Source of the DNA: an uncultured Flavobacteriaceae bacterium
GTDB lineage: Bacteria; Bacteroidota; Bacteroidia; Flavobacteriales; Flavobacteriaceae
Assembly: GCA_913065125.1 (NCBI GenBank)
Contig: CAJYAG010000005.1
Location: 1-64,000, forward strand
DNA length: 64,000 nt
Direction: 5' to 3'
The translations under genes and the position numbers were made by a program. Position 1 is the stretch's first letter; each line of letters begins with the position of its first letter. Positions 1 through 64,000 of this stretch are shown here, piece by piece. The notes under the pieces were generated by a model. It saw only the letters and a program-made list of their open reading frames with translations. It did not search any database and was not told the origin of the DNA.

Positions 1-6
1 CGGCTG

Positions 7-36
7 CAAATATACACCCCTTTTTAAACCTCACAA
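7..36 (-). promoter_or_regulatory. Bacteroidota-type promoter reading out of the window
   Basis: On the minus strand TATATTTG (plus 7-14) fits the Bacteroidota -7 element TAnnTTTG, and TTG (plus 34-36) lies 19 bp upstream as a -33 element. It would drive a gene to the left of this window. The rest of 1-152 is AT-rich with no gene that I can support. Confidence 0.5.
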
Positions 37-152
37 TACCTAATCCAATCTTTTTTTTAAACCAAAACTTAAAACTCTATAAACCCAATACTTAACAAAC
101 AAAAAAAATTGAAAATTTTTTAAACTAACTTATATTTACCACTGATTAGGCT

Positions 153-857
153 TTATTTTTTTGCTTTTGCAAACATTCTTTTATATTCTTCTACATCAAC
201 ATACCCTTTAAAAACAAGATACATCTTATCTAAGTCTATTTTTAATTTAGGCTCTTGTTCAATTAATAATTCTTTAATAAAGGCTCTTTGTAAAATATCT
301 TCAATTAAATAATCTTCATTAATAGTTTCTGGATGATATTCTGATTTTAAAGACATCTTAAAAAAGTTTGCAGTTGTATTGTACCAAAATGCTCTCCAGC
401 CACTTCTTAAATCCTTTATCTGATCGTATGTTGTTCTACCTGTTTGTCGATGAATTAATTTAATTAAAATTCTCCCTTCAGTTCTAGTCATACTTTTTAG
501 TTGCTCGGTAAATTCACCTTCTAAATAACGCTGAATAATTTTAATGTATTTTTTTTTATTTCTATTCCCTTTTATTTTACTCAATCTAACGTTTAATGTA
601 TCCAGTCTTTTAGAGGCAAGAATAGCAAAAGGATAGGCTTTAAAAACTTTTTTTCTAAACCAGTAGTAGTAATTAATGTCTTCTCTACTCTTGAACTTAG
701 TTTTTGGCAATAGTTTTACCTCATCTAAATCAATTGTTAATGTATCTCCGATTTTAATTAAAATGTATTTTTCTGATAATGGGATAGAATCTTTAACCTG
801 ACTTGAAGTAGGTAATGAAAGGAGAAATAAAAACAAAATAATAGCGTTCTTCATCAT
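153..857 (-). CDS. DUF4294 family secreted protein
   Basis: A 234-residue protein recognised as the flavobacterial DUF4294 family, whose function is unknown. The first about 20 residues form a signal peptide (Lys, then a run of Ile/Leu/Phe, ending near TSSQ), so it is probably periplasmic. The rest is a basic, helix-rich domain with a conserved-looking aromatic stretch (YYYWFRKKVFKAYPFA) about 60 residues in, and a central TRTEGRILIKLIHRQTG segment. The start is taken as the first ATG (857); a TTG precedes it directly and another ATG follows, so the exact start is uncertain by one codon. It stands alone, downstream of nothing on its strand except the terminated ABC gene. Family assignment is by recognition of the sequence pattern; no biochemical role can be given. 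Confidence 0.8.
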   Translation of the reverse strand: MMKNAIILFLFLLSLPTSSQVKDSIPLSEKYILIKIGDTLTIDLDEVKLLPKTKFKSREDINYYYWFRKKVFKAYPFAILASKRLDTLNVRLSKIKGNRNKKKYIKIIQRYLEGEFTEQLKSMTRTEGRILIKLIHRQTGRTTYDQIKDLRSGWRAFWYNTTANFFKMSLKSEYHPETINEDYLIEDILQRAFIKELLIEQEPKLKIDLDKMYLVFKGYVDVEEYKRMFAKAKK

Positions 858-908
858 CAATATATAGTAAGTATGTAAAGGTATTATATTTTGTTAGATT
901 TTCATATT

Positions 909-942
909 AAAAAAGCTCACACATATACTATATGTATGAGCT
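909..942 (-). terminator. Rho-independent terminator of the ABC/M1 gene
   Basis: On the minus strand a 13-bp stem (AGCTCATACATAT / ATATGTGTGAGCT, one G-U pair) with a 3-nt loop is followed by six T residues. It begins about 24 nt after the stop of the ABC permease/peptidase gene. Confidence 0.85.
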
Positions 943-965
943 CTCATTTTCTTATCTTAAACAAA

Positions 966-3900
966 TTAATTTACTTTCATTCGATTATCATTAGAATTAA
1001 TATCAATTAATTTATTGTACGGGTCTACTCCAACTTCAGTTGGTTTCTTATCTACAACAAGTCTTACCTTATTATTGATTTCTGTAATCTTATGTTTCTT
1101 TAAATAAAGTATTTTTTCTTTCATCTTACCAGCAACCTCTTCTTCTACAAAAATACCAACATCAATATAATCTTCTAATTGAACAGATAAAATTGGCTTT
1201 TTCATATCAGCAGTTAAAGAAGATAAGGTATCTCCTACTTTTTCTCCATAATAACGTTTCCCTTTTTCATCGTTTCTGTATTTTGAAACCTCAAACTCAA
1301 TTTCTACTTGATATTTTCCATTTTCTAATTCAGTTGTCTTAGCATCTAAAACTCTATTTCTATAAAGCGTTATCGTTTCGAACATATCTTTGATAATATA
1401 CTTTAAAGAATCAGGAGTCACTTCTCTTATATGATCAACCATTTCTATAGAAGTTGTATAAGGTGGATCTTGAAATTTCACTTTCTCAACATATTTCTTT
1501 AAAGCTCCGTTAAGTTTTTCCTCACCAATATAATCGCTCAACGCATAAAAAACCAAAGAACCTTTTTGATATCTAATATAACCTTGACCATCATTATACA
1601 TTAATGCATTTTCGCGTTTTCTTTCTAAAGTTCTTTGCAATAAATAATCATCTAATGCTTTCTTTAAAAATGTGCGCATTTTTTCTTTTCCTTGCTGATG
1701 TTCCAATACCTTTAAAGCAACATATTCGGACATACTTTCAGATAACATGGTTGCTCCTAAAACATCGGCTCCAATTACTTGATGTGCCCACCATTGATGC
1801 GCAACTTCATGAACCGTAATTGCAAATGGATAATCTACGCCATCATCATTTTCATCATCTACATCAGCAATAAAACCTACACCTTCCGAAAACGGAATTG
1901 TATTTGGGAACGATTGTGCAAAACCTCCACCAGTTCTAGGAAACTCAATAATTCTTACTTGTTTGTGTTGATAAGGACTAAAGTTTTTTGAATTATAATC
2001 TAGCGAAGCTTTCAAGCCATTCATCATCCTATCTAAATTAAACTCGTGTCCCTTATGATAATAAATTTCTAAACTTACTCCGCTATATTGTTCTTTCTTA
2101 ACTTCATATCTAGCAGAGTTAAACGCATAAAAATTTAAAATTTTACTATCCATTTTATAATGAAAATATCTCCTATTTCCTTCTGTCCATTCTTTTTGCA
2201 AATACCCTGGAGCAACTGCAATTTGATCTTTTGATGTAGAAACCGTTGCTTCAAAATCTATCCAATCAGAATCTTTTGAGATATACGTATTTCCTAAAGC
2301 TGTGGAATCTGATGGATGTGGGCGTAAATCGTTTTTTGGTAAATTATATTTTTTACGTGTGCTATCATCAGTTAATTCTCCTGCGGAAGAATATCCTAAA
2401 GAAGGAAACAATTGAAAATTATTGATGAATGTTCCGTTTGCTCTTACAGGAGAATTCTGTCGGTATCTAGAATTTTTTTTGCTTTCAACAGAAAAAGAAA
2501 GCTCTAAAGTATCTCCAGGAAAAATTTTTTTATCAAACCTATAAATATCAAAATGATGAATAGTGTCTTCTGAAACTAACGTGTTAGTTCTATTAAAAGT
2601 AAATGTGCTTTTTAACGAATTGTGGCTTAAAAACAAACTATCTATATCTTTATCCGTTTTATTTACCATCAAATAAGTTCCGGAAGCCGTAAACACTCTC
2701 TCTTTTGGAAAAATATTTACAGCTGTTTTTACTGCAACAACTCTCGGTTGCGCATATGCTTCATATTTCTTGTACGTTTTTTCACGCTCAACTCGTTGTA
2801 ATTCTGCTTCTTTAGATGAAGTTCTTTTTCCTTTTGCTGCCGTTTCTTGATAAATTGAAAATCCTAGTCCTAAGAAAGCCATAAAGAAAACAGCAAAACT
2901 GATTGCAACAACTCCTTTAAAACGCTCTGCTGCAATAGAAATTCTTTCTAAGAATGAAAACGGGATTCCACGAACCCAAAACAATGCGGATAAAATCAAC
3001 AACATCAAACCACATAAAACCCAATAGGTTTTATACCATAAATAAGGCCCCATAGAAAATCCATAACCATTCATGTCAGAATAATCAAAACCTGGTGCTT
3101 CATTATATTTAAAGATAGATTGCTCTATTCCTGCGAGTGATAAAAAAGGCATCCCAATAGAAACCACTAACAACACGAACAATCCTAAATACGGGTTTCC
3201 AATTAATGTTTGTATACATATTGATAACAATATCCAAACAAAATAATGCAAAAATTCTAAGAAATATAATTCTGTTAAATAATGAGCGATTTCAAAATTA
3301 TAATATCCATTATACATTTGAAAAAGCATTCCAGAAACCATAATTACCGCTAATAAAACCAACTGCATTTTTACAAGTGCAATTACTTTAGATAATAATA
3401 ATGTCCAATTCGGAATCGGAGTTGCATCAATTAAATGATTTGCTCTTGCAATTCTTGCTCTGTGTACTAACATTCCTGCGTATAAAAATGTACAGACATT
3501 AATAGACACAGAAAAAACGCTTCCAACATTTAGCATTTTCCATGTTACTGGCAATGTTGGTGTTCCAAAAATATTTCCTATTTCAGAAAGTCCAATAAAC
3601 ATTAAAACCAATCCAACTAAAACAATAGAAATAAATGCCCAACTTTTAACGATGTATTTAAAATCAATATTTGACAGTTTCCAAGTTGTCTTTAAATTTT
3701 GCATAAATGAATAATCGAAAGAGGCTTTTGGTAATGCTATTTTTGTAATTCCGCTAAAATTGGTTTTTGTAGATCTTTCTGATTTAGTTTTTCTAAAAGA
3801 AATAGAAATTGCATTCTGACTAAATGTAAAGAACTTATAAACCAACCCGAAGATGAGTGTAGAAATTGCCAACCAAAATAAACGGTTATAAATAATCATT

Positions 3901-4622
3901 TCTTTGATAGGAACTTGCAATTCGTTCTGCTCTGATGGTGTCCAATATTTTGTGTAATAATTAGAAGCAGCTGCTCCAAACGGATCTAAAATTGCTGCTA
4001 AAGTTCTATGTTCTGGTTCAGAAAGTAAACTTTCTAAAACACCTTGACCGAACATTAAAATAATTACCGTAATAAATCCAGCCGCAATATTTCTTGTGAA
4101 GGTTACCACTGCAAAAACAATTGCTCCGAACAATAAAATGTTGGGTAAAATAAATACGAAATAGGTTTGTAAATAAGAAACTGCGTTAAATGGACCAACG
4201 ATATCTGGATTTGTTCCAGGCACCCGAAACCCAATCATCATCCCTATTGTAATAGAAATAGCAATTAATGAAACCACTACAATTGAGCTAAAAAACTTAG
4301 CAAAAAGGTAGTTTGCTTTTGTAAAAGGATATGAATACAAAATGGTGTGCATTTCGCTTTTGTAATCCCTATAAACAGAGACTCCAACGATAGACGGAAA
4401 TAAAAAGAAAATAAAAATAGTTAATGCATTAAATAGCCCTGTAACTCCAATTGGCGAGTTTACAATTCTTGAAGAACCTGTTGTTGCGGTAATTGAATCA
4501 AAAAAACCAGCTGTAGTTGCAGAAAGAAATAAGGATAATATTAAAAATATAGATACATAAATATAAAATGCAGGTCTACTAAACCAGTATTTTAATTCTT
4601 GTTTGAAAATTGTAAAAAACAT
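966..4622 (-). CDS. ABC transporter permease / M1 family aminopeptidase fusion
   Basis: A 1218-residue fusion. The first about 590 residues are hydrophobic with many membrane segments in two sets, like two ABC-2 type permease halves in one chain. The C-terminal about 600 residues form an extracytoplasmic M1 metallopeptidase domain: the zinc motif HEVAHQWWAHQ starts near residue 938, followed by the downstream Glu region SESMSEY. The peptidase therefore sits at the outer face of the inner membrane, tethered to a transporter. The partner ATPase is encoded just upstream (4725-5615, 102 bp apart), so the two make one system. This architecture is a recognised Bacteroidota family, but its substrate is unknown; peptide or toxin export or processing is inference. 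A strong terminator follows the gene. Confidence 0.9.
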   Translation of the reverse strand: MFFTIFKQELKYWFSRPAFYIYVSIFLILSLFLSATTAGFFDSITATTGSSRIVNSPIGVTGLFNALTIFIFFLFPSIVGVSVYRDYKSEMHTILYSYPFTKANYLFAKFFSSIVVVSLIAISITIGMMIGFRVPGTNPDIVGPFNAVSYLQTYFVFILPNILLFGAIVFAVVTFTRNIAAGFITVIILMFGQGVLESLLSEPEHRTLAAILDPFGAAASNYYTKYWTPSEQNELQVPIKEMIIYNRLFWLAISTLIFGLVYKFFTFSQNAISISFRKTKSERSTKTNFSGITKIALPKASFDYSFMQNLKTTWKLSNIDFKYIVKSWAFISIVLVGLVLMFIGLSEIGNIFGTPTLPVTWKMLNVGSVFSVSINVCTFLYAGMLVHRARIARANHLIDATPIPNWTLLLSKVIALVKMQLVLLAVIMVSGMLFQMYNGYYNFEIAHYLTELYFLEFLHYFVWILLSICIQTLIGNPYLGLFVLLVVSIGMPFLSLAGIEQSIFKYNEAPGFDYSDMNGYGFSMGPYLWYKTYWVLCGLMLLILSALFWVRGIPFSFLERISIAAERFKGVVAISFAVFFMAFLGLGFSIYQETAAKGKRTSSKEAELQRVEREKTYKKYEAYAQPRVVAVKTAVNIFPKERVFTASGTYLMVNKTDKDIDSLFLSHNSLKSTFTFNRTNTLVSEDTIHHFDIYRFDKKIFPGDTLELSFSVESKKNSRYRQNSPVRANGTFINNFQLFPSLGYSSAGELTDDSTRKKYNLPKNDLRPHPSDSTALGNTYISKDSDWIDFEATVSTSKDQIAVAPGYLQKEWTEGNRRYFHYKMDSKILNFYAFNSARYEVKKEQYSGVSLEIYYHKGHEFNLDRMMNGLKASLDYNSKNFSPYQHKQVRIIEFPRTGGGFAQSFPNTIPFSEGVGFIADVDDENDDGVDYPFAITVHEVAHQWWAHQVIGADVLGATMLSESMSEYVALKVLEHQQGKEKMRTFLKKALDDYLLQRTLERKRENALMYNDGQGYIRYQKGSLVFYALSDYIGEEKLNGALKKYVEKVKFQDPPYTTSIEMVDHIREVTPDSLKYIIKDMFETITLYRNRVLDAKTTELENGKYQVEIEFEVSKYRNDEKGKRYYGEKVGDTLSSLTADMKKPILSVQLEDYIDVGIFVEEEVAGKMKEKILYLKKHKITEINNKVRLVVDKKPTEVGVDPYNKLIDINSNDNRMKVN

Positions 4623-4724
4623 AATAAAAAAGTTTTGAGTGTTTAGTTTTAAGTGATTTGTTTTTTTTGAGTTTAACTTTAAAATTTACACAAAATCTTA
4701 ACTAAAAACTCGTAATTTCAAACC

Positions 4725-5615
4725 CTAATTAGTTAAAACTGGTTCATCTTGTTTTAAAGCAATAAAATAAACATCATCTAATTGTGGAGTTGCTGCATTA
4801 AAATCATCTGAAGGTTTTTCTGTAGCATGCACTCTAATGTTTAATGTATTATCTTGATTGTAATTTGATGACAACACATTGTATTGAGCCATATTAGCTT
4901 CCAACTCATCTCTATCAATAATTTTCTTCCAAATTGTTCCTTCAATATCTTTTGTTGCTTCTAGTGGTGTTGTATGATTTAAAATTCTTCCACCATTTAA
5001 AATTGCCATTTCATTACACAATTCTTTTACATCTTCTACAATATGTGTTGAAAAAATAACGGTACAATTTGTACCAACTTCACGTAAAACATTTAAAAAT
5101 CGATGTCTTTCTGCGGGATCTAATCCTGCAGTTGGTTCATCAACAATAATTAATTTTGGATTGTTTAACAACAATTGTGCAATTCCAAAACGCTGTTTCA
5201 TTCCGCCAGAATAACCAGCAACATATTTTTTTCTTACATCGTATAAATTGGTGATCTCCAATACTTCTTTTACCAATTCACTTCTTTCTAATTTTGATGA
5301 AATTCCTTTTAAAGTAGCAAAATAATCTAATAGATCTTCTGCAGACATATTAGGATACACGCCAAATGATTGTGGTAAATAACCCAAAACTTTTCGCAAA
5401 GACATAGCATCTTCTAAAACATTGATATCACCAAACATAATGGTTCCAGAATCTGGACTTTGCAAGGTTGCAATTGTTCGCATTAAAGATGATTTTCCTG
5501 CACCATTCGGACCTAATAAACCAAACATTCCTGTGCCAATTTCAATCGACAGGTTATCAATTGCTTTTACACCATTTTTATAAGTTTTTGTTAAGTTTTC
5601 AATTTTTAATTTCAT
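4725..5615 (-). CDS. ABC transporter ATP-binding protein, partner of the permease/M1 fusion
   Basis: A 296-residue cytoplasmic ATPase. Walker A GPNGAGKSS is at about residues 35-43, the signature YSGGMKQRF at about 140, and Walker B LIIVDEPTAG follows; a switch His is in FSTHIVEDV. The C-terminal about 70 residues after the nucleotide-binding domain resemble the extension of ABC-2/bacteriocin-type importer-exporter ATPases. It is the first gene of a two-gene unit with the permease/peptidase fusion downstream. Likely it energises the movement of an unidentified substrate by that permease. The ATG start follows directly after an A/T-rich upstream region with no Shine-Dalgarno sequence, as usual here. 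Confidence 0.9.
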   Translation of the reverse strand: MKLKIENLTKTYKNGVKAIDNLSIEIGTGMFGLLGPNGAGKSSLMRTIATLQSPDSGTIMFGDINVLEDAMSLRKVLGYLPQSFGVYPNMSAEDLLDYFATLKGISSKLERSELVKEVLEITNLYDVRKKYVAGYSGGMKQRFGIAQLLLNNPKLIIVDEPTAGLDPAERHRFLNVLREVGTNCTVIFSTHIVEDVKELCNEMAILNGGRILNHTTPLEATKDIEGTIWKKIIDRDELEANMAQYNVLSSNYNQDNTLNIRVHATEKPSDDFNAATPQLDDVYFIALKQDEPVLTN

Positions 5616-5660
5616 CAGATGCGGTTTTTTTAATTGATTATAGTGTTGATAAGTCTGAAA

Positions 5661-5678
5661 GTTACAACTTTTGTTACA
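5661..5678 (-). promoter_or_regulatory. Direct repeat in the divergent promoter region
   Basis: TGTAAC occurs twice on the minus strand (complement of 5661-5666 and 5673-5678), 12 bp apart, about 45-65 bp upstream of the ABC ATPase start. The spacing of about one helical turn suggests an operator, but no regulator is identified. The surrounding region 5616-5783 is the divergent intergenic space to the M42 peptidase gene. Confidence 0.25.
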
Positions 5679-5783
5679 TATTATTAAAATAAATCTTCGT
5701 GAGCCTTAATTAGCAGAAAAAAAATAGATATTTTTACAAAAGCGAACACGCTTATGAACTTTAAAACTTTATAAACTTATATA

Positions 5784-6872
5784 ATGGCAAAAAAATCAAT
5801 CTTAAATAAAAAATCAATTTCATTTTTAGAAAAATATTTAAACAACGCTGCTCCTACTGGTTACGAATGGGAAGGTCAAAAAATTTGGATGGATTATCTA
5901 AAACCGTATGTTGATGAATTTATTACAGATACATACGGAACAGCAGTTGGAGTTATCAATCCAGATGCAAAATTTAAAGTAGTTATTGAAGGGCATGCAG
6001 ATGAAATTTCTTGGTATGTAAATTATATTTCTGATAATGGATTAATCTACGTGATTAGAAACGGAGGATCAGATCATCAAATTGCACCTAGTAAAATTGT
6101 AAATATTCATACCAAAAACGGAATTGTAAAAGGGGTTTTTGGTTGGCCAGCAATTCACACCAGAGATAAAGCTAAAGAAGAAGCTCCAAAACCAGAAAAT
6201 ATTTTTATCGATACTGGTTGTGCTACAAGAAAAGAAGTAGAAGCATTAGGAATTCATGTTGGTTGTGTAATAACCTATCCGGATGAATTTCATATTTTAA
6301 ACGGAGATAAGTTTGTTTGTAGAGCGCTAGATAATCGAATGGGCGGATTTATGATTGCAGAAGTTGCTCGTTTATTAAAAGAGAACAAAAAAACCTTGCC
6401 ATTTGGGTTGTATATTACTAATTCTGTTCAAGAAGAAATTGGTTTGCGCGGTGCAGAAATGATAACCAATACAATTCAACCAAATGTTGCTATTGTTACT
6501 GATGTTACACACGACACCACAACTCCAATGATTGATGTTAAAAAAGCTGGTTATTTACAATTAGGAAAAGGTCCAGTTGTTGCATATGCGCCAGCAGTTC
6601 AACAAAAATTACGTGATTTAATTACAGCAACTGCAGAAGAAAATAAGATTCCGTTTCAACGTTCTGCTTTATCTAGAGCAACCGGAACAGACACTGACGC
6701 TTTTGCTTATAGCAATGGCGGAGTTGCATCTGCATTGATTTCATTGCCGCTTCGTTATATGCACACAACTGTAGAAATGGTTCATAGAGATGATGTTGAA
6801 AATGTAATTAAAATGATTTATGAAACCTTGTTAAAAATTAAAGACGGAGAAACGTTTTCTTATTTTGAATAA
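5784..6872 (+). CDS. M42 family metallopeptidase (glutamyl/lysyl aminopeptidase type)
   Basis: A 362-residue cytoplasmic aminopeptidase of the M42 family (tetrahedral aminopeptidases such as YsdC/FrvX). Metal-binding and catalytic motifs are visible: GHADEISW, ALDNRMGG, the paired acids QEEIGLRGAEM, VTDVTHD and the late His in PLRYMHTTVEMVHRDD. Family members remove N-terminal residues from short peptides. The length is normal for the family. It is first of three plus-strand genes, 2 bp before the aminotransferase, which suggests cotranscription. Confidence 0.9.
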   Translation: MAKKSILNKKSISFLEKYLNNAAPTGYEWEGQKIWMDYLKPYVDEFITDTYGTAVGVINPDAKFKVVIEGHADEISWYVNYISDNGLIYVIRNGGSDHQIAPSKIVNIHTKNGIVKGVFGWPAIHTRDKAKEEAPKPENIFIDTGCATRKEVEALGIHVGCVITYPDEFHILNGDKFVCRALDNRMGGFMIAEVARLLKENKKTLPFGLYITNSVQEEIGLRGAEMITNTIQPNVAIVTDVTHDTTTPMIDVKKAGYLQLGKGPVVAYAPAVQQKLRDLITATAEENKIPFQRSALSRATGTDTDAFAYSNGGVASALISLPLRYMHTTVEMVHRDDVENVIKMIYETLLKIKDGETFSYFE

Positions 6873-6874
6873 GT

Positions 6875-8032
6875 ATGAGTTTACTAGATCAAAAACACTT
6901 GTTCGATATTCCTAAAGGAATTCATTATTTAAATACCGCTAGCCTTTCTGCTTCTTTCAAGTCTGTTGAAGAAGCAGGAATAAAAGCTGTTAAAGAAAAA
7001 AGTAAACCATATCTAATTCCGGTTACAGATTTTTTTGACCCAGTAATCAAACTTAAAAAATTATTTGCACAACTTATTGATGCTGATGATTATAATAGAA
7101 TAGCAAATATTCCTTCTGTTTCATACGGAATGGCAACAGTTGCAAACAATATCAAGTTAAAAAAAGGTGATGAAATTGTACTTGTCGAAGAGCAATTTCC
7201 TAGTAATTATTATGTGTGGGAAAAACTAGCCACAAAATATAATGCAACCATTAAAATTGTAAAACAGCCAACAACTCAAAAGAATAATGGCAACAATTGG
7301 AATGAAGCCATTTTAGATACCATCAACGATAACACCGCTTTTATTGCTCTAGGAAATATTCATTGGGCAAACGGAACCATTTTCGATCTAAAGGCAATCA
7401 GAAAAAAAACTACAGAACACAATGCACTTTTAATTGTTGATGGGAGTCAATCTATTGGCGCAATGAAATTCTCTATAAAAGAAATTCAGCCAGACGCGTT
7501 AATTTGCGCAGGCTACAAATGGCTCTTTGGCCCTTATGGATGTGGTTATGCTTATTTTGGAAAATATTTTGATGATGGAGAACCCATTGAAGAAAACTGG
7601 TCGAATCGTTTTAATAGCGAAAATCTAAGTGATTTAATTAATTACGAACCCAAATACAAACCGTTAGCAAATAGGTATTCTGTTGGTGAGCATGCCAGTT
7701 TTATTTATGTCAAAATGCAAATTGCAGCACTTCAACAAATTATAGAATGGACGCCAAAAGCAATACAAGAATATTGTAAAGAAATTACTTTCGATTTTAC
7801 AAAAACAGTTACAGAAAATGGTTGTGTTATTGAAAATTCGAATGCTAGAGCACATCATTTATTTGGAATTCAAATTCCGGAGAAGATTAATAAATCAACC
7901 TTAAAAGAAACACTTGCTAAAAACAATGTTTTTGTTTCATTTAGAGGAAACTACATTCGCGTTTCTTGTCATTTATTTAATACTTCTGCGGATTTAAAAG
8001 CTTTATCTGACTGTATTTTATCAACTTTATAA
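6875..8032 (+). CDS. Class V aminotransferase-fold PLP-dependent enzyme
   Basis: A 385-residue PLP enzyme of the class V aminotransferase / cysteine-desulfurase fold. Visible marks are LNTASLS at the N-terminus, the PLP-contacting Asp in LLIVDGSQSIG, and the Schiff-base Lys in ICAGYKWLFGPYGCGY. The sequence is closest in style to the isopenicillin-epimerase or kynureninase-like branch rather than to a desulfurase, since no catalytic Cys loop is apparent. The substrate cannot be read from the sequence. It lies 2 bp after the M42 peptidase and 9 bp before the Nudix gene. Confidence 0.8.
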   Translation: MSLLDQKHLFDIPKGIHYLNTASLSASFKSVEEAGIKAVKEKSKPYLIPVTDFFDPVIKLKKLFAQLIDADDYNRIANIPSVSYGMATVANNIKLKKGDEIVLVEEQFPSNYYVWEKLATKYNATIKIVKQPTTQKNNGNNWNEAILDTINDNTAFIALGNIHWANGTIFDLKAIRKKTTEHNALLIVDGSQSIGAMKFSIKEIQPDALICAGYKWLFGPYGCGYAYFGKYFDDGEPIEENWSNRFNSENLSDLINYEPKYKPLANRYSVGEHASFIYVKMQIAALQQIIEWTPKAIQEYCKEITFDFTKTVTENGCVIENSNARAHHLFGIQIPEKINKSTLKETLAKNNVFVSFRGNYIRVSCHLFNTSADLKALSDCILSTL

Positions 8033-8041
8033 CCTACTATT

Positions 8042-8578
8042 TTGGATGAACTTATAGATGTTTTAACTTCAGAAGGAAAACCAACTGGTACAACTGTTTT
8101 AAAATCAGAAGCACACCTAAAAGGGTTGTATCATGCAACTGTACATGTTTGGCTGTATACAGACAGTCAAAAAATTCTACTTCAAAAAAGAGCTTCTGTA
8201 AAAAAAGTTTTTCCAAATCTTTGGGATGTTTCTGTTGCCGGACATATCGGAGCAGGAGAAAAAATAGAAACTGCTGCAGTTAGAGAAATTAAAGAAGAAA
8301 TTGGAATATCGATTAAAGAAGCTGATTTAATAAAAATTGGCTTGCGAAAAGATGAGATCGTGCATCCAAACGGAATATTAGACAACGAGTTTAAGCATCT
8401 TTATATATATAAATTAAATAAGAAATTATCAGAATTAACAATGCAAGTTGGTGAAGTTGATGATTTGCAATTGTTTGATGCTTCTATATTAAAAGACACC
8501 ACAAAACATGGAAGTTTTATGGTGCCTAATTTCAGAAATTATTACGATTTTATTTATGATCAATTAAAAACTAAGTGA
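8042..8578 (+). CDS. Nudix hydrolase, isopentenyl-diphosphate isomerase-like
   Basis: A 178-residue Nudix protein. The full Nudix box G-x5-E-x7-R-E-U-x-E-E-x-G lies in GHIGAGEKIETAAVREIKEE and the following residues. The N-terminal layout (MDELIDVLTSEGKPTG, then WLYTDSQKILLQKRA and FPNLWDVSVAGH) is that of the IDI-like Nudix branch, but those proteins are often general diphosphate hydrolases, so isomerase activity is not claimed. The start must be TTG at 8042: the preceding gene's stop lies just upstream in the same frame and no in-frame ATG precedes the conserved domain. Confidence 0.85.
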   Translation: MDELIDVLTSEGKPTGTTVLKSEAHLKGLYHATVHVWLYTDSQKILLQKRASVKKVFPNLWDVSVAGHIGAGEKIETAAVREIKEEIGISIKEADLIKIGLRKDEIVHPNGILDNEFKHLYIYKLNKKLSELTMQVGEVDDLQLFDASILKDTTKHGSFMVPNFRNYYDFIYDQLKTK

Positions 8579-8598
8579 AAATAATTACACAATAAATT

Positions 8599-8979
8599 TT
8601 ACTCAGTTAACAGACTTAATAAAACCTTCTCTTTTAACTTTCTATAACCTTTGATATGCTCTAAATACAAAAATCTTGTACTTTCATGCTCATTTAAATA
8701 ATACAAATCACAAGCTACATCATCACATTCATTTAGCTTCTCTGTTTCATTTCTAGCGTTATAAAGTTGAGTTATCAATTCAGAATTTTTTTCAATCATT
8801 AATAATAACTTGTCTCTTAAATTTCTGTTTTTTATTAAGTTAGAGGCTATTTTAGCCAACTTATCACATTCTTCTGTCACATAATTAACATGAGAAATCC
8901 ACACATCTAACTCTCTAAAACTTCTACTCTGAATAATCTGTGTTTCAGAATCATAATCTGTATAAGTATTTGATTGCAT
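8599..8979 (-). CDS. Helical protein of unknown function, last gene of the gdh operon
   Basis: A 126-residue soluble protein that I do not recognise. It is rich in Glu, Lys, Leu and Asn and looks almost wholly alpha-helical, with a possible coiled coil in the middle third (about residues 38-80). A DDVACDLYYLNEHE segment with two Cys (one more lies near residue 38) breaks the helical pattern. No signal peptide or membrane segment. It ends the minus-strand operon small Cys protein, glutamate dehydrogenase, Gre-like protein, this gene, 21 bp after the Gre-like gene, so it is expected to be under the same sigma-54 promoter. That context suggests a link to nitrogen or stress physiology, which is inference only. 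Confidence 0.7.
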   Translation of the reverse strand: MQSNTYTDYDSETQIIQSRSFRELDVWISHVNYVTEECDKLAKIASNLIKNRNLRDKLLLMIEKNSELITQLYNARNETEKLNECDDVACDLYYLNEHESTRFLYLEHIKGYRKLKEKVLLSLLTE

Positions 8980-9000
8980 AGTATTAATTTTAATATTCGA

Positions 9001-9390
9001 CTACATTTTAACATCTAAAATCTCTAAAGATTTTATTCCTCCTGGAAACTCCCATTGTATTACGTCTCCTTTTGCATATCCCATAACAGCAGAGCCCATT
9101 GGCATCAGTATTGATATTTTCTTTTCGGCAATGTTGCTTTTTGATGGCACTACAAGCTGAAAAGTATTTTTCCAATTACTATCTTCTGAACTCACAGTAA
9201 CTAAAGAATTAAAACGAACTACATCAGTATGCATTTCTTCTTCATCTAGAAAAATCGCTTCTTTTAACTCTTCTCTTAGTTTTAAAATATGATTTTTAAC
9301 GGTAGTTTCCTTTTGTTGTTCCTCAATATTTAAAAGTTGTTTAAGTACTAGAAACTCTTTTTTTTCAATCACTAACTTTTCATATTTCAT
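9001..9390 (-). CDS. GreA/GreB C-terminal-domain protein (Rnk-like)
   Basis: A 129-residue protein whose last about 75 residues match the FKBP-like C-terminal domain of GreA/GreB (VVPSKSNIAEKKISILMPMG, GYAKGDVIQWEFPGG). The first about 50 residues are a charged helical segment, shorter than the roughly 75-residue coiled coil of true Gre factors, so the architecture is nearer to Rnk-type proteins that bind RNA polymerase without transcript cleavage. An acidic cluster (LDEEEMHTD, residues 48-56) is present, but whether it is equivalent to the Gre tip is unclear. It lies 14 bp after glutamate dehydrogenase. An effect on transcription of stress or nitrogen genes is plausible but unproven. Confidence 0.8.
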   Translation of the reverse strand: MKYEKLVIEKKEFLVLKQLLNIEEQQKETTVKNHILKLREELKEAIFLDEEEMHTDVVRFNSLVTVSSEDSNWKNTFQLVVPSKSNIAEKKISILMPMGSAVMGYAKGDVIQWEFPGGIKSLEILDVKM

Positions 9391-9404
9391 TTCCCTAATT
9401 TTAT

Positions 9405-10700
9405 TTATGGAAAAATTCCACGTTGAACATAAGCTCTTTCTATTCGCTCAATTGCAATTACATATGCAGCTGATCTCATATCTAACTTTCTGCTTTCCGA
9501 CATATTTAATACTTTGATAAAAACTTCTCTCATTTTTTTATCAAGTTTTGCCATAATTTCATCAAGCTCCCACAATTCTCCGTTTCTATTTTGTAACCAT
9601 TCAAAATAACTCCCAATAACACCACCAGAATTACATAAAATATCAGGAATAATAGAAACTCCTCTTTCTAATAATAAATTTTCAGCCTCATTGGTTGTTG
9701 GCCCGTTTGCTCCTTCTGCAATTAAAAATGCTTTTATTTTTGATGCATTGTCTTTAGTAATTTGATTTCCTAAAGCTGCAGGAATACAGATATCGCAATC
9801 TAAACCAAAGAAATCTTCTTTATTAACTTCTGCTGTATTTGTAAACCCAACTAAACTTCCGTTATTAAATTTCACATATTCTGATAAGTCGTTTACCTTA
9901 ATTCCTTCAGGATTTGTAATAGAACCAAATGCATCTTGAACTCCAACCATTTTTGCGCCTTCTTTTTCTAAAAAGTGAGCTGCCCAAAAACCAACATTTC
10001 CAAATCCTTGAACAATAAATTTCTTGTCTTTAAGGTTAACGTTTTTTTGTTCTGCCCAAAATTTTATATTTAAAAACACTCCATAACCTGTTGCTCTATC
10101 TCTACCTTCTAAACCTCCCGATCCAATTGGCTTTCCAGTAACAACATGCTGATTTCTTGATCTTTCTGCTGGAGCTTTTGTAGACATATATGTATCTGCA
10201 ATCCAAGCCATTGTTTGAGCATTGGTATTTACATCTGGAGCAGGAATATCGTGTTCTGGTCCAATATTGTCTCCTAAAGCAAAAGTAAAACGTCTTGTAA
10301 TACGCTCAAGTTCTGATTCAGAATATTTTTTAGGATCCATTTGAATTCCTCCTTTTGCTCCACCATAAGGCAAACCAGTTAAAGAAGTTTTCCAAGTCAT
10401 CCACATAGCTAATGCCTTTACAGCATCAATATCAATTGTTGGATGATATCTTAAACCTCCTTTATAAGGACCAAGTGCATTGTTGTGTTGTACACGATAT
10501 CCTTTAAAGATTTCTACATCACCATTATCCATACGAACAGGAAAGTGTATGATTAACTCATTATTTGTTATTCCTAATATTTTTTTAATATTCGGGTTTA
10601 AGTTTACCAAATCTGATGCTGCATCAAATTGTTGCATCACATTGTACAACATCCCTTGTTTTGGTTCCTTTTTTTGTTTTAATTCTGCTGTTACGTTCAT
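9405..10700 (-). CDS. gdhA: Glutamate dehydrogenase (Glu/Leu/Phe/Val dehydrogenase family)
   Basis: A 431-residue cytoplasmic enzyme that interconverts glutamate and 2-oxoglutarate plus ammonium. Substrate and catalytic motifs are intact: KGGLRYHP near residue 80, K104 in MTWKTSL, the catalytic K116 in PYGGAKGG and D156 in PAPD. The dinucleotide fold is marked by VQGFGNVG. The size is typical of hexameric NAD-preferring clostridial or archaeal-like forms (about 420 residues) rather than the 450-residue NADP form; cofactor choice is inference. It follows the 63-residue Cys protein by 8 bp, and both should be transcribed from the sigma-54 promoter at 10933-10948, tying ammonium/glutamate balance to the adjacent two-component system. 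Confidence 0.95.
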   Translation of the reverse strand: MNVTAELKQKKEPKQGMLYNVMQQFDAASDLVNLNPNIKKILGITNNELIIHFPVRMDNGDVEIFKGYRVQHNNALGPYKGGLRYHPTIDIDAVKALAMWMTWKTSLTGLPYGGAKGGIQMDPKKYSESELERITRRFTFALGDNIGPEHDIPAPDVNTNAQTMAWIADTYMSTKAPAERSRNQHVVTGKPIGSGGLEGRDRATGYGVFLNIKFWAEQKNVNLKDKKFIVQGFGNVGFWAAHFLEKEGAKMVGVQDAFGSITNPEGIKVNDLSEYVKFNNGSLVGFTNTAEVNKEDFFGLDCDICIPAALGNQITKDNASKIKAFLIAEGANGPTTNEAENLLLERGVSIIPDILCNSGGVIGSYFEWLQNRNGELWELDEIMAKLDKKMREVFIKVLNMSESRKLDMRSAAYVIAIERIERAYVQRGIFP

Positions 10701-10708
10701 TTTTTAAA

Positions 10709-10900
10709 TTAAATAAGTTCTAATTCTCTTTTGCTTGTGATTGCATTAAAATCATTAATTATTGTTGTAGACGTTTTGTTTTCTGATTCTTTTTCTTGTT
10801 CAAATTCGCTACAAGACCAAATAAAAACTTTATTTGATGTTAAAGTGCAAGCGTTAAGATGAATACAAGTACTACATAAACTTCTTTTGTAAGTGTCCAT
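10709..10900 (-). CDS. Small four-cysteine protein, first gene of the gdh operon
   Basis: A 63-residue protein of unknown function. C9, C12, C18 and C30 form C-x2-C-x5-C-x11-C in the first half, a spacing that could hold Zn or an Fe-S cluster; the C-terminal half is polar and probably disordered. The sequence around the cysteines (CSTCIHLNACTLTSN, then WSCSEFE) looks constrained rather than random. It begins about 22 nt after the predicted sigma-54 transcription start and lies 8 bp before glutamate dehydrogenase, so it is the promoter-proximal gene. A longer reading frame overlapping its start (10840-11061) runs through the promoter and is rejected. Confidence 0.7.
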   Translation of the reverse strand: MDTYKRSLCSTCIHLNACTLTSNKVFIWSCSEFEQEKESENKTSTTIINDFNAITSKRELELI

Positions 10901-10932
10901 AAATTATAATATTTGAATATGGTATCTCCATT

Positions 10933-10948
10933 TGCAACAGGCGTACCA
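10933..10948 (-). promoter_or_regulatory. Sigma-54 (-24/-12) promoter of the gdh operon
   Basis: The minus strand reads TGGTACGCCTGTTGCA, which differs by one base from the consensus TGGCACG-N4-TTGCW and has the required GG-N10-GC spacing. The GC places the transcription start near 10922, about 22 nt before the ATG of the 63-residue protein. An NtrC-type activator gene ends 127 bp upstream and a palindrome lies at about -121. Match quality plus context make this the best supported promoter in the window. Confidence 0.85.
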
Positions 10949-11033
10949 AAAAAACACCCTAAATAAAACAAATGCATAAGCGGGTGGTTATTAAGTAAAT
11001 ACAGAATAAAACTAAGAGTTGTTAAAATTTTAA

Positions 11034-11052
11034 TTGGGTAATTACTACCCAA
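11034..11052 (-). promoter_or_regulatory. Palindromic upstream activator site for the sigma-54 promoter
   Basis: A perfect inverted repeat TTGGGTA-N5-TACCCAA is centred near 11043, about 121 bp upstream of the predicted start. Position, dyad symmetry and arm length fit an enhancer site bound by an NtrC-family dimer, most simply the regulator encoded at 11075-12400. Only one clear copy is visible. Confidence 0.65.
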
Positions 11053-11074
11053 CTGATGCATTTCTACTCGTTCT

Positions 11075-12400
11075 TTATTTTAATTTTTCTCGAAGCGTTT
11101 TTCTATCAATTTGAAGAATTTCAGCAGCTTTTGTTTTGTTATTTCCTGTGGCTGCTAAAACTTTAATGATGTAGTTTTTTTCAAGCTCTTTTAAAGAGAT
11201 TAATTCTTCTGTTTTAGAAAAATCTATTTGGTATTTTACATATTCCGGTAGGTGTTCTACTTCTACAGATTTATCGCACATAATTACTGCACGTTGAATT
11301 ACATTCTCTAATTCTCTGATATTTCCAGGCCAATGATATCTTTGTAGAATCTCTATAGCTTCTGAACTTATTTTTAAGAACTTATCTTTGTATTCGATTC
11401 CGTATTTAAAAAGAAATTTTTCTACTAGTAACGGAATGTCAGACAGTCGTTCTGCTAATGTGGGTACATCTATTTGTACAACGGTTAATCTATAATATAA
11501 ATCTTCTCTAAATCTTCCTTTTTTAATCAATTCTTGTAAGTTGATATTGGTAGCTGCAATAACACGAACGTCTACTCTTTCTACTTTTTGAGTACCAACC
11601 CTTACCACTTCCTTTTCTTGTAAAACTCTAAGCAAACGCAACTGAGCAGCTAATGAAGCATTTCCTATTTCATCTAAAAATAAAGTTCCTTTATCAGCAG
11701 CTTGAAAAAATCCTGATCTGTTTGAATCTGCTCCTGTAAAAGCACCTTTTACATACCCAAACAATTCTGACTCTAATAAATTTTCTGGTATTGCCCCACA
11801 ATTAACAGCAATAAAAGGCGCGTTAGAGAATTTTCCCATATAATGTATCGAACGCGCTACCAATTCTTTTCCTGTTCCGCTTTCTCCAGAAATAAAAACC
11901 GTTGCTTTATTATCTTTCAATCGTTCAATAATATCTGTAACCTTCTCAATTGCTGGTGAATTCCCAATCAATTCTCCATAAGATTTTTTTACCGCCTTTT
12001 TATCAATTTTAATTGGTCTTGCAACTTTTACAGGGTTTTCTAAAGATTTTAAAACTGCTGTCTTTAATTCATCTTTTGTAAAAGGTTTTGTAATGTAATC
12101 TACTGCGCCAGATTTCATTACTTCTAGCGCTCCATCAATAGAAGGAAAACCTGTAACTACTAATTTCTGAATGTTCGGAAAATGTTCTGACGCATATTTT
12201 ATCAATTCTAAACCATCTACTCCTGGCATTTGTAAATCTGTAATTAATAAATCGATCGATTGATCTTTAAGTATCTGTAATGCCTCTTTTACAGAAATGG
12301 CTTTATATGTATGGTAATTTAAAGATTGCAAATGACGTTGAATAAGTTCAAGTATATGAATATCATCATCAACAATTAAAATGTTTTCTTTATGTAACAT
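11075..12400 (-). CDS. Sigma-54-dependent response regulator (NtrC family)
   Basis: A 441-residue transcriptional activator. Receiver domain (1-120): acidic pocket at 11-13, phospho-acceptor D55 in LLITDLQMPG, T83 and K105. AAA+ domain (about 143-375): Walker A SGESGTGKE (171-179), the sigma-54-contacting GAFTGA loop (219-224), Walker B LFLDEIGN (240-247) and WPGNIRELENV. A Fis-type helix-turn-helix (about 419-441) binds DNA. All parts needed for sigma-54 activation are intact. It lies 3 bp after the histidine kinase gene, and a sigma-54 promoter with an enhancer-like palindrome lies directly downstream, so its likely target is the glutamate dehydrogenase operon. Confidence 0.95.
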   Translation of the reverse strand: MLHKENILIVDDDIHILELIQRHLQSLNYHTYKAISVKEALQILKDQSIDLLITDLQMPGVDGLELIKYASEHFPNIQKLVVTGFPSIDGALEVMKSGAVDYITKPFTKDELKTAVLKSLENPVKVARPIKIDKKAVKKSYGELIGNSPAIEKVTDIIERLKDNKATVFISGESGTGKELVARSIHYMGKFSNAPFIAVNCGAIPENLLESELFGYVKGAFTGADSNRSGFFQAADKGTLFLDEIGNASLAAQLRLLRVLQEKEVVRVGTQKVERVDVRVIAATNINLQELIKKGRFREDLYYRLTVVQIDVPTLAERLSDIPLLVEKFLFKYGIEYKDKFLKISSEAIEILQRYHWPGNIRELENVIQRAVIMCDKSVEVEHLPEYVKYQIDFSKTEELISLKELEKNYIIKVLAATGNNKTKAAEILQIDRKTLREKLK

Positions 12401-12403
12401 TGT

Positions 12404-13504
12404 TTATTTTTTTGGAAAACTTATTATAAAAATAGTTCCTTTAGGTTTATTTGGCTTGTATTTTATAGTTCCTCTATGGCTTTTTACAATTCCATGAACA
12501 ACACTTAAACCAAGACCAGAGCCTTCTCCGACTGGTTTTGTTGTATAAAAAGGGTTGAAAATATTGTCTGTAGATTCTTTTGCAATTCCGACACCTTCGT
12601 CTGAAATTTGCAATTGTATGTTTTTATTTTTTTCTACAACAGAAATGCCAATCTTACCCTGTAAAGGTGAAAAATAAATGGCATTAATCACTAGGTTAAA
12701 AATGACCTGAGTCAATTGAATTTTATCAACTTTTAATTCAATATTTTCTTTATTAAAATCGAATTTGCATTGAATATTCTTTTTTCTAAAATTTGGTCCC
12801 AACAAACTAATTGCCTCCGTAATTACAGGAACACAGTTTATCACTTCCATCTCTTGTGGCATTTCGCAAGAAAAAAACATTAATTTTTTTACAACTTCTC
12901 TAGAATAAATGGCGCTATTTATTACTTTCTGTAAATCTTTTGCACCAACTTTATCCTCTTTAAATCGTTCTTTTAGTAGTTCTGTGAAACCTAAAATATT
13001 AGCCAAAGGTGTATTTAGTTCATGTGCAATTCCGGCTGTAATTTCACCTAAAATAGACAATCTATCTACACGTTCCATTTGTCTTTTAGAAAGAATTTCT
13101 TTTTCCTTTATCTGTTTGCGTTCAAAAAGATCTCCTATTTCAGAAGCTATTTTATTTAGCAATAATTTTTCTTCTTTTAAAAAAGCATTCTGAGAAAATT
13201 CTAATTTTGGATAACCGACTTTTATAGAGCCAAAAACTTCACCAAATACTTTTATTGCAGACAAAATAAAAATAGCTTCTAAGTTTTGTTGGCCTTTTGC
13301 AATGTTATATTCTTTGGTTTCTATTTCTACAAAAGCTGCTTTTGGAAACCTTACTGCTGATTTTACATTGGTTGCAATTCCTTTTAAGATAACTTCTTCA
13401 TCAGTAAAGTCTCCATTTCTAATTAACGAACTCACATTATACAAACAAGTTAATTCTTTAATCCTCTCATTTAATTTATCTTCAGTTGATGTGTTTTGAT
13501 CCAT
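12404..13504 (-). CDS. Cytoplasmic sensor histidine kinase (NtrB-like)
   Basis: A 366-residue kinase with no membrane segment. The N-terminal about 130 residues look like a GAF-type sensor domain, joined by a coiled coil to a HisKA domain with phospho-acceptor H161 in HELNTPLANILGF, then the ATPase domain with N274 (N box), DEGVGIA at 302-308 (G1), and GEGSGLGL at 326-333 (G2). It should phosphorylate the response regulator encoded 3 bp downstream. The soluble form implies an internal signal; the downstream glutamate dehydrogenase operon suggests nitrogen or glutamate status, which is inference. The intergenic space upstream (13505-13582) contains a near-match to the -7 element. Confidence 0.92.
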   Translation of the reverse strand: MDQNTSTEDKLNERIKELTCLYNVSSLIRNGDFTDEEVILKGIATNVKSAVRFPKAAFVEIETKEYNIAKGQQNLEAIFILSAIKVFGEVFGSIKVGYPKLEFSQNAFLKEEKLLLNKIASEIGDLFERKQIKEKEILSKRQMERVDRLSILGEITAGIAHELNTPLANILGFTELLKERFKEDKVGAKDLQKVINSAIYSREVVKKLMFFSCEMPQEMEVINCVPVITEAISLLGPNFRKKNIQCKFDFNKENIELKVDKIQLTQVIFNLVINAIYFSPLQGKIGISVVEKNKNIQLQISDEGVGIAKESTDNIFNPFYTTKPVGEGSGLGLSVVHGIVKSHRGTIKYKPNKPKGTIFIISFPKK

Positions 13505-13582
13505 CTCTTTAAAAGGTTTTGTAAATATAGAAGTTCTGAAATACTAAATATCTATGAAGAGTACTATTTAATAAATGAAACA

Positions 13583-14326
13583 CTATTTTGTAGGCTTTTC
13601 GAAAAAAGCATCTGATATTTTTGAGTTACTTATTAGTGGTAACGTAAATTCTGTTGCAGCTCTTTTAGGCTCAGTTGGAACGCCAAGACTATCTTGTTTG
13701 TACCACGTTATCGATTTTGGCAACAACAATCCGTTTACAGAATTCCAATTGTCATATCTAATGATGCTGTATTTTTCTGATGGTTTTTTAGAACTAAACG
13801 TTACTGTATATGCCAACCATTCCATTTGATAAGTATCTTTGTTGTAATAAATAAGATAATTATCATCTGGTGATGAACCAACATTCGCTTTATATGAAAT
13901 TTTAAATCCGGGATAACTTTTCCCTTCAAATACTAAATCTGTAGTTTTTTCATACAAAATTCCATCATCCGCTAATACGAAAGGCATTGCATAAAAATAG
14001 AAATACAAATTGTAATAAAAATCTTTATTTCCTTTAAAAGAAGTTGAATCTTTTTGAGTTAACCAAACTTCTTTCCCATCAAAACCTAACGAATAATTTG
14101 GCGTATTAATAGCTATTTTTCGAGATTGTAAATCAGTTGTATGCACCTCTTCTCCTTTGTTAAATGACAACGTTTTAGCTTTTCTCCAAGCTTCAATTCC
14201 GCCATGTTTTTCAAAAACGTTTGCTAATTCATTTGGATAATTTTCATTTTTCACTTCGTTCTTTGGTTCATTTTTACATGAAACTAAAATTGTAGCAATA
14301 ATAAATAATACGAGTATTTTCTCCAT
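13583..14326 (-). CDS. DUF6503 family lipoprotein
   Basis: A 247-residue lipoprotein: hydrophobic start and lipobox LVSC (lipidated C17). The mature part matches the DUF6503 pattern: an N-terminal VFEKHGGIEAWRKAKTLSF helix/strand, a central FYFYAMPFVLADDG block, and SSPDDNYLIYYNKDTYQMEW. The fold is probably a curved beta sheet as in LolA/LppX-like lipid-handling proteins, an inference from the pattern of alternating strands. The same pattern occurs twice in the protein at 45772-47049. It is a single gene between the histidine kinase and the ABC exporter. Substrate unknown. Confidence 0.8.
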   Translation of the reverse strand: MEKILVLFIIATILVSCKNEPKNEVKNENYPNELANVFEKHGGIEAWRKAKTLSFNKGEEVHTTDLQSRKIAINTPNYSLGFDGKEVWLTQKDSTSFKGNKDFYYNLYFYFYAMPFVLADDGILYEKTTDLVFEGKSYPGFKISYKANVGSSPDDNYLIYYNKDTYQMEWLAYTVTFSSKKPSEKYSIIRYDNWNSVNGLLLPKSITWYKQDSLGVPTEPKRAATEFTLPLISNSKISDAFFEKPTK

Positions 14327-14377
14327 TAGTTATGGTTTTAAATCAAAGTCGAAAATCTAAATAAATACTTACACTTT

Positions 14378-16144
14378 TTAGATTTTCGATTGATATGTAT
14401 ACAATTCAAAATATCTACCTTCTTTTTCTATCAGTTCATCATGAGTTCCACGTTCCGCAATTTCACCAGCTTCAATCACTAAAATTTGATCTGCTTGTTT
14501 AATGGTACTCAATCTGTGTGCAATCACAATCGTGGTTCTGTCTTTTATCAATTCCGATAAACTTTTCTGAATCAACGCTTCACTTTCTGTATCTAAACTA
14601 GAAGTTGCTTCATCTAAAATAATAATTTTAGGATTCGCTAAAATTGCTCTTGCAATTGCCAAACGCTGACGTTGTCCTCCAGAAAGTTTGACACCTCTTT
14701 CTCCAATTAACGTATCTAAACCATCTTCAAAACGATCTGTAAATTCATTAACATAAGCCGCTTCTACAGCATTTTGTAATTCATCTTCTGTGGCATTTGG
14801 TCTCGGAAATAAAATGTTCTCTTTGATCGTTCCTTCAAATAAAAATTCATCTTGCAAAACAACGCCTAAATGTTTTCTATAACTATTTAACTTTACTTTT
14901 GACATGTCATTATTGTCAATAGTTACTTTCCCCGATTTCGGATTTAAAAATGTAGCAGACAATCCTGCAATAGTAGATTTTCCTGAACCAGAACTCCCAA
15001 CCAAAGCGGTAACAGTTCCTTTTGGAACAACAAAACTAATATTATTTATAACTTCTTTTCCTTCTTCATAAGAAAACGAAACATCATCAAAAACCAATTT
15101 TCCTTCAATACTTTCTAATTCAATTGTTCTGTTTTCATCATCTTCTTCTGCTTCCATATTCATCAATTCTTCAGTTCTGTCTAAACCTGCTAAGGCTTCT
15201 GTTAATTGACTTCCAATATTACTCATTTGTACAATTGGCGCAATCATAAAACCAAGAATCAAAGTGAAAAATAAAAACTCACCAGAAGTCATACTGTCAT
15301 TGATCATATAATAACCTCCAATTCCCATAATTCCAGTTGTTGCAACACCTATTAAAAATGTTGATGAACTGGTCATAATTGCGGTTGCCGTCAAGCTTTT
15401 TTTCACGTTCTGAAACAATTTTTCTACTCCAGTTTCAAAAACTTTATTTTCTTGTTCTTCAGCATTAAATGCTTTTATCACTCTTACACCTGCTAATGTT
15501 TCTGTTAATCTTCCTTTTACCTCTGCATTTATTTTTCCACGAGTTCTAAAAATTGGACGTATAAATTTGAATGCTTTTAATGCTACCAAACCAAAAATAG
15601 AAATTGGTAGAAAAACAAATAATGTCATCCACGGATTTAAATTGATTAAAATTATCAATGAAATAACCGCTGTAATGGTACCTCCAACTAACTGCACCAA
15701 ACCTGTTCCTATTAAATTCCGAACACCTTCAACATCACTCATTATTCTAGAAACCAAAGCTCCAGATTTTGTGTTATCAAAAAAACTAATGGGCAAAGAC
15801 AACACTTTCTTTTGTACCTGTGCTCTAAGTTCAGATATTAAATATTGCGCTTGTACACTTAAAATTCGGGTTAATAAAAAGGAGGTTATAGCTTGTAATA
15901 CAATAGCGATTATTACAATTCCTAAAAGTGAATATAATTTATCAAAATCTTTATTTGGAACCACGTCATCTAGTAATATTTTACTTTGCCAAGGTAAAAT
16001 TAAACCTGAAAGACTCTTTATAACGATTAAAATCAATCCAATAAAAACTAAATTTCTTCTTGGCCAAATAATTGTTTTAAAGGCTTTCCCCATAGAAACT
16101 TTAGGTTTCTTTTTCTTTTCTGATGATTTGCTATAGTGCTGCAT
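14378..16144 (-). CDS. ABC transporter, fused permease and ATPase (MsbA-like exporter)
   Basis: A 588-residue half-transporter: about five to six membrane helices in the first 330 residues, then an ATPase domain with Walker A VGSSGSGKST, signature LSGGQRQR, Walker B IIILDEATSSLD and the switch His in IVIAHRLST. Such homodimers export lipids, lipid A precursors, peptides or drugs; the substrate is not evident. A start 18 codons further upstream is possible, but the ATG at 16144 (MQHYSKSSEKKKKP) gives the cytoplasmic basic N-terminus usual in the family. It is monocistronic. Confidence 0.92.
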   Translation of the reverse strand: MQHYSKSSEKKKKPKVSMGKAFKTIIWPRRNLVFIGLILIVIKSLSGLILPWQSKILLDDVVPNKDFDKLYSLLGIVIIAIVLQAITSFLLTRILSVQAQYLISELRAQVQKKVLSLPISFFDNTKSGALVSRIMSDVEGVRNLIGTGLVQLVGGTITAVISLIILINLNPWMTLFVFLPISIFGLVALKAFKFIRPIFRTRGKINAEVKGRLTETLAGVRVIKAFNAEEQENKVFETGVEKLFQNVKKSLTATAIMTSSSTFLIGVATTGIMGIGGYYMINDSMTSGEFLFFTLILGFMIAPIVQMSNIGSQLTEALAGLDRTEELMNMEAEEDDENRTIELESIEGKLVFDDVSFSYEEGKEVINNISFVVPKGTVTALVGSSGSGKSTIAGLSATFLNPKSGKVTIDNNDMSKVKLNSYRKHLGVVLQDEFLFEGTIKENILFPRPNATEDELQNAVEAAYVNEFTDRFEDGLDTLIGERGVKLSGGQRQRLAIARAILANPKIIILDEATSSLDTESEALIQKSLSELIKDRTTIVIAHRLSTIKQADQILVIEAGEIAERGTHDELIEKEGRYFELYTYQSKI

Positions 16145-16262
16145 GTATGTTTTTATGTTCTTAAAGTGTACGTTCTTATTTGTCAATATACATGCCACGA
16201 ACTATGAACATGACACATTTACAAAATTGTTTTTCTTGATGTTAAGTAATCAATTCCAAATA

Positions 16263-16287
16263 AAAAACTCCTTTAAAGGAGCTTTTT
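16263..16287 (-). terminator. Rho-independent terminator of acs
   Basis: A palindromic stem CTCCTT/AAGGAG extended by A/T pairs, with a T-run on the minus strand, starts about 17 nt after the acs stop codon. Confidence 0.8.
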
Positions 16288-16303
16288 AGAAATTAAAACT
16301 TTT

Positions 16304-18211
16304 TTACAATCTTTTATCAATAATACTTTGCACAACATCCGGATTTAATAAGGTAGAAATATCTCCTAAATTATCCATTTCATTGTGTGCAATTTTTCGT
16401 AAAATTCTACGCATTATTTTCCCAGAACGTGTTTTTGGCAATCCATCTGTAAACTGAATCTTGTCTAATTTTGCAATCGGACCAATGTGTTCTGTAATTA
16501 TTTGGTTGATTTCTTTTCGTAAATTATTATGATCTCTCGTTTCTCCAACATCTTTTAAAATCACATAACCATACAATGCATTTCCTTTTACATCATGCGG
16601 AAAACCAACAATGGCACTTTCTGCAACTGCAGGATGTTCGTTAATGGCATCTTCAATTGGTGCAGTTCCTAAATTATGTCCAGAAACAATAATTACATCA
16701 TCTACTCTACCTGTAATTCTGTAATAACCAACTTCGTCTCGCAAAGCGCCATCACCTGTAAAATACATATTATCAAAAGCTGAAAAATAGGTTTCTTTAT
16801 AGCGCTTGTGATTTCCCCAAATTGTTCTTGCCATTCCTGGCCAAGGAAATTTAACACATAAACGTCCTTCAACTTGATTTCCTTTTAATTCATCGCCATT
16901 TTCATCCATCAACGCAGGTTGAATTCCGATAAAAGGCAATGTTGCATACGTTGGTTTTGTTGGTGTTACATACGGAATCGGAGTAATCATAATTCCGCCC
17001 GTTTCTGTTTGCCACCAAGTATCTATAATCGGACTTTTCTTTTTACCAATATTGTCATTATACCAATGCCAAGCTTCTTCATTAATCGGTTCACCAACCG
17101 AACCCAACACTTTTAAGGATGATAAATCATATTTATCAACCAATTCAGTTCCTTGTTTTGCCAGCGCTCTAATTGCAGTTGGCGCTGTATAAAACTGATT
17201 TACTTGATGCTTTTCTATAATTTTCCAAAAACGTCCAAAATCTGGGTAATGAGGAACGCCTTCAAATAAAACTGTTGTTGCTCCATTTGCTAACGGTCCA
17301 TACACTATATAAGAATGTCCAGTAATCCAACCAATATCTGCTGTACACCAATACACATCGTTCTCTGTATATTGAAAAGCATTTTTAAATGTATACGCGG
17401 TATACACCATATAACCGGCAGTTGTATGAACCATTCCTTTTGGCATTCCTGTAGAGCCAGAAGTGTACAAAATAAATAGCGGATCTTCAGCGTCCATCAC
17501 CTCGGCTTTTCCTTCTTTAGATGCATTGTCCAATAAAGGTTGTAACCAAAAATCTCTTCCTTCTTTCATCAAAATATCAGAATTGATACGTTTTGCAACC
17601 AACACATTTTCTACTCCAAGACAACTTTCTAATGCTTCATCTACAATTCCTTTTAAGTCGATTGTTTTTGCACCACGATAAGATCCATCAGCAGTAATAA
17701 CCATTTTACAATTAGAATCATTTATTCTTGTTGATAATGCTTTGGATGAAAATCCTGCAAAAACTACTGAATGTATGGCGCCAATTCTGGCACAAGCCAA
17801 GGTTGAAATTGCTAATTCTGGAATCATCGGAACATAAATACAAACACGATCTCCTTTTTGAACCCCTTTACTTTTCAGCACATTTGCAAACTGATTTACA
17901 CGTTCATACAATTGTCTATAACTGATGTGTTCTGCTGCTTCATCTGGGTTGTTTGGTTCAAAAATAATTGCCGTTTTATCTCCACGAGTTGCTAAATGTC
18001 TGTCAATACAATTTTCTGTAATGTTTAATTTTGCTCCTTTAAACCATGCAACTTTTGGTTTAGAAAAATCCCAACTTAAAACGGTGTCCCATTTTTTTCT
18101 CCATAAAAAATGTTCTTCTGCAATTTCTTCCCAAAAATTTTCTGGTTCTCGAATCGATTTTCTATAAACTTGATAATATTCTTCTAAATGCTTGATATGA
18201 TAATTACTCAT
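16304..18211 (-). CDS. acs: Acetate--CoA ligase (acetyl-CoA synthetase)
   Basis: A 635-residue enzyme that makes acetyl-CoA from acetate, ATP and CoA through acetyl-AMP. Motifs in order: N-terminal ACAS domain with HLEEYYQVYRKSIREPENFW, the P-loop-like LYTSGSTGMPKGMVH, TWWQTETGGIMITP, and the C-terminal PKTRSGKIMRRILRK whose Lys is the usual acetylation site that switches the enzyme off. Length is normal. It has its own terminator and is divergent from the TSUP permease. It allows growth on or recycling of acetate. Confidence 0.96.
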   Translation of the reverse strand: MSNYHIKHLEEYYQVYRKSIREPENFWEEIAEEHFLWRKKWDTVLSWDFSKPKVAWFKGAKLNITENCIDRHLATRGDKTAIIFEPNNPDEAAEHISYRQLYERVNQFANVLKSKGVQKGDRVCIYVPMIPELAISTLACARIGAIHSVVFAGFSSKALSTRINDSNCKMVITADGSYRGAKTIDLKGIVDEALESCLGVENVLVAKRINSDILMKEGRDFWLQPLLDNASKEGKAEVMDAEDPLFILYTSGSTGMPKGMVHTTAGYMVYTAYTFKNAFQYTENDVYWCTADIGWITGHSYIVYGPLANGATTVLFEGVPHYPDFGRFWKIIEKHQVNQFYTAPTAIRALAKQGTELVDKYDLSSLKVLGSVGEPINEEAWHWYNDNIGKKKSPIIDTWWQTETGGIMITPIPYVTPTKPTYATLPFIGIQPALMDENGDELKGNQVEGRLCVKFPWPGMARTIWGNHKRYKETYFSAFDNMYFTGDGALRDEVGYYRITGRVDDVIIVSGHNLGTAPIEDAINEHPAVAESAIVGFPHDVKGNALYGYVILKDVGETRDHNNLRKEINQIITEHIGPIAKLDKIQFTDGLPKTRSGKIMRRILRKIAHNEMDNLGDISTLLNPDVVQSIIDKRL

Positions 18212-18252
18212 TATTGTTTTATTATTCTTTAGACAATCTAAAAATAGAAAAT

Positions 18253-18260
18253 TATATTTG
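18253..18260 (+). promoter_or_regulatory. Candidate -7 element of the TSUP permease gene
   Basis: TATATTTG fits TAnnTTTG and ends only 4 nt before the ATG at 18265, so the transcript would be leaderless or nearly so. No convincing -33 element is seen at the right distance. Confidence 0.35.
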
Positions 18261-18264
18261 CTTT

Positions 18265-19044
18265 ATGAATTTTCAAGAAGTTTTATCTGTTATAAATACA
18301 AATTGGCATATTGTTTTATTGTTTTTTACAATCGCGATGTTGTATTCTTCAGTTGGCTTTGGTGGCGGCTCTAGCTATTTAGCGGTGTTGGCATTAACAG
18401 GTTTGGCTTTTACACAAATTAGAGCAACAGCTTTGTTATGCAACATTGTTGTCGTTATTGGAAACGTATTTTATTTTCATCAACAAAAAACATACAATTT
18501 TAAAAAGGTAGTTCCCCTTGTTTTATGTAGCATCCCTTTTGCATTTATTGGCGGATATTTAAAAATCAGTCAAACCTTCTTTTTTATATTATTGGGTTTT
18601 ACCTTGTTATTTGCAGCAATTACGATGTGGATTTCTAAAAAAATTGTAGCATCCGAAGAAGAAAAAACAAAACTAAATCTTTCAAAAAATGCTGGTTATG
18701 GTGGGTTTATCGGTTTTATTTCTGGAATGGTCGGAATTGGAGGCGGAATTTTCCTAGCGCCATTATTGCACTTAACCAATTGGGACTCTCCAAAAAAAAT
18801 TGCTGCAACAGCAAGTTTGTTTATTTTGGTAAATTCTATCGCTGGTTTGGGCGGACAATATGTAAATCCGGAGTTTACAATTGATTGGAATCTAACAATA
18901 GTTTTACTAATTACCGTTTTTATTGGCGGACAAATTGGTAGTAGATTTAGCTCTAAATTCTTACAGCCAATTCAATTAAAAAAGGCAACCGCTATTTTGA
19001 TTGCCTTTGTAAGTATAAGAATTTTATGGAAATATTTATTTTAA
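18265..19044 (+). CDS. TSUP family permease (TauE/SafE-like)
   Basis: A 259-residue membrane protein with about eight helices. The duplicated glycine-rich signatures of the family are clear: YSSVGFGGGSSYLAVLAL near the N-terminus and SGMVGIGGGIFLAPLLH in the middle. TSUP proteins move small anions such as sulfite, thiosulfate, sulfoacetate or organic sulfonates; the specific substrate is not readable. The ATG at 18265 is preferred to an upstream ATG 17 codons earlier because it starts at the family N-terminus and lies just after a -7 element. Its 3' end overlaps the convergent hypothetical gene by 4 bp. Confidence 0.88.
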   Translation: MNFQEVLSVINTNWHIVLLFFTIAMLYSSVGFGGGSSYLAVLALTGLAFTQIRATALLCNIVVVIGNVFYFHQQKTYNFKKVVPLVLCSIPFAFIGGYLKISQTFFFILLGFTLLFAAITMWISKKIVASEEEKTKLNLSKNAGYGGFIGFISGMVGIGGGIFLAPLLHLTNWDSPKKIAATASLFILVNSIAGLGGQYVNPEFTIDWNLTIVLLITVFIGGQIGSRFSSKFLQPIQLKKATAILIAFVSIRILWKYLF

Positions 19045-19517
19045 GAACGTAATTCTTCAATTTCTTGCTGATAATCGTATTGTAAATCTTCGTGTAAAGA
19101 GCCAACTGCTTTCTGAATTAATATTACTTGTCTTTCAAAGGTATTTGTAAGTCTTGGACTTTTATTTATTGATGGTCTAAAAGTCTTTAATTTCTGACAG
19201 AAATACATCAACAATTCTACTTCTGTTTCTTTATTTTGAGAATACCGAATAAACTTTTTTGTCAGGGTTAAAATTTTTCGAACGCTTTTTCTGATGTAAA
19301 AATAACTATTGGTATTAATTTGTTCAAACAAATCGTCAATCTGTTCTTTAACGCTTTCTATATAATTTTCTTCATTAGAAGATTCGAACAATAAATACGT
19401 TAGTAATTCTTTGTTCTCTTTTTTAAATTTTGATAAACGCAAACATAGCTCAATCAATTCTTTTGAGTTTTTATAACTCAATTCATCTTTGATTTTTTTT
19501 ACCGTTACCGCTTTCAT
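19041..19517 (-). CDS. Helical protein of unknown function
   Basis: A 158-residue soluble protein, very rich in Lys, Glu and Leu and apparently all alpha-helical, that I cannot assign to a named family. There is no signal peptide. Heptad-like spacing of Leu/Ile is seen over most of the length. Its ATG directly follows the stop of the endonuclease/exonuclease/phosphatase gene with no gap, so it is translated as the third gene of the fabV unit. The gene-end overlaps the convergent TSUP gene by 4 bp. No function is proposed. Confidence 0.7.
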   Translation of the reverse strand: MKAVTVKKIKDELSYKNSKELIELCLRLSKFKKENKELLTYLLFESSNEENYIESVKEQIDDLFEQINTNSYFYIRKSVRKILTLTKKFIRYSQNKETEVELLMYFCQKLKTFRPSINKSPRLTNTFERQVILIQKAVGSLHEDLQYDYQQEIEELRS

Positions 19518-20318
19518 CTATTTCTGTAATTCTAAAGTCACCAAATATGCACAATGATCTGAAGCAATGGTGTCGCAAATAGTTTCTTTCGAAAGTACTT
19601 TCCATTTGCTCTTTGGATAATACATCACGTAATCAATTTTTTTAATGGGTTTATCAGAAGGAAAAGTCAATAATGGATTCGATTTATTATAGGAAGCTTT
19701 CCAAAAAGATTCTAAAATATTGATGGTTCTACTATTTGGCGTATCGTTTAAATCTCCAGTTAAAATTGTTGGATATTTATTATCAGAAAACACTTTATTA
19801 ATAGCTGTTGCTTGTGAGACTCTATCTGTATCTTCTTTTAAATGATCTAAATGAGTTCCGATAAATGAAATGGTGTCACCAGATTTTAACACCGTAGTAA
19901 TTTCTAAAGCAGCTCTTGGCTCATTTCCTTTTGTGTAAGGCAACGCAACATTTCTGGTTGACAAAAATGAATATTTAGACAAAACGCCTTCTCCATATTC
20001 GCCGCCATCATAATACATGGCTCTACCAAAAATTGACGCCATTTTTGTACGATAACCCAACTCTGTTGGCAAATCGTATTTCTTGGCTCTGTTGGTTTTA
20101 AAATCTACTTCTTGTAAGGAAACAAAATCGGCATCTGCTTTTTTAATGACGTTGGCGATAATATCTAAATCAAAACTTCCGTTAGTCGTTTTTCCATGAA
20201 GAATATTAAAACTCAACACTTTTACAGTTACTTTTTCTATACCTTTTTTTTGAGCAAAAAGTGTACCTGAAAAAAGAAAAATAATTAAAAATGGTATGAA
20301 TTTAAATTTCCTCAACAT
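19518..20318 (-). CDS. Secreted endonuclease/exonuclease/phosphatase family protein
   Basis: A 266-residue protein with a signal peptide (hydrophobic FIPFLIIFLFSGTLFAQ) and an EEP hydrolase fold. Catalytic motifs: SFNILHG at the first strand, SLQEVD with the metal-binding Glu, GTHLDHL, LTGDLNDTP, and the terminal IASDHCAYLV with the Asp-His pair. Family members cleave phosphodiesters in nucleic acids, sphingomyelin or inositol phosphates; the substrate is not determined here. It abuts fabV upstream and the helical protein downstream with no gap, so translation is probably coupled. Confidence 0.85.
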   Translation of the reverse strand: MLRKFKFIPFLIIFLFSGTLFAQKKGIEKVTVKVLSFNILHGKTTNGSFDLDIIANVIKKADADFVSLQEVDFKTNRAKKYDLPTELGYRTKMASIFGRAMYYDGGEYGEGVLSKYSFLSTRNVALPYTKGNEPRAALEITTVLKSGDTISFIGTHLDHLKEDTDRVSQATAINKVFSDNKYPTILTGDLNDTPNSRTINILESFWKASYNKSNPLLTFPSDKPIKKIDYVMYYPKSKWKVLSKETICDTIASDHCAYLVTLELQK

Positions 20319-21506
20319 TTAATGTTCACTAGGAATTTCTACCATTTCGTTTACATCAGCATCATAATCTACTCCATCAACTTTAAATCCGAATAAATTA
20401 AAGAAATCATCACTATATCCTTTTAAATCTCCTATTTCAGATAAATTTTCTGTAGTTGCAATTTGCCATAATTTATCAACTTCTGCTTGAACGTCTTCAC
20501 GCATTTCCCAATCATCAATTCGTATTCTTCCTCTAGCGTCAAGATTTAAATCACCACCAAACAAACGTTCACTATATAATCGTTGAATTTGCTCAATGCA
20601 TCCTTCATGAATTCCTTTTGATTTCATAGTTTTATACAACAAAGAGATATAAAGAGGGATCACAGGAATTGCAGAACTGGCTTGTGTAACCAATGCTTTA
20701 TTTACAGAAACAAATGCTTTTCCTCCAATTGATTTTAAATCATCAGAAATTGTAAAAGCGGTAGCTTCTAAATGATCTTTTGCTGCGCCAATAGTACCTT
20801 TTCTATAAACCGCTTCTGTCAATTTTGGTCCAATATAAGAATAGGCAACAGTTGTTGCGCCTTCAGACAATAAATTTTCAGCTTTTAGAGCATCCATCCA
20901 CATTTTCCAGTCTTGGCCACCCATAACTGCAACGGTATTTGCAATATCATCTCCCTCGGCAGGATTGATAGAAACTTCTGTTACATTTCCTGTATGAAAA
21001 TCTACTGTTTTGTTTGAAAAAACACCACCAATTGGCTTCAAAACAGATTTGTAACGAACTCCAGTGTCTGGATGTGTTCTTACCGGTGATGCAACACTAT
21101 AAATTACCAAATCAACTTGACCTAAATCATTTTTGATCATGTCTAAAGTCTGACGTTTGATTTCGTTAGAAAACGCATCGCCATTGATACTTTTTGCATA
21201 CAAACCTGCTGCATGAGCGTGTTTTTCAAAAGCTGCAGTATTGTAATAACCAGCAGAACCTGTTTTCCCTGGTGATGAAGGTTTGTCAAAATACACTCCA
21301 ATTGTAGCTGCATCAGATCCAAAAGCACTAGAAATTCTAGATGCCAACCCAAATCCTGTTGATGAACCAATCACCAACACTTTTTTTGCGCCTTTAATTT
21401 TTCCTTTTGATTTTACATAGTCAATTTGATTGATTACGTTTTGCTCACAACCTGTAGGGTGTGCAGTTAAACAAATAAATCCTCTTGTTCTTGGTTCTAT
21501 GATCAT
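20319..21506 (-). CDS. fabV: Trans-2-enoyl-CoA / enoyl-ACP reductase FabV
   Basis: A 395-residue NAD(P)H-dependent reductase of the FabV/TER family, which catalyses the last step of fatty acid elongation. The N-terminal MIIEPRTRGFICLTAHPTGC, the cofactor loop GSSTGFG (residues 47-53) and the catalytic Tyr-x8-Lys in YSYIGPKLTEAVYRKGTIG are all present, as is FGFKVDGVDYDADV at the C-terminus. FabV forms are typically insensitive to triclosan, an established family property. It is the first gene of a three-gene unit with no spacing. Confidence 0.95.
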   Translation of the reverse strand: MIIEPRTRGFICLTAHPTGCEQNVINQIDYVKSKGKIKGAKKVLVIGSSTGFGLASRISSAFGSDAATIGVYFDKPSSPGKTGSAGYYNTAAFEKHAHAAGLYAKSINGDAFSNEIKRQTLDMIKNDLGQVDLVIYSVASPVRTHPDTGVRYKSVLKPIGGVFSNKTVDFHTGNVTEVSINPAEGDDIANTVAVMGGQDWKMWMDALKAENLLSEGATTVAYSYIGPKLTEAVYRKGTIGAAKDHLEATAFTISDDLKSIGGKAFVSVNKALVTQASSAIPVIPLYISLLYKTMKSKGIHEGCIEQIQRLYSERLFGGDLNLDARGRIRIDDWEMREDVQAEVDKLWQIATTENLSEIGDLKGYSDDFFNLFGFKVDGVDYDADVNEMVEIPSEH

Positions 21507-21541
21507 AATTTGGTTGTTTTATGTTTTTATTTTGATTCAAG

Positions 21542-21624
21542 TTGTCATTTTAGACGTTAGGAGAAATCTCAAAAAAGAGGTTTCAAATATGAGATTCCTC
21601 CTCATTCTTCATTCGGAATGACAA
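21542..21624. repeat. Dispersed palindromic element (TTGTCATT ... AATGACAA)
   Basis: Terminal inverted repeats TTGTCATT/AATGACAA enclose an inner inverted repeat GGAGaAATCTC/GAGATTcCTCC with one mismatch. It lies just beyond purC and fabV in intergenic DNA. Related TGTCATT-type elements occur at 23745, 40602 and 40712. It resembles the small palindromic repeats common in flavobacterial genomes; RNA from it would fold into a long hairpin. Confidence 0.6.
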
Positions 21625-21629
21625 ACCTG

Positions 21630-22583
21630 TTATTTGTTTGGAGTTAAAAACTCCGTTACATTTTTATTAATTCTTTCTAATACATTTTCTGTAGTTGCTT
21701 TTACAAATGTTTCACCTGTAATTTGCTCATACAATTCTATATATCGATTTGATATTTCTAAAATTTTCTCATCAGACATTGCTGGAATTTGCTGGCCATC
21801 TTTTCCTTGAAATCCATTCTCTATCAACCACTGTCTTACAAATTCTTTAGATAGCTGTTTTTGATTTTCACCTTTTTCTTGACGTGCTTCATATCCATCA
21901 GCATAAAAATAACGAGAAGAATCTGGCGTGTGAATTTCATCAATCAATACAATTTTACCTTCTTTTGTTTTTCCAAATTCGTATTTTGTATCCACCAAAA
22001 TTAAACCGCGCTGTGCAGCAATTTCTGTTCCTCTGGCAAACAATTTACGTGTATAATCTTCTAAAACCAAATAATCTTCTTCAGAAACAATATTGTTGGC
22101 CAAAATGTCTTCACGAGAAATGTCTTCATCATGTTCGCCATTGTCTGCTTTTGTTGATGGTGTTATAATTGGCATCGGGAATTTGTCATTTTCTTTCAAA
22201 CCTTCTGGCATTGTTACTCCGCAAAGCATTCTTTTGCCTGCTTTGTATTCTCTTGCTGCATGACCAGATAAATAGCCACGAATAACCATTTCTACTTTAA
22301 AGGGATCACACAAATGACCAATTGCAACGTTTTCATCTGGAGTTGCCACCAACCAATTTGGAACAATATCAGCAGTTTCCTGCATCATTTTTGTTGCAAT
22401 CTGATTTAAAATTTGTCCTTTAAACGGAATTTGACGTGGAAGAATGACATCAAAAGCTGACAATCTATCGGAAGCAATCATCACCAATACTTCGTCATTT
22501 ATATTATAAACTTCTCTTACTTTTCCTTTGTACACAGATTTCTGTTTCGGGAAATTAAAGTTGGTTTCGTTAATTGTATTCAT
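21630..22583 (-). CDS. purC: Phosphoribosylaminoimidazole-succinocarboxamide synthase
   Basis: A 317-residue ligase of purine synthesis that joins CAIR and aspartate using ATP to form SAICAR. Typical segments: [59 protein letters not shown] and [28 protein letters not shown]. Length fits the longer eukaryote/Bacteroidota-type form (about 300) rather than the 237-residue E. coli form. It has its own promoter, so it is probably separate from phoH upstream. Confidence 0.96.
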
Positions 22584-22607
22584 TAATTATTGTGTTGTTG
22601 TTGCTTG

Positions 22608-22642
22608 CAAAAGTAAACTAAAGACTTTTTATGAACAACAAA
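22608..22642 (-). promoter_or_regulatory. Promoter of purC
   Basis: Minus-strand TACTTTTG (complement of 22608-22615) fits TAnnTTTG. TTG (22636-22638) lies 20 bp upstream, within TTTGTTG. The predicted start is about 20 nt before the purC ATG. Confidence 0.55.
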
Positions 22643-22645
22643 AAA

Positions 22646-23593
22646 CTATTCCGTTTCTATACTTTTATATGCTTTGATAATACTTTTTACCAATCGATGA
22701 CGAATTACATCTTTATCATCTAAATACACTTGTGCTATTCCATCAATATCTTTTAATGCCAACAACGATTCTTTTAAACCAGAAACTTGTTTTCTTGGCA
22801 AGTCAATTTGCCCAGGATCACCATTAATCACAAACTTGGCATGCTTTCCCATTCTGGTTAAAAACATTTTCATTTGATTGTGCGTGGTGTTTTGTGCTTC
22901 ATCTAAAATAACAAATGCATTGTCTAATGTTCTTCCACGCATAAATGCCAATGGTGCAATTTGTATCACTCCTTTTTCTAAATATGACTCTAATCTTTCA
23001 TGGGGAATCATATCACGTAAAGCATCGTATAAAGGTTGCATGTACGGATCTAATTTTTCTTTTAAATCTCCAGGTAAAAACCCTAAATTCTCTCCAGATT
23101 CTACAGCTGGCCTTGTTAAAATGATTCTGCGAACTTCTTTTTCTTTTAATGCTTTTACAGCCAAAGCAACTGCTGTATAGGTTTTTCCTGTTCCGGCCGG
23201 ACCAACAGCAAAAAGCATGTCGTTATTCTGCATTAACGAAACCATTTTACGCTGATTTTCAGTTTGCGCTTTTATCAATTTACCACTTACGCCATGCACC
23301 AAAACCTCTTTTGCTTTTACATCTGTTCTTTCTTCTTTTCCTGTAGATGTTAAAATGCGTTCAATACTATTTTCGTCTAATTTATTGTACTTATTAAAAT
23401 ACTTTATCAGCATTTCCATCCGTTTTTCAAACTCGTTTAAAATTTCTGATTCTCCGAAAATTTTTAAATTATTACCTCTAGCAACAATTTTAATTTTTGG
23501 AAAGTGTTTTTTTAAGTGTGCAATGGTGCTGTTTTGAGTTCCAAAAAAATCTTTTGGATTGATGTCTGTTAGCTCAACAATTCGTTCTGTCAA
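22646..23593 (-). CDS. PhoH family ATPase
   Basis: A 315-residue cytoplasmic protein: an N-terminal KH-like portion (about 1-110) and a P-loop ATPase domain with Walker A VGPAGTGKTYTA and Walker B RTLDNAFVILDEAQN, plus TRMGKHAKFVINGDPGQIDLP. PhoH/PhoL proteins are linked to RNA metabolism and phosphate stress; the exact role is not settled. The start appears to be TTG at 23593: an in-frame stop lies three codons upstream and the next Met is about 55 codons inside. The initial ELTDINPKDFFG matches the family N-terminus. Confidence 0.92.
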   Translation of the reverse strand: MTERIVELTDINPKDFFGTQNSTIAHLKKHFPKIKIVARGNNLKIFGESEILNEFEKRMEMLIKYFNKYNKLDENSIERILTSTGKEERTDVKAKEVLVHGVSGKLIKAQTENQRKMVSLMQNNDMLFAVGPAGTGKTYTAVALAVKALKEKEVRRIILTRPAVESGENLGFLPGDLKEKLDPYMQPLYDALRDMIPHERLESYLEKGVIQIAPLAFMRGRTLDNAFVILDEAQNTTHNQMKMFLTRMGKHAKFVINGDPGQIDLPRKQVSGLKESLLALKDIDGIAQVYLDDKDVIRHRLVKSIIKAYKSIETE

Positions 23594-23744
23594 ATGATTC
23601 TATTTTAATAGGTTAACAATCTGTAAATTGAAATTAATTACATAAAATAAAATGAGATAAAATCTATCTACTTTTTATACAAGAAAATTACGGATAAAAT
23701 TTTAGAATTGATTAGCTTTGTGTAAAATTTTTATGTTTTTTTTT

Positions 23745-23770
23745 AGATTCCCTTTTTCACGGGAATGACA
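23745..23770. repeat. Fragment of the TGTCATTCC-type repeat
   Basis: A short inverted repeat ATTCCC-N8-GGGAAT followed by GACA lies in the divergent region between phoH and the SAM hydrolase gene. The GGGAATGACA end matches the ends of the elements at 21542 and 40712. The rest of 23594-23837 shows nothing definite except a possible -7 match TAGCTTTG at 23713. Confidence 0.4.
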
Positions 23771-23837
23771 ATTTTAAACTGTGTTTAAGTAGTTCGCTTA
23801 AATACTCTTTTTAAACTCATTAACAGGTGATTTTTAC

Positions 23838-24668
23838 ATGTCTTTAATAACTTTAACAACAGATTTCGGAACTAAAGATCATTTTGTAGGAGCTGTAAAA
23901 GGTGCTATCTATACAGAATTGCCGGATGCTAGAATTGTTGATATTACGCACGAAATTTCTCCTTTTAGCATTACAGAAACAGCATATATTTTAAAAAACT
24001 CTTATAAAAGTTTTCCCGAAAAAAGCATTCATATTGTTGGTGTAGATGCAGAGTTGAGTCCAGAAAATAAACACATAGCAATCTTGTTAGACAATCATTA
24101 TTTTATTTGTCCAGACAACGGAATCATTTCGATGATTGCTTCAGAAATAAAGCCCACACAAATTGTAGAAATCAACATTCACGATCGTGTAGAAAGTAGT
24201 TTTCCAGTGTTAGATGTCTTTGTTCAAGTTGCGTGTTTTATTGCTCGTGGCGGAAGCTTAGGTGTGATTGGAAAAGAAATTCAGACCTATAAAAAAATGA
24301 CTGAAATTCAGCCTAAAATCAACGCCAATGAAACTCAAATTATTGGTAGTGTTATTTATATTGATAACTACGGAAATATCATCAGTAATATCAGCGAAAA
24401 ATTATTTTCTGATATTGGAAAAGGAAGAAACTACAAAGTAATTGCAAGGCGTTATACTTTTGATAAAATCAACAAAAAATACAACGAAATTATCAATTAC
24501 GAAATTGATGAAAATAGAAATCATTACGATGGCAATAGATTGGCTATTTTTAATTCTGCCGGATTCTTAGAAATTGCCATTTACAGAAGTAATTTAAATA
24601 CTGTTGGTGGTGCTTCTTCTTTATTAGGATTGGATTACAGAGATACTGTAATGGTAGAATTTTATTAA
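23838..24668 (+). CDS. SAM hydrolase / SAM-dependent halogenase family protein (DUF62)
   Basis: A 276-residue protein of the S-adenosyl-L-methionine hydroxide adenosyltransferase family, which splits SAM to adenosine and methionine with activated water. The N-terminal ITLTTDFGTKDHFVGAVKG with its Asp pair, DITHEISPFSI, FICPDNGIISM and the C-terminal DNYGNIISNIS segment are typical. The halogenase-specific 23-residue loop is not obvious, so hydrolase is the more likely activity. It leads a plus-strand series continuing through gldG. Confidence 0.88.
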   Translation: MSLITLTTDFGTKDHFVGAVKGAIYTELPDARIVDITHEISPFSITETAYILKNSYKSFPEKSIHIVGVDAELSPENKHIAILLDNHYFICPDNGIISMIASEIKPTQIVEINIHDRVESSFPVLDVFVQVACFIARGGSLGVIGKEIQTYKKMTEIQPKINANETQIIGSVIYIDNYGNIISNISEKLFSDIGKGRNYKVIARRYTFDKINKKYNEIINYEIDENRNHYDGNRLAIFNSAGFLEIAIYRSNLNTVGGASSLLGLDYRDTVMVEFY

Positions 24669-24685
24669 TCTTTTAAGAAATAAAA

Positions 24686-24982
24686 ATGTTTGTTAGAATT
24701 GTAAAAATGGGATTTCATGAAGAAAATGTAACAGCATTTTTAGACATTTTTGAGAACAAAAAAGAGAAAATAAGAAGCAATAAAGGTTGTCAGTTATTAG
24801 AATTGTATCGCGATAAAAAGGACCCAAGCATTTTCTTTACCTATAGTTATTGGGAAACCGAACAAGATTTAGAAAACTACAGAAATTCTGATTTATTTAA
24901 AGTTGTTTGGGCAAAAACCAAAGCATTATTCAATATAAAACCAGAAGCTTGGAGTGTTGATAAAACGGTGAGTTTACCGTAA
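24686..24982 (+). CDS. Antibiotic biosynthesis monooxygenase (ABM) domain protein
   Basis: A 98-residue ferredoxin-like alpha+beta barrel protein. Recognisable are MFVRIVKMGFHEENVTAFLDIF at the start, the CQLLELYRDKKDPSIFFTYSYWETEQDLENYRNSDLF core and the terminal KPEAWSVDK. Members include quinol monooxygenases and heme-degrading enzymes; the residues here do not decide which. It lies 17 bp after the SAM hydrolase gene and probably shares its transcript. Confidence 0.8.
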   Translation: MFVRIVKMGFHEENVTAFLDIFENKKEKIRSNKGCQLLELYRDKKDPSIFFTYSYWETEQDLENYRNSDLFKVVWAKTKALFNIKPEAWSVDKTVSLP

Positions 24983-25020
24983 ACAATTTTCAGTTATCAA
25001 TTAAGAATGAACAGTTATTA

Positions 25021-25557
25021 ATGAAGTCATTTTCTTTTACAGATTTTCCAGAAATAAACACAGAACGTTTGTTGTTGCGTCAATTAACTTTTAAGGATAT
25101 TGATGCCATTTTTAAACTGAGATCTAATACAGAAATCAACAAATTAATCACTAGAAAAACACCTAAAAATACTGAAGAAGCAACTGAATTTATTGCTGTT
25201 TGTCAACAAGAGTTTGAAAACCAAAATCGAATTTTTTGGGCGATACAATTAAAAGAAACCAAACAAGTAATCGGAACAATTGTGTATCACAATATTTCCT
25301 TAGAAAATAATTATGCAGAAATTGGGTACGAATTACACCCAATATTTCATCAAAAAGGGTTGATGAATGAAGCGATGGAAGCTGTAATTGAATTTGGGAA
25401 AACAACAATGCAATTAAAAACAATTGAAGCCTTTACGCATCAAAATAATATCGCTTCTATAGCGTTGTTAGAGAAACACTGTTTTGTTTTTCAACCAGAA
25501 AGAAAAGACGAAGGTTTTGAAAATAATCGTATTTTTCGTCTCGAATTAAATCAATAA
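25021..25557 (+). CDS. GNAT family N-acetyltransferase (RimJ/RimL-like)
   Basis: A 178-residue acetyltransferase. It starts with the RimL-type INTERLLLRQLTFKDIDAIF and has AEIGYELHPIFHQKGLMNEAMEAVIEFG, the acetyl-CoA-binding motif A, then IASIALLEKHCF. Such proteins acetylate protein N-termini or small molecules; the target is unknown. Its stop is one base before the gldF ATG, which places it in the gldFG transcription unit. Confidence 0.85.
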   Translation: MKSFSFTDFPEINTERLLLRQLTFKDIDAIFKLRSNTEINKLITRKTPKNTEEATEFIAVCQQEFENQNRIFWAIQLKETKQVIGTIVYHNISLENNYAEIGYELHPIFHQKGLMNEAMEAVIEFGKTTMQLKTIEAFTHQNNIASIALLEKHCFVFQPERKDEGFENNRIFRLELNQ

Positions 25558-25558
25558 T

Positions 25559-26278
25559 ATGTCTCCAATCCTTAGAAAAGAATTCAATTTATTTTTTGCT
25601 TCGCCAATTGCTTATTTAGTAATCGGAGTTTTCTTGTTGGTAAACGGATTGTTTTTATGGGTTTTCAAAGACGACACCAATATTTTAAATGCTGGTTTTG
25701 CCGATTTAAACAGCTTCTTTTTATTAGCACCTTGGATTTTATTATTCTTAATTCCGGCAATAACCATGAAGAGTTTTGCTGACGAATTAAATGCAGGAAC
25801 CATAGAAACCTTGCGCACAAAACCAATAACAGATTGGCAAATTGTGTTGGGTAAATTTACCGCTTCGCTCCTATTAATTGTGGTTGCTTTAACGCCAACA
25901 TTAACCTATGTGTATACAATTATTCAATTAGGAAATCCAGTTGGAAATATTGATTTAGGAAGCACAATTGGTTCGTACATTGGTTTGTTATTTTTAGCAG
26001 CAACCTACACTTCTATTGGATTATTTACGTCAACTTTTTCTAAAAATCAAATTGTTGCATTTATTTTAGGCGTTTTTATAACTTTCTTTTTATTCTACGG
26101 ATTTGATGCCATTTCAGGAATCTTTCCATCCAATAGTTATACCATTCAGTTATTAGGAATCAACGAACATTTTAAAAGTATCAGTCGTGGAGTTATTGAC
26201 ACCAGAGATGTTTTGTACTTTATTTCTGTCAGTGTTTTCTTTTTATTACTAACTAAAAACCAGTTACGTAATGTCTAA
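25559..26278 (+). CDS. gldF: Gliding-associated ABC transporter permease GldF
   Basis: A 239-residue ABC-2 type permease with six membrane helices. The N-terminal PILRKEFNLFFASPIAYLVIG and KSFADELNAGTIETLRTKPITDWQIVLGKF are characteristic of GldF. With GldG and the ATPase GldA it forms an ABC transporter originally linked to gliding motility in Flavobacterium; gldA is not in this window. It overlaps gldG by 8 bp. Confidence 0.92.
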   Translation: MSPILRKEFNLFFASPIAYLVIGVFLLVNGLFLWVFKDDTNILNAGFADLNSFFLLAPWILLFLIPAITMKSFADELNAGTIETLRTKPITDWQIVLGKFTASLLLIVVALTPTLTYVYTIIQLGNPVGNIDLGSTIGSYIGLLFLAATYTSIGLFTSTFSKNQIVAFILGVFITFFLFYGFDAISGIFPSNSYTIQLLGINEHFKSISRGVIDTRDVLYFISVSVFFLLLTKNQLRNV

Positions 26279-27911
26279 GAATTTAAAATTTATTGCAAAA
26301 TTAGTACTTGGTTTACTGTTGATTAATTTTTTAGGAAATCAATTTTACAAACGATTTGATTTAACACAAGACAAACGCTACACGTTAACAAACACAACAA
26401 CTTCAATCATTAAATCTGTTGATAAGGTTTTAAATGTAAAAGTGTATTTAGAAGGTGATTTTCCTTCGGAGTTTAAGCGTTTGCAAATTGAAACAAAACA
26501 GTTTTTAGAAGAACTAAGAGCAGTAAATTCTAACATCAGAATTCAGTTTATCAACCCAGATACTTTTAGAGAAGAGTTAATCAAAAAAGGATTGATTCCG
26601 AGTAGATTAACTGTTGAGGAAGACGGGAAATTATCGGAAGCAATCATATTTCCTTGGGCAGAAATTTCCTATCAAAACAAAATCAATTTGGTAAATTTAT
26701 TACCAAGTTCTAATACCAATTCACAAGATGAACAATTGCAAAATGCAGTTGAAAGCTTAGAGTTTTCCTTTGCAAGCGCCATTAATAATATCAACCGAAA
26801 AAACAAACAAAAAATTGCAGTACTTTCTGGAAATGGTCAGCTAGAAGATGTTTATTTATATAGCTTTTTAAAAGATGTTGCCACCAAATATAGTTTGGCG
26901 AAATTCACCCTAGATTCTGTGTTGACAAATCCACAAAAAACATTAAAAGATTTATCGAGTTTTGATTTGGCAATTATTGCAAAACCAACCATTAAATTTT
27001 CTGATGAAGAAAAATTAACGCTCGATCAGTTTATAACAAATGGGGGGAAAACGTTGTGGATGATTGACAATGTACAAGCAGATCAAGACAGTTTATTGCA
27101 AACAGGAAAAATGCTTGCATACCCGAGGGATTTGAATTTAACCGATTTATTATTTGCGTACGGAGTAAGAATTAACACCACAATTATTAAAGATTCTTAT
27201 GCAGCAAAAATTCCGTTAGCAACCGGAAATGTTGGAAATCAAACGCAGTTTCAATATTTACCTTGGGTTTTTCATCCGTTGGTAAACGGAAATGCAGATC
27301 ATCCAATTACAAAGAATATTCGCCCTGTACGTTTGCAATTTACTACTCAGATTGACACCTTAAAAAACAACATCAAAAAAACGCCTTTATTAGCAACATC
27401 TTTATTGTCTGGAAAATTAGGAACACCAAATTTTGTAGATTTAAAAACGATTGCTGATGAGCAAAATCCAAACGAATATAAAAGCGGGAAACTATTAACT
27501 GCTGTGTTGTTGGAAGGCAAATTTAACTCTGCTTACAAAAACAGAATAAAACCTTTTAAAACATCGCTTTACAAAGAACAAAGTACTGCAAACAAAATGG
27601 TTGTTATTGCTGACGGAGATATTGCGAAAAATCAAATATTAAAAAACCAACCCTACGATTTATCAACCGATAAATGGACGCAAGAAACTTTTGGAAACAA
27701 AGAATTTCTATTAAATACGGTAGATTATTTATTAGATGATGATGGCTTAATCAACCTGAGAAATAAATCTCTTAAAATTAATTTATTAGACAAACAAAAA
27801 GCTTTTCAAGAACGTTCTTACTGGCAATTTTTTAATGTTCTTTTACCTTTACTTTTATTAGCTATCTTTGGTTTTGTATTTAATTATTTAAGAAAAAGGA
27901 AATACACTTAA
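26271..27911 (+). CDS. gldG: Gliding motility-associated ABC transporter substrate-binding protein GldG
   Basis: A 546-residue protein anchored by an N-terminal helix (about residues 7-25) and a C-terminal helix (about 517-538), with a large periplasmic domain between them. NQFYKRFDLTQDKRYTLTNTT at the start, VKVYLEGDFPSEFKRL and the QEKIAVLSGNGQ-like segment (KQKIAVLSGNGQLED) match GldG. It partners GldF, whose gene it overlaps by 8 bp. Whether this strain glides cannot be told from two genes. Confidence 0.93.
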   Translation: MSKNLKFIAKLVLGLLLINFLGNQFYKRFDLTQDKRYTLTNTTTSIIKSVDKVLNVKVYLEGDFPSEFKRLQIETKQFLEELRAVNSNIRIQFINPDTFREELIKKGLIPSRLTVEEDGKLSEAIIFPWAEISYQNKINLVNLLPSSNTNSQDEQLQNAVESLEFSFASAINNINRKNKQKIAVLSGNGQLEDVYLYSFLKDVATKYSLAKFTLDSVLTNPQKTLKDLSSFDLAIIAKPTIKFSDEEKLTLDQFITNGGKTLWMIDNVQADQDSLLQTGKMLAYPRDLNLTDLLFAYGVRINTTIIKDSYAAKIPLATGNVGNQTQFQYLPWVFHPLVNGNADHPITKNIRPVRLQFTTQIDTLKNNIKKTPLLATSLLSGKLGTPNFVDLKTIADEQNPNEYKSGKLLTAVLLEGKFNSAYKNRIKPFKTSLYKEQSTANKMVVIADGDIAKNQILKNQPYDLSTDKWTQETFGNKEFLLNTVDYLLDDDGLINLRNKSLKINLLDKQKAFQERSYWQFFNVLLPLLLLAIFGFVFNYLRKRKYT

Positions 27912-27978
27912 AAGTTAAATTGTAACAAACAAGTTAACTTTTCGTCGTTTTATTAATACCTAAATACTTCTTTTAATA

Positions 27979-29235
27979 ATGAATCAGTCTAAAACATTTT
28001 TTCTCGGCATATTGTTTTTAGTTGCAATTTTTGCATCCTTTAAAATGTATAAAAGTGAGCAAATTCAGGCACAACATAAAAATGATTTAATTGAACTTTC
28101 TGGCGTTCAATATGGTTTGTTAAATGTTGATACTTGGGAAAACTTATTGGCAGACATTATTGTTGTTAAACTTGAAGATTTTGAAAATGATGATGTTGAT
28201 GACGAAGAAATGAAGAAAAACGTTTCTGAATTATTAAAAACATTGGTTGATGATTATGAAAAGACGGTAGAAAAGAAAAATGCTGGTGGACTTTTTGCTT
28301 CCGTAAAAAAAACACTATATGCTTCTGCTTTTGACGGAATAAGAGATGATATTCCTGCGCTTACCGAAAAAGTAATGGCTTTTTTAGATGTTAAAAATAA
28401 TAAAGACGGAATAAAAGAATATATTGTTTTACTCTTAAAAAAGTACACAAATAATTCTTTTTCAAGAACAGATTACTCGAAAGTAAATACAATCATCAAA
28501 AAACACGAAGGTACAACTAGCGAAAACACAGCTGCTATTTTACAAGAAAAAATCACCACTAAAAACAAGGCATCAAAAATTTACAAGATTGTTTTAATAA
28601 TCGCTTTTTTCGGATTTGTTTTACTGCTTTTCTTCGCTAAAAATTTTTCGAAATTAGCATATTTAATAACTATCTTTTTTAGCTTTCTTTTACTGTTTTT
28701 GGGAGTTACATTACCAATGATAGAAATTGATGCTCGCATTTCTGAAATTAGCTTTTCGTTTTTAAATGAAACTATCATTTTTAAAAATCAAGTGTTGTTC
28801 TACAAAAGTAAAAGTATTTACGAAGTGGTAACATTAATGATGGCACAACGTAAATTTGATTTAATTGCAGTTGGAACATTAATCTTTTTGTTTAGTGTGT
28901 TGTTTCCAATCACAAAATTAATTTCTTCAATCTTATTTTTAAGTAGTCAAAAATTAAAAGAGCATAAAATCATTCGGTTTTTCATTTTTAAAACGGGTAA
29001 ATGGTCAATGGCAGACGTTTTTGTAATTGCAATCATTATGGCGTATATTGGTTTTGAAGGAATTGTTACCGATCAACTAAATCAATTAGAATCGTTTACT
29101 GAATCTGCAGACATTTTAACAACGAACAATTCTAGCGTTCTCTTCGGATTCTTTTCTTTTACGGCTTTTGTATTGTTAAGCATTGCCATTTCTCACAAAC
29201 TACATCAAAATAAAGCTACTCTAAAAAACATTTAA
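27979..29235 (+). CDS. Paraquat-inducible protein A-like membrane protein
   Basis: A 418-residue membrane protein. The first helix (about 5-23) is followed by a roughly 170-residue acidic and helical extracytoplasmic domain that is unusual for the family, then about five helices. The C-terminal half carries the PqiA pattern: LGVTLPMIEI, VTLMMAQRKFDLIAVGTLIFLFSVLFPITKLI, KWSMADVFVIAIIMAYIGF. PqiA proteins act with MCE proteins in lipid transport between membranes; no pqiB is nearby. It follows gldG by 67 bp. Confidence 0.8.
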   Translation: MNQSKTFFLGILFLVAIFASFKMYKSEQIQAQHKNDLIELSGVQYGLLNVDTWENLLADIIVVKLEDFENDDVDDEEMKKNVSELLKTLVDDYEKTVEKKNAGGLFASVKKTLYASAFDGIRDDIPALTEKVMAFLDVKNNKDGIKEYIVLLLKKYTNNSFSRTDYSKVNTIIKKHEGTTSENTAAILQEKITTKNKASKIYKIVLIIAFFGFVLLLFFAKNFSKLAYLITIFFSFLLLFLGVTLPMIEIDARISEISFSFLNETIIFKNQVLFYKSKSIYEVVTLMMAQRKFDLIAVGTLIFLFSVLFPITKLISSILFLSSQKLKEHKIIRFFIFKTGKWSMADVFVIAIIMAYIGFEGIVTDQLNQLESFTESADILTTNNSSVLFGFFSFTAFVLLSIAISHKLHQNKATLKNI

Positions 29236-29286
29236 GAGAGAAAGTCATACATTTTAACTATTTTTAGTTTTTAATTAATCTTTTTG

Positions 29287-29517
29287 ATGATGAAAACAAT
29301 GACTTGTAAACAATTAGGTGGCGCTTGTGATGTAGCTTTCTCTGCAACTACTTTTAAAGAAATTGCAGAATTAAGCAAACAACACGGAATGGAAATGTTT
29401 CAAAAACAAGACGTTGCACATATGCAAGCCATGGGAAAAATGCAAGAGTTAATGCAATCTCCAGAAGCGATGCAACAATGGTTTTCTGAACGTCAAAAAG
29501 AATTTGAAACGTTGTAA
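29287..29517 (+). CDS. DUF1059 domain small protein
   Basis: A 76-residue protein. The pattern MTCKQLGGACDVAFSATTFKEIAELSKQHGMEMF matches DUF1059 (two Cys about six apart, a beta strand, then a helix with a His). The C-terminal about 30 residues are a Met/Gln-rich helix (HMQAMGKMQELMQSPEAMQQW) that extends beyond the usual domain. The ATG at 29287 is preferred over a TTG just before it; an ATG one codon later is also possible. It is 21 bp before the dienelactone hydrolase gene. Function unknown. Confidence 0.75.
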   Translation: MMKTMTCKQLGGACDVAFSATTFKEIAELSKQHGMEMFQKQDVAHMQAMGKMQELMQSPEAMQQWFSERQKEFETL

Positions 29518-29538
29518 AATTTTAAAAACAAGCACATC

Positions 29539-30426
29539 ATGAAAAAACTCACCAAAGAAGACATTTCTCCAGAAGTTTTTGATTTATATGACGATTATGC
29601 TCATAATAAAATCGACAGAAGAGGTTTTATAGAAAAATTAGGATTGTACGCAGTAGCAGGAATTACCGTTCCGTCTTTACTAAGTTTTATGTCGCCAAAT
29701 TACAAAGACACAAGTACTGTAAATTCTGATGATGAACGCATAGATTCTGATTACATCAATTACAATTCTCCAAAAGGTGGCGGAACTATCAAAGGACTGT
29801 TATCAACTCCAAAAAATGTTTCTAAGAAATTACCCGGAGTTGTAGTTGTTCACGAAAATCGTGGATTAAATCCATATATTGAAGATGTTGGTCGCAGAGC
29901 TGCTGTTGATGGTTTTATTTCGTTAGCTCCAGATGCTTTAAGTCCGCTTGGTGGTTATCCAGGAAATGATGATGATGGAAGAACTATGCAACGCAAACGC
30001 AATCAAAATGAAATGTTAGAAGATTTTATTGCAGCATTTGAATATTTAAAAAATCATAAAGATTGTAACGGAAAAATTGGAGTTGTTGGGTTTTGTTTTG
30101 GCGGATGGATTTCGAACATGATGGCTGTTAAAATTCCTGATTTAGCTGCTGCAGTACCATATTACGGAAGACAACCAAATGATGAAGATGCAGCAAAAGT
30201 AAAAGCACCTTTATTACTACAATATGCAGGTTTAGATAAAAGAGTAAATGCAGGTTGGGAAGCTTATGAGAAGGTGTTAAAAGCAAATAATATTGAACAT
30301 CAAGCACATTTTTATCCAAATGTAAATCATGGTTTCCATAACAATACAACGCCAAGATTTGACAGACCAGCAGCAGATTTATCATGGAAAAGAACGATTG
30401 ATTTTTTTAAAGAAAAGCTGAGTTAA
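29539..30426 (+). CDS. Dienelactone hydrolase family protein with Tat-like N-terminus
   Basis: A 295-residue alpha/beta hydrolase. The nucleophile Cys is in GVVGFCFGGW; the acid Asp is near LLQYAGLDKRVN and the His in FYPNVNHGFHN, giving the Cys-Asp-His triad of the family. The N-terminus has DRRGFIEKLG (Arg pair at 27-28) followed by a hydrophobic stretch, a pattern like a twin-arginine export signal, so an extracytoplasmic location is likely. The substrate is an ester or lactone of unknown type. It is 6 bp before the PAP2 gene. Confidence 0.85.
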   Translation: MKKLTKEDISPEVFDLYDDYAHNKIDRRGFIEKLGLYAVAGITVPSLLSFMSPNYKDTSTVNSDDERIDSDYINYNSPKGGGTIKGLLSTPKNVSKKLPGVVVVHENRGLNPYIEDVGRRAAVDGFISLAPDALSPLGGYPGNDDDGRTMQRKRNQNEMLEDFIAAFEYLKNHKDCNGKIGVVGFCFGGWISNMMAVKIPDLAAAVPYYGRQPNDEDAAKVKAPLLLQYAGLDKRVNAGWEAYEKVLKANNIEHQAHFYPNVNHGFHNNTTPRFDRPAADLSWKRTIDFFKEKLS

Positions 30427-30432
30427 GTATTT

Positions 30433-31302
30433 ATGAAAAGATTTCTTAAAATCGATTTCCTTTTTTTAGGATTTCTTTTAGTTACAACCATTTTATTAAT
30501 TTGCTCTTGGAATCAAACAGAAAATGTTATTGAATTATTAATTGTAAGAGGAATTGTTTTTACATTGAGTTTGGGTTTTATTTTTCTAAATCCGATTGTA
30601 AAATTTTCTCTATTTAATCTTTTTAGAAATATCTATCCAGTAGTATTTGCTGGATATTTTTATACAGAAACTGTACATTATAATAAATTGTTTTTTAATA
30701 ATTTAGATTCCATATTTATAGAAATCGATCAATGGATTTTTGGTTTTCAGCCAAGTATCAAATTTTATGAATATTTTTCTAGTTCATGGTTTTCAGAACT
30801 CATGTATTTTGGATATTTTTCATTTTATTGTATCATAATTGGTTTTATTTTTTTCATTTTATTTAAAAGGAAAACTTTTTTTTTAGAAAATGTATTTAAA
30901 GTTACTTTTTCATTGTTATTTTTCTATTCTATTTTTGCTCTTTTCCCTTCTGCAGGCCCACAATTTTATTTCGATGTACCAGAAAGAACAGTTCCAACAA
31001 AGGGTTATATTTTTCAAAAAATAATGCATGCAATTCAAGCTAGTGCAGAACAACCAACTGGAGCTTTTCCAAGTTCTCATGTAGGTGTAACAGTAGTTAT
31101 TTTACTATTGGCTAGAAAAACATTGCCGTTGTTTTTTAAAATTTGTTTGCCAATAACTTTCCTTTTAATTCTATCAACTGTTTACATCAAAGCGCATTAT
31201 GCAGTTGATGCAATATTCGGACTTTTAATTGCGCCATTCATCTTATATGTTGCAGATTTTGTGTATCATTATCAATTCAAAAAGAAAATTTTTTCAAAAT
31301 AA
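30433..31302 (+). CDS. PAP2 family membrane phosphatase
   Basis: A 289-residue protein with about six to seven membrane helices and the phosphatase motifs GAFPSSHVG (motif 2) and KAHYAVDAIFG (motif 3). Motif 1 (K-x6-RP) is not clear. Members dephosphorylate undecaprenyl diphosphate, phosphatidate or act as inositol phosphoceramide synthase-like enzymes. The layout with the long N-terminal membrane part and the motif FYSIFALFPSAGPQFYF resembles the latter group, so a lipid head-group transferase is possible. It is followed by the GNAT-like and MFS genes with almost no spacing. Confidence 0.8.
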   Translation: MKRFLKIDFLFLGFLLVTTILLICSWNQTENVIELLIVRGIVFTLSLGFIFLNPIVKFSLFNLFRNIYPVVFAGYFYTETVHYNKLFFNNLDSIFIEIDQWIFGFQPSIKFYEYFSSSWFSELMYFGYFSFYCIIIGFIFFILFKRKTFFLENVFKVTFSLLFFYSIFALFPSAGPQFYFDVPERTVPTKGYIFQKIMHAIQASAEQPTGAFPSSHVGVTVVILLLARKTLPLFFKICLPITFLLILSTVYIKAHYAVDAIFGLLIAPFILYVADFVYHYQFKKKIFSK

Positions 31303-31306
31303 ATTT

Positions 31307-32425
31307 ATGATTCATCTTAGAGAAGTCGAAAACTATAAAGATTTAAGAACTTTTATAAAACTACCTTATAAAATTCATAAAAATCATAAAGAATGGTTGC
31401 CACCGTTAGTAACAGATGAATTTAAAGTGTTTGATAAAAAGAAAAATCATTCTTTTGAACACTGCGACACCATTATGTATTTAGCATTTAAAAACGGAGA
31501 AGTTGTTGGGCGAATCATGGGGATTATCAATCATGTTTACAACAAAGGAAACAATGAAAAGAATGCTCGTTTTTGCTATTTAGAATGTTATGATGATGCT
31601 GAAGTTTTTGATAAACTAATTGAAGCAATTGAACTTTGGGGGAAAGAAAAAAATATGGAAAACATTGTTGGTCCATTAGGTTTTTCTGATAAAGATCCAC
31701 AAGGTTTTTTATTAAAAGGTTTTGATGACCCTATGACTGTTATGGTTACAAATTGTAGTTTTGACTACATGATTCCACATACTGAAAGAAACGGGTTTAA
31801 AAAGAAACTAGATTTGTTTCAATATCGAGTTCAGCTTGAAGAAAAAACAGCAGACATTTATATCAGAATTGCAGAACGCGCAACAGCTAGAGGTTTTAAA
31901 ATTGTAGCGTTTACAAAATCAAAAGAAATAAAACCATACGTTAAAACGGTCTTTAATTTAATCAACGAAACATACACAGATATTTACGGCTTTGCTCCTT
32001 TAGATGATAGAGAAGCAACAGAGTTTTCGAACAGGTTTTTACCATTATTAAATCCGAATTATATCAAATTGGTAAAAGATAAAAATGATGAAGTTGTTGC
32101 CTTTGTTGTAGCAATGCCAAACATAAGCGAGGGTTTTAAAAAAGCAAACGGAAGAATTTTACCTTTCGGTTTTTTGCATATTTTAAAAGCGTTAAAAACA
32201 TCTACACAACTAGATATGTTGTTGGGTTGTGTAAAGCAAAATATTCAAAATTCTGGCTTAGATGCTTTAATGGCAGTTTCGCTATTTGATTCAGCCAGAA
32301 AAGGAAATTTAACTGTAATGGACAGCCATTTAATTATGGAAGATAATATAAAAATGCGCGCAGTGATGGAACGCATGAATCACGAAGTATATAAGAAATA
32401 TCGAATTTTCGAAAAAGCTTTATGA
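31307..32425 (+). CDS. GNAT-fold protein (YghO-like)
   Basis: A 372-residue cytoplasmic protein with two GNAT-like halves: an N-terminal half with HKNHKEWLPPLVTDEFKVFD, VVGRIMGIINHVYN and ENIVGPLGFSDKDPQGFL, and a C-terminal half with FVVAMPNISEGFKKANGRILPFGF. This is the pattern of the YghO-like family, which is thought to be acyl- or acetyltransferase related. The reading frame extends 26 codons upstream into the PAP2 gene, but the ATG at 31307, 4 bp after the PAP2 stop, is the likely start. It overlaps the MFS gene by 4 bp (ATGA). Substrate unknown; the neighbours suggest lipid metabolism. Confidence 0.75.
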   Translation: MIHLREVENYKDLRTFIKLPYKIHKNHKEWLPPLVTDEFKVFDKKKNHSFEHCDTIMYLAFKNGEVVGRIMGIINHVYNKGNNEKNARFCYLECYDDAEVFDKLIEAIELWGKEKNMENIVGPLGFSDKDPQGFLLKGFDDPMTVMVTNCSFDYMIPHTERNGFKKKLDLFQYRVQLEEKTADIYIRIAERATARGFKIVAFTKSKEIKPYVKTVFNLINETYTDIYGFAPLDDREATEFSNRFLPLLNPNYIKLVKDKNDEVVAFVVAMPNISEGFKKANGRILPFGFLHILKALKTSTQLDMLLGCVKQNIQNSGLDALMAVSLFDSARKGNLTVMDSHLIMEDNIKMRAVMERMNHEVYKKYRIFEKAL

Positions 32426-33624
32426 ATATAAAACCAACACTTGGCTTAAAAGAAAATTGGGTTCAGTTTACAATTTTGGTAATTGTAAATGCTTTTGTTG
32501 GCGGAATGGTTGGTTTAGAACGTACTATTTTTCCAAAATTTGCCGAACTCGAATTTGGCATCGCTTCTAAAACTGCAATGCTGTCTTTTATTATTGCATT
32601 CGGAATTACAAAAGCAATTACCAATTATTTTACAGGAAAATTAGCCAACAAATACGGTCGAAAAAACTTGTTGATTTTAGGTTGGTTTTTTGCAATTCCC
32701 ATTCCTTTTATTTTGATGAATGCTACACATTGGAATTGGGTAATTTTCGCCAATATTTTATTGGGAATCAATCAAGGTTTAACTTGGAGTAGCACTGTTG
32801 TTATGAAGATTGATTTAGTTGGAGAAAAAGACAGAGGTTTGGCAATGGGAATTAACGAATTTGCTGGTTATTTTGCAGTCGGGGTTGTGGCTTTTTTAAC
32901 CGGAATTGTGGCGCAGAAATACGGCATAACTCCATATCCATTTTATATCGGAATTGGAATTTCTATTGTTGGATTATTACTGTCGATTTTGTTTGTAAAA
33001 GACACACGAAAATTTGTAAATCAAGAACAAAAAATCGACACCACAAAAAAGTTAGAAAACGTCTTTTTAGAAACCACTTTTAAGAATAAAAATTTAAGCG
33101 CAATTACGCAAGCTGGTTTGGTAAATAACTTAAATGACGGAATGATTTGGGGTTTATTACCCATTTTATTAATCAGTTTGCAATTCGACACCAAAAGTAT
33201 TGGAATTGTTGCTGCGGTTTATCCTTCTGTTTGGGGAATTGGACAATTATTCACAGGGAAAATGTCTGATGTGTATTCTAAAAAGTACATGTTGTTTTGG
33301 GGAATGTTATTGCAAGGAATTGCAATTACTTCAATCGTGTACACAACCAACTTTTTAAGTTTGGTTTTTATTGCAGCTATTTTAGGATTAGGAACTGCGT
33401 TGGTGTATCCAACATTTTTATCAGCAATTGCAGCAACTACTACTCCAACACAACGAGCAGAAAGTATTGGCGTATTTCGTTTATGGCGAGATTTAGGATA
33501 CGCAATTGGCGCTATTGTATCAGGAATTATTGCTGATGTTTGGGGAATTGAATACGCCATTATTTCCATCGGAATGATTACAATTCTATCTTCTTTTGTC
33601 ATTAAGTTTAGAATGACGGAATAA
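32422..33624 (+). CDS. MFS transporter
   Basis: A 400-residue transporter with 12 predicted helices. The MFS loop motif is visible between helices 2 and 3 (GKLANKYGRKNLLILG) and again in the second half (GKMSDVYSKKYML). The substrate is not evident. It starts inside the stop of the GNAT-like gene and so belongs to the PAP2-GNAT-MFS unit; a lipid or metabolite carrier is possible. It converges with the XRE regulator gene 25 bp away. Confidence 0.85.
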   Translation: MNIKPTLGLKENWVQFTILVIVNAFVGGMVGLERTIFPKFAELEFGIASKTAMLSFIIAFGITKAITNYFTGKLANKYGRKNLLILGWFFAIPIPFILMNATHWNWVIFANILLGINQGLTWSSTVVMKIDLVGEKDRGLAMGINEFAGYFAVGVVAFLTGIVAQKYGITPYPFYIGIGISIVGLLLSILFVKDTRKFVNQEQKIDTTKKLENVFLETTFKNKNLSAITQAGLVNNLNDGMIWGLLPILLISLQFDTKSIGIVAAVYPSVWGIGQLFTGKMSDVYSKKYMLFWGMLLQGIAITSIVYTTNFLSLVFIAAILGLGTALVYPTFLSAIAATTTPTQRAESIGVFRLWRDLGYAIGAIVSGIIADVWGIEYAIISIGMITILSSFVIKFRMTE

Positions 33625-33649
33625 AAAAACAACCTTTCTGCTGTTTGTA

Positions 33650-33850
33650 TTAATCATCATCTTCTAATGTAAATATATTTTCTACCGGTTCATTAAACAG
33701 TTTTGCAATTTTCAACGCCAACACTGTAGACGGAACGTATTTTCCTTTTTCTATTGCATTGATTGATTGTCTTGTGACTCCAATTTTATCAGCTAAATCA
33801 GCCTGCGTTAATTCGTGAATTGCTCTTTGTACTTTTAATCTATTCTTCAT
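33650..33850 (-). CDS. XRE family transcriptional regulator
   Basis: A 66-residue single-domain regulator: LTQADLADKIGVTRQSINAIEKGKYVPS is the Cro/C1-type helix-turn-helix, followed by LALKIAKLFNEPVENIF. It overlaps the upstream membrane-protein gene by 11 bp, a pairing often seen in which the two genes are translated together. The likely operator region upstream carries three TTACTTT repeats, suggesting autoregulation. Confidence 0.9.
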   Translation of the reverse strand: MKNRLKVQRAIHELTQADLADKIGVTRQSINAIEKGKYVPSTVLALKIAKLFNEPVENIFTLEDDD

Positions 33851-34310
33851 GATGCAAATATTTTGATTTTAACACACTAAAACGGATGACAAAAAACAAC
33901 AATGGTGTAAACATATTAAAAAATAATATATGTAAGAAACTCGTATCATACACAAATAAAATTGCAATAAACAAAATGCTATAATTTACAAACAATGCCC
34001 AAACTAACGAGTCTTTTCTCAATTTATAAATAAATTCATCTTCAATTTTCTCTTTGGTAAAACCAATTAGAAAACCACCGACAATGATGAATATTGAAAC
34101 CAATTCATCAAAAAAACCATTTTCAATAATCTTAAAAAATGAAGGGTCCTTAAAAATTGGGTCATCATAGATTGATAGCACTTTTATTTTTAAAATTTCT
34201 GTCGGTTCAAAATCTGTAGCAATAATAAAAAGTCCACCTAAAATACCTAAGATGAATAAAATCCAACCTAACTTTTTGTATTTGTTTGGTAATAAATAAT
34301 TTGTCTTCAT
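33840..34310 (-). CDS. Four-helix membrane protein paired with the XRE regulator
   Basis: A 156-residue protein with about four hydrophobic helices (near residues 12-28, 68-84, 103-120, 128-145) and short charged loops. I do not recognise a named family. Its 3' end overlaps the XRE regulator by 11 bp, so the two are coexpressed; the membrane protein may respond to or modify the regulator's signal. This is inference from gene order. Confidence 0.7.
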   Translation of the reverse strand: MKTNYLLPNKYKKLGWILFILGILGGLFIIATDFEPTEILKIKVLSIYDDPIFKDPSFFKIIENGFFDELVSIFIIVGGFLIGFTKEKIEDEFIYKLRKDSLVWALFVNYSILFIAILFVYDTSFLHILFFNMFTPLLFFVIRFSVLKSKYLHHEE

Positions 34311-34368
34311 ATTTTCTGATTTTAATATTATGAGACAAATGTAATAAAAATATTACAAAAAGTATAGT

Positions 34369-34401
34369 TTACTTTACTTTATGTAATATAAAAGTTACTT
34401 T
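34369..34401 (-). promoter_or_regulatory. TTACTTT repeats upstream of the XRE operon
   Basis: TTACTTT occurs at 34369-34375, 34374-34380 and 34395-34401, upstream of a -7 match (TACATTTG on the minus strand, 34336-34343) and the ATG at 34310. Repeated heptamers in such a place are likely regulator sites, most simply for the XRE protein. Confidence 0.4.
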
Positions 34402-34462
34402 AAGTCATAAAAAAAGACAGAAACTGAGTTACTGCCTAATCTTTTAAGGTTATAAAATATTT

Positions 34463-36133
34463 TCAATTTACCAACTCAACTTTTCTTTTGATAGTAGTTT
34501 GTAAAAGAATTGCAATTCCCATTACCAATGCACAACCCAACAAGTTTAGCCATAAATATGGCAACCAATCTAATAAGAATACAGCAATAATTATTACCTG
34601 TGTAATTAAGGCAGCAATAAATACGGCATTTCCTTTCACAAATTTGATAAAGAAGGCTAACAAGAAAATTCCAAGCACATTTCCATAGAAAATAGAACCG
34701 ATAATATTTACCAACTGAATTAAATTATCAAACAAATTGGCAACACAGGCAACTAAAATGGCGAGAATTCCCCAACCTAGCGTAAACCATTTCGACATTT
34801 TCACATAATGTTCTTCTGATTTGTCTTCTTTTACATTTCGTTTGTATAAATCTATGGCTGTTGTACTTGCCAACGCATTTAATTCTGATGCTGTTGATGA
34901 CATTGCTGCGGACAAAATAACTGCTAATAATAGGCCAATTAATCCTCGAGGTAAATTATTTAAGATAAAGTGAATAAACACGTAATCTTTATCATTCGTT
35001 TCAACAGAGTCATCCGCTTTACTAATAACTACTTTTGCTTGTTCTTTTAATTCTACACTTTTAATTTCTAAAGCTTTAATTGCGGCTTTATCACTTGCCT
35101 GAACACCATTTAAAACAAGTGCTTTTTTATCGGCTTCGATTTGTTTATATTGGTCTTCCAATCCTTTATATTCAGCAGCAAATTCAGAATTCATCACTGC
35201 TTCACTAGCAGTTGGGTTAAAGTTTAAGGGAGCAGCATTGAATTGATAAAAAACAAAAACCATCACTCCAACTAACAGAATAAAAAATTGCATTGGAACT
35301 TTTAACAATCCGTTAAATAACAAACCTAACTGACTTTCACGTACAGAATTTCCTGATAAATATCGTTGAACTTGACTTTGATCTGTTCCGAAATAAGAAA
35401 GCATTAAAAAAGTTCCGCCTAAAAAACCTGTCCAAACAGTATATCTATTTGATAAATCAAACGAAAAATCGAGCACTTCCATTTTTCCGCTTGCACCAGC
35501 AATATCCAGCGCTTTTGTAAATGAAATATCTTCAGGAAGCTTGTCAACAATCATAAAAAAAGCAACCAACATTCCGAAAAAGATAATCACCATTTGTTGT
35601 TTCTGAGTAACATTTACTGCTTTTGTTCCGCCAGAAACTGTATAAATAATTACCAAAACTCCGATGATAATATTTAACGAAACCAAATCCCAACCCAACA
35701 CAGCAGATAAAATAATTGCAGGTGCAAAAATGGTAATTCCGGCTGCCAAGCCACGTTGAATTAAAAATAAAATAGCGGCTAAGGTTCTTGTTTTTAAATC
35801 GAAGCGTCCTTCTAAATATTCGTAGGCTGTATAGACTTTTAATCGATGATAAATAGGAATAAAAACCAAACAAATAATTACCATAGCAATTGGCAATCCG
35901 AAGTAAAATTGCACAAATCCCATTCCACTATGAAATGCTTGTCCTGGGGTTGATAAAAAAGTAATCGCACTTGCTTGTGTTGCCATAACCGACAAACCAA
36001 TAGTCCACCATTTTGTATCATTTCCTCCTTTGATATAATCTTGTACACTCGTATTTTTCCTTGTTTTATAAGCACCAAAAATCACAATAAATGATAAGGT
36101 AGCAGACAGTACAATCCAATCTAATAATTCCAT
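34463..36133 (-). CDS. Sodium:solute symporter (SSS family)
   Basis: A 556-residue transporter with about 13 membrane helices. The family pattern is seen in FLSTPGQAFHSGMGFVQFYFGLP, TVSGGTKAVNVTQKQQ, FGTDQSQVQRYLSG and AVILSAAMSSTASELNALAST. An insertion of about 80 charged, helical residues (about 305-385) splits the middle of the chain between two helices. Substrate unknown; sugars, sialic acid or amino acids are typical. A 35-residue membrane peptide is encoded 11 bp upstream and is probably cotranscribed. Confidence 0.9.
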   Translation of the reverse strand: MELLDWIVLSATLSFIVIFGAYKTRKNTSVQDYIKGGNDTKWWTIGLSVMATQASAITFLSTPGQAFHSGMGFVQFYFGLPIAMVIICLVFIPIYHRLKVYTAYEYLEGRFDLKTRTLAAILFLIQRGLAAGITIFAPAIILSAVLGWDLVSLNIIIGVLVIIYTVSGGTKAVNVTQKQQMVIIFFGMLVAFFMIVDKLPEDISFTKALDIAGASGKMEVLDFSFDLSNRYTVWTGFLGGTFLMLSYFGTDQSQVQRYLSGNSVRESQLGLLFNGLLKVPMQFFILLVGVMVFVFYQFNAAPLNFNPTASEAVMNSEFAAEYKGLEDQYKQIEADKKALVLNGVQASDKAAIKALEIKSVELKEQAKVVISKADDSVETNDKDYVFIHFILNNLPRGLIGLLLAVILSAAMSSTASELNALASTTAIDLYKRNVKEDKSEEHYVKMSKWFTLGWGILAILVACVANLFDNLIQLVNIIGSIFYGNVLGIFLLAFFIKFVKGNAVFIAALITQVIIIAVFLLDWLPYLWLNLLGCALVMGIAILLQTTIKRKVELVN

Positions 36134-36144
36134 AATTTATGTGC

Positions 36145-36252
36145 TTAATTTGAAAAATATGTGGTGATAAAATAAAATAGAATGATATATATAAAATTGG
36201 CAATCAACACAACGCTGTATATTTTTTTCCAAGGACGTTTTTCGGTTTCCAT
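36145..36252 (-). CDS. 35-residue single-helix membrane peptide upstream of the symporter
   Basis: An ATG-initiated frame on the minus strand encodes 35 residues: a charged, Trp-containing N-terminus (METEKRPWKKIYS) followed by one hydrophobic helix (VVLIANFIYIILFYFITTYF). The positive-inside arrangement fits a membrane protein with a cytoplasmic N-terminus. It ends 11 bp before the symporter ATG. Position and composition suggest a small subunit or stabiliser of the symporter. Conservation in other genomes would decide whether it is real. Confidence 0.6.
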   Translation of the reverse strand: METEKRPWKKIYSVVLIANFIYIILFYFITTYFSN

Positions 36253-36301
36253 AATTTCTATTCTTTATGTTATATTAAAATTGCCATATCGTGTGAATTT
36301 G

Positions 36302-36417
36302 ATGTCCGAAAGGAAAATCAAATTAGTATCGAGACATCTTTATGCTTAAAATGTTCTCGATACAATTTTTTCGATTTCGACTACGCTCAATCTAAAAAAA
36401 ATCACTCGAACGGACAT
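36302..36417. repeat. 116-bp palindromic element with ATGTCCG/CGGACAT ends
   Basis: Inverted termini ATGTCCG and CGGACAT enclose a second inverted pair GTATCGAGA (36326-36334) and TCTCGATAC (36355-36363). The element contains TCGACTACGCTCAATC-type sequence like that at 38973. It lies between the PIG-L gene and the symporter unit. It looks like a miniature palindromic repeat and would form a hairpin in RNA. Confidence 0.55.
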
Positions 36418-36422
36418 TCTAA

Positions 36423-38954
36423 CTATTCTTTAATTTTCTCTTCCTTTTTAATATTCTCTTTTCCAATAGACAACATATTTGCAAAGATTTTATACGCTCC
36501 AGAAACACCAGCTGGCAATTCTCTAAAGAAACTTAATCCTGTGTAGATATAATGTCCTTTTCCGTGTTTTGCCACCAACAAACTTCCGTTTCTTGCTGGT
36601 TCTCCTTTATCATTCATAGATAATATAGGTGTAAACTCTTTTCCCCAAGAGTTCGGAAAATACAATCCGCGCTCTTGCACCCAGCCATCAAAATCTGATG
36701 CATCTATTTTATTTGGAAAATTTAACAAAGAATGCTTTTTCGCCAACATTCTAACTTCGGCAGTTTCATCGGTAACTCGATCTCTAGAAATTTTTAAGTG
36801 ATAAGGTGCTCCAACATCAATTCCGCTTCTTCCACTAGTATTGTATTGCACAATCATGTTTCCTCCTTTTTCTACATAATCTAACAAGAATTTTTGTTTA
36901 AATTTTAAAGCATCAACTGTGTTATAGGCTCTAATTCCAAGAACAACAGCGTCAAATTTATGTAAATTTTCATCATTAATTTCTGTTGGGTCAATTGTAA
37001 TTACGTTATAACCTATTTGACGTAAACTTTCTGGAATTGCATCTCCAGCGCCAGCAATATAACCGATATAGCTTCCGTTTTTCTGAATATTTAATCGAAC
37101 AATTTTTGCTTCAGAATTCAATAATACAGATTGCTTCGGAATGTGATTGTAATTAATTTCTATCAATTCTTTGGTAAACGTTTCACCATCAATAGTTGCA
37201 ATACTTTTTAAAATTCCTTCCGATTGATTTGCCGGTGGAATTACCATAAAATCTACCGTTACATTATCGCCTTTTTGAGCGATAGAAAACGGAATTTGTT
37301 TCGGAGAAATTGTCCAATTTGCTGGTGTTTCTAAACTGACAAAACCACGTACATTTTTTGTTCCTGCTCTTACTGAAACCTCAACTTTTTGTGGTGTATC
37401 ATCAGAAAAAATAATGACTTTATTATTCAGTTTTGTAGTTACTTTTGGTAATACTTCAAATGGTTCGTAAATTTCGCCAACATCACTTCTAGAATATCTG
37501 TACACTACATCTTTTGTAAATGAAATAGTATGTTCCCAAATATTTAAATTGAATTCAACTTGCAATGGGCTATCTGATTCTGGTTTTCCAATTTGCAATT
37601 GATTGTCAACAGCATACATCCCTAAAGTTCCTTTATTTTGCAACCAATACGGGTCTGAATACGGTTTGTTTTTTAATTGAATTTTATCTGTAATATTTAC
37701 ACGAACATTATTTTTTAATTGCTTTTCTGCCGATTTAACTATTGTAACTCCGTTTTCTATAAAGCTATAACTATCAAAAAATGTTGTGATATCGCTTCTG
37801 TTTAATACTTCAATTTTTAAGGTAACTTCTCCGTTTGGCGTTGTGCTCGAATTGGTTGCAGAAACTTCTAAATACAATCCAGCAGCAGCTTCAATAATTT
37901 CTTTAATCTGTTTGTTTTTGATTTTTCTCCAATGCGAATCTTCTAACAATTGAATTTTATCATACGCATTTAACAATGCTGGCAAATGTTTCGACGGATT
38001 CGAGAAATCGAAGTTCACTTCTACATCATATAAAATTGCACCAATTACTCCGCCGCCTTTGATCCGATTCCAAGTGGTATTGATACCCGAAAAAATATCA
38101 GAAACATCTTTTGGTTTATCGCCTTTTAAAAACTCAACATATTCTAATTGACTTCCACGTGTTGTTAATCTCCCAAAACCTTGACATAAATGTTGGCTGC
38201 TTGCCAATGCCGCAACTTCGTTATTAGACAACCCTTTTAACGGATAATAAGTACCCACATCAAATCCTGTTAATTTTCCTTCGGTTGCTTTTTTAAATTC
38301 TGCATCGCTATTAAAGAAAAAGCGTCCTGTATTATAAAACAAGCGTTTGGGTTGCCAGGTTTCGGTGTATTTTAATTGACTTGAGTATTTAGTTGCATCG
38401 TTTGCTAAATCAAAAGCTTCGACACTTAAAAGTGCAGAAGTTGTGTGATGACCGTGTGTTGTTCCTGGAGTTCTATGATTAAATCTGTTGATAATTACAT
38501 CTGGCTTAAAAGTTCTAATTGCCCAAACTACATCGCTCAATACTTTGTCTTTTTCCCAAAACTCTAACGTTTCTTTTGGATGTTTAGAATATCCAAAGTC
38601 ATTGGCTCTTGTAAATAATTGTTCGCCGCCATCAATTTTTCTTGCTGCTAATAATTCTTGTGTTCTTATTAAACCCAACAATTCTCTAATTTCTGGACCG
38701 ATTAAATTCTGACCGCCATCGCCACGAGTTAAAGACAAATATGCTGTTCTTGCTTTTTCATGATTTGCCAAATAGGAAATTAATCGTGTGTTTTCATCGT
38801 CTGGATGTGCAGCAATATATAAGGCCGAACCTAAAAAGTTTAATTTTTGGATTTTTTCGTAAATCTGATTAGAAGATAATTTTTGTGGTTTTTGAGCTTG
38901 AAGTGATAGAAACAAAAACAAAAAAGGGAATAGAATTAAAATTCTTTTCTTCAT
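36423..38954 (-). CDS. Secreted PIG-L family deacetylase with C-terminal extra domains
   Basis: An 843-residue exported protein: signal peptide in the first 20 residues (LILFPFLFLFLSLQAQ), then a PIG-L/LmbE deacetylase domain (about 30-300) with the zinc motif AAHPDDEN and a second His cluster TTHGHHTTSA. A beta-rich middle (about 350-620) resembles Ig-like or NEW3 domains, and the last about 200 residues (VLGIRAYNT, LLDYVEKGGNMIVQYNT) look like a class I glutamine-amidotransferase-like domain. Family members remove N-acetyl groups from sugars; the natural substrate is unknown. It is monocistronic. Confidence 0.85.
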   Translation of the reverse strand: MKKRILILFPFLFLFLSLQAQKPQKLSSNQIYEKIQKLNFLGSALYIAAHPDDENTRLISYLANHEKARTAYLSLTRGDGGQNLIGPEIRELLGLIRTQELLAARKIDGGEQLFTRANDFGYSKHPKETLEFWEKDKVLSDVVWAIRTFKPDVIINRFNHRTPGTTHGHHTTSALLSVEAFDLANDATKYSSQLKYTETWQPKRLFYNTGRFFFNSDAEFKKATEGKLTGFDVGTYYPLKGLSNNEVAALASSQHLCQGFGRLTTRGSQLEYVEFLKGDKPKDVSDIFSGINTTWNRIKGGGVIGAILYDVEVNFDFSNPSKHLPALLNAYDKIQLLEDSHWRKIKNKQIKEIIEAAAGLYLEVSATNSSTTPNGEVTLKIEVLNRSDITTFFDSYSFIENGVTIVKSAEKQLKNNVRVNITDKIQLKNKPYSDPYWLQNKGTLGMYAVDNQLQIGKPESDSPLQVEFNLNIWEHTISFTKDVVYRYSRSDVGEIYEPFEVLPKVTTKLNNKVIIFSDDTPQKVEVSVRAGTKNVRGFVSLETPANWTISPKQIPFSIAQKGDNVTVDFMVIPPANQSEGILKSIATIDGETFTKELIEINYNHIPKQSVLLNSEAKIVRLNIQKNGSYIGYIAGAGDAIPESLRQIGYNVITIDPTEINDENLHKFDAVVLGIRAYNTVDALKFKQKFLLDYVEKGGNMIVQYNTSGRSGIDVGAPYHLKISRDRVTDETAEVRMLAKKHSLLNFPNKIDASDFDGWVQERGLYFPNSWGKEFTPILSMNDKGEPARNGSLLVAKHGKGHYIYTGLSFFRELPAGVSGAYKIFANMLSIGKENIKKEEKIKE

Positions 38955-38972
38955 AGTATAATGTATAAAAAA

Positions 38973-39030
38973 TGTCTGGTCGAGTGCAGTCGAGACCTAA
39001 AAAAACCTCTCGACTCTGTTCAAGGAGACA
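38973..39030. repeat. Palindromic repeat (TGTCT ... AGACA)
   Basis: TGTCT and AGACA bracket GGTCGAGTGCAGTCGAGACC and CTCTCGACTCTG, which are inversely related. The TCGAG/CTCGA-rich composition is shared with the element at 36302 and with small repeats common in flavobacteria. Confidence 0.5.
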
Positions 39031-39064
39031 CTAAATTAGTTGTTCAGCTAAAAAATAATCAAAA

Positions 39065-39072
39065 CAAATATA
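39065..39072 (-). promoter_or_regulatory. Candidate -7 element of the PIG-L gene
   Basis: TATATTTG on the minus strand matches the Bacteroidota -7 element, about 110 nt upstream of the PIG-L ATG. No clear -33 element; the leader would contain the palindromic repeat. Confidence 0.35.
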
Positions 39073-39369
39073 GTATTTATATGTTTTAGTAAGAGTTCAT
39101 AAAAAAAGCATTAACATAATTATAACGTTTCTTTTATGGATGTTTTTTGTTTGAATTTATCATCTTATATCTAAAGAAAAAGGAACACTTCGTTACAAGA
39201 GACAAGAAACAAGACTTGATTGTAACTAAACGAGAAACATTCATCAGAAAATTATAAAAACAAAGTTCTAAAATCTAACCATCAAGCGGTCTCTTTTCTT
39301 TTGTCTTAACTGTTTGTATTGATCTTAAAAACTGTTGATAAAAATATTTTTAAAATCACTTATTTAGAA

Positions 39370-39377
39370 TATATTTG
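39370..39377 (+). promoter_or_regulatory. Candidate -7 element of dnaN
   Basis: TATATTTG matches TAnnTTTG, about 75 nt before the dnaN ATG. The -33 region is A/T-rich without a clear TTG. Confidence 0.45.
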
Positions 39378-39451
39378 TAGTTCATATCTTTTTTGAAAAA
39401 CTGAGTGTGAAGTGTTTGACTTTTTAGTCTTTACCTAAAAAAACAAAATCA

Positions 39452-40570
39452 ATGAAATTTATAGTATCAAGCTCGCAATTATTAAAGCAACTTCAAGTAC
39501 TTGGAGGCGTAATTAATAGCAATAATACATTACCCATTTTAGATAATTTCTTATTTGAATTATCAAAAAACGAATTAAAAATTTCTGCATCAGATTTAGA
39601 AACAACCATGAGTGCTGTTGTAGAAGTAGAATCTGACTCTAAAGGTTCTATTGCAGTTTCTGCGCGTTTGTTATTAGACACGTTAAAAACATTTCCAGAC
39701 CAGCCTTTAACGTTTAAAACTGAAGGAGAAAGCGCCATTGAAATTAGCTCTGATCAAGGAAAGTACGACATGGCATTTTTTAGCGGAGAAGAATTTCCGA
39801 AGGCTGTTTCATTATCTGCTCCAAGTACCACTGTAATTCCGTCTGCTATTTTAGCAAACGCAATTTCTAAAACGATTTTTGCTGCTGGAAACGATGATTT
39901 ACGTCCGGTAATGAGTGGAGTGTTCTTTCAGTTTAGTCCAGAAAGTTTAACATTTGTTGCAACTGATGCTCACAAATTAGTAAAATACACGCGTACTGAT
40001 GTTACTGCAAATGAAAGTGCAGAATTCATTATGCCAAAAAAACCGTTGAACTTATTAAAAGGAATTTTAAATGGTTCTGAAAGCGATGTTTCTATAGAAT
40101 ACAACAGCTCTAACGCAAAGTTTACCTTTGACAATTTTGTGTTGGTTTGTCGTTTAATCGACGGAAAATATCCAAATTACGAGGCGGTTATCCCGAAGGA
40201 AAACCCAAATAAATTAACAGTTGATAGAGCTTCCTTTTTAAACTCTGTAAAGCGTGTGTCTATTTTCTCTAGCAAAACAACACATCAAATTAGATTAAAG
40301 ATGGCAGGAACAGAATTAAACATTTCTGCAGAAGATTTAGATTACGCAAATAAAGCTATCGAGCGTTTGTCTTGTGATTATCAAGGAGACGACATGCAAA
40401 TAGGCTTTAACTCACGTTTTTTAAGCGAAATGTTAAACAACTTAAACTCGAACGATGTATTGATTGAAATGTCTTTACCAAACAGAGCCGGAATCTTAAC
40501 ACCAATTGACGGAACAGACGAGGGAGAACAAGTTACCATGTTGGTGATGCCAGTGATGTTGAATTCTTAA
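39452..40570 (+). CDS. dnaN: DNA polymerase III subunit beta (sliding clamp)
   Basis: A 372-residue clamp with three repeated domains of about 120 residues. Recognisable parts: MKFIVSSSQLLKQLQVLGGVI, LPILDNFLFEL, GKYPNYEAVIPKENP, MAGTELNISAEDLDYA and the C-terminal MLVMPVMLNS. It encircles DNA and tethers polymerase III and other partners. As in many Bacteroidota it stands apart from dnaA and is transcribed alone, with its own promoter and terminator. Confidence 0.97.
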   Translation: MKFIVSSSQLLKQLQVLGGVINSNNTLPILDNFLFELSKNELKISASDLETTMSAVVEVESDSKGSIAVSARLLLDTLKTFPDQPLTFKTEGESAIEISSDQGKYDMAFFSGEEFPKAVSLSAPSTTVIPSAILANAISKTIFAAGNDDLRPVMSGVFFQFSPESLTFVATDAHKLVKYTRTDVTANESAEFIMPKKPLNLLKGILNGSESDVSIEYNSSNAKFTFDNFVLVCRLIDGKYPNYEAVIPKENPNKLTVDRASFLNSVKRVSIFSSKTTHQIRLKMAGTELNISAEDLDYANKAIERLSCDYQGDDMQIGFNSRFLSEMLNNLNSNDVLIEMSLPNRAGILTPIDGTDEGEQVTMLVMPVMLNS

Positions 40571-40601
40571 GAATAGAGACTTTTAGAAAAGAGAATAAAG
40601 A

Positions 40602-40640
40602 CTGTCATTGCGAGAACTTGTAAAGTTCGTGGCAATCTCA
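40602..40640. repeat. Dispersed repeat fragment (CTGTCATTGCGAG ... GGCAATCTC)
   Basis: CTGTCATTGCGAG and the following GTGGCAATCTC are the two halves of a short inverted repeat (TTGCGAG-type against CAATCTC-type) found widely in flavobacterial intergenic DNA. It lies between the dnaN stop and the dnaN terminator. Confidence 0.5.
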
Positions 40641-40652
40641 CTAATACTATTT

Positions 40653-40683
40653 AAAACCACAACTTTTAGTTGTGGTTTTTTTT
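40653..40683 (+). terminator. Rho-independent terminator of dnaN
   Basis: A perfect 12-bp stem AAAACCACAACT/AGTTGTGGTTTT with a 3-nt loop and a run of T residues, about 80 nt after the dnaN stop. Confidence 0.88.
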
Positions 40684-40711
40684 GATAACCTCTTCGTTTA
40701 ATTAACTATAC

Positions 40712-40785
40712 TGTCATTCCGACTGAAACGGTGGAATCTTATCAAGTAGATTTTTCGACTTCATTTCATTTCGCTCAAAATGACA
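40712..40785. repeat. 74-bp dispersed palindromic element (TGTCATT ... AATGACA)
   Basis: TGTCATT and AATGACA form the ends, enclosing CCGACTGAAACGGTGGAATCT and TTTCATTTCGCTC, the usual layout of the flavobacterial TGTCATTCCGA repeats. It directly precedes a candidate -7 element (TATTTTTG, 40788-40795) for the acpH gene. Confidence 0.6.
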
Positions 40786-40810
40786 ATTATTTTTGCTTAC
40801 ATTTACTTCA

Positions 40811-41407
40811 ATGAATTTCCTAGCACACTTATATTTATCAGAAAATAACACCAATATTTTAATTGGTAATTTTATTGCAGATCATATTCCGGGAAATAAC
40901 TTTACACATTTGCATCCAGAGATTCAAAAAGGAATTTTATTCCACCGAGAAATAGACACGTTTACCGATGCACATAAAATTGTGCGCAAAAGCAAACGCA
41001 GATTACACCCAAGATACAGGCATTATAAAGGCGTAATTATTGATATTTTTTACGATCATTATTTGGCAAAAAACTGGCAGTTGTATGCTGATATTCCGTT
41101 AAAAACATTTGCACAAAACGTTTATACATTACTACAAGATAATTATGAAATTCTTCCAAAAAAAACAAAACATTTATTACCTTTTATGGTAGAACATAAT
41201 TGGTTGTACAATTATCAATTTACAGAAGGAATTAAAGTTGTGCTAAACGGAATGGACAATAGAACCAAACAAAAATCTCTAATGCGTTTTGCCATTGAAG
41301 ATTTAGAAAACTTACACCAAGAATTTGAAGAAGATTTTACACTTTTCTTTGAAGATTTGCGATTATTTTCTAAGCAAAAATTAAAAGAAATCTCAACAAT
41401 CACGTAA
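40811..41407 (+). CDS. acpH: Acyl carrier protein phosphodiesterase
   Basis: A 198-residue HD-like hydrolase that removes the phosphopantetheine arm from ACP. The N-terminal MNFLAHLYLSENNTNILIGNFIADHI, the FHREIDTFTDAHKIVRKS segment and IIDIFYDHYLAKNW match the family. The ATG at 40811 is chosen over one six codons upstream because the conserved N-terminus starts there and TATTTTTG at 40788-40795 would place transcription start near 40801. It is followed by a short string of AATTCGT-like repeats (41403-41427) and then ggt. Confidence 0.9.
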   Translation: MNFLAHLYLSENNTNILIGNFIADHIPGNNFTHLHPEIQKGILFHREIDTFTDAHKIVRKSKRRLHPRYRHYKGVIIDIFYDHYLAKNWQLYADIPLKTFAQNVYTLLQDNYEILPKKTKHLLPFMVEHNWLYNYQFTEGIKVVLNGMDNRTKQKSLMRFAIEDLENLHQEFEEDFTLFFEDLRLFSKQKLKEISTIT

Positions 41408-41498
41408 TTCGTAATTCATAATTCGTCATTATTTAAAGATTTACGTATCTTTTCCAACCAAAAACTAATACAACTCAATCAAACTTAACAAATACATC

Positions 41499-43187
41499 AT
41501 GAAAAAATTACTTTCAACCCTATTCATTGCAATTTTATTTGCAAATTGTACAGATAAAAAAGAAGCTAAAGTTACAGGTTTAATTGCCGAAAAAGCAATG
41601 GTTGTTTCTGCTCGTGTAGAAGCTTCTCAAATTGGATCTGACATTCTAAAAAAAGGTGGAAATGCATATGACGCGATGGTTGCTACGCAATTGGCTTTAG
41701 CTGTTGTGTATCCGGTTGCTGGAAATATTGGCGGTGGCGGATTTATGGTTTACAGAGCAAATGACGGAAAAACCGGAGCCTTAGATTTTAGAGAAAAAGC
41801 ACCTTTAACGGCAAGCCGAGATATGTATTTAGATAAAGAAGGAAATGTAATTCCGGGCAAAAGTAGTTTCGGAGTACATTCTGTTGGAGTTCCTGGAACT
41901 ATTGCAGGAATTTTTGAAGTATATAACAAACTTGGAAGTTTACCTTTTGAAGAATTGATTCAGCCGTCAATCGACATGGCAAGAAACGGTTTTAAAGTTA
42001 CAAAAAAACAAGCAAGTGCTTTAAACGGAACACGTAAACGTTTTGAAAAAGCAAACAATTATAAAATTTTGTTTGATAGAGAATGGAAAGAAGGAGATTT
42101 ATTACAACAAGAAGAATTAGCACAAACTCTAGAAAGAATTAGAGACAACGGTCAAGATGGATTTTATAAAGGAAAAACCGCAGAATTATTTGTGAATTAT
42201 GTGAAAGAATTAGGCGGAATTATTTCTTTAGAAGACTTGGCAAAATACACTGCTGTTTGGCGTAAACCAATTGAGTTTACTTATAAAGGTCATAAAATTA
42301 TTTCGATGACATTGCCTGCAAGTGGCGGAATTTGTATAGCACAAATTTTAAAATCGATTGAACCTTATGATTTAACAAACATCAAACACAACTCAACAAA
42401 ATATGTACAATTATTAACAGAAGCAGAACGTAGATCGTACGCAGATAGAGCACATTATTTAGGTGATATTGATTTTGTAAATGTACCAACAGATAGTTTA
42501 ATTGCAGATTCGTATATTAAAAGAAGAATGAGTACTTTTTCTTGGGACAAAGCAACAAAATCATCAGATGTTTCTAATGGAAAAATCTTAGGGCACGAAA
42601 GCGATCAAACAACACATTACTCTATCATCGATCAGTTTGGAAATTCAGTTTCTGTTACTACAACTTTAAATACAGGTTACGGTTCTAAAGTATTGGTTAA
42701 AGGTGCTGGATTTTTCTTAAATAACGAAATGGATGATTTTAGTGCAAAACCTGGCGTGCCAAATGTTTTTGGTTTATTAGGCTCTACTGCAAATGAAATT
42801 GCTCCAGAAAAAAGAATGTTGAGTTCTATGACTCCGACTATTGTTGAAAAAGATGGGAAGCTAAGAATGGTTGTTGGAACTCCTGGAGGTTCTACAATTA
42901 TTACTTCTGTGGTACAAAACATTGTTAATGTTATCGATTATAATATGGGAATGCAAGAATCTGTAAACAAAGCACGTTTTCACCACCAATGGATGCCAGA
43001 CAATGTTAGAATGGAACCAAACGGATTTGATAGTATTACCAAAGCAAATTTAAAGAAATTAGGATACGAAATCATTGAAAGAAACTCCTTAATTATTGGT
43101 AGAGTTGATGCAATTTTAGTATTGCCAAACGGAAAATTAGAAGGTGGCGCAGATCCTCGTGGAGATGATGCTGCAGTTGGATTTTAA
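41499..43187 (+). CDS. ggt: Gamma-glutamyltransferase lipoprotein
   Basis: A 562-residue enzyme that cleaves or transfers gamma-glutamyl groups from glutathione and related peptides. The N-terminus ends in a lipobox (ILFANC), so it is a periplasmic or surface lipoprotein. Characteristic parts: NIGGGGFMVYR, the autocleavage site with the nucleophilic Thr in DQTTHYSIID, and GTPGGSTIITSVVQ near the end. The precursor should self-process into large and small subunits. The catalytic Arg region (LDFREKAP) is present. Confidence 0.94.
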   Translation: MKKLLSTLFIAILFANCTDKKEAKVTGLIAEKAMVVSARVEASQIGSDILKKGGNAYDAMVATQLALAVVYPVAGNIGGGGFMVYRANDGKTGALDFREKAPLTASRDMYLDKEGNVIPGKSSFGVHSVGVPGTIAGIFEVYNKLGSLPFEELIQPSIDMARNGFKVTKKQASALNGTRKRFEKANNYKILFDREWKEGDLLQQEELAQTLERIRDNGQDGFYKGKTAELFVNYVKELGGIISLEDLAKYTAVWRKPIEFTYKGHKIISMTLPASGGICIAQILKSIEPYDLTNIKHNSTKYVQLLTEAERRSYADRAHYLGDIDFVNVPTDSLIADSYIKRRMSTFSWDKATKSSDVSNGKILGHESDQTTHYSIIDQFGNSVSVTTTLNTGYGSKVLVKGAGFFLNNEMDDFSAKPGVPNVFGLLGSTANEIAPEKRMLSSMTPTIVEKDGKLRMVVGTPGGSTIITSVVQNIVNVIDYNMGMQESVNKARFHHQWMPDNVRMEPNGFDSITKANLKKLGYEIIERNSLIIGRVDAILVLPNGKLEGGADPRGDDAAVGF

Positions 43188-43212
43188 TCAATTAACAATG
43201 ATCAATTTACAA

Positions 43213-43244
43213 CTTTGAACCTTTGAACCTTTGAACCTTTGAAC
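43213..43244 (+). repeat. Four tandem copies of the octamer CTTTGAAC
   Basis: Four exact copies plus a 3-bp remnant lie just before the VOC gene ATG at 43253 (8 bp gap). Short tandem arrays can change copy number by slipped-strand mispairing; here this would alter the ribosome-binding or promoter spacing rather than a reading frame. Confidence 0.85.
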
Positions 43245-43252
43245 CTTAAATA

Positions 43253-43672
43253 ATGACACAACCATTTCACTTAGCAATTCCCGTACAAAATTTAGAAAAA
43301 TGTAGAGCATTTTATAGAGATGTTTTACAATGTACAGAAGGAAGAAGTTCTGAATCTTGGGTAGATTTTAATTTCTTCGGACATCAACTAGTAATTCATC
43401 AAAAAGATGGAGTTTTTAAAGAAGAATCAAATACAAATCCTGTAGATGGACACGATGTTCCTGTTCCGCATTTTGGCGTGGTATTAACTTGGGATGATTG
43501 GCAAGATTTATCAAAAAGATTAAAAGCAGCAAATACTCAATTTGTAATAGAACCAACAATTCGTTTTCAAGGAAAAGTAGGAGAACAAGCAACTATGTTT
43601 TTTAATGATCCAGAAAATAATGCTTTAGAGTTTAAAGCTTTTAAAGACATGAGTCAGTTGTTTGCAAAATAA
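43253..43672 (+). CDS. VOC family protein (glyoxalase/bleomycin-resistance fold)
   Basis: A 139-residue vicinal-oxygen-chelate protein. It starts [27 protein letters not shown] and has the metal-binding His near the N-terminus (FHLAI), a His in GHQLVIHQK and the Glu in NALEFKAF. The insertion [19 protein letters not shown] is shared with the protein at 58671-59081, so the two are paralogues. Substrate unknown. Its stop directly abuts the ATG of the pseudouridine synthase gene. Confidence 0.85.
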
Positions 43673-44539
43673 ATGCAACTCACAGAAACTCATATTGCTT
43701 TAGAATTAGAAACCCCGATTCGGTTACAAGAATATGCCGTTGGTATTTTTAATACAATTCCCACAAAATCTGGAATTAAAAAAGCCATCAAAAAAGAACT
43801 GGTTTTTGTAAACGGAAAGTTGGCTTCTACCGCACTTTATATTCATGGCGGAGAAATTATTGAATTATTTTCAACTGAAAAATCAACTGATTTTAAACGA
43901 TTAGAACTTCCGTTAGAAGTGTTGTTTGAAGATGATTATTTAGCCATTATTTACAAACCATCAGGAATTGTAGTCAGCGGAAATAAATTTGTAACTATTG
44001 CAAATGCTTTGACCCAAAACCTGCAAAAAAGCAATCAAATTGATGCTGTAAAACCGCAACCCATTCACCGGTTAGATTATCCGACTTCTGGAGTTTTGTT
44101 AATCGGAAAAACAAGTTCATCAATACACACATTAAGTAAGTTGTTTGAAAACAAAGAGGTTCAAAAAACATATCACGCCATTTGTATTGGTGAAATGAAA
44201 TCACATGGAAACATTAACAACCCGATTGAAAACAAAGAATCTGAAACTGTTTTTGAAGTAATAGAAACTGTTACTTCAAAACGATTTGGGTTTTTAAATT
44301 TGGTAAAATTAACTCCAAAAACAGGAAGAAAACATCAATTAAGAATTCATTTATCAGCATTTGGAAATCAAATTTTAGGCGATAAAGAATACGGAAACCC
44401 TGATTTTATTTTAAAAGGAAATGGTTTGTATTTACACGCTTCTACATTAGAATTTACACATCCTTTTACACAAAAAGAAATATCAATTTCAAAAGAATTA
44501 CCTAAAAAATTTAAGAAGATTTTTACAAATCAAAATTAA
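43673..44539 (+). CDS. RluA family pseudouridine synthase
   Basis: A 288-residue enzyme that isomerises uridine in RNA. An S4-like RNA-binding segment (about residues 18-75, with KKAIKKELVFVNGK) precedes the catalytic domain with PIHRLDYPTSGVLLIGKT, containing the catalytic Asp of HRLDxxTSG, and the later LTPKTGRKHQLRIHL. The target (rRNA or tRNA position) cannot be assigned. It begins at the base after the VOC stop codon. Confidence 0.92.
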   Translation: MQLTETHIALELETPIRLQEYAVGIFNTIPTKSGIKKAIKKELVFVNGKLASTALYIHGGEIIELFSTEKSTDFKRLELPLEVLFEDDYLAIIYKPSGIVVSGNKFVTIANALTQNLQKSNQIDAVKPQPIHRLDYPTSGVLLIGKTSSSIHTLSKLFENKEVQKTYHAICIGEMKSHGNINNPIENKESETVFEVIETVTSKRFGFLNLVKLTPKTGRKHQLRIHLSAFGNQILGDKEYGNPDFILKGNGLYLHASTLEFTHPFTQKEISISKELPKKFKKIFTNQN

Positions 44540-44556
44540 CAATCAAAAAAAATACA

Positions 44557-45075
44557 ATGATAAAATCAGAAATTAAAAAAGCAGAATACAACGAATATTA
44601 CGCAAACTATATTGGTTTGCTAGATAAAAACACAGAATTAATTGATGGTTATTATAAAGGTAAAAAAATGATGGAAGATTTCATCAATGCTATTCCAGAT
44701 GAAAAATTAACTTATCGTTATCAACCCGAAAAATGGAGCATTATTGAGGTTATTCAGCACCTAATAGACACAGAACGTATTTTTATGTATCGTTGTTTTA
44801 GAATTGCTAGAAACGACAGTACCGAATTGGCTGGATTTGATCAAGATGTGTATATCACTCCTTCAGAAGCAAATTCAAAAACAAAAGCACAAATTCTTGA
44901 AGAATTCTCATCAAACAGAAATTATTCTATTTCATTATTAAAAAGCTTGTCAGAAAAAAACTTAGCATTTGTTGGTAGTGCAAATGGCGGGAATGTTTCT
45001 GCAAGAGCTGCTGCATTTATAGTTTTGGGTCATGATGTTCATCATACAAACATTATTAAAGAACGTTACTTATAA
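44557..45075 (+). CDS. DinB family protein
   Basis: A 172-residue four-helix-bundle protein of the DinB/YfiT-like superfamily, which is usually a metal-dependent thiol transferase. The three expected metal-binding His are in VIQHLIDTERIF and VLGHDVHHTNII. The central RYQPEKWSIIEVIQH is characteristic. The substrate thiol is unknown. It lies 17 bp after the pseudouridine synthase gene and 2 bp before the flavin protein gene. Confidence 0.88.
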   Translation: MIKSEIKKAEYNEYYANYIGLLDKNTELIDGYYKGKKMMEDFINAIPDEKLTYRYQPEKWSIIEVIQHLIDTERIFMYRCFRIARNDSTELAGFDQDVYITPSEANSKTKAQILEEFSSNRNYSISLLKSLSEKNLAFVGSANGGNVSARAAAFIVLGHDVHHTNIIKERYL

Positions 45076-45077
45076 AA

Positions 45078-45737
45078 ATGAAAGAGTATTCTAAATCAAA
45101 ATTAAACCGTGTAAAACGAGGTCAGATTAGAGCAACCTATGATGTTGAGAAAATCAACACCATTTTAGACGCTGGTTTTTTATGTTACGTTGGTTATATT
45201 TATGACGGAAAGCCCATTACAATTCCGATGGCATACACAAGAAGAAATGATAAAATTTATATTCACGGTTCAACCGCAAACAGAATGTTATTATCCATTT
45301 TAGAAAGTGAAAAAACCTCAATAACTGTAATGCATTTAGACGGATTAGTTTTAGCGCGTTCTGGATTACATCATTCTGTAAATTACAGATCTGCAACACT
45401 TTTTGGAAGTTTAAAAAAGATTGAAAATGATGCAGAAAAAACAGAAATTCTTGGTTGGATTGTAAATCAAATGGTGCCAAATCGTTGGGATTCTTTAAGA
45501 ACAATGTATCAAAAAGAATTAGATAGAACTTTGGTGGTAGAATTTACAATTGAAACTGCATCCGCAAAAATTAGAGATGTTGGAGTTGCTGACGAACCCG
45601 AAGATTATGAGTTGCCAATTTGGGCAGGAATTGTGCCAATAAAACAAGTGGCAGGGTCTCCAATTTCTGACGATAAATTAATTGATGGAGTTGAAATTCC
45701 AAAACACATACTAGAATTCTATAATGCAAATAAATAA
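45078..45737 (+). CDS. Pyridoxamine 5'-phosphate oxidase-like flavin-binding protein
   Basis: A 219-residue split-barrel flavin protein of the PNPOx-like group that includes 5-nitroimidazole resistance (NimA-like) proteins. Recognisable are LDAGFLCYVGYIYDGKPITIPMAYTR, KIYIHGSTANRM and SVNYRSATLFG. It probably binds FMN or heme-like cofactors and reduces or binds small molecules; the function is unassigned. Adjacent to DinB (2 bp), so cotranscribed. Confidence 0.85.
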   Translation: MKEYSKSKLNRVKRGQIRATYDVEKINTILDAGFLCYVGYIYDGKPITIPMAYTRRNDKIYIHGSTANRMLLSILESEKTSITVMHLDGLVLARSGLHHSVNYRSATLFGSLKKIENDAEKTEILGWIVNQMVPNRWDSLRTMYQKELDRTLVVEFTIETASAKIRDVGVADEPEDYELPIWAGIVPIKQVAGSPISDDKLIDGVEIPKHILEFYNANK

Positions 45738-45771
45738 TAGTAAATTAGCTTTCTAAGAAATTTACTGTTCA

Positions 45772-47049
45772 ATGAAAAAAGTTTTAAAAGCAATAGGAAT
45801 AATTTTGGCGCTGCTAATTATAGTTGGTGCCCTTTTTTATGTAGTAAATAATGAAAGTTTACCTACCGGAATTAAAGGTGAAAAAGCCGAAGCTTTAGCT
45901 TCTAAAATGATGAAAGCTTTAAACTACGAAGCGTATAAAAAAACAGAAGTTTTAAAATGGAGTTTTAGAGGAAAACATTTTTACAAATGGCATAAACCTG
46001 AAAACATTGTTGAAGTTTCTTGGGATAATAATAAAGTGGTTTTACACACAAAGCAACCAGAAAAATCTGAAGTATTTGTTTCAGATAGCAAAACCGAAAA
46101 TCAACAATTAATTCAACAAGCAACTGATTTTTTTAATAATGATAGTTTTTGGTTGGTAGCTCCGTTTAAAATTTTTGATGCCGGCGTAGAAAGAAACATT
46201 GTAAAACACAACGACAAAGATGCGTTGCTTATTACGTACACTACTGGCGGATCAACGCCTGGAGATTCGTATTTATGGATTTTAAATGAAGAGGGTTTTC
46301 CAACAAGTTTTAAAATGTGGACAAGTAGTATTCCGATTGGAGGAATTGAAGCTTCTTGGAACGATTGGAAAAAAACCGAAGCTGGATTTCAATTGCCAAC
46401 AAAACACAAATTGAGTTTATTTGGAATGGAATTAGACATGGGAGATGTAAAAGCATCCAATCCAAAAGCAGACGCATTAGCACATAAAATTCTAAATACA
46501 ATTAAACATGAAGCGTACAAAAAAACACGCTATATAGAATGGAGTTTTGGCGGAAGAAGATCTTACAAATGGGACAAAAAAGAACATATTGTAGATGTAA
46601 ATTGGGATAAAAACAAAGTGATTTTACATCCAAATAATTTAGAAAAAAGCACCTTATTTGTTGACGGAAAAGAAAGTTCGGAAGACAAAGAAAAATTAGT
46701 TAAAAGAGCAGAATCAATGTTTAATAATGATAGTTTTTGGCTAGTTGCTCCACATAAACTTTTTGAAGACGGAATAATTAGAAACCTTGTAAAAATTGAT
46801 GGAAAAGCAGCTTTAAAAGTAAAATATACAACTGGTGGATCTACACCCGGAGATTCTTATATCTGGATTTTAAATGATGCTTTTTTACCAATACAATATT
46901 TAATGACAGTTCCTAGCATGAAAATGGATCAAGTACCTGCAACTTGGGATGATTGGTTTACAACAACATCTGGAACATTATTACCAAAAAGTCACACCTT
47001 CACTGGAGGAAGAAAATTAAGCATGGGTGAAGTTAAAGCTTATAATTAA
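45772..47049 (+). CDS. Duplicated-domain exported protein, DUF6503-like repeats
   Basis: A 425-residue protein with one N-terminal helix (about 6-25) that acts as a signal or anchor, followed by two tandem domains of about 190 residues (39-228 and 233-425). The copies share EAYKKT..., SF.G...YKW, NKV.LH, FNNDSFWLVAP.K.F..G and YTTGGSTPGDSYLWILN (156-172) / YTTGGSTPGDSYIWILN (352-368). The same outline is seen in the single-domain DUF6503 lipoprotein at 13583-14326, so this looks like a within-gene duplication of that fold. Function unknown; lipid or hydrophobic ligand handling is inference. Confidence 0.75.
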   Translation: MKKVLKAIGIILALLIIVGALFYVVNNESLPTGIKGEKAEALASKMMKALNYEAYKKTEVLKWSFRGKHFYKWHKPENIVEVSWDNNKVVLHTKQPEKSEVFVSDSKTENQQLIQQATDFFNNDSFWLVAPFKIFDAGVERNIVKHNDKDALLITYTTGGSTPGDSYLWILNEEGFPTSFKMWTSSIPIGGIEASWNDWKKTEAGFQLPTKHKLSLFGMELDMGDVKASNPKADALAHKILNTIKHEAYKKTRYIEWSFGGRRSYKWDKKEHIVDVNWDKNKVILHPNNLEKSTLFVDGKESSEDKEKLVKRAESMFNNDSFWLVAPHKLFEDGIIRNLVKIDGKAALKVKYTTGGSTPGDSYIWILNDAFLPIQYLMTVPSMKMDQVPATWDDWFTTTSGTLLPKSHTFTGGRKLSMGEVKAYN

Positions 47050-47065
47050 AAGTTATATTTATACC

Positions 47066-48148
47066 ATGAATTCGAAAAATATCTCAAACGGAATTTTAAG
47101 AGCAATTGCAATTATTATAGGAATTGCACTTCTGCTCTACTTTTTATATTTAATCCAGTCTGTAATTATTTATGTAATTATCGCTGCGGTAATTTCCTTA
47201 ATTGCCAGACCAATCATTCGGTTTTTAAAACGTAGATTAAAGTTTCCAAATACAATTGCAGTAATTGCAACCATGGTAATTTTAGTGAGTTTACTTGTCG
47301 GAATTATCAGAATGTTTATTCCGCTAGTGATAGAACAAGGCGAAAGTTTGTCGTTATTACACACAGAAAAACTGCAACAAAATTTACAAGATGTAATAAA
47401 TCAAGTAGATCGATATTTTGCAACCAAAAACATCAATCTATTATCAGAATTAAAAAATGTTGATTTTTTATCCGGATTTCAAGCAATTCCTAATTTATTA
47501 AATTCTGTTGCAAGCGCTTTAGGAACTTTAAGTGTTGGGGTATTTTCAGTGCTGTTTATTTCATTTTTCTTTATGAAAGACAGTCAGTTGTTAATGAACG
47601 CTATTCTTACAATTTTACCTAAAAGAAGTGAAAATAAGTTTTCAAAATCTACAGAAATCATCAACAATTTATTATCAAGATATTTCATTGGTTTGGTGTT
47701 ACAAATATCAATTCTGTTTATTTTGTATACAATTACCTTATTAATTTTTGGCATTAACAATGCAATTGTCATTGCTTTTTTATGTGCATTGTTAAATTTA
47801 ATTCCGTACATCGGTCCAATGATAGGCGCAGTAATAATGTTCTTATTATCGATGTCTAGTAATTTAGGGCAAGATTTTCAAACAGAAATATTACCAACTA
47901 CTTTGTATGTAATGATTGGTTATTTTATCGCCCAAATTGTAGATAATTTCTTTAGTCAACCAATTATCTTTTCTAAAACAACAAAATCACATCCCTTAGA
48001 AATTTTCTTGATTATTATTATTGGAGGATTGTTATTTGGTATTGTTGGAATGATAACTGCTGTACCAATGTATACTGCGTTAAAAGTAATCTTAAAAGAA
48101 TTTTTAGCAGACAATAAAATTGTTAAATCACTAACAAAAGATATTTAA
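47066..48148 (+). CDS. AI-2E family transporter
   Basis: A 360-residue membrane protein with about eight helices. The family pattern is seen in the paired N-terminal helices, a soluble stretch (about 100-150), then LPKRSENKFSKS, LLNLIPYIGPMIGAVIMFLLS and HPLEIFLIIIIGGLLFGIVGMITAVPMYTALKV. Members were named after an autoinducer-2 exporter but several act on other substrates or as sodium/proton antiporters. The ATG at 47066 is preferred to one 13 codons upstream, which lies inside the preceding gene. Confidence 0.88.
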   Translation: MNSKNISNGILRAIAIIIGIALLLYFLYLIQSVIIYVIIAAVISLIARPIIRFLKRRLKFPNTIAVIATMVILVSLLVGIIRMFIPLVIEQGESLSLLHTEKLQQNLQDVINQVDRYFATKNINLLSELKNVDFLSGFQAIPNLLNSVASALGTLSVGVFSVLFISFFFMKDSQLLMNAILTILPKRSENKFSKSTEIINNLLSRYFIGLVLQISILFILYTITLLIFGINNAIVIAFLCALLNLIPYIGPMIGAVIMFLLSMSSNLGQDFQTEILPTTLYVMIGYFIAQIVDNFFSQPIIFSKTTKSHPLEIFLIIIIGGLLFGIVGMITAVPMYTALKVILKEFLADNKIVKSLTKDI

Positions 48149-48160
48149 AATACTCTTTTT

Positions 48161-49339
48161 TTGAATCCAGCTATTCTACATCCAGATGTACAACAATTTA
48201 TTTCTGATCATTTAAATACAGATATTTCAAAACTGTTATTTAAAGGAAGTCCGTTTAAATCTGTTTCTGTTCAAGAATTAGCAACTCAAATCGTTTCTAA
48301 GAAAAAATGTGAGAAAAAACTACCAACTTGGTTCAAAACAAAAAACATCTATTATCCTGTAAAAGTTCATATAGAACAAACATCCTCAGAAGTTACTGCA
48401 AAGTACAAATCATCAATAATAACAGGAGATTCTGTCATTGATATCACAGGTGGATTTGGTGTAGACACGTACTATTTCGCTAAAAAAACCAAAAACGTAA
48501 CTCACTGTGAATTAGATACTAACTTATCAACAATTGTTAACAACAATTATCAACAATTTAATATTGAGGGGATTGAGTTAATTTCTGGAAACGGAATTGT
48601 TTATTTAAAAAATTCTTTAGAAAAATATGATTGGATTTATATCGATCCTTCAAGGCGAGATTCTGTACATAAAAAAGTTTTTTTACTTAAGGACTGTTTG
48701 CCAAATGTTCCTGAGAATTTAGATTTATTATTTTCTAAATCTAATAACATACTCATTAAGAATTCACCGATTTTAGACATTTCAAAAACCATAGAAGAAT
48801 TGCGTTTTGTCAAAGAAATTCATATTGTAGCAGTACAAAATGAAGTAAAAGAACTGCTCTTTGTATTAGAAAAACACCACAAAGAAAGCATTCAAATAAA
48901 AACAATCAATTACACTAAAAATTCAATTCAAAAGTTTGATTATCAATTTCTTAAAAACAACACGTCAGAATATTCTGAGCCAAAAAAATATGTATACGAA
49001 CCAAATTCTGCCATTTTAAAATCGGGAGGATTTCATGAAGTAAGTGCACAGTTTAATGTAGAAAAATTACATCCACATTCTCATTTATATACTTCTGATA
49101 ATTTAATTGAATTTCCAGGAAGAACTTTTTTGGTAGAGAATAGTTGTCCGTACAATAAAAAAGAAATTAAAAAATATTTAAAAGAAAATAAAGCAAATAT
49201 AACTACCAGAAACTTTCCTGAAACTGTTGCTCAAATCAGAAAAAAAACAAAAATTAAAGAGGGTGGTTCTTTGTATTTATTTTTTACAACTTTAAAAAAT
49301 GAAAAACTAAAAGTGCTCGTTTGTTCACAAGTTTTTTAA
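48161..49339 (+). CDS. Class I SAM-dependent methyltransferase with THUMP-like domain
   Basis: A 392-residue methyltransferase. The SAM-binding motif DITGGFGVDTYYFAKK, the acid region HCELDTNL and the catalytic YIDPSRRD are clear; the C-terminal about 130 residues are the THUMP-like extension with SAILKSGGFHEV and FPGRTFLVENSCPYNKKEIKKYLKE. An RNA substrate is likely. The start is TTG at 48161: the frame opens there directly after a stop, and no in-frame ATG precedes the conserved N-terminus. Confidence 0.88.
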   Translation: MNPAILHPDVQQFISDHLNTDISKLLFKGSPFKSVSVQELATQIVSKKKCEKKLPTWFKTKNIYYPVKVHIEQTSSEVTAKYKSSIITGDSVIDITGGFGVDTYYFAKKTKNVTHCELDTNLSTIVNNNYQQFNIEGIELISGNGIVYLKNSLEKYDWIYIDPSRRDSVHKKVFLLKDCLPNVPENLDLLFSKSNNILIKNSPILDISKTIEELRFVKEIHIVAVQNEVKELLFVLEKHHKESIQIKTINYTKNSIQKFDYQFLKNNTSEYSEPKKYVYEPNSAILKSGGFHEVSAQFNVEKLHPHSHLYTSDNLIEFPGRTFLVENSCPYNKKEIKKYLKENKANITTRNFPETVAQIRKKTKIKEGGSLYLFFTTLKNEKLKVLVCSQVF

Positions 49340-49412
49340 CAATTTTTCAATAGAAAATAATTGCTTTTCACTCAAAATAAGCAACTTGCAGATATTCAGT
49401 AAGTTTATTCGT

Positions 49413-49420
49413 TATATTTG
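49413..49420 (+). promoter_or_regulatory. Candidate promoter of the small RNA upstream of the fdh operon
   Basis: TATATTTG matches the -7 element. TTG at 49386-49388 is 24 bp upstream, slightly long for a -33 element. The predicted start near 49427 falls at the base of the first of three hairpins. Confidence 0.45.
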
Positions 49421-49426
49421 CAATAG

Positions 49427-49524
49427 ATTATGTTCATCATAATTTCAATAAACGGTATGTTTTATTTTTAGGGGTATAAAACATACTGAAAGCCTTGAAT
49501 TTTTTCAAGGCTTTTTTTATTTTT
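49427..49524 (+). ncRNA. Candidate structured small RNA with three hairpins
   Basis: Three stems follow one another in about 95 nt: ATTATG/CATAAT (49427-49443), an 11-bp perfect stem GTATGTTTTAT/ATAAAACATAC with loop TTTTAGGGGT (49455-49486), and a terminator stem. A -7 element lies just before and an ending T-run at the end, so an independent transcript is plausible. A 13-codon frame (49430-49471, starting MFIIISING) also lies in it, leaving a leader-peptide reading possible. It is between a methyltransferase gene and the formate dehydrogenase operon; no known RNA family is recognised. Confidence 0.45.
49489..49518 (+). terminator. Rho-independent terminator at the end of the small RNA
   Basis: The stem AAAGCCTTGAA/TTCAAGGCTTT with a TTTT loop runs into a T-tract. 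It would end the small RNA, or readthrough from the methyltransferase gene, about 100 nt before the fdh operon. Confidence 0.85.
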
Positions 49525-49616
49525 AAAAAATCCTTAATAAAACAACACATAAAAGTAGTTTAGTATTCTTCTTAGTTATAATATTTTATTAAATTTAGGC
49601 TTTTATAAAACAAAGC

Positions 49617-51242
49617 ATGGCAAATAAAAATATTAGAACGTTATCATCTAGAAAAGAATTAGAAGAAAATCTATTTGAAAATATCGCAAAAGCATCACAA
49701 AAGGAAAACTCTAAAGAAGAACTTCAAGAGCTTGCAAAATCCTTTATGGTTGATGATTCTGTAGTTTTAGGAACAAGTACTTTTTACGATTTCACAAGAG
49801 AAACCAATAAAAATAAAAAAGTACATGTTTGTTCTGGAACGGCTTGTATGGTGGCTAATTCTCAAAACGATCTAAATAAAAATTTAAAAAAGCATTTTAG
49901 TTCAGATCAAATTGGTCACGCAGCTTGTGTTGGTAGATGTCATACTAACAATGCATTTATGTATGATGATAAAACCTATAATGCTTCCTCTGCTGAAGAA
50001 GTAGAAAACATCATTAAGAATAAAAAGTATCAAATAAATGACTATAAAGTAGCAGCTAATACAACGCCTATTTTAACTTCAAAAATAGATAATGTTGCTG
50101 CCTTTTATCAATTAGCAGAAAAACATAAAGAGAATTCTCAAAATGTCATTCAGCAATTAAAAACATCAAACTTAAGAGGTCGTGGTGGTGCAGGTTTTCC
50201 GTTTTGGTTCAAGTTAGATGCCGTTATAAAAGAAAACAATAAACAAAAGTACATTGTCTGTAATGCTGATGAAGGTGATCCAGGAGCGTTTTCTGATATG
50301 TATTTAATGGAACATCAACCGCACAAAGTGTTGTTCGGAATGTACATGGCTGGTTTAACAGTTGGTGCAAACACTGGTGTTTTATATATCCGTGGAGAAT
50401 ATCCAGATTCTATCAGAATTGTTGATGAAGCAATACAAGAAATCAAAGACAAAAATTTAATCGGAGATTTTAGATTTAAAATTATTCGCGGACAAGGTTC
50501 TTATGTTTGTGGAGAAGAAACCGCATTATTAAGTTCTATTGAAGGATTACGACCAGAAGTTCGTGTTCGTCCACCATATCCAGCACAATATGGTTTATAT
50601 GGAAAACCGACAGTATTAAGTAATGTAGAAACATTTGCCAACATTCATTGGATTTTAGAAAATGGCGGAGAAGCTTATGCTGCCTTAGGAAAAGGACAAT
50701 CTACAGGAACAAAATTAGTTTCGTTAGATAGTTTTTTTAAAACACCAGGAATGTATGAAATAGAAATGGGAACGCCTTTACAAACTATTTTTGATGATTT
50801 TGGTGGCGGATTTAAATCCGAAGTAAAAGGATTACAAATTGGTGGTCCGCTTGGCGGGATAGTACCCCTGCATAAAATAAAGGAATTAACCTTAGATTTT
50901 GAATCGTTAAACACCAACGGTTTTTTATTAGGGCACGCAAGTTTTGTCTCGATTCCGGTTGATTTTCCAATGATTAAGTTTTTAGAACATTTAATGGAGT
51001 TTACTGCGGATGAATCTTGCGGTAAATGTTATCCGTGTAGAATTGGTTCACACAGAGGAATGGAAATGTTACAAAAAGCACAAACTTCTGACTATAAAAT
51101 AGACAAGGTTTTGTTTGATGATTTATTAGAAACCTTAGAAATTGGTTCTTTATGTGCTTTGGGTGGTGGAATTCCGTTGCCTGTAAAAAACGCATTGCAG
51201 TATTTTCAGGATGAATTAAAAGGATATTTTACAAACAACTAG
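49617..51242 (+). CDS. Formate dehydrogenase NADH-binding subunit, NuoE-NuoF fusion
   Basis: A 541-residue electron-transfer subunit. The first about 135 residues are a NuoE/FdsG-like thioredoxin domain with [2Fe-2S] cysteines C72, C77, C104 and C108. The rest is NuoF/FdsB-like: FMN/NADH-binding RGRGGAGFPFWFK and CNADEGDPGAFSD, an SLBB-like segment, and the [4Fe-4S] motif ESCGKCYPCRIG followed by GSLCALGG. It should pass electrons from the catalytic subunit to NAD+. Soluble enzymes such as FdsABG keep these as two proteins; here they are fused. It is 4 bp before the catalytic subunit gene. Confidence 0.92.
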   Translation: MANKNIRTLSSRKELEENLFENIAKASQKENSKEELQELAKSFMVDDSVVLGTSTFYDFTRETNKNKKVHVCSGTACMVANSQNDLNKNLKKHFSSDQIGHAACVGRCHTNNAFMYDDKTYNASSAEEVENIIKNKKYQINDYKVAANTTPILTSKIDNVAAFYQLAEKHKENSQNVIQQLKTSNLRGRGGAGFPFWFKLDAVIKENNKQKYIVCNADEGDPGAFSDMYLMEHQPHKVLFGMYMAGLTVGANTGVLYIRGEYPDSIRIVDEAIQEIKDKNLIGDFRFKIIRGQGSYVCGEETALLSSIEGLRPEVRVRPPYPAQYGLYGKPTVLSNVETFANIHWILENGGEAYAALGKGQSTGTKLVSLDSFFKTPGMYEIEMGTPLQTIFDDFGGGFKSEVKGLQIGGPLGGIVPLHKIKELTLDFESLNTNGFLLGHASFVSIPVDFPMIKFLEHLMEFTADESCGKCYPCRIGSHRGMEMLQKAQTSDYKIDKVLFDDLLETLEIGSLCALGGGIPLPVKNALQYFQDELKGYFTNN

Positions 51243-51246
51243 GAAT

Positions 51247-53961
51247 ATGAAAGCATTTATAAATAATATTGGCTACGAATTTAATTCTGGAGAAACCATT
51301 TTAGATTTTGTAAGAAGAATTGAAAACAATAAAGATGCAATTCCGACCATGTGTCAAGATGATCGTTTAGAAAATTTTGGTTCTTGTAGGGTTTGTTCAG
51401 TAGAAGTTGCTCGTGAAAAAGACGGTCTAACTAGAACCATGGCTTCTTGTCATACTCCAGTCGGAGAAGGTGTATACATTTATCACAATACAAATAAAAT
51501 GAAACGCCTTCGTAAAAATATTGTGGAGTTAGTTTTAACAGATTACCCATCTGATAAAGTCTTTCCTCCTGAAAACAAAAAAGCAACCCCTTTTCAAGAA
51601 ACGATTGCTCAAATCGGGATTCCGAATGTACGTTATCCAGAAGGTTCAAATCATTTGGATATTGAAGTAGACAGAGCGCATCCATATATAAAATCAGATT
51701 TATCACAATGTATCAACTGTTTTCGTTGTGTTAGAGCTTGTGAAGAAATTCAAGGAGAAATGATTTTAGGAATGTCTGGGCGTGGTTTTGCCACCAATAT
51801 TATCAAAGGATTTGATACTTCATTTGACGAGTCTGCTTGTGTTTCTTGTGGTGCCTGTGTACAAACGTGTCCAACTGAAGCATTGACAGATAAATACGAA
51901 ACAAAAACCCTAATTGCTGATAAAACAGTAAGAACAACCTGTACCTATTGTGGAGTTGGATGTCAATTAGACGTTTCAGTAATTGATGGAGAAATCAAAG
52001 GAATTCAAGCTCCAGAAACTGCTGAAGTTAATGAAGGTCATACCTGTTTAAAAGGACGATTTGCTTTTGAATTTTACAATCATCCTGAGCGTTTACGCGA
52101 ACCGATGATAAAGAAAAACGGCAAGTTTGAAGAAGTAACTTGGGATGAAGCTTATGATTATATTGCAACTAGATTAATTGACATCAAAAATAAATACGGA
52201 GCAGATTCGATTGGTGGAATTTCATCATCAAGAGCTACTAACGAAGAGAATTATTTAATGCAAAAAATGATTCGTGTTGCTGTTGGAACCAATAATATTG
52301 ATGGTTGTGCGCGTGTTTGCCACGCTCCTACTGCTTGGGGAATGCAACAATCATTCGGAACTGGAGCTGCCACAAATTCTGTTGAAGATTTAAAACAAGC
52401 CGATGCAATCTTTATGTTTGGAGCAAATCCGATTAAAGGTCATCCAGTAACAGGAGCAAAAATTAAGCAAGCGTTTATGAAAGGAGTTACCTCAATTGTG
52501 GTAGATCCTATCAAAACAAAATTAGCCGAATTAGCCGATTATCACTTACAAATTAGACCAGGAACAAATGTGGCAATTTTAAATATGCTGGCGCATTATA
52601 TTGTGAAAGACAATTTAGTTGATAACAACTTTATCACCTCATTCACAGAAAAATACGAAGAATTTAAATCTCATGTTGAAAACTTAAACATGGATGAACT
52701 TTCTGTCTTAACCGGAGTTGACAAAGAATTGGTTCGCAATGCTGCTCACGCATACGCAAAAGCAGAAAGAGCTATGGAGTTTCATGGATTAGGAGTAACA
52801 GAGCATTTTCAAGGAAGTAAAACAGTAATGCTACTTTCTAACCTAGCAATGATGACAGGTAATATTGGAAGAAGTGGTGTTGGGTTAAATCCGCTTAGAG
52901 GTCAGAACAATGTACAAGGAGCTGCAGATATGGGCGTACAACCACATCAAGGAGCTGGTTATTTAGATGTTACAAAATTAGACATTCAACAATATTATGC
53001 TGATAAATATGGTATTGAAAACATGCCAACTACCAATGGTTTAAAGATTCCAGAAATGCTAGATGCAGCAATTGATGGAAAAATTAAAGCTTTGTACATT
53101 ATGGGTGAAGACACGATTATGACAGATCCAAACACCAATCATAGTATCAAAGCATTTGAAAATGTAGATTTGATTGTTGTTCAAGAATTATTTATGACAG
53201 CAACTACAGAAATGGCGGATGTTATTTTACCAGCATCATCCTATTTTGAGAAAAACGGAACCTTTACAAACGGAGAACGAAGAGTGCAACGCGTCAACAA
53301 AGTAATTGACCCAATTGGAAACACAAAACCAGACGGACAAATTATTATTGATATGATGAGTCGCTTGGGCTATGACCAACCAACAGGATTGACTTATGAC
53401 GCAGCAAAAGTCATCGAAGAAATTGCTGATGTAATTCCGTTTATGAAAGGCTTATCTTGGGAACGTTTAGGTGAAAATGGATTGCAATGGCCAATTAATG
53501 AAGATGGAACCGATACAAAAATGTTACATATTGATGGTGCCTTTAAAAAAGGAATCGGAACTTTTCATCATTTTGATTTTGAAGAATCACCAGAAATAAC
53601 AACACATGGGAAAAAATTCCCTTTCATCTTAACTACAGGAAGAGAATTAGAGCATTACAATTCTGGAACGATGACACGCAGAACCGACAATCAGAAAATA
53701 TTAGCAAAAGACGTGTTAGAAGTGCATCCAAAAGATGCGATTAGAAAAGGCATTGAAGACAACGAAACAGTTCGAATATTTTCTGATAGAGGAAGTGTTA
53801 ACATACCTATTAAATTTTCAAAAAATGTAAAACGTGGCGTGTTAAGAACAACTTTTCATCAACCAGAAGTATTTATTAACATTATCACTGGAAGTGTTGG
53901 AGATCAAGAAACCATGACACCAGAATATAAAGTTGTAGCAGTAGATTTTGAGCGAATATAA
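51247..53961 (+). CDS. Formate dehydrogenase catalytic (alpha) subunit, Cys type
   Basis: A 904-residue molybdenum or tungsten enzyme oxidising formate to CO2. The N-terminal ferredoxin-like domain binds [2Fe-2S] (C36, C47, C50, C68); two [4Fe-4S] motifs follow (CINCFRCVRACEE, CVSCGACVQTCP); the catalytic domain begins with CTYCGVGCQLDV for another cluster. The metal ligand is Cys in CARVCHAPTAWGM, so no selenocysteine is needed. NPLRGQNNVQGAADMG and the C-terminal HPKDAIRKGIED binding region are also typical. It forms a complex with the fused NuoE/NuoF subunit. Its end overlaps fdhD. Confidence 0.95.
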   Translation: MKAFINNIGYEFNSGETILDFVRRIENNKDAIPTMCQDDRLENFGSCRVCSVEVAREKDGLTRTMASCHTPVGEGVYIYHNTNKMKRLRKNIVELVLTDYPSDKVFPPENKKATPFQETIAQIGIPNVRYPEGSNHLDIEVDRAHPYIKSDLSQCINCFRCVRACEEIQGEMILGMSGRGFATNIIKGFDTSFDESACVSCGACVQTCPTEALTDKYETKTLIADKTVRTTCTYCGVGCQLDVSVIDGEIKGIQAPETAEVNEGHTCLKGRFAFEFYNHPERLREPMIKKNGKFEEVTWDEAYDYIATRLIDIKNKYGADSIGGISSSRATNEENYLMQKMIRVAVGTNNIDGCARVCHAPTAWGMQQSFGTGAATNSVEDLKQADAIFMFGANPIKGHPVTGAKIKQAFMKGVTSIVVDPIKTKLAELADYHLQIRPGTNVAILNMLAHYIVKDNLVDNNFITSFTEKYEEFKSHVENLNMDELSVLTGVDKELVRNAAHAYAKAERAMEFHGLGVTEHFQGSKTVMLLSNLAMMTGNIGRSGVGLNPLRGQNNVQGAADMGVQPHQGAGYLDVTKLDIQQYYADKYGIENMPTTNGLKIPEMLDAAIDGKIKALYIMGEDTIMTDPNTNHSIKAFENVDLIVVQELFMTATTEMADVILPASSYFEKNGTFTNGERRVQRVNKVIDPIGNTKPDGQIIIDMMSRLGYDQPTGLTYDAAKVIEEIADVIPFMKGLSWERLGENGLQWPINEDGTDTKMLHIDGAFKKGIGTFHHFDFEESPEITTHGKKFPFILTTGRELEHYNSGTMTRRTDNQKILAKDVLEVHPKDAIRKGIEDNETVRIFSDRGSVNIPIKFSKNVKRGVLRTTFHQPEVFINIITGSVGDQETMTPEYKVVAVDFERI

Positions 53962-54763
53962 TTTAAAAAATAAATCGTTTTTCAAATACGAAGGAATTCT
54001 TGTTTCGAACAAAAAACAACAAAAAGTTTCTGACGGAATCGTTGTAGAAGCTGCTTTGCAAATCAACATTAATAATGAATCCTATACGGTGGTGATGAGA
54101 ACTCCTGGAAATGATTTTGAGTTGATAAGAGGTTTGTTGTATGCAGAAGATATTTACAAAGGAAAGGAGAATTTAATTTTTGAAATTATCAAAGAAGAAG
54201 GCAACGGTTTTTCGATTATAAACACCAACATTCCGAAAAAAAAATTAGGAAAAGGCTACTTAAACAAACGTACCTTATTGTCGGTTTCTTCTTGCGGAAT
54301 TTGTGGAAAACAAGAATTAGATGACATCGAGTTAAAAGGTGAAACATTAAAAAGCAAGCAATTATTTTCTTCGGATCAAATTAAAGAAATGTCAAAAAAA
54401 ATGACTTCTTTACAAGATACTTTTAAACAAACTGGCGGAAGCCATGCTGCTGCCGTTTTTAATAAAAAATACGAAATCCTTTCTTTAAAAGAGGATATTG
54501 GTCGTCATAATGCAGTTGATAAAGTTGTAGGTGATCTCATTCAGACCAACAAATTATCAAAAGCATATTGTATGTTGGTAAGTGGTAGAGTTTCTTACGA
54601 AATTGTTTCAAAAGCTTTTTTTGCGAAAATCGGGATTATCGTTGCTGTTTCTGCTTGTTCTAGTTTGGCTATCGATTATGCAAAAGAATTTGGAATTTGC
54701 TTAATTGGTTTTAGCAGAACTAATAAAATGACTATTTATGCAAATCCAACAAAAGTTATCTAA
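53948..54763 (+). CDS. fdhD: Formate dehydrogenase accessory sulfurtransferase FdhD
   Basis: A 271-residue protein that transfers sulfur from IscS to the Mo-bis-MGD cofactor of formate dehydrogenase. The redox/sulfur loop SSCGICGK holds the two essential cysteines, and GGSHAAAVFN, EDIGRHNAVDKVVG and LVSGRVSYEIVSKA are family hallmarks. It starts at a TTG (53948), inside the 3' end of the catalytic subunit gene (14-bp overlap); no in-frame ATG occurs before the conserved region. Tight coupling with the enzyme genes fits its role. Confidence 0.95.
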   Translation: MSEYNLKNKSFFKYEGILVSNKKQQKVSDGIVVEAALQININNESYTVVMRTPGNDFELIRGLLYAEDIYKGKENLIFEIIKEEGNGFSIINTNIPKKKLGKGYLNKRTLLSVSSCGICGKQELDDIELKGETLKSKQLFSSDQIKEMSKKMTSLQDTFKQTGGSHAAAVFNKKYEILSLKEDIGRHNAVDKVVGDLIQTNKLSKAYCMLVSGRVSYEIVSKAFFAKIGIIVAVSACSSLAIDYAKEFGICLIGFSRTNKMTIYANPTKVI

Positions 54764-54769
54764 TTTTAA

Positions 54770-56317
54770 ATGAAAAAAATAGTTGTTTTCCTATTATTTT
54801 GTACCTATTCACAAGTACTGTTTTCTCAAGAAAAAGAAAGCATTCCAACTAAATTTACACAAAACGGATTTGCGAACTTAGATTATATTTCCGTAAAAAT
54901 GCCAAATGATGAAGATGGAAATCCTGAGATAAATATGGGTTTAACAGGAATACATTACAATCTTTTAATAAACAAATCTTTATATGCTGGTTTGGGTTTT
55001 TATGGCTCTGTAAACGGGCAACGTGGTGGCTTATTTACACTTGGAATGAATCTTGGAATTAAAAAAAATATTTCTAAAAATTTATTTATTGATGCGGGTT
55101 TTCATTTTGGCGGTGGTGGCGGAGCTTCTGCTCCTGATGGTGGTGGTGCATTTATTTTACCGCATCTCAATTTTGGATATCAATTCAAAAAAATTTCAAC
55201 AACGTTGGGTTATAGTGCTATCAACTTCATAGACAAAGGAAATATTACTAGCAATCAATTTAGAGTAGGAATTCAAATTCCTTTATCATATGATTATGCT
55301 CCTTTTAAAAACAAAGAACACTCTTTTTCAACAGAAAAATTAAAAAACACCAAGTGGAATCAATTTTCAAAACGGATTTCATTACAATTTCATGTAGATA
55401 ATTTAAGTCCATATGGAGATTCTCAATTAACAGATTACACTTCATTAAAAGGTAAAACGATTCGTTTAGCAGGGTTTGAAATCACTTCATATTTCTCCAA
55501 TAATTGGTTTGCATATTTTAGAGCTGACGGTGCTTTCCATGGAATTCAAGGTGGATACATGGATTTATTTATTGGAACGGGTTATCAGTTTTCCATGAAT
55601 AAAAACAGCACTAATATTCTAACAAAATTTGCTATTGGAGCTGGCGGTGGCGGTGGCGTAGATTCTGGTGGTGGTATTTTAATTTATCCAGATATTTCTT
55701 TAGAACAAAAAGTCTATAATAACATTTATTTATCAATTAGTAAAGGGTATTTATTAAATCCAAATCAACATTTTACAAGTTCAACATTAAGTTTTGGTGT
55801 AAAGTATTATGCAAATCAACAAGGAATCAAACAGAAAAATAACACCTATTTTAATTCTTCAAAGTTTAAGGGAATAGAAGTTTCTATCGGACAAGAATTG
55901 TATTTGAATGCACAAAGAATGTTACAACCAACAGAAAATTTACATCAAATTGCAATGCAAATAAATGTGTTTTTAAATAAAAATGTATACTTAGCGGGTC
56001 ATACTTCATTTGCTAATTTCGGAAACGCTGGTGCTTATGCAGAAGGAATTGTTGGAATTGGATACCAAACAAATTCGTTGCTAAATAATAAAGTTCAAGT
56101 TTTTACTCAACTTTTAGCAGGTGCCGCTGGCGGTGGTGATATTAGTACAGGTCAAGGATTAATCATAAAACCAAGCATCGGATTTAATTATCAGTTAAAT
56201 AATAAATTGAGCTTTAAAACTTCTATCGGTAGGGTCAAAGCTAACGGTGGCCGTTTAAATAGCACAAGCTTAAACGTTGGTGTAAATTACAGGTTTAGCA
56301 TTTTAACAGCTAATTAA
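54770..56317 (+). CDS. Outer-membrane beta-barrel-like protein with three internal repeats
   Basis: A 515-residue secreted protein: signal peptide ending near VLFSQ, then alternating short beta strands with aromatic ends as in outer-membrane barrels, finishing with NVGVNYRFSILTAN. Three units of about 160-175 residues are visible, each with a glycine-rich loop: 114-126 (GGGGGASAPDGGG), 290-302 (GAGGGGGVDSGGG) and 451-463 (GAAGGGDISTGQG), each followed by an I-x-P-x-[LI]-x-[FL] strand. I do not recognise a family. It is 6 bp after fdhD and so probably cotranscribed, though a link to formate metabolism is not obvious. Confidence 0.7.
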   Translation: MKKIVVFLLFCTYSQVLFSQEKESIPTKFTQNGFANLDYISVKMPNDEDGNPEINMGLTGIHYNLLINKSLYAGLGFYGSVNGQRGGLFTLGMNLGIKKNISKNLFIDAGFHFGGGGGASAPDGGGAFILPHLNFGYQFKKISTTLGYSAINFIDKGNITSNQFRVGIQIPLSYDYAPFKNKEHSFSTEKLKNTKWNQFSKRISLQFHVDNLSPYGDSQLTDYTSLKGKTIRLAGFEITSYFSNNWFAYFRADGAFHGIQGGYMDLFIGTGYQFSMNKNSTNILTKFAIGAGGGGGVDSGGGILIYPDISLEQKVYNNIYLSISKGYLLNPNQHFTSSTLSFGVKYYANQQGIKQKNNTYFNSSKFKGIEVSIGQELYLNAQRMLQPTENLHQIAMQINVFLNKNVYLAGHTSFANFGNAGAYAEGIVGIGYQTNSLLNNKVQVFTQLLAGAAGGGDISTGQGLIIKPSIGFNYQLNNKLSFKTSIGRVKANGGRLNSTSLNVGVNYRFSILTAN

Positions 56318-56395
56318 CAGTTATATATAATTTAGGACTTTAAAATATTTTATATTTATTGATTATAAAAATTTCAACTAATAAAAACTAACTTC

Positions 56396-57709
56396 ATGAA
56401 AAATTTAAAACTTTTAGTAGCGTCGCTTCTACTGATTGTTTCTTGTAAAACAGAAACCAAAAAAAATGATGACACTATGTCTGCCGAATTACTAGCAAAA
56501 GCGAAAGGTATTCACGAAAGAGTGATGACATTAGATACTCATAACGATATTAATGTCAATAATTTTACTGATGAAAAAAATTACACTCAAGATTTAGGAA
56601 ACCAAGTAAATCTTCCTAAAATGATAGCTGGAGGATTAGACGTTTCTTGGTTTATTGTATATACGGGTCAAGGAGATTTAACAGATGAAGGTTTTGACAA
56701 AGCATATAAAAATGCAATTTCAAAATTTGATGCAATTCATAAACTTACCAAAGAAATAGCTCCAGATCAAATTGAATTAGCTGTTACTTCTGCTGATGCA
56801 AGAAGAATTTACGCATCAGGAAAAAAAGTGGCAATGATTGGTATCGAAAATGGATATCCTGTTGGAAAAGATATAAAAAGAGTAAAAGAATTTTATGATT
56901 TAGGAGCAAGGTACATGTCTTTATCTCATAACGGACACAGTCAATTATGTGATTCTAACACAGGAGAAAGAGATGACAAATGGTTGCATGGTGGCGTGAG
57001 TGATTTAGGAAAAGAAGTAATCAAAGAAATGAATAAATGGGGAATTATGCTTGATGTTTCTCATCCATCTAAAGCATCTATGAAAGATATGATTGAGTTA
57101 ACAAAAGCGCCATTAATTGCTTCACATTCTTCTGCAAGAGCTTTATGTAATCACAGTAGAAATTTAGATGACGAGCAATTAGGTTGGATTAAAGATAACG
57201 GTGGAGTTGTACAAACTGTTGCATTTAATTCGTATGTAAATACAGAGAAGCATGCGGCATACAATAAGGCGGCTACTGCTTTTATGGAAGAAATTGCTAA
57301 AGAGCAAGGCTTTACAATGATGTCTAGAGCAGACGCTAGAAAATTAGACGAAAAAGCACAAGAAGCTTATTATGCACAATACATGAAAATCAGAAAATTA
57401 GCACAAGAAAAAATGGCTGAAAATCCTGATAAATTTGATCCAGTAAATGTTGCTGATTTTGTTGATCATATAGATTATATGGTGAAGAAAATTGGAATTG
57501 ACCATGTTGGAATCAGTTCTGATTTTGACGGTGGTGGTGGTGTTGATGGATGGAACGATGCATCAGAAACTTTAAATGTTACTGTAGAATTAGTAAAAAG
57601 AGGATATACGGAAGCAGAAATTGAAAAACTTTGGAGTGGTAACTTATTAAGAGTTTTAGATAAAGTGCAAGAAGTTGCTCAAAAAATTCAAAACGGAGAA
57701 GAAGTTTAA
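56396..57709 (+). CDS. Membrane dipeptidase (M19 family), lipoprotein
   Basis: A 437-residue zinc dipeptidase of the renal dipeptidase family. The lipobox IVSC ends a short signal peptide. Metal ligands are visible in MTLDTHNDIN, AMIGIENGYP, LSHNGHSQLCD, DVSHPSK and IASHSSARALCNHSRNL; the C-terminal GISSDFDGGGGV completes the site. It hydrolyses dipeptides, often with D-residues, in the periplasm. The length is at the upper end for the family. A bidirectional terminator follows. Confidence 0.92.
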   Translation: MKNLKLLVASLLLIVSCKTETKKNDDTMSAELLAKAKGIHERVMTLDTHNDINVNNFTDEKNYTQDLGNQVNLPKMIAGGLDVSWFIVYTGQGDLTDEGFDKAYKNAISKFDAIHKLTKEIAPDQIELAVTSADARRIYASGKKVAMIGIENGYPVGKDIKRVKEFYDLGARYMSLSHNGHSQLCDSNTGERDDKWLHGGVSDLGKEVIKEMNKWGIMLDVSHPSKASMKDMIELTKAPLIASHSSARALCNHSRNLDDEQLGWIKDNGGVVQTVAFNSYVNTEKHAAYNKAATAFMEEIAKEQGFTMMSRADARKLDEKAQEAYYAQYMKIRKLAQEKMAENPDKFDPVNVADFVDHIDYMVKKIGIDHVGISSDFDGGGGVDGWNDASETLNVTVELVKRGYTEAEIEKLWSGNLLRVLDKVQEVAQKIQNGEEV

Positions 57710-57732
57710 TCTCTTTCCTTATAAAATAATGT

Positions 57733-57758
57733 AAAGCTCGTTTTAAAAAACGAGCTTT
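57733..57758. terminator. Bidirectional Rho-independent terminator
   Basis: A perfect 12-bp stem AAAGCTCGTTTT/AAAACGAGCTTT with a 2-nt loop serves the dipeptidase gene from the left and overlaps the stop of the convergent nuclease gene on the right. Confidence 0.85.
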
Positions 57759-58587
57759 ATTTTTGCAAAAAATATTGATAATTAGAATTGCTTTCTAATT
57801 GATTTTGAATAGTGATATCTAGTTGATGAAAAAAGTTTAACCCTGTAACTTTTTCAATACTATCAATAGAAACACTAAAAGAAGATACATTACTATTTGA
57901 TTTTTCGTTTTTTAATAAAAACCCAATTCCAAATAGTTCTTCTTTGTGAAACCTAATAATCGACTTGTAATAATAGCGAGGAACTGTAACTTGGCTCTCT
58001 CCTATTCTACCTAAAGGGTTATTAAAAACTGGACCTGTTACAACGTATAAAGAATCGCTAATTGAAATCCAGCTTCGTATTTCTTCCTCTAATTTTTTCC
58101 ATATTCCTCTATTAAATGATGGGTTTTGCGGACTCATATTACTCATATAAAAACTTTCGCTCATCGTTAAATCATTAAATGACATTGTTTTTGCTGGCGC
58201 TAAATGTCCTCTGTCATAACCAGAATTCCTATAATCTTTTAAAGTAGAAGAACCTGTTGCTACTTGTAAATCTTCTCTAAAATTATCTTTTCTTTTTACT
58301 GAATCATTTATAGAATTTTTAAATAATTTATACGCAGCCCACTCAGCTTGTTCATCTTTTTCGCTATAAGAAAAGCTGTATTGTAGATGATTTACTATTT
58401 GATTTTGGGTTGAAGCTGGTTGTATAAAATCGACAAAAACCTTTTTTAAAGGAACAATTGAGTCTACAGTTAGATGTCTTTGTTCTGTTTTTAACGCATT
58501 CATATCACCTTTATCATTAGAATAAAAATAATAGGCAACAACACATAAAAATACAATCAATATAAAAAGAAGAATTCGTTTTATCAT
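57757..58587 (-). CDS. DNA/RNA non-specific endonuclease, membrane-anchored or secreted
   Basis: A 276-residue nuclease with an N-terminal hydrophobic helix (residues 3-22) that anchors or exports it. The catalytic DRGH motif is in YDRGHLAPAKTMSFN, followed by the metal-binding NMSPQNPSFNRGIWKKLE segment typical of the NUC1/EndoG family. It likely degrades nucleic acids outside the cell for nutrient use. A fairly long spacer (residues 25-95) separates anchor and domain. Confidence 0.9.
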   Translation of the reverse strand: MIKRILLFILIVFLCVVAYYFYSNDKGDMNALKTEQRHLTVDSIVPLKKVFVDFIQPASTQNQIVNHLQYSFSYSEKDEQAEWAAYKLFKNSINDSVKRKDNFREDLQVATGSSTLKDYRNSGYDRGHLAPAKTMSFNDLTMSESFYMSNMSPQNPSFNRGIWKKLEEEIRSWISISDSLYVVTGPVFNNPLGRIGESQVTVPRYYYKSIIRFHKEELFGIGFLLKNEKSNSNVSSFSVSIDSIEKVTGLNFFHQLDITIQNQLESNSNYQYFLQK

Positions 58588-58640
58588 TAGAACAATATAG
58601 ATGATAAAAATAAGAAAAGAGCCATTGAAAAAAACAAAAA

Positions 58641-58665
58641 AACCTTACAAAACTGTAAGGCTTTT
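58641..58665 (-). terminator. Rho-independent terminator of the VOC gene
   Basis: Minus-strand stem AGCCTTAC/GTAAGG with a 6-nt loop and a T-rich tail just after the VOC stop codon (58671). Confidence 0.75.
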
Positions 58666-58670
58666 TATTA

Positions 58671-59081
58671 TTAAGAAAATATGGTTTCTTGTTTTATAAA
58701 ATGTTTGAACTCTACAACATATCCATTTGGATCTTTCACAAAAAACGAAATATGCTCTCCATTTTTATCTTTTAAAAAAGCTGTTTTTTCAATGAAGATA
58801 GTTTTAGAAGCGTGCAGTTTTTCATAAAGATTAGACCAAATTTCTTTTGATAAAATTACACCAAAATGAAAAGAGGGTAAAATTGTGCCTTCAAATTTGT
58901 AATTTTTAAAAGCAAAATTAAAATCCCCAGATTTTGTAAACGTTATTTGATGGTTGTACAAATCAACATCTAACCATTGATTTGTATTTCTGCCTAATTT
59001 TGCACCAAGAATATTTATATAGAAGTTTTTTGTACTTTCTATTCCTTTGCAAGGCAACGACAAATGAAATAATGCATTCAT
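58671..59081 (-). CDS. VOC family protein, paralogue of the 43253 gene product
   Basis: A 136-residue vicinal-oxygen-chelate protein. It starts MNALFHLSLPCKGIESTKNFYINILGA and shares with the protein at 43253-43672 the middle segment LPSFHFGVILSKEIWSNLYEKL and the C-terminal DPNGYVVEFKHF. The metal ligands (first His in FHLSL, HQITF, Glu in VEFKHF) are retained. It lies 12 bp downstream of the acidic-tail protein gene. The substrate is unknown. Confidence 0.85.
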   Translation of the reverse strand: MNALFHLSLPCKGIESTKNFYINILGAKLGRNTNQWLDVDLYNHQITFTKSGDFNFAFKNYKFEGTILPSFHFGVILSKEIWSNLYEKLHASKTIFIEKTAFLKDKNGEHISFFVKDPNGYVVEFKHFIKQETIFS

Positions 59082-59093
59082 ATGATATCTGTT

Positions 59094-59381
59094 TTAAAAA
59101 TCCTCCTTGGTTTCATCGATGTCATCATTTAACGCAAAATCATCTTCTTCAAAAGAATCTTCATCTTCTGCATAATCTTCCATCGTTTGTTCTAGTCTAG
59201 AACTAATTTTAACTAAAAAAACTGTGTCTTCTGTTTTTACTTCTACTGCTTTTATAGTTTCTCCTTTGGCGTTCTTAAAAGAAATTACATCAGAGTAGTC
59301 ATATCCGTCTGGATACTTCTCTACCAACATATCTAATATGTCTGTAGTTAGCTTTGCATAATCAACTATTACTCGTTTCAT
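59094..59381 (-). CDS. Small acidic-tail protein of unknown function
   Basis: A 95-residue soluble protein. Residues 1-65 are an alpha+beta domain (VIVDYAKLTTDILDMLVEKY, then ISFKNAKGETIKAVEVKTEDTVFLVKI) and the last 30 are very acidic (over 15 Asp/Glu), a layout reminiscent of RNA polymerase delta-type or DNA-mimic tails. I think it is a conserved flavobacterial small protein but cannot name its role. It sits 47 bp after the deoxyhypusine-synthase-like gene with a hairpin between them. Confidence 0.75.
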   Translation of the reverse strand: MKRVIVDYAKLTTDILDMLVEKYPDGYDYSDVISFKNAKGETIKAVEVKTEDTVFLVKISSRLEQTMEDYAEDEDSFEEDDFALNDDIDETKEDF

Positions 59382-59407
59382 TTTAATTTGTTTTTATTGT
59401 ATGGCAT

Positions 59408-59440
59408 TTAGAAATGTACATGTTTAATTTACATTTCTAA
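59408..59440 (-). other. Perfect 11-bp inverted repeat at the end of the polyamine operon
   Basis: TTAGAAATGTA and TACATTTCTAA flank an 11-nt loop and overlap the stop codon of the deoxyhypusine-synthase-like gene. It lacks a following T-run, so it may stabilise the mRNA end or act as a protein site rather than terminate. Confidence 0.4.
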
Positions 59441-60412
59441 TAAATAAGCAAAAATTAATGGTGCAACAATTGTTGCATCACTTTCTATAATAAACTTAGG
59501 AGTATCAATATCTAATTTCCCCCATGTAATTTTTTCATTCGGAACGGCTCCAGAATACGAACCGTAACTTGTGGTCGAATCTGAAATCTGACAGAAATAA
59601 CTCCAAAATGGTGTATCTGGTCTTTCCATATCTTGATATAACATCGGCACTACACAAATTGGAAAATCTCCTGCTATTCCGCCTCCAATTTGAAAAAAAC
59701 CAATTCCGTTTGCAGAATTATCTGTATACCAATCTGCCAAAAACGTCATGTATTCAATGCCAGATTTCATAGTAGAAGCTTTTAATTCTCCTTTCATTAC
59801 ATAGGATGCAAAAATATTTCCCATAGTTGAATCTTCCCAACCAGGCACAATAATTGGTAAGTTTTTTTCAGCTGCTGCATACATCCAAGAATCTTTAATG
59901 TCTATTTCGTAATGCTCTTCTAAAACACCAGACAACAATAATTTATACATGTATTCATGTGGTAAAAACCGCTCATCTTTAGCTTCAGCTTCTTTCCAAA
60001 TTTTTACAATATGTTTTTGTATTCTTCTAAATGCTTCTTCTTCTGGAATACAAGTATCGGTAACACGATTTAGCCCTTTTTCTAACAAATCCCATTCGTC
60101 TTGCGGAGTTAAATCTCTATAATTAGGAACACGTTTATAATGAGAATGTGCAACTAAATTCATAATATCTTCTTCTAAATTTGCTCCTGTACAAGAAATA
60201 ATATGCACTTTATCTTGACGAATCATTTCTGCAAAAATCTTCCCTAGTTCTGCAGTACTCATCGCTCCCGCTAAAGAAACTAACATTTTAGATCCGTTTT
60301 TTAATTGTGCATCATATCCTTTTGCTGCATCAACTAAAGCAGCTGCATTAAAGTGCAAAAAGTATTTTTCTATAAATTCTGTTATGGGTTTATTAGAAGT
60401 CATCGTCATCAT
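59429..60412 (-). CDS. Deoxyhypusine synthase-like polyamine enzyme
   Basis: A 327-residue NAD-dependent enzyme of the deoxyhypusine synthase family. ISCTGANLEEDIMNLVAHSHY, PIIVPGWEDSTMGN, IGFFQIGGGIAGDFPICVVPML and the active-site Lys in EKITWGKLDID are conserved. Bacteria have no eIF5A, and characterised bacterial homologues transfer an aminobutyl or aminopropyl group between polyamines (homospermidine synthase-type activity), so such a role is inferred. Its start overlaps the agmatinase-like gene by 20 bp. Confidence 0.9.
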   Translation of the reverse strand: MMTMTSNKPITEFIEKYFLHFNAAALVDAAKGYDAQLKNGSKMLVSLAGAMSTAELGKIFAEMIRQDKVHIISCTGANLEEDIMNLVAHSHYKRVPNYRDLTPQDEWDLLEKGLNRVTDTCIPEEEAFRRIQKHIVKIWKEAEAKDERFLPHEYMYKLLLSGVLEEHYEIDIKDSWMYAAAEKNLPIIVPGWEDSTMGNIFASYVMKGELKASTMKSGIEYMTFLADWYTDNSANGIGFFQIGGGIAGDFPICVVPMLYQDMERPDTPFWSYFCQISDSTTSYGSYSGAVPNEKITWGKLDIDTPKFIIESDATIVAPLIFAYLLEM

Positions 60413-61337
60413 TTTTAAATTTTGATAATTTACTAAACGGATTGTCAGAATTTACTAAATCATCTGTATCATACGTATCATCATTTGACATAAATTTATA
60501 ACTTAACATTTTATAAAACAATTTTGCAGCTAAAAAATCTGAAGATTTCTCTGTTGGATTTGGACATAATTCTACCATATCAAAACCAACTACATTTTTT
60601 TCTTCAAACACTTTCTTTAAAAATTCTAGCGTTTCGTAATAAAATAATCCTCCTGGTTCTGGTGTTCCTGTTGATGGCATTAATGAAGGGTCTATTGCAT
60701 CTAAATCAAACGTAATAAATACATTGCTTGTTAATTGATCGATCACATCATCCATCCAACCTTCGTTTACAACCATATCATGCGCAAAGAAAACTTTATC
60801 CAAATTCATTACTCTTTTTTCAGAGACATCCATAGATCTGATTCCGACTTGCACCAAATTTGTAGTTTGATTTGCTTCATAAACCGCACAAGCATGATTA
60901 CAAGTAGAGCCTTCGTATTCTTTACGTAAATCTGCATGTGCATCAATATGCAACACAGATAAATTATCGAAACACTCGTTAAATGCTCTAATGGTACCAA
61001 TAGAAATTGAATGTTCTCCCCCAAAAAGTGTTACAAATTTATTCTTATTGATATAATACTTTGTTGTTTGATGTACAGCATCTACCATAGCTTCTGGTGA
61101 TGAATTTTCTGTAATTGCATCTGCTAAATAAACACCTTCTTTGTATACTTCAGAATCGGTTTCTATATCATACAATTCCATGTTCTCTGAAGCGTCTAAA
61201 AAAGCTTCCGGTCCTTTATCTGCTCCTTTTTGCCATGTACTTGTCCCATCATAAGGAACAGGGATTAAAACAATTTTTGATTGCTCTATTTTTGAAAAAT
61301 TTTCAGGGATTCCTGCGTACGTTTTACTAGTTTTCAT
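60393..61337 (-). CDS. speB: Agmatinase-like ureohydrolase
   Basis: A 314-residue binuclear Mn ureohydrolase. Metal-binding motifs GGEHSIS, LHIDAHADLR and TFDLDAIDPSLMPSTGTPEPGG are intact. It most likely splits agmatine (or an aminopropyl- or aminobutyl-agmatine) to release urea. A 35-residue charged tail (DDTYDTDDLVNSDNPFSKLSK) extends beyond the domain. It overlaps the decarboxylase gene by 11 bp and the deoxyhypusine-synthase-like gene by 20 bp, so all three are translated as one operon. Confidence 0.92.
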   Translation of the reverse strand: MKTSKTYAGIPENFSKIEQSKIVLIPVPYDGTSTWQKGADKGPEAFLDASENMELYDIETDSEVYKEGVYLADAITENSSPEAMVDAVHQTTKYYINKNKFVTLFGGEHSISIGTIRAFNECFDNLSVLHIDAHADLRKEYEGSTCNHACAVYEANQTTNLVQVGIRSMDVSEKRVMNLDKVFFAHDMVVNEGWMDDVIDQLTSNVFITFDLDAIDPSLMPSTGTPEPGGLFYYETLEFLKKVFEEKNVVGFDMVELCPNPTEKSSDFLAAKLFYKMLSYKFMSNDDTYDTDDLVNSDNPFSKLSKFKNDDDDF

Positions 61338-62724
61338 ATCCTAATATTGATAATAATTCTTTACTTTTTTGTTGTTCTTTAAATACTTTGGTTGTAACGT
61401 TTCCATTACGGTCTTTGTTTATTAAAATGTGTTTTGGATGCGGAATTAAACAATGTTGTAAACCACCAAAACCGCCAATAGATTCTTGATAAGCACCTGT
61501 GTTAAAAAAACCAATATACAAAGGTTTTTCTTTTTCATAAATTGGCAAATAAATGGCATTTATATGTTGTTCAGAATTGTAATAATCGTCACTATCGCAT
61601 GTTAAACCACCTAATAAAACACGTTCATATTGTCTGTTCCATTTATTAATTGGCAACATGATAAAACGCTTGTTTATTGCCCAAGAATCTGGTAATGTTG
61701 TAATAAATGATGAATTAATCATGTTCCAACGTTCTCTATCATTTTGTTTCTTTTGATACAATACTTCGTAGATGGCACCGCCAGCTTCACCAACTGTAAA
61801 ACTTCCAAATTCTGTAAAAATATTTGGCACAGGAACATCTGCATTTTTACACGCTTCATTAATTTGATTGATGATTTCATCAATCATATATTGATAATCA
61901 TACTCAAAAGCTAACGAGTTCTTAATAGGAAATCCGCCCCCAATATTTAAACTATCTAACGTTGGGCATGCTTTTTTTAACTTGATGTAAACACTGATAC
62001 ATTTCAATAATTCATTCCAATAATATGCATTATCTCTAATGCCTGTATTGATAAAAAAATGCAACATTTTAAGTTCTACTTGCGGATTATCAGCAATTTC
62101 TCTTTCATAAAAGGATACAATATTTTTGTAGCCAATTCCCAATCTACTTGTATAGAATTCAAATTTTGGTTCTTCTTCTGATGCTATTCTAATTCCTACT
62201 TTAAACTTCTTGTCTGTTTGTTCTTGAAGCAAGGGTAATTCTTCATAATTATCAATAATCGGAATACAGTTTTTGTGATTTGAGTTTATTAATTCACCAA
62301 TATTTTCTATGTATTGATTTCGTTTAAAGCCATTACAAATAATAAAAGTATCGTCTTTTATTTTTCCTTCAGCTTTTAAATTTTTAATAATATCTAAATC
62401 AAAAGCAGACGAAGTTTCTATATGAATATTGTTTGTTAAAGCTTCGTCAAGAATAAATTTAAAATGCGAGCTTTTGGTACAATAACTATAAAAATAATCT
62501 CCTTTATAATTGTGCTTTTTTATTGAAGATTGAAACCAATTTTGCGCCCTTTTAATATTCTCTGATATTTTTGGCAAATAAGTGAATTTTAAAGGCGTAC
62601 CATATTGTTCAACCAACTTAGCTAAATTTATATTATGAAAAAACAAGTTGTTATTTTCTGTATGAAATTCCTCTTGGGGAAAATCAAAAGTTTGTTCTAT
62701 TAAATCTGTGTATTTAGTGTTCAT
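61327..62724 (-). CDS. speA: Arginine decarboxylase (alanine racemase fold, PLP)
   Basis: A 465-residue PLP decarboxylase of the fold type III group, much shorter than E. coli SpeA but of the size of Bacteroidota arginine decarboxylases. The PLP Lys lies in FYSYCTKSSHFKFILDEAL, the glycine-rich SLNIGGGFPIKNS and the EFGSFTVGEAGGAIYEV segment follow, and the catalytic Cys loop near LLGGLTCDSDDYY closes the site. It makes agmatine, the substrate for the next gene product. It is first in the operon and is preceded by a long structured leader with a 19-codon upstream frame. Specificity for arginine rather than diaminopimelate or ornithine is inferred from the operon. Confidence 0.88.
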   Translation of the reverse strand: MNTKYTDLIEQTFDFPQEEFHTENNNLFFHNINLAKLVEQYGTPLKFTYLPKISENIKRAQNWFQSSIKKHNYKGDYFYSYCTKSSHFKFILDEALTNNIHIETSSAFDLDIIKNLKAEGKIKDDTFIICNGFKRNQYIENIGELINSNHKNCIPIIDNYEELPLLQEQTDKKFKVGIRIASEEEPKFEFYTSRLGIGYKNIVSFYEREIADNPQVELKMLHFFINTGIRDNAYYWNELLKCISVYIKLKKACPTLDSLNIGGGFPIKNSLAFEYDYQYMIDEIINQINEACKNADVPVPNIFTEFGSFTVGEAGGAIYEVLYQKKQNDRERWNMINSSFITTLPDSWAINKRFIMLPINKWNRQYERVLLGGLTCDSDDYYNSEQHINAIYLPIYEKEKPLYIGFFNTGAYQESIGGFGGLQHCLIPHPKHILINKDRNGNVTTKVFKEQQKSKELLSILGYEN

Positions 62725-62986
62725 TTACTTTTTAAAAAAAATTATACAATTAACCTATCTAATTAGCATCTTATGCTAAGATAAGAGATAACCTCATTAA
62801 AAAGAAAATATCACTGTCTTATGTTTAAATACACAACATGCAGTTTAGAAAACTGCTGTATATTTAAAAGAGAAGTGGGAAAAACCAAAATTTTTTCGAT
62901 GCATTTCCAAAATGCTAAATACTTATTTTCTTCCCAAGAATAAGTACTCACGAAATAAGAAAAATATAACATTTTACTTACTAAAA
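62725..62986 (-). promoter_or_regulatory. Structured leader RNA of the polyamine operon
   Basis: From a -7 element at 62993 to the speA ATG is about 260 nt without a long gene. Perfect or near-perfect stems occur at 62920-62946, 62901-62915 (GCATTT/AAATGC), 62840-62856 (GCAGTTT/AAACTGC) and 62763-62779 (TTAGCAT/ATGCTAA). The heptamer ATGCTAA recurs at 62912-62918 and could pair with TTAGCAT at 62763-62769 instead, making alternative folds. The loop of the first hairpin (TGGGAA in the RNA) can also pair with TTCCCA near 62880. The remaining 62987-63051 is AT-rich. Confidence 0.5.
62845..62904 (-). CDS. 19-codon upstream ORF in the polyamine operon leader
   Basis: An ATG frame encodes the 19-residue peptide MHRKNFGFSHFSFKYTAVF, with stop codon TAA. 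It is rich in Phe and basic residues and is not seen elsewhere in the window. Its ATG lies in the 3' arm of hairpin 62901-62915 and its stop in hairpin 62840-62856, and the TTCCCA segment is inside it, so ribosome movement would change the leader fold. It may be a regulatory leader peptide; a chance frame cannot be excluded. Confidence 0.4.
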   Translation of the reverse strand: MHRKNFGFSHFSFKYTAVF

Positions 62987-62992
62987 AGTTTT

Positions 62993-63000
62993 CAAATGTA
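62993..63000 (-). promoter_or_regulatory. Candidate -7 element of the polyamine operon
   Basis: TACATTTG on the minus strand fits TAnnTTTG, and the same octamer is used by the tRNA operon. No good -33 TTG is visible, so confidence is moderate. Confidence 0.4.
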
Positions 63001-63051
63001 ATTTATTTTTTGAAATAAAAAAGAAAAATGAAAAAAATTTTAGAAAACAAA

Positions 63052-63079
63052 AAATCCTTACTATTTCTAGTAAGGATTT
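63052..63079 (-). terminator. Rho-independent terminator of the tRNA operon
   Basis: A perfect 12-bp stem AAATCCTTACTA/TAGTAAGGATTT with a 4-nt loop and further T residues on the minus strand, 4 nt after the tRNA-Arg gene. Confidence 0.88.
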
Positions 63080-63082
63080 AAG

Positions 63083-63156
63083 TGAGCCCTGAAGGATTCG
63101 AACCTTCGACCGCCTCCTTAGAAGGGAGGTGCTCTATCCAGCTGAGCTAAGAGCCC
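63083..63156 (-). tRNA. tRNA-Arg (anticodon TCT)
   Basis: The 74-nt cloverleaf has acceptor GGGCTCT, D-stem GCTC/GAGC, anticodon stem CCTCC/GGAGG with loop CTTCTAA, and T-loop TTCGAAT. It reads AGA and AGG codons. Third gene of a three-tRNA operon. The 3' CCA is not encoded. Confidence 0.97.
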
Positions 63157-63185
63157 GTAGTTTTTTAGTTGCTACGACAACTATG

Positions 63186-63260
63186 TCGGGGTGGCAGGAT
63201 TCGAACCTGCGACCTCCTCGTCCCAAACGAGGCGCGATGACCGGGCTACGCTACACCCCG
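63186..63260 (-). tRNA. tRNA-Pro (anticodon TGG)
   Basis: A 75-nt cloverleaf with acceptor CGGGGTG, anticodon loop TTTGGGA between CTCG and CGAG pairs, and T-loop TTCGAAT. Second gene of the tRNA operon; the CCA is not encoded. Confidence 0.97.
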
Positions 63261-63276
63261 AGTTTGCAAAATTTTG

Positions 63277-63360
63277 CGGAGAGACAGGGACTCGAACCCT
63301 GGCGACAGTTACCCGTCGACAGATTAGCAATCTGCTCCATTACCACTCTGGCACCTCTCC
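63277..63360 (-). tRNA. tRNA-Ser (anticodon GCT)
   Basis: An 84-nt cloverleaf with the long variable arm of serine tRNAs (CGACGGGTAACTGTCG), acceptor GGAGAGG and anticodon stem CAGATT/AATCTG around GCT. First gene of the operon; reads AGC and AGU. Confidence 0.97.
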
Positions 63361-63397
63361 TTAACAATACTTAAGTATTAATTAAAAATTGCGAGTG

Positions 63398-63428
63398 CAA
63401 ATGTAATATTACAAATACAATTTAGCAA
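63398..63428 (-). promoter_or_regulatory. Promoter of the tRNA operon
   Basis: TACATTTG (complement of 63398-63405) with TTG (63426-63428) 20 bp upstream is a full Bacteroidota promoter. Start is predicted near 63391, about 30 nt before tRNA-Ser. Confidence 0.6.
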
Positions 63429-63460
63429 CCTTTTTTAGTTTTTTTTCATAAAAATTATCC

Positions 63461-64000
63461 CTAATCAGGATATTCTATTCGTAAGTGATAAATATTCATC
63501 AATTTCTTTTTTATTACCTTTTTTATCTTTTCTATTTCTCTAAATGTAATATCTGAATTAATAAATTGATTATCAGATTTTTGCTTTTCTACAATCTTAT
63601 CAATTAAAACTTCAATAGATTGTGCTGTGGGGTTTTTAATACTTTTTGTAGCAGCTTCTGCAGCATCACAAATCATTAAAATTGCTGTTTCTTTTGAAAA
63701 CGGAATTGGCCCAGGGTATTGAAATTTTTTAGAATCAACCTGTTCTTCTGGAAATAATTCTTGCTCTTTTTTATAAAAATAATATACCAAACTTGTTCCG
63801 TGATGTGTTCTTATAAAATCTATAATTCGGTCTGGCAATCTATTTTCTTTTGCCAATTCAATCCCTTTAATTACATGATTGATAATTAAATATGCACTGT
63901 CTTTTGGAGATAAATCGTTGTGTGGATTAACTCCTGTAGATTGATTTTCTATAAAATACATCGGATTAGACATTTTGCCGATATCGTGATACAAAGCACC
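63461..64000 (-). CDS. 7TM-HD family phosphohydrolase, C-terminal part (5' end outside window)
   Basis: The last 179 residues of an HD-domain hydrolase; the frame is open to the window edge. HDIGK (metal-binding His-Asp), the second-half RTHHGTSLVYYFYKK and SKETAILMICDAAEAATKS are the HD motifs of the PgpH/YqfF group, in which a 7-helix membrane domain precedes the HD domain and the enzyme degrades cyclic di-AMP. The membrane part would lie beyond 64000. A cyclic di-AMP role is family knowledge, not shown here. Confidence 0.85.
   Translation of the reverse strand, partial: GALYHDIGKMSNPMYFIENQSTGVNPHNDLSPKDSAYLIINHVIKGIELAKENRLPDRIIDFIRTHHGTSLVYYFYKKEQELFPEEQVDSKKFQYPGPIPFSKETAILMICDAAEAATKSIKNPTAQSIEVLIDKIVEKQKSDNQFINSDITFREIEKIKKVIKKKLMNIYHLRIEYPD

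Follow-up and report, generated by a model that had tools for sequence, protein, structure and literature searches.

The polyamine operon of the uncultured Flavobacteriaceae bacterium analysed here lies behind a conserved leader ORF of 53 codons (62972-62811, minus strand), which probably (at roughly 0.6) encodes a nascent peptide that arrests its own release at UGA and thereby switches the operon; we infer the arrest, its ligand and its direction from sequence comparison. Judged across aligned leaders, the nascent end together with UGA is the most widely conserved feature of the family's leaders and is constrained at the protein level. The 5′ half of the same frame also forms, according to covariation, a pseudoknotted RNA in most genera sampled. 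A conserved small frame before flavobacterial polyamine genes suggests an undescribed form of metabolite sensing in the control of polyamine synthesis. Coordinates refer to the window, the whole stretch of 64,000 nt that was analysed.

The polyamine operon and its conserved leader frame

The leader and the genes behind it comprise the following features:

59094-59381, minus strand: 95-aa gene downstream of the polyamine genes, function unassigned by profiles
59429..60412, minus strand: deoxyhypusine synthase-fold enzyme, candidate homospermidine synthase (Pfam DS above cut-off, NCBIfam equivalogs below cut-off)
60393..61337, minus strand: agmatinase (TIGR01230 above cut-off)
61327..62724, minus strand: arginine decarboxylase-like gene, 465 aa, PLP-dependent, SpeA-related
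62728..62804, minus strand: structured segment between the uORF stop and the decarboxylase start (hairpin 62754-62785; folds better than shuffles)
62811..62846, minus strand: C-terminal motif KLHVVYLNIRQ plus UGA, proposed arrest sequence (compare KLxIIYANIRV-UGA of genus g119)
62811..62972, minus strand: conserved leader ORF, 53 codons, ATG to TGA, MLYFSYFVSTYSWEENKYLAFWKCIEKILVFPTSLLNIQQFSKLHVVYLNIRQ (start register and coding constraint in the C part)
62845..62904, minus strand: 19-codon ORF of the first-pass annotation, not conserved
62993..63000, minus strand: TACATTTG, promoter box candidate

Pfam and NCBIfam profiles confirmed the gene set of the arginine decarboxylase operon that the first-pass annotation had placed behind the leader. 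The best NCBIfam models for the decarboxylase-like gene are those of arginine decarboxylase, with scores below their cut-offs, and the 95-aa product gave no Pfam or NCBIfam match above cut-off. The operon leads from arginine through agmatine to putrescine and from there probably to homospermidine; the last step is assigned from the fold and by analogy with bacterial homologues. The promoter box candidate fits TAnnTTTG, the −7 box of Bacteroidota. Among the leaders L285-L314 and L129-L132, several have the uORF start only a few nucleotides 3′ of such a box, and because of this short distance the uORF mRNA may be leaderless or nearly so. Upstream of the leader lie genes for tRNA-Arg(tct), tRNA-Pro(tgg) and tRNA-Ser(gct) (63082-63360, minus strand), followed before the leader by a terminator-like hairpin (63079-63052).

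The conserved ORF overlaps the 19-codon ORF in another frame and had been missed by the annotation. Its peptide of 53 residues ends in SKLHVVYLNIRQ-UGA. In the window's genus, where the decarboxylase was found in 36/58 genomes, a homologous leader ORF is present in all 30 loci read, the window's own included. The 27 window-form leaders all start with ATG, and the last residue is Q in 19 of them; they stop with TGA (17), TAA (9) or TAG (1), and this looser stop, TGA in only 17/27, counts against the arrest-peptide explanation. A scan of ten genomes of the genus with the peptide-end pattern gave a match before the decarboxylase in nine and no match in one. An additional KLHVVYL-coding stretch was seen in a genome of the genus away from the decarboxylase (G021:C1:1412265-1412284). 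A 7-pair hairpin (62840-62856, minus strand) lies inside the C-terminal coding part of the uORF, and relatives seem by eye to keep one with changed pairs. Pfam and NCBIfam searches with five leader peptides (three from the window's genus, one from class I, defined below, and one from g119) returned nothing at E up to 1 or 0.1.

The wider family was sampled through the decarboxylase, independently of the leader: 143/199 genomes matched, window and sister species included, and of the remaining 141 loci 88 were read. Class I denotes 48 of these leaders, one per genus, picked by RNA motif and not by peptide (alignment A1). In all 48 the start codon lies exactly 18 nt upstream of the TTC of helix P2 (TTG 35, ATG 9, GTG 4); since start codons interchange at one fixed position, this is the real start. 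The stop is TGA in 46/48, against 1/62 decarboxylase genes (Fisher p 2e-27, with relatives counted as independent) and 3/50 window ORFs of at least 150 aa. The residues directly before it are biased as well: the third-last is I/L/F in 47/48 (background 0.25), the second-last Q/R in 35/48 (0.12) and the last I/V in 44/48 (0.11). Leader peptides therefore mostly end in [ILF]-[QR]-[IV], from ORFs mostly of 53-60 codons, and have what termination-arrest peptides in general have, conserved residues directly before a conserved uORF stop. In the leaders scanned, 59/149 sense ORFs of fitting size and place ended in [ILF][RQ][VI], compared with 0/58 on the opposite strand.

Protein-level constraint is clear downstream of the RNA element, because pN/pS there is 0.57-0.59 and falls to 0.34 within one C-terminal type. 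Within the RNA-coding half it is weak (0.89 and 0.74), and RNA and protein constraint are confounded there. The C-terminal types found were KLxVVYxNIRx, FVPTTxxQIxI, YWLNPIRI, CLALRV and FxPxTVFxFRI.

A pattern scan of named genomes returned at least 119 stretches, all examined. Because the selecting pattern contained the pseudoknot, the evidence from these matches lies in start, stop and C-terminus alone. Among the matches listed (119), a start codon was in register in 117; among the 114 complete ORFs of the matches listed, TGA was the stop in 101, and positions −3, −2 and −1 held I/L/F in 109, Q/R in 83 and I/V in 105, respectively. Most of the 80 titles listed for the matches are Flavobacteriaceae (Winogradskyella, Lacinutrix, Maribacter, Cellulophaga, Kordia, Bizionia), the remainder being MAGs with broader or odd labels. 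One of these, a MAG labelled Campylobacterales (L171), carries a normal uORF and decarboxylase and is for that reason probably a misbinned flavobacterial contig; L170 (a MAG labelled Bryobacterales) and L259 are GC-rich and have no start codon, and we treat them as chance matches on that ground.

A pseudoknotted RNA within the leader frame

The leader as a whole is well folded, as first annotated: its 291 nt have an MFE of -60.9, where shuffles average -46.3 (z -3.3). Three alignments were used to examine its structure. A1, the 48 class I leaders, was collected with a regular expression demanding TTCG, GGAAG and CTTCC. A2 holds 27 window-form leaders picked by the start codon and TT[CT]G, out of 31 sequences (L010, L025 and L030 missed the pattern, and L026 equals L021); the coordinates of L008, L009, L014, L018, L023 and L027 were shifted by hand, the pattern having caught an inner ATG. 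A3 holds 28 matches, outside A1, to R1, a covariance model of class I built without the pseudoknot pairs, although its sequence profile does cover the pseudoknot columns. The selection of A1 builds in the invariance of the P2 and pseudoknot strands, so the evidence for the pseudoknot was drawn from A2 and A3. The elements in the window are:

62877..62955, minus strand: pseudoknotted three-helix RNA overlapping the ORF (paired-column counts)
62951..62955, minus strand: P2 5′ strand TTTCG, pairs with 62894-62898 (conserved, without double changes)
62894..62898, minus strand: P2 3′ strand CGAAA
62939..62947, minus strand: P3 5′ strand GTACTTATT (double changes at 9/9 pairs in A2)
62919..62927, minus strand: P3 3′ strand AATAAGTAT
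62930..62935, minus strand: pseudoknot 5′ strand GGGAAG, in the P3 loop (first annotated as TGGGAA)
62877..62882, minus strand: pseudoknot 3′ strand TTTCCC (first annotated as TTCCCA)
62901..62915, minus strand: P4 hairpin GCATTTTGGAAATGC

P2, P3 and P4 form a three-way arrangement, and a segment 3′ of P2 is paired with the loop of P3. Of the cells of A1, 98.1% are paired, and 13/30 pairs show double changes, against 6.8 in shuffles (covariation score 0.196 versus 0.114); in A2, 91.1% of cells are paired and 14/25 pairs show double changes, against 9.6 (0.369 versus 0.202), the shuffle controls treating the leaders as unrelated. Sliding the partner by 1-3 columns lowers pairing to 23-56%. P3 and P4 hold the double changes, joined in A2 by the pseudoknot; P2 has none in either alignment, and 8/26 A2 leaders break one of its pairs. 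For the pseudoknot alone, doubly changed cells number 16 in A2 (7.7 in shuffles) and 14 in A3 (4.9 in shuffles), a level reached by 0/500 shuffles in either alignment. Counted instead as pseudoknot pairs that carry a double change, the signal is unexceptional, at 3 versus 2.2 in A2 (123/500 shuffles as high) and 4 versus 2.3 in A3 (27/500), and one slid version of the pseudoknot in A2 still pairs 78% of cells.

Among the pairings named in the first-pass annotation, the loop-to-segment pairing TGGGAA/TTCCCA alone holds up in relatives: it is present in the window and corresponds to the covarying pseudoknot. The hairpin described there as holding the ATG of the 19-codon ORF is likewise real, being the covarying helix P4, and the ATG inside it is incidental. 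A further class I helix, P1 (TTAGCT/AGCTAA), is highly conserved; we leave it unclaimed because it has no double change and is not visible by eye in the window's genus. Just 3′ of the presumed promoter box and upstream of the uORF start, TTTAGCTGAAC is near-invariant in A1; it can pair with AGCTAA, with no covariation. The Rfam 15 covariance models, run on window positions 58000-64000 and on 15 family loci, returned only tRNAs and sub-threshold matches outside the element. A coding sequence that overlaps a covarying pseudoknot is, to our knowledge, uncommon.

Between the uORF stop and the decarboxylase, the segment folds better than the shuffle mean in 41/45 class I and 19/20 window-form leaders, the test being limited to segments of 70-130 nt (45/48 class I, 20/27 window form). 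RNAalifold returned no common structure for this segment from the 20 window-form sequences. In class I the segment pairs with the region upstream of the decarboxylase start better than shuffles do (mean z 0.96); in the window form it does not (0.15).

One large genus of the same family, g119, which is probably Flavobacterium, shows the peptide end without a match to the RNA. A MAG titled Flavobacterium sp. (L168) carries the class I element, so that either its label or the naming of g119 needs care. The decarboxylase is present in 46/46 g119 genomes, and 34 leaders were read, 30 from those genomes and four others. None of the 34 loci matched R1 at E 0.01 (best 0.23), a model built from class I that reaches even the window form poorly: it misses the window's own element and matches some window-form leaders, mostly weakly. 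In 33/34 leaders we found a uORF ending in [AS]N[IL]RV, most commonly EKLQIIYANIRV, with TGA as the stop in 32/33, compared with 0/34 of the decarboxylase genes. The last 12 codons have pS 0.75 and pN 0.15, and their pN/pS of 0.19 is near that of decarboxylase codons 10-110 (0.15-0.16). The N-termini differ widely between species. By eye, KLxIIYANIRV of g119 aligns residue by residue with KLHVVYLNIRQ of the window, and LRLRGVYLELRV (L010) and LRLRGVYLQLQV (L032) are intermediate between the two. In ten g119 genomes the peptide-end pattern matched solely before the decarboxylase in eight, and two had no match. Since g119 keeps both peptide end and stop codon while its N-termini drift and R1 finds no match, these two are the most widely kept parts of the leader.

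Proposed mechanism, alternatives and known systems

UGA is read by RF2, not RF1. A uORF that varies freely over its first half but keeps its last residues and UGA is what would be expected if the finished nascent chain obstructed RF2, as it does in TnaC (PMC8429421). We propose that the leader peptide, once complete, would block hydrolysis by RF2 at UGA in the presence of a pathway-linked small molecule; the most likely ligands would be a polyamine such as putrescine or homospermidine, the substrate arginine or the intermediate agmatine. The ribosome would then park at the uORF stop, 86 nt upstream of the decarboxylase, cover the start of the following structured segment and thereby alter access to the decarboxylase start or the entry of Rho. 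The pseudoknot adjoins the uORF start and probably governs the frequency of uORF translation; it appears to be accessory, because g119 does without it. A leader kept over dozens of genera, with near-fixed UGA and end and a free N-terminus, would amount to a natural mutagenesis of a nascent-chain motif on the Bacteroidota ribosome, and the roles of peptide and RNA can be tested separately because g119 has the peptide end only and other genera have both. More tentatively, and at slightly less than even odds, the leaders may make up a new, family-wide class of Bacteroidota metabolite-sensing termination-arrest peptides, with several C-terminal types and mostly UGA, dual-coded with the pseudoknotted RNA in most genera sampled; one stretch of mRNA would then serve as both peptide sensor and RNA gate for polyamine synthesis.

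Several of these observations would also suit an RNA that is itself the regulator, a riboswitch-like aptamer or protein-binding leader, with an ORF that is incidental or merely unfolds it. P3, P4 and the pseudoknot covary, the RNA part of class I has diverged little at synonymous sites (pS 0.21, compared with 0.72 for the C part), and the near-invariance of TTTAGCTGAAC before the start codon in A1 points the same way. However, the 34 g119 loci keep the peptide end without an R1 match at E 0.01, and UGA and the C-terminal residues are constrained outside the RNA element; we therefore consider an RNA regulator unlikely, even allowing that g119 could hold an RNA of another shape, R1 being built from class I. 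A small protein acting in trans would explain why an ORF, mostly of 53-60 codons, is conserved and under purifying selection in its C part. That the groups differ widely in their N-terminal halves but share the last residues and the stop is instead the pattern expected of a cis-acting nascent peptide, no Pfam or NCBIfam family model matched, and we regard a trans-acting product as improbable. Codon-dependent attenuation, with pausing at arginine (or other) codons when charged tRNA is scarce, has a precedent in Salmonella speF orf34 (in the available text of PMC6386406); arginine is the substrate of the pathway, and many of the peptides have a penultimate Arg. In class I, though, the penultimate residue is Gln in 21/48 and Arg in 14/48, and UGA would go unexplained, which makes this mechanism quite improbable.

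The remaining alternative, a SpeFL-like 19-codon uORF combined with a heptamer switch, had been the model of the first-pass annotation, and we now give it next to no likelihood. Every element of it exists in the window sequence: the ATG at 62904 opens the ORF, and TTAGCAT (62763-62769, plus strand) has both its local partner (62773-62779) and its distal one (62912-62918). In relatives, however, little of this is kept. In an alignment of 27 leaders, all but one from the window's genus, the 19-codon ORF is open in two, the window species and a sister with 96% decarboxylase identity; the other 25 run into a stop in this frame after 1-5 codons, and eight of these have no ATG. Conservation of the uORF in relatives, by which the model was to stand or fall, is a property of the overlapping 53-codon frame instead, and the 19-codon ORF was rejected as the regulatory uORF. 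A start codon held in a hairpin and a stop buried in a stem, both described for that frame, lose their meaning with it. The exact Watson-Crick 7-mer occurs in 4/27 leaders (L002, L003, L020 and L021, window and sister among them), complementarity in most others is at shuffle level, and the mutually exclusive heptamers were likewise rejected as a switch. SpeFL has a C-terminal sequence of the HRNSFDFHFF type. The likeness to it of H-R-x-x-F-x-F-x-H-F is a coincidence of the wrong frame, as the 19-codon uORF is not conserved; membership of SpeFL by C-terminus was rejected, the look-alike ORF being open in 2/27 leaders and the conserved ORF ending in KLHVVYLNIRQ or relatives of it.

The reading of termination arrest places the flavobacterial leader among leader peptides of a known kind; what is unusual is the overlap with a pseudoknot and the variety of ends. 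By analogy, it may act like TnaC, SpeFL or MdtU, and by the C-terminal feature tested it is not SpeFL. TnaC, the leader of E. coli tryptophanase, is established to arrest termination through inhibition of RF2 at UGA, and in it, too, a short peptide's last residues and UGA stop matter; the available text of PMC8429421 mentions no dual-coded pseudoknot for it. TnaC has 24 residues instead of 53 and serves another pathway, so that the two are likened by mode and not by sequence. SpeFL is an ornithine-linked leader of a polyamine operon in gamma-proteobacteria that acts at the stop codon (available text of PMC8429421 and PMC7815308) by inhibiting RF1-mediated release (PMC8429421), and orf34, the speF leader of Salmonella, involves ribosome pausing at codons (available text of PMC6386406). 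The flavobacterial leader resembles both as a polyamine-operon peptide proposed to act at its stop codon. SpeFL differs in controlling ornithine decarboxylase and in its use of RF1, whereas the flavobacterial UGA implies RF2; given UGA in 46/48 class I and 17/27 window-form leaders, an RF1-type arrest appears, on this indirect ground, unlikely.

MdtU, a uORF of E. coli mdtJI, is required for induction by spermidine and is likewise polyamine-linked and most conserved at its C-terminus; it differs in belonging to a gamma-proteobacterial spermidine exporter gene and in being Rho-dependent, with no pseudoknot mentioned in the available text of PMC7815308. Within Bacteroidota, the NAP-stop and NSP-stop uORFs before sec genes, which are candidate arrest peptides, are also conserved at the extreme C-terminus, right at the stop, but they come from a search around Sec/YidC-related genes and end in proline (available text of PMC10987492), whereas the flavobacterial leaders lie before polyamine genes and mostly end in [ILF][QR][IV]. 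The spermidine riboswitch, a variant of the SAM aptamer, also senses polyamines through RNA (available text of PMC10853860); the flavobacterial leaders differ in having no Rfam model match and in overlapping a coding ORF. A literature search, covering mainly open-access articles without their supplements, turned up no report that arginine decarboxylase genes of Flavobacteriaceae have a leader peptide or a structured leader. The main text of a flavobacterial transcriptome study (PMC9723704) does not mention arginine decarboxylase, speA or an upstream ORF, and the available text of a survey of 104 motifs (PMC2864571) mentions neither arginine nor polyamine. The general idea of the first-pass annotation, an arrest-peptide or attenuation-type leader of a Bacteroidota polyamine operon for which no described equivalent was found, thus emerges strengthened.

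Distribution, losses and moved copies

Of the 88 family loci, 68 carry the RNA: 48 by the strict motif (class I), 19 by an R1 match at E 0.001 or better, and L032, which has the window-genus form (class II) outside the sample of the window's genus. In eight further loci there is a uORF whose end is of this type and no R1 match at 0.001; not all of the eight stop with TGA. The last 12 show neither RNA element nor matching uORF, so the decarboxylase can occur without the device. Genome-wide searches with R1 matched 9/246 genomes across the order (13 scored candidates per genome, stricter filters) and 18/41 in the family at E 1 (80 scored candidates, stricter filters), both of them weak negatives. 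The 23 loci taken from outside the family (L133-L155) rank among the best of the 181 genomes, of 197 searched, that have a decarboxylase. R1 matched none of these loci at 0.01 (best E 2.4), and no such uORF was seen by eye in 21 of them (L150 and L155 left out).

In four loci, L163 (1366-1608, minus strand), L191, L214 and L197, the polyamine genes are absent from this position and the leader immediately precedes a gene of about 90 aa homologous to 59094-59381, which stays with the leader there. The L163 genome has no decarboxylase match at 1e-60. L163, L191 and L214 have peptide ends that are alike and have lost the motif, and L197 keeps CEIRV with TAG. In addition, a copy of the element was observed in L172 and L239 (Kordia records) and in L050 (822-1011, minus strand), with a 52-codon uORF ending in VVVI[FY][VI]RA plus TAA; it precedes a pair of genes, an ORF of 100 aa and one for a protein of at least 436 aa that weakly resembles RimK-type proteins. 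The peptide of the L050 copy is identical to that of L239, and L050 also has the decarboxylase copy, hence two copies.
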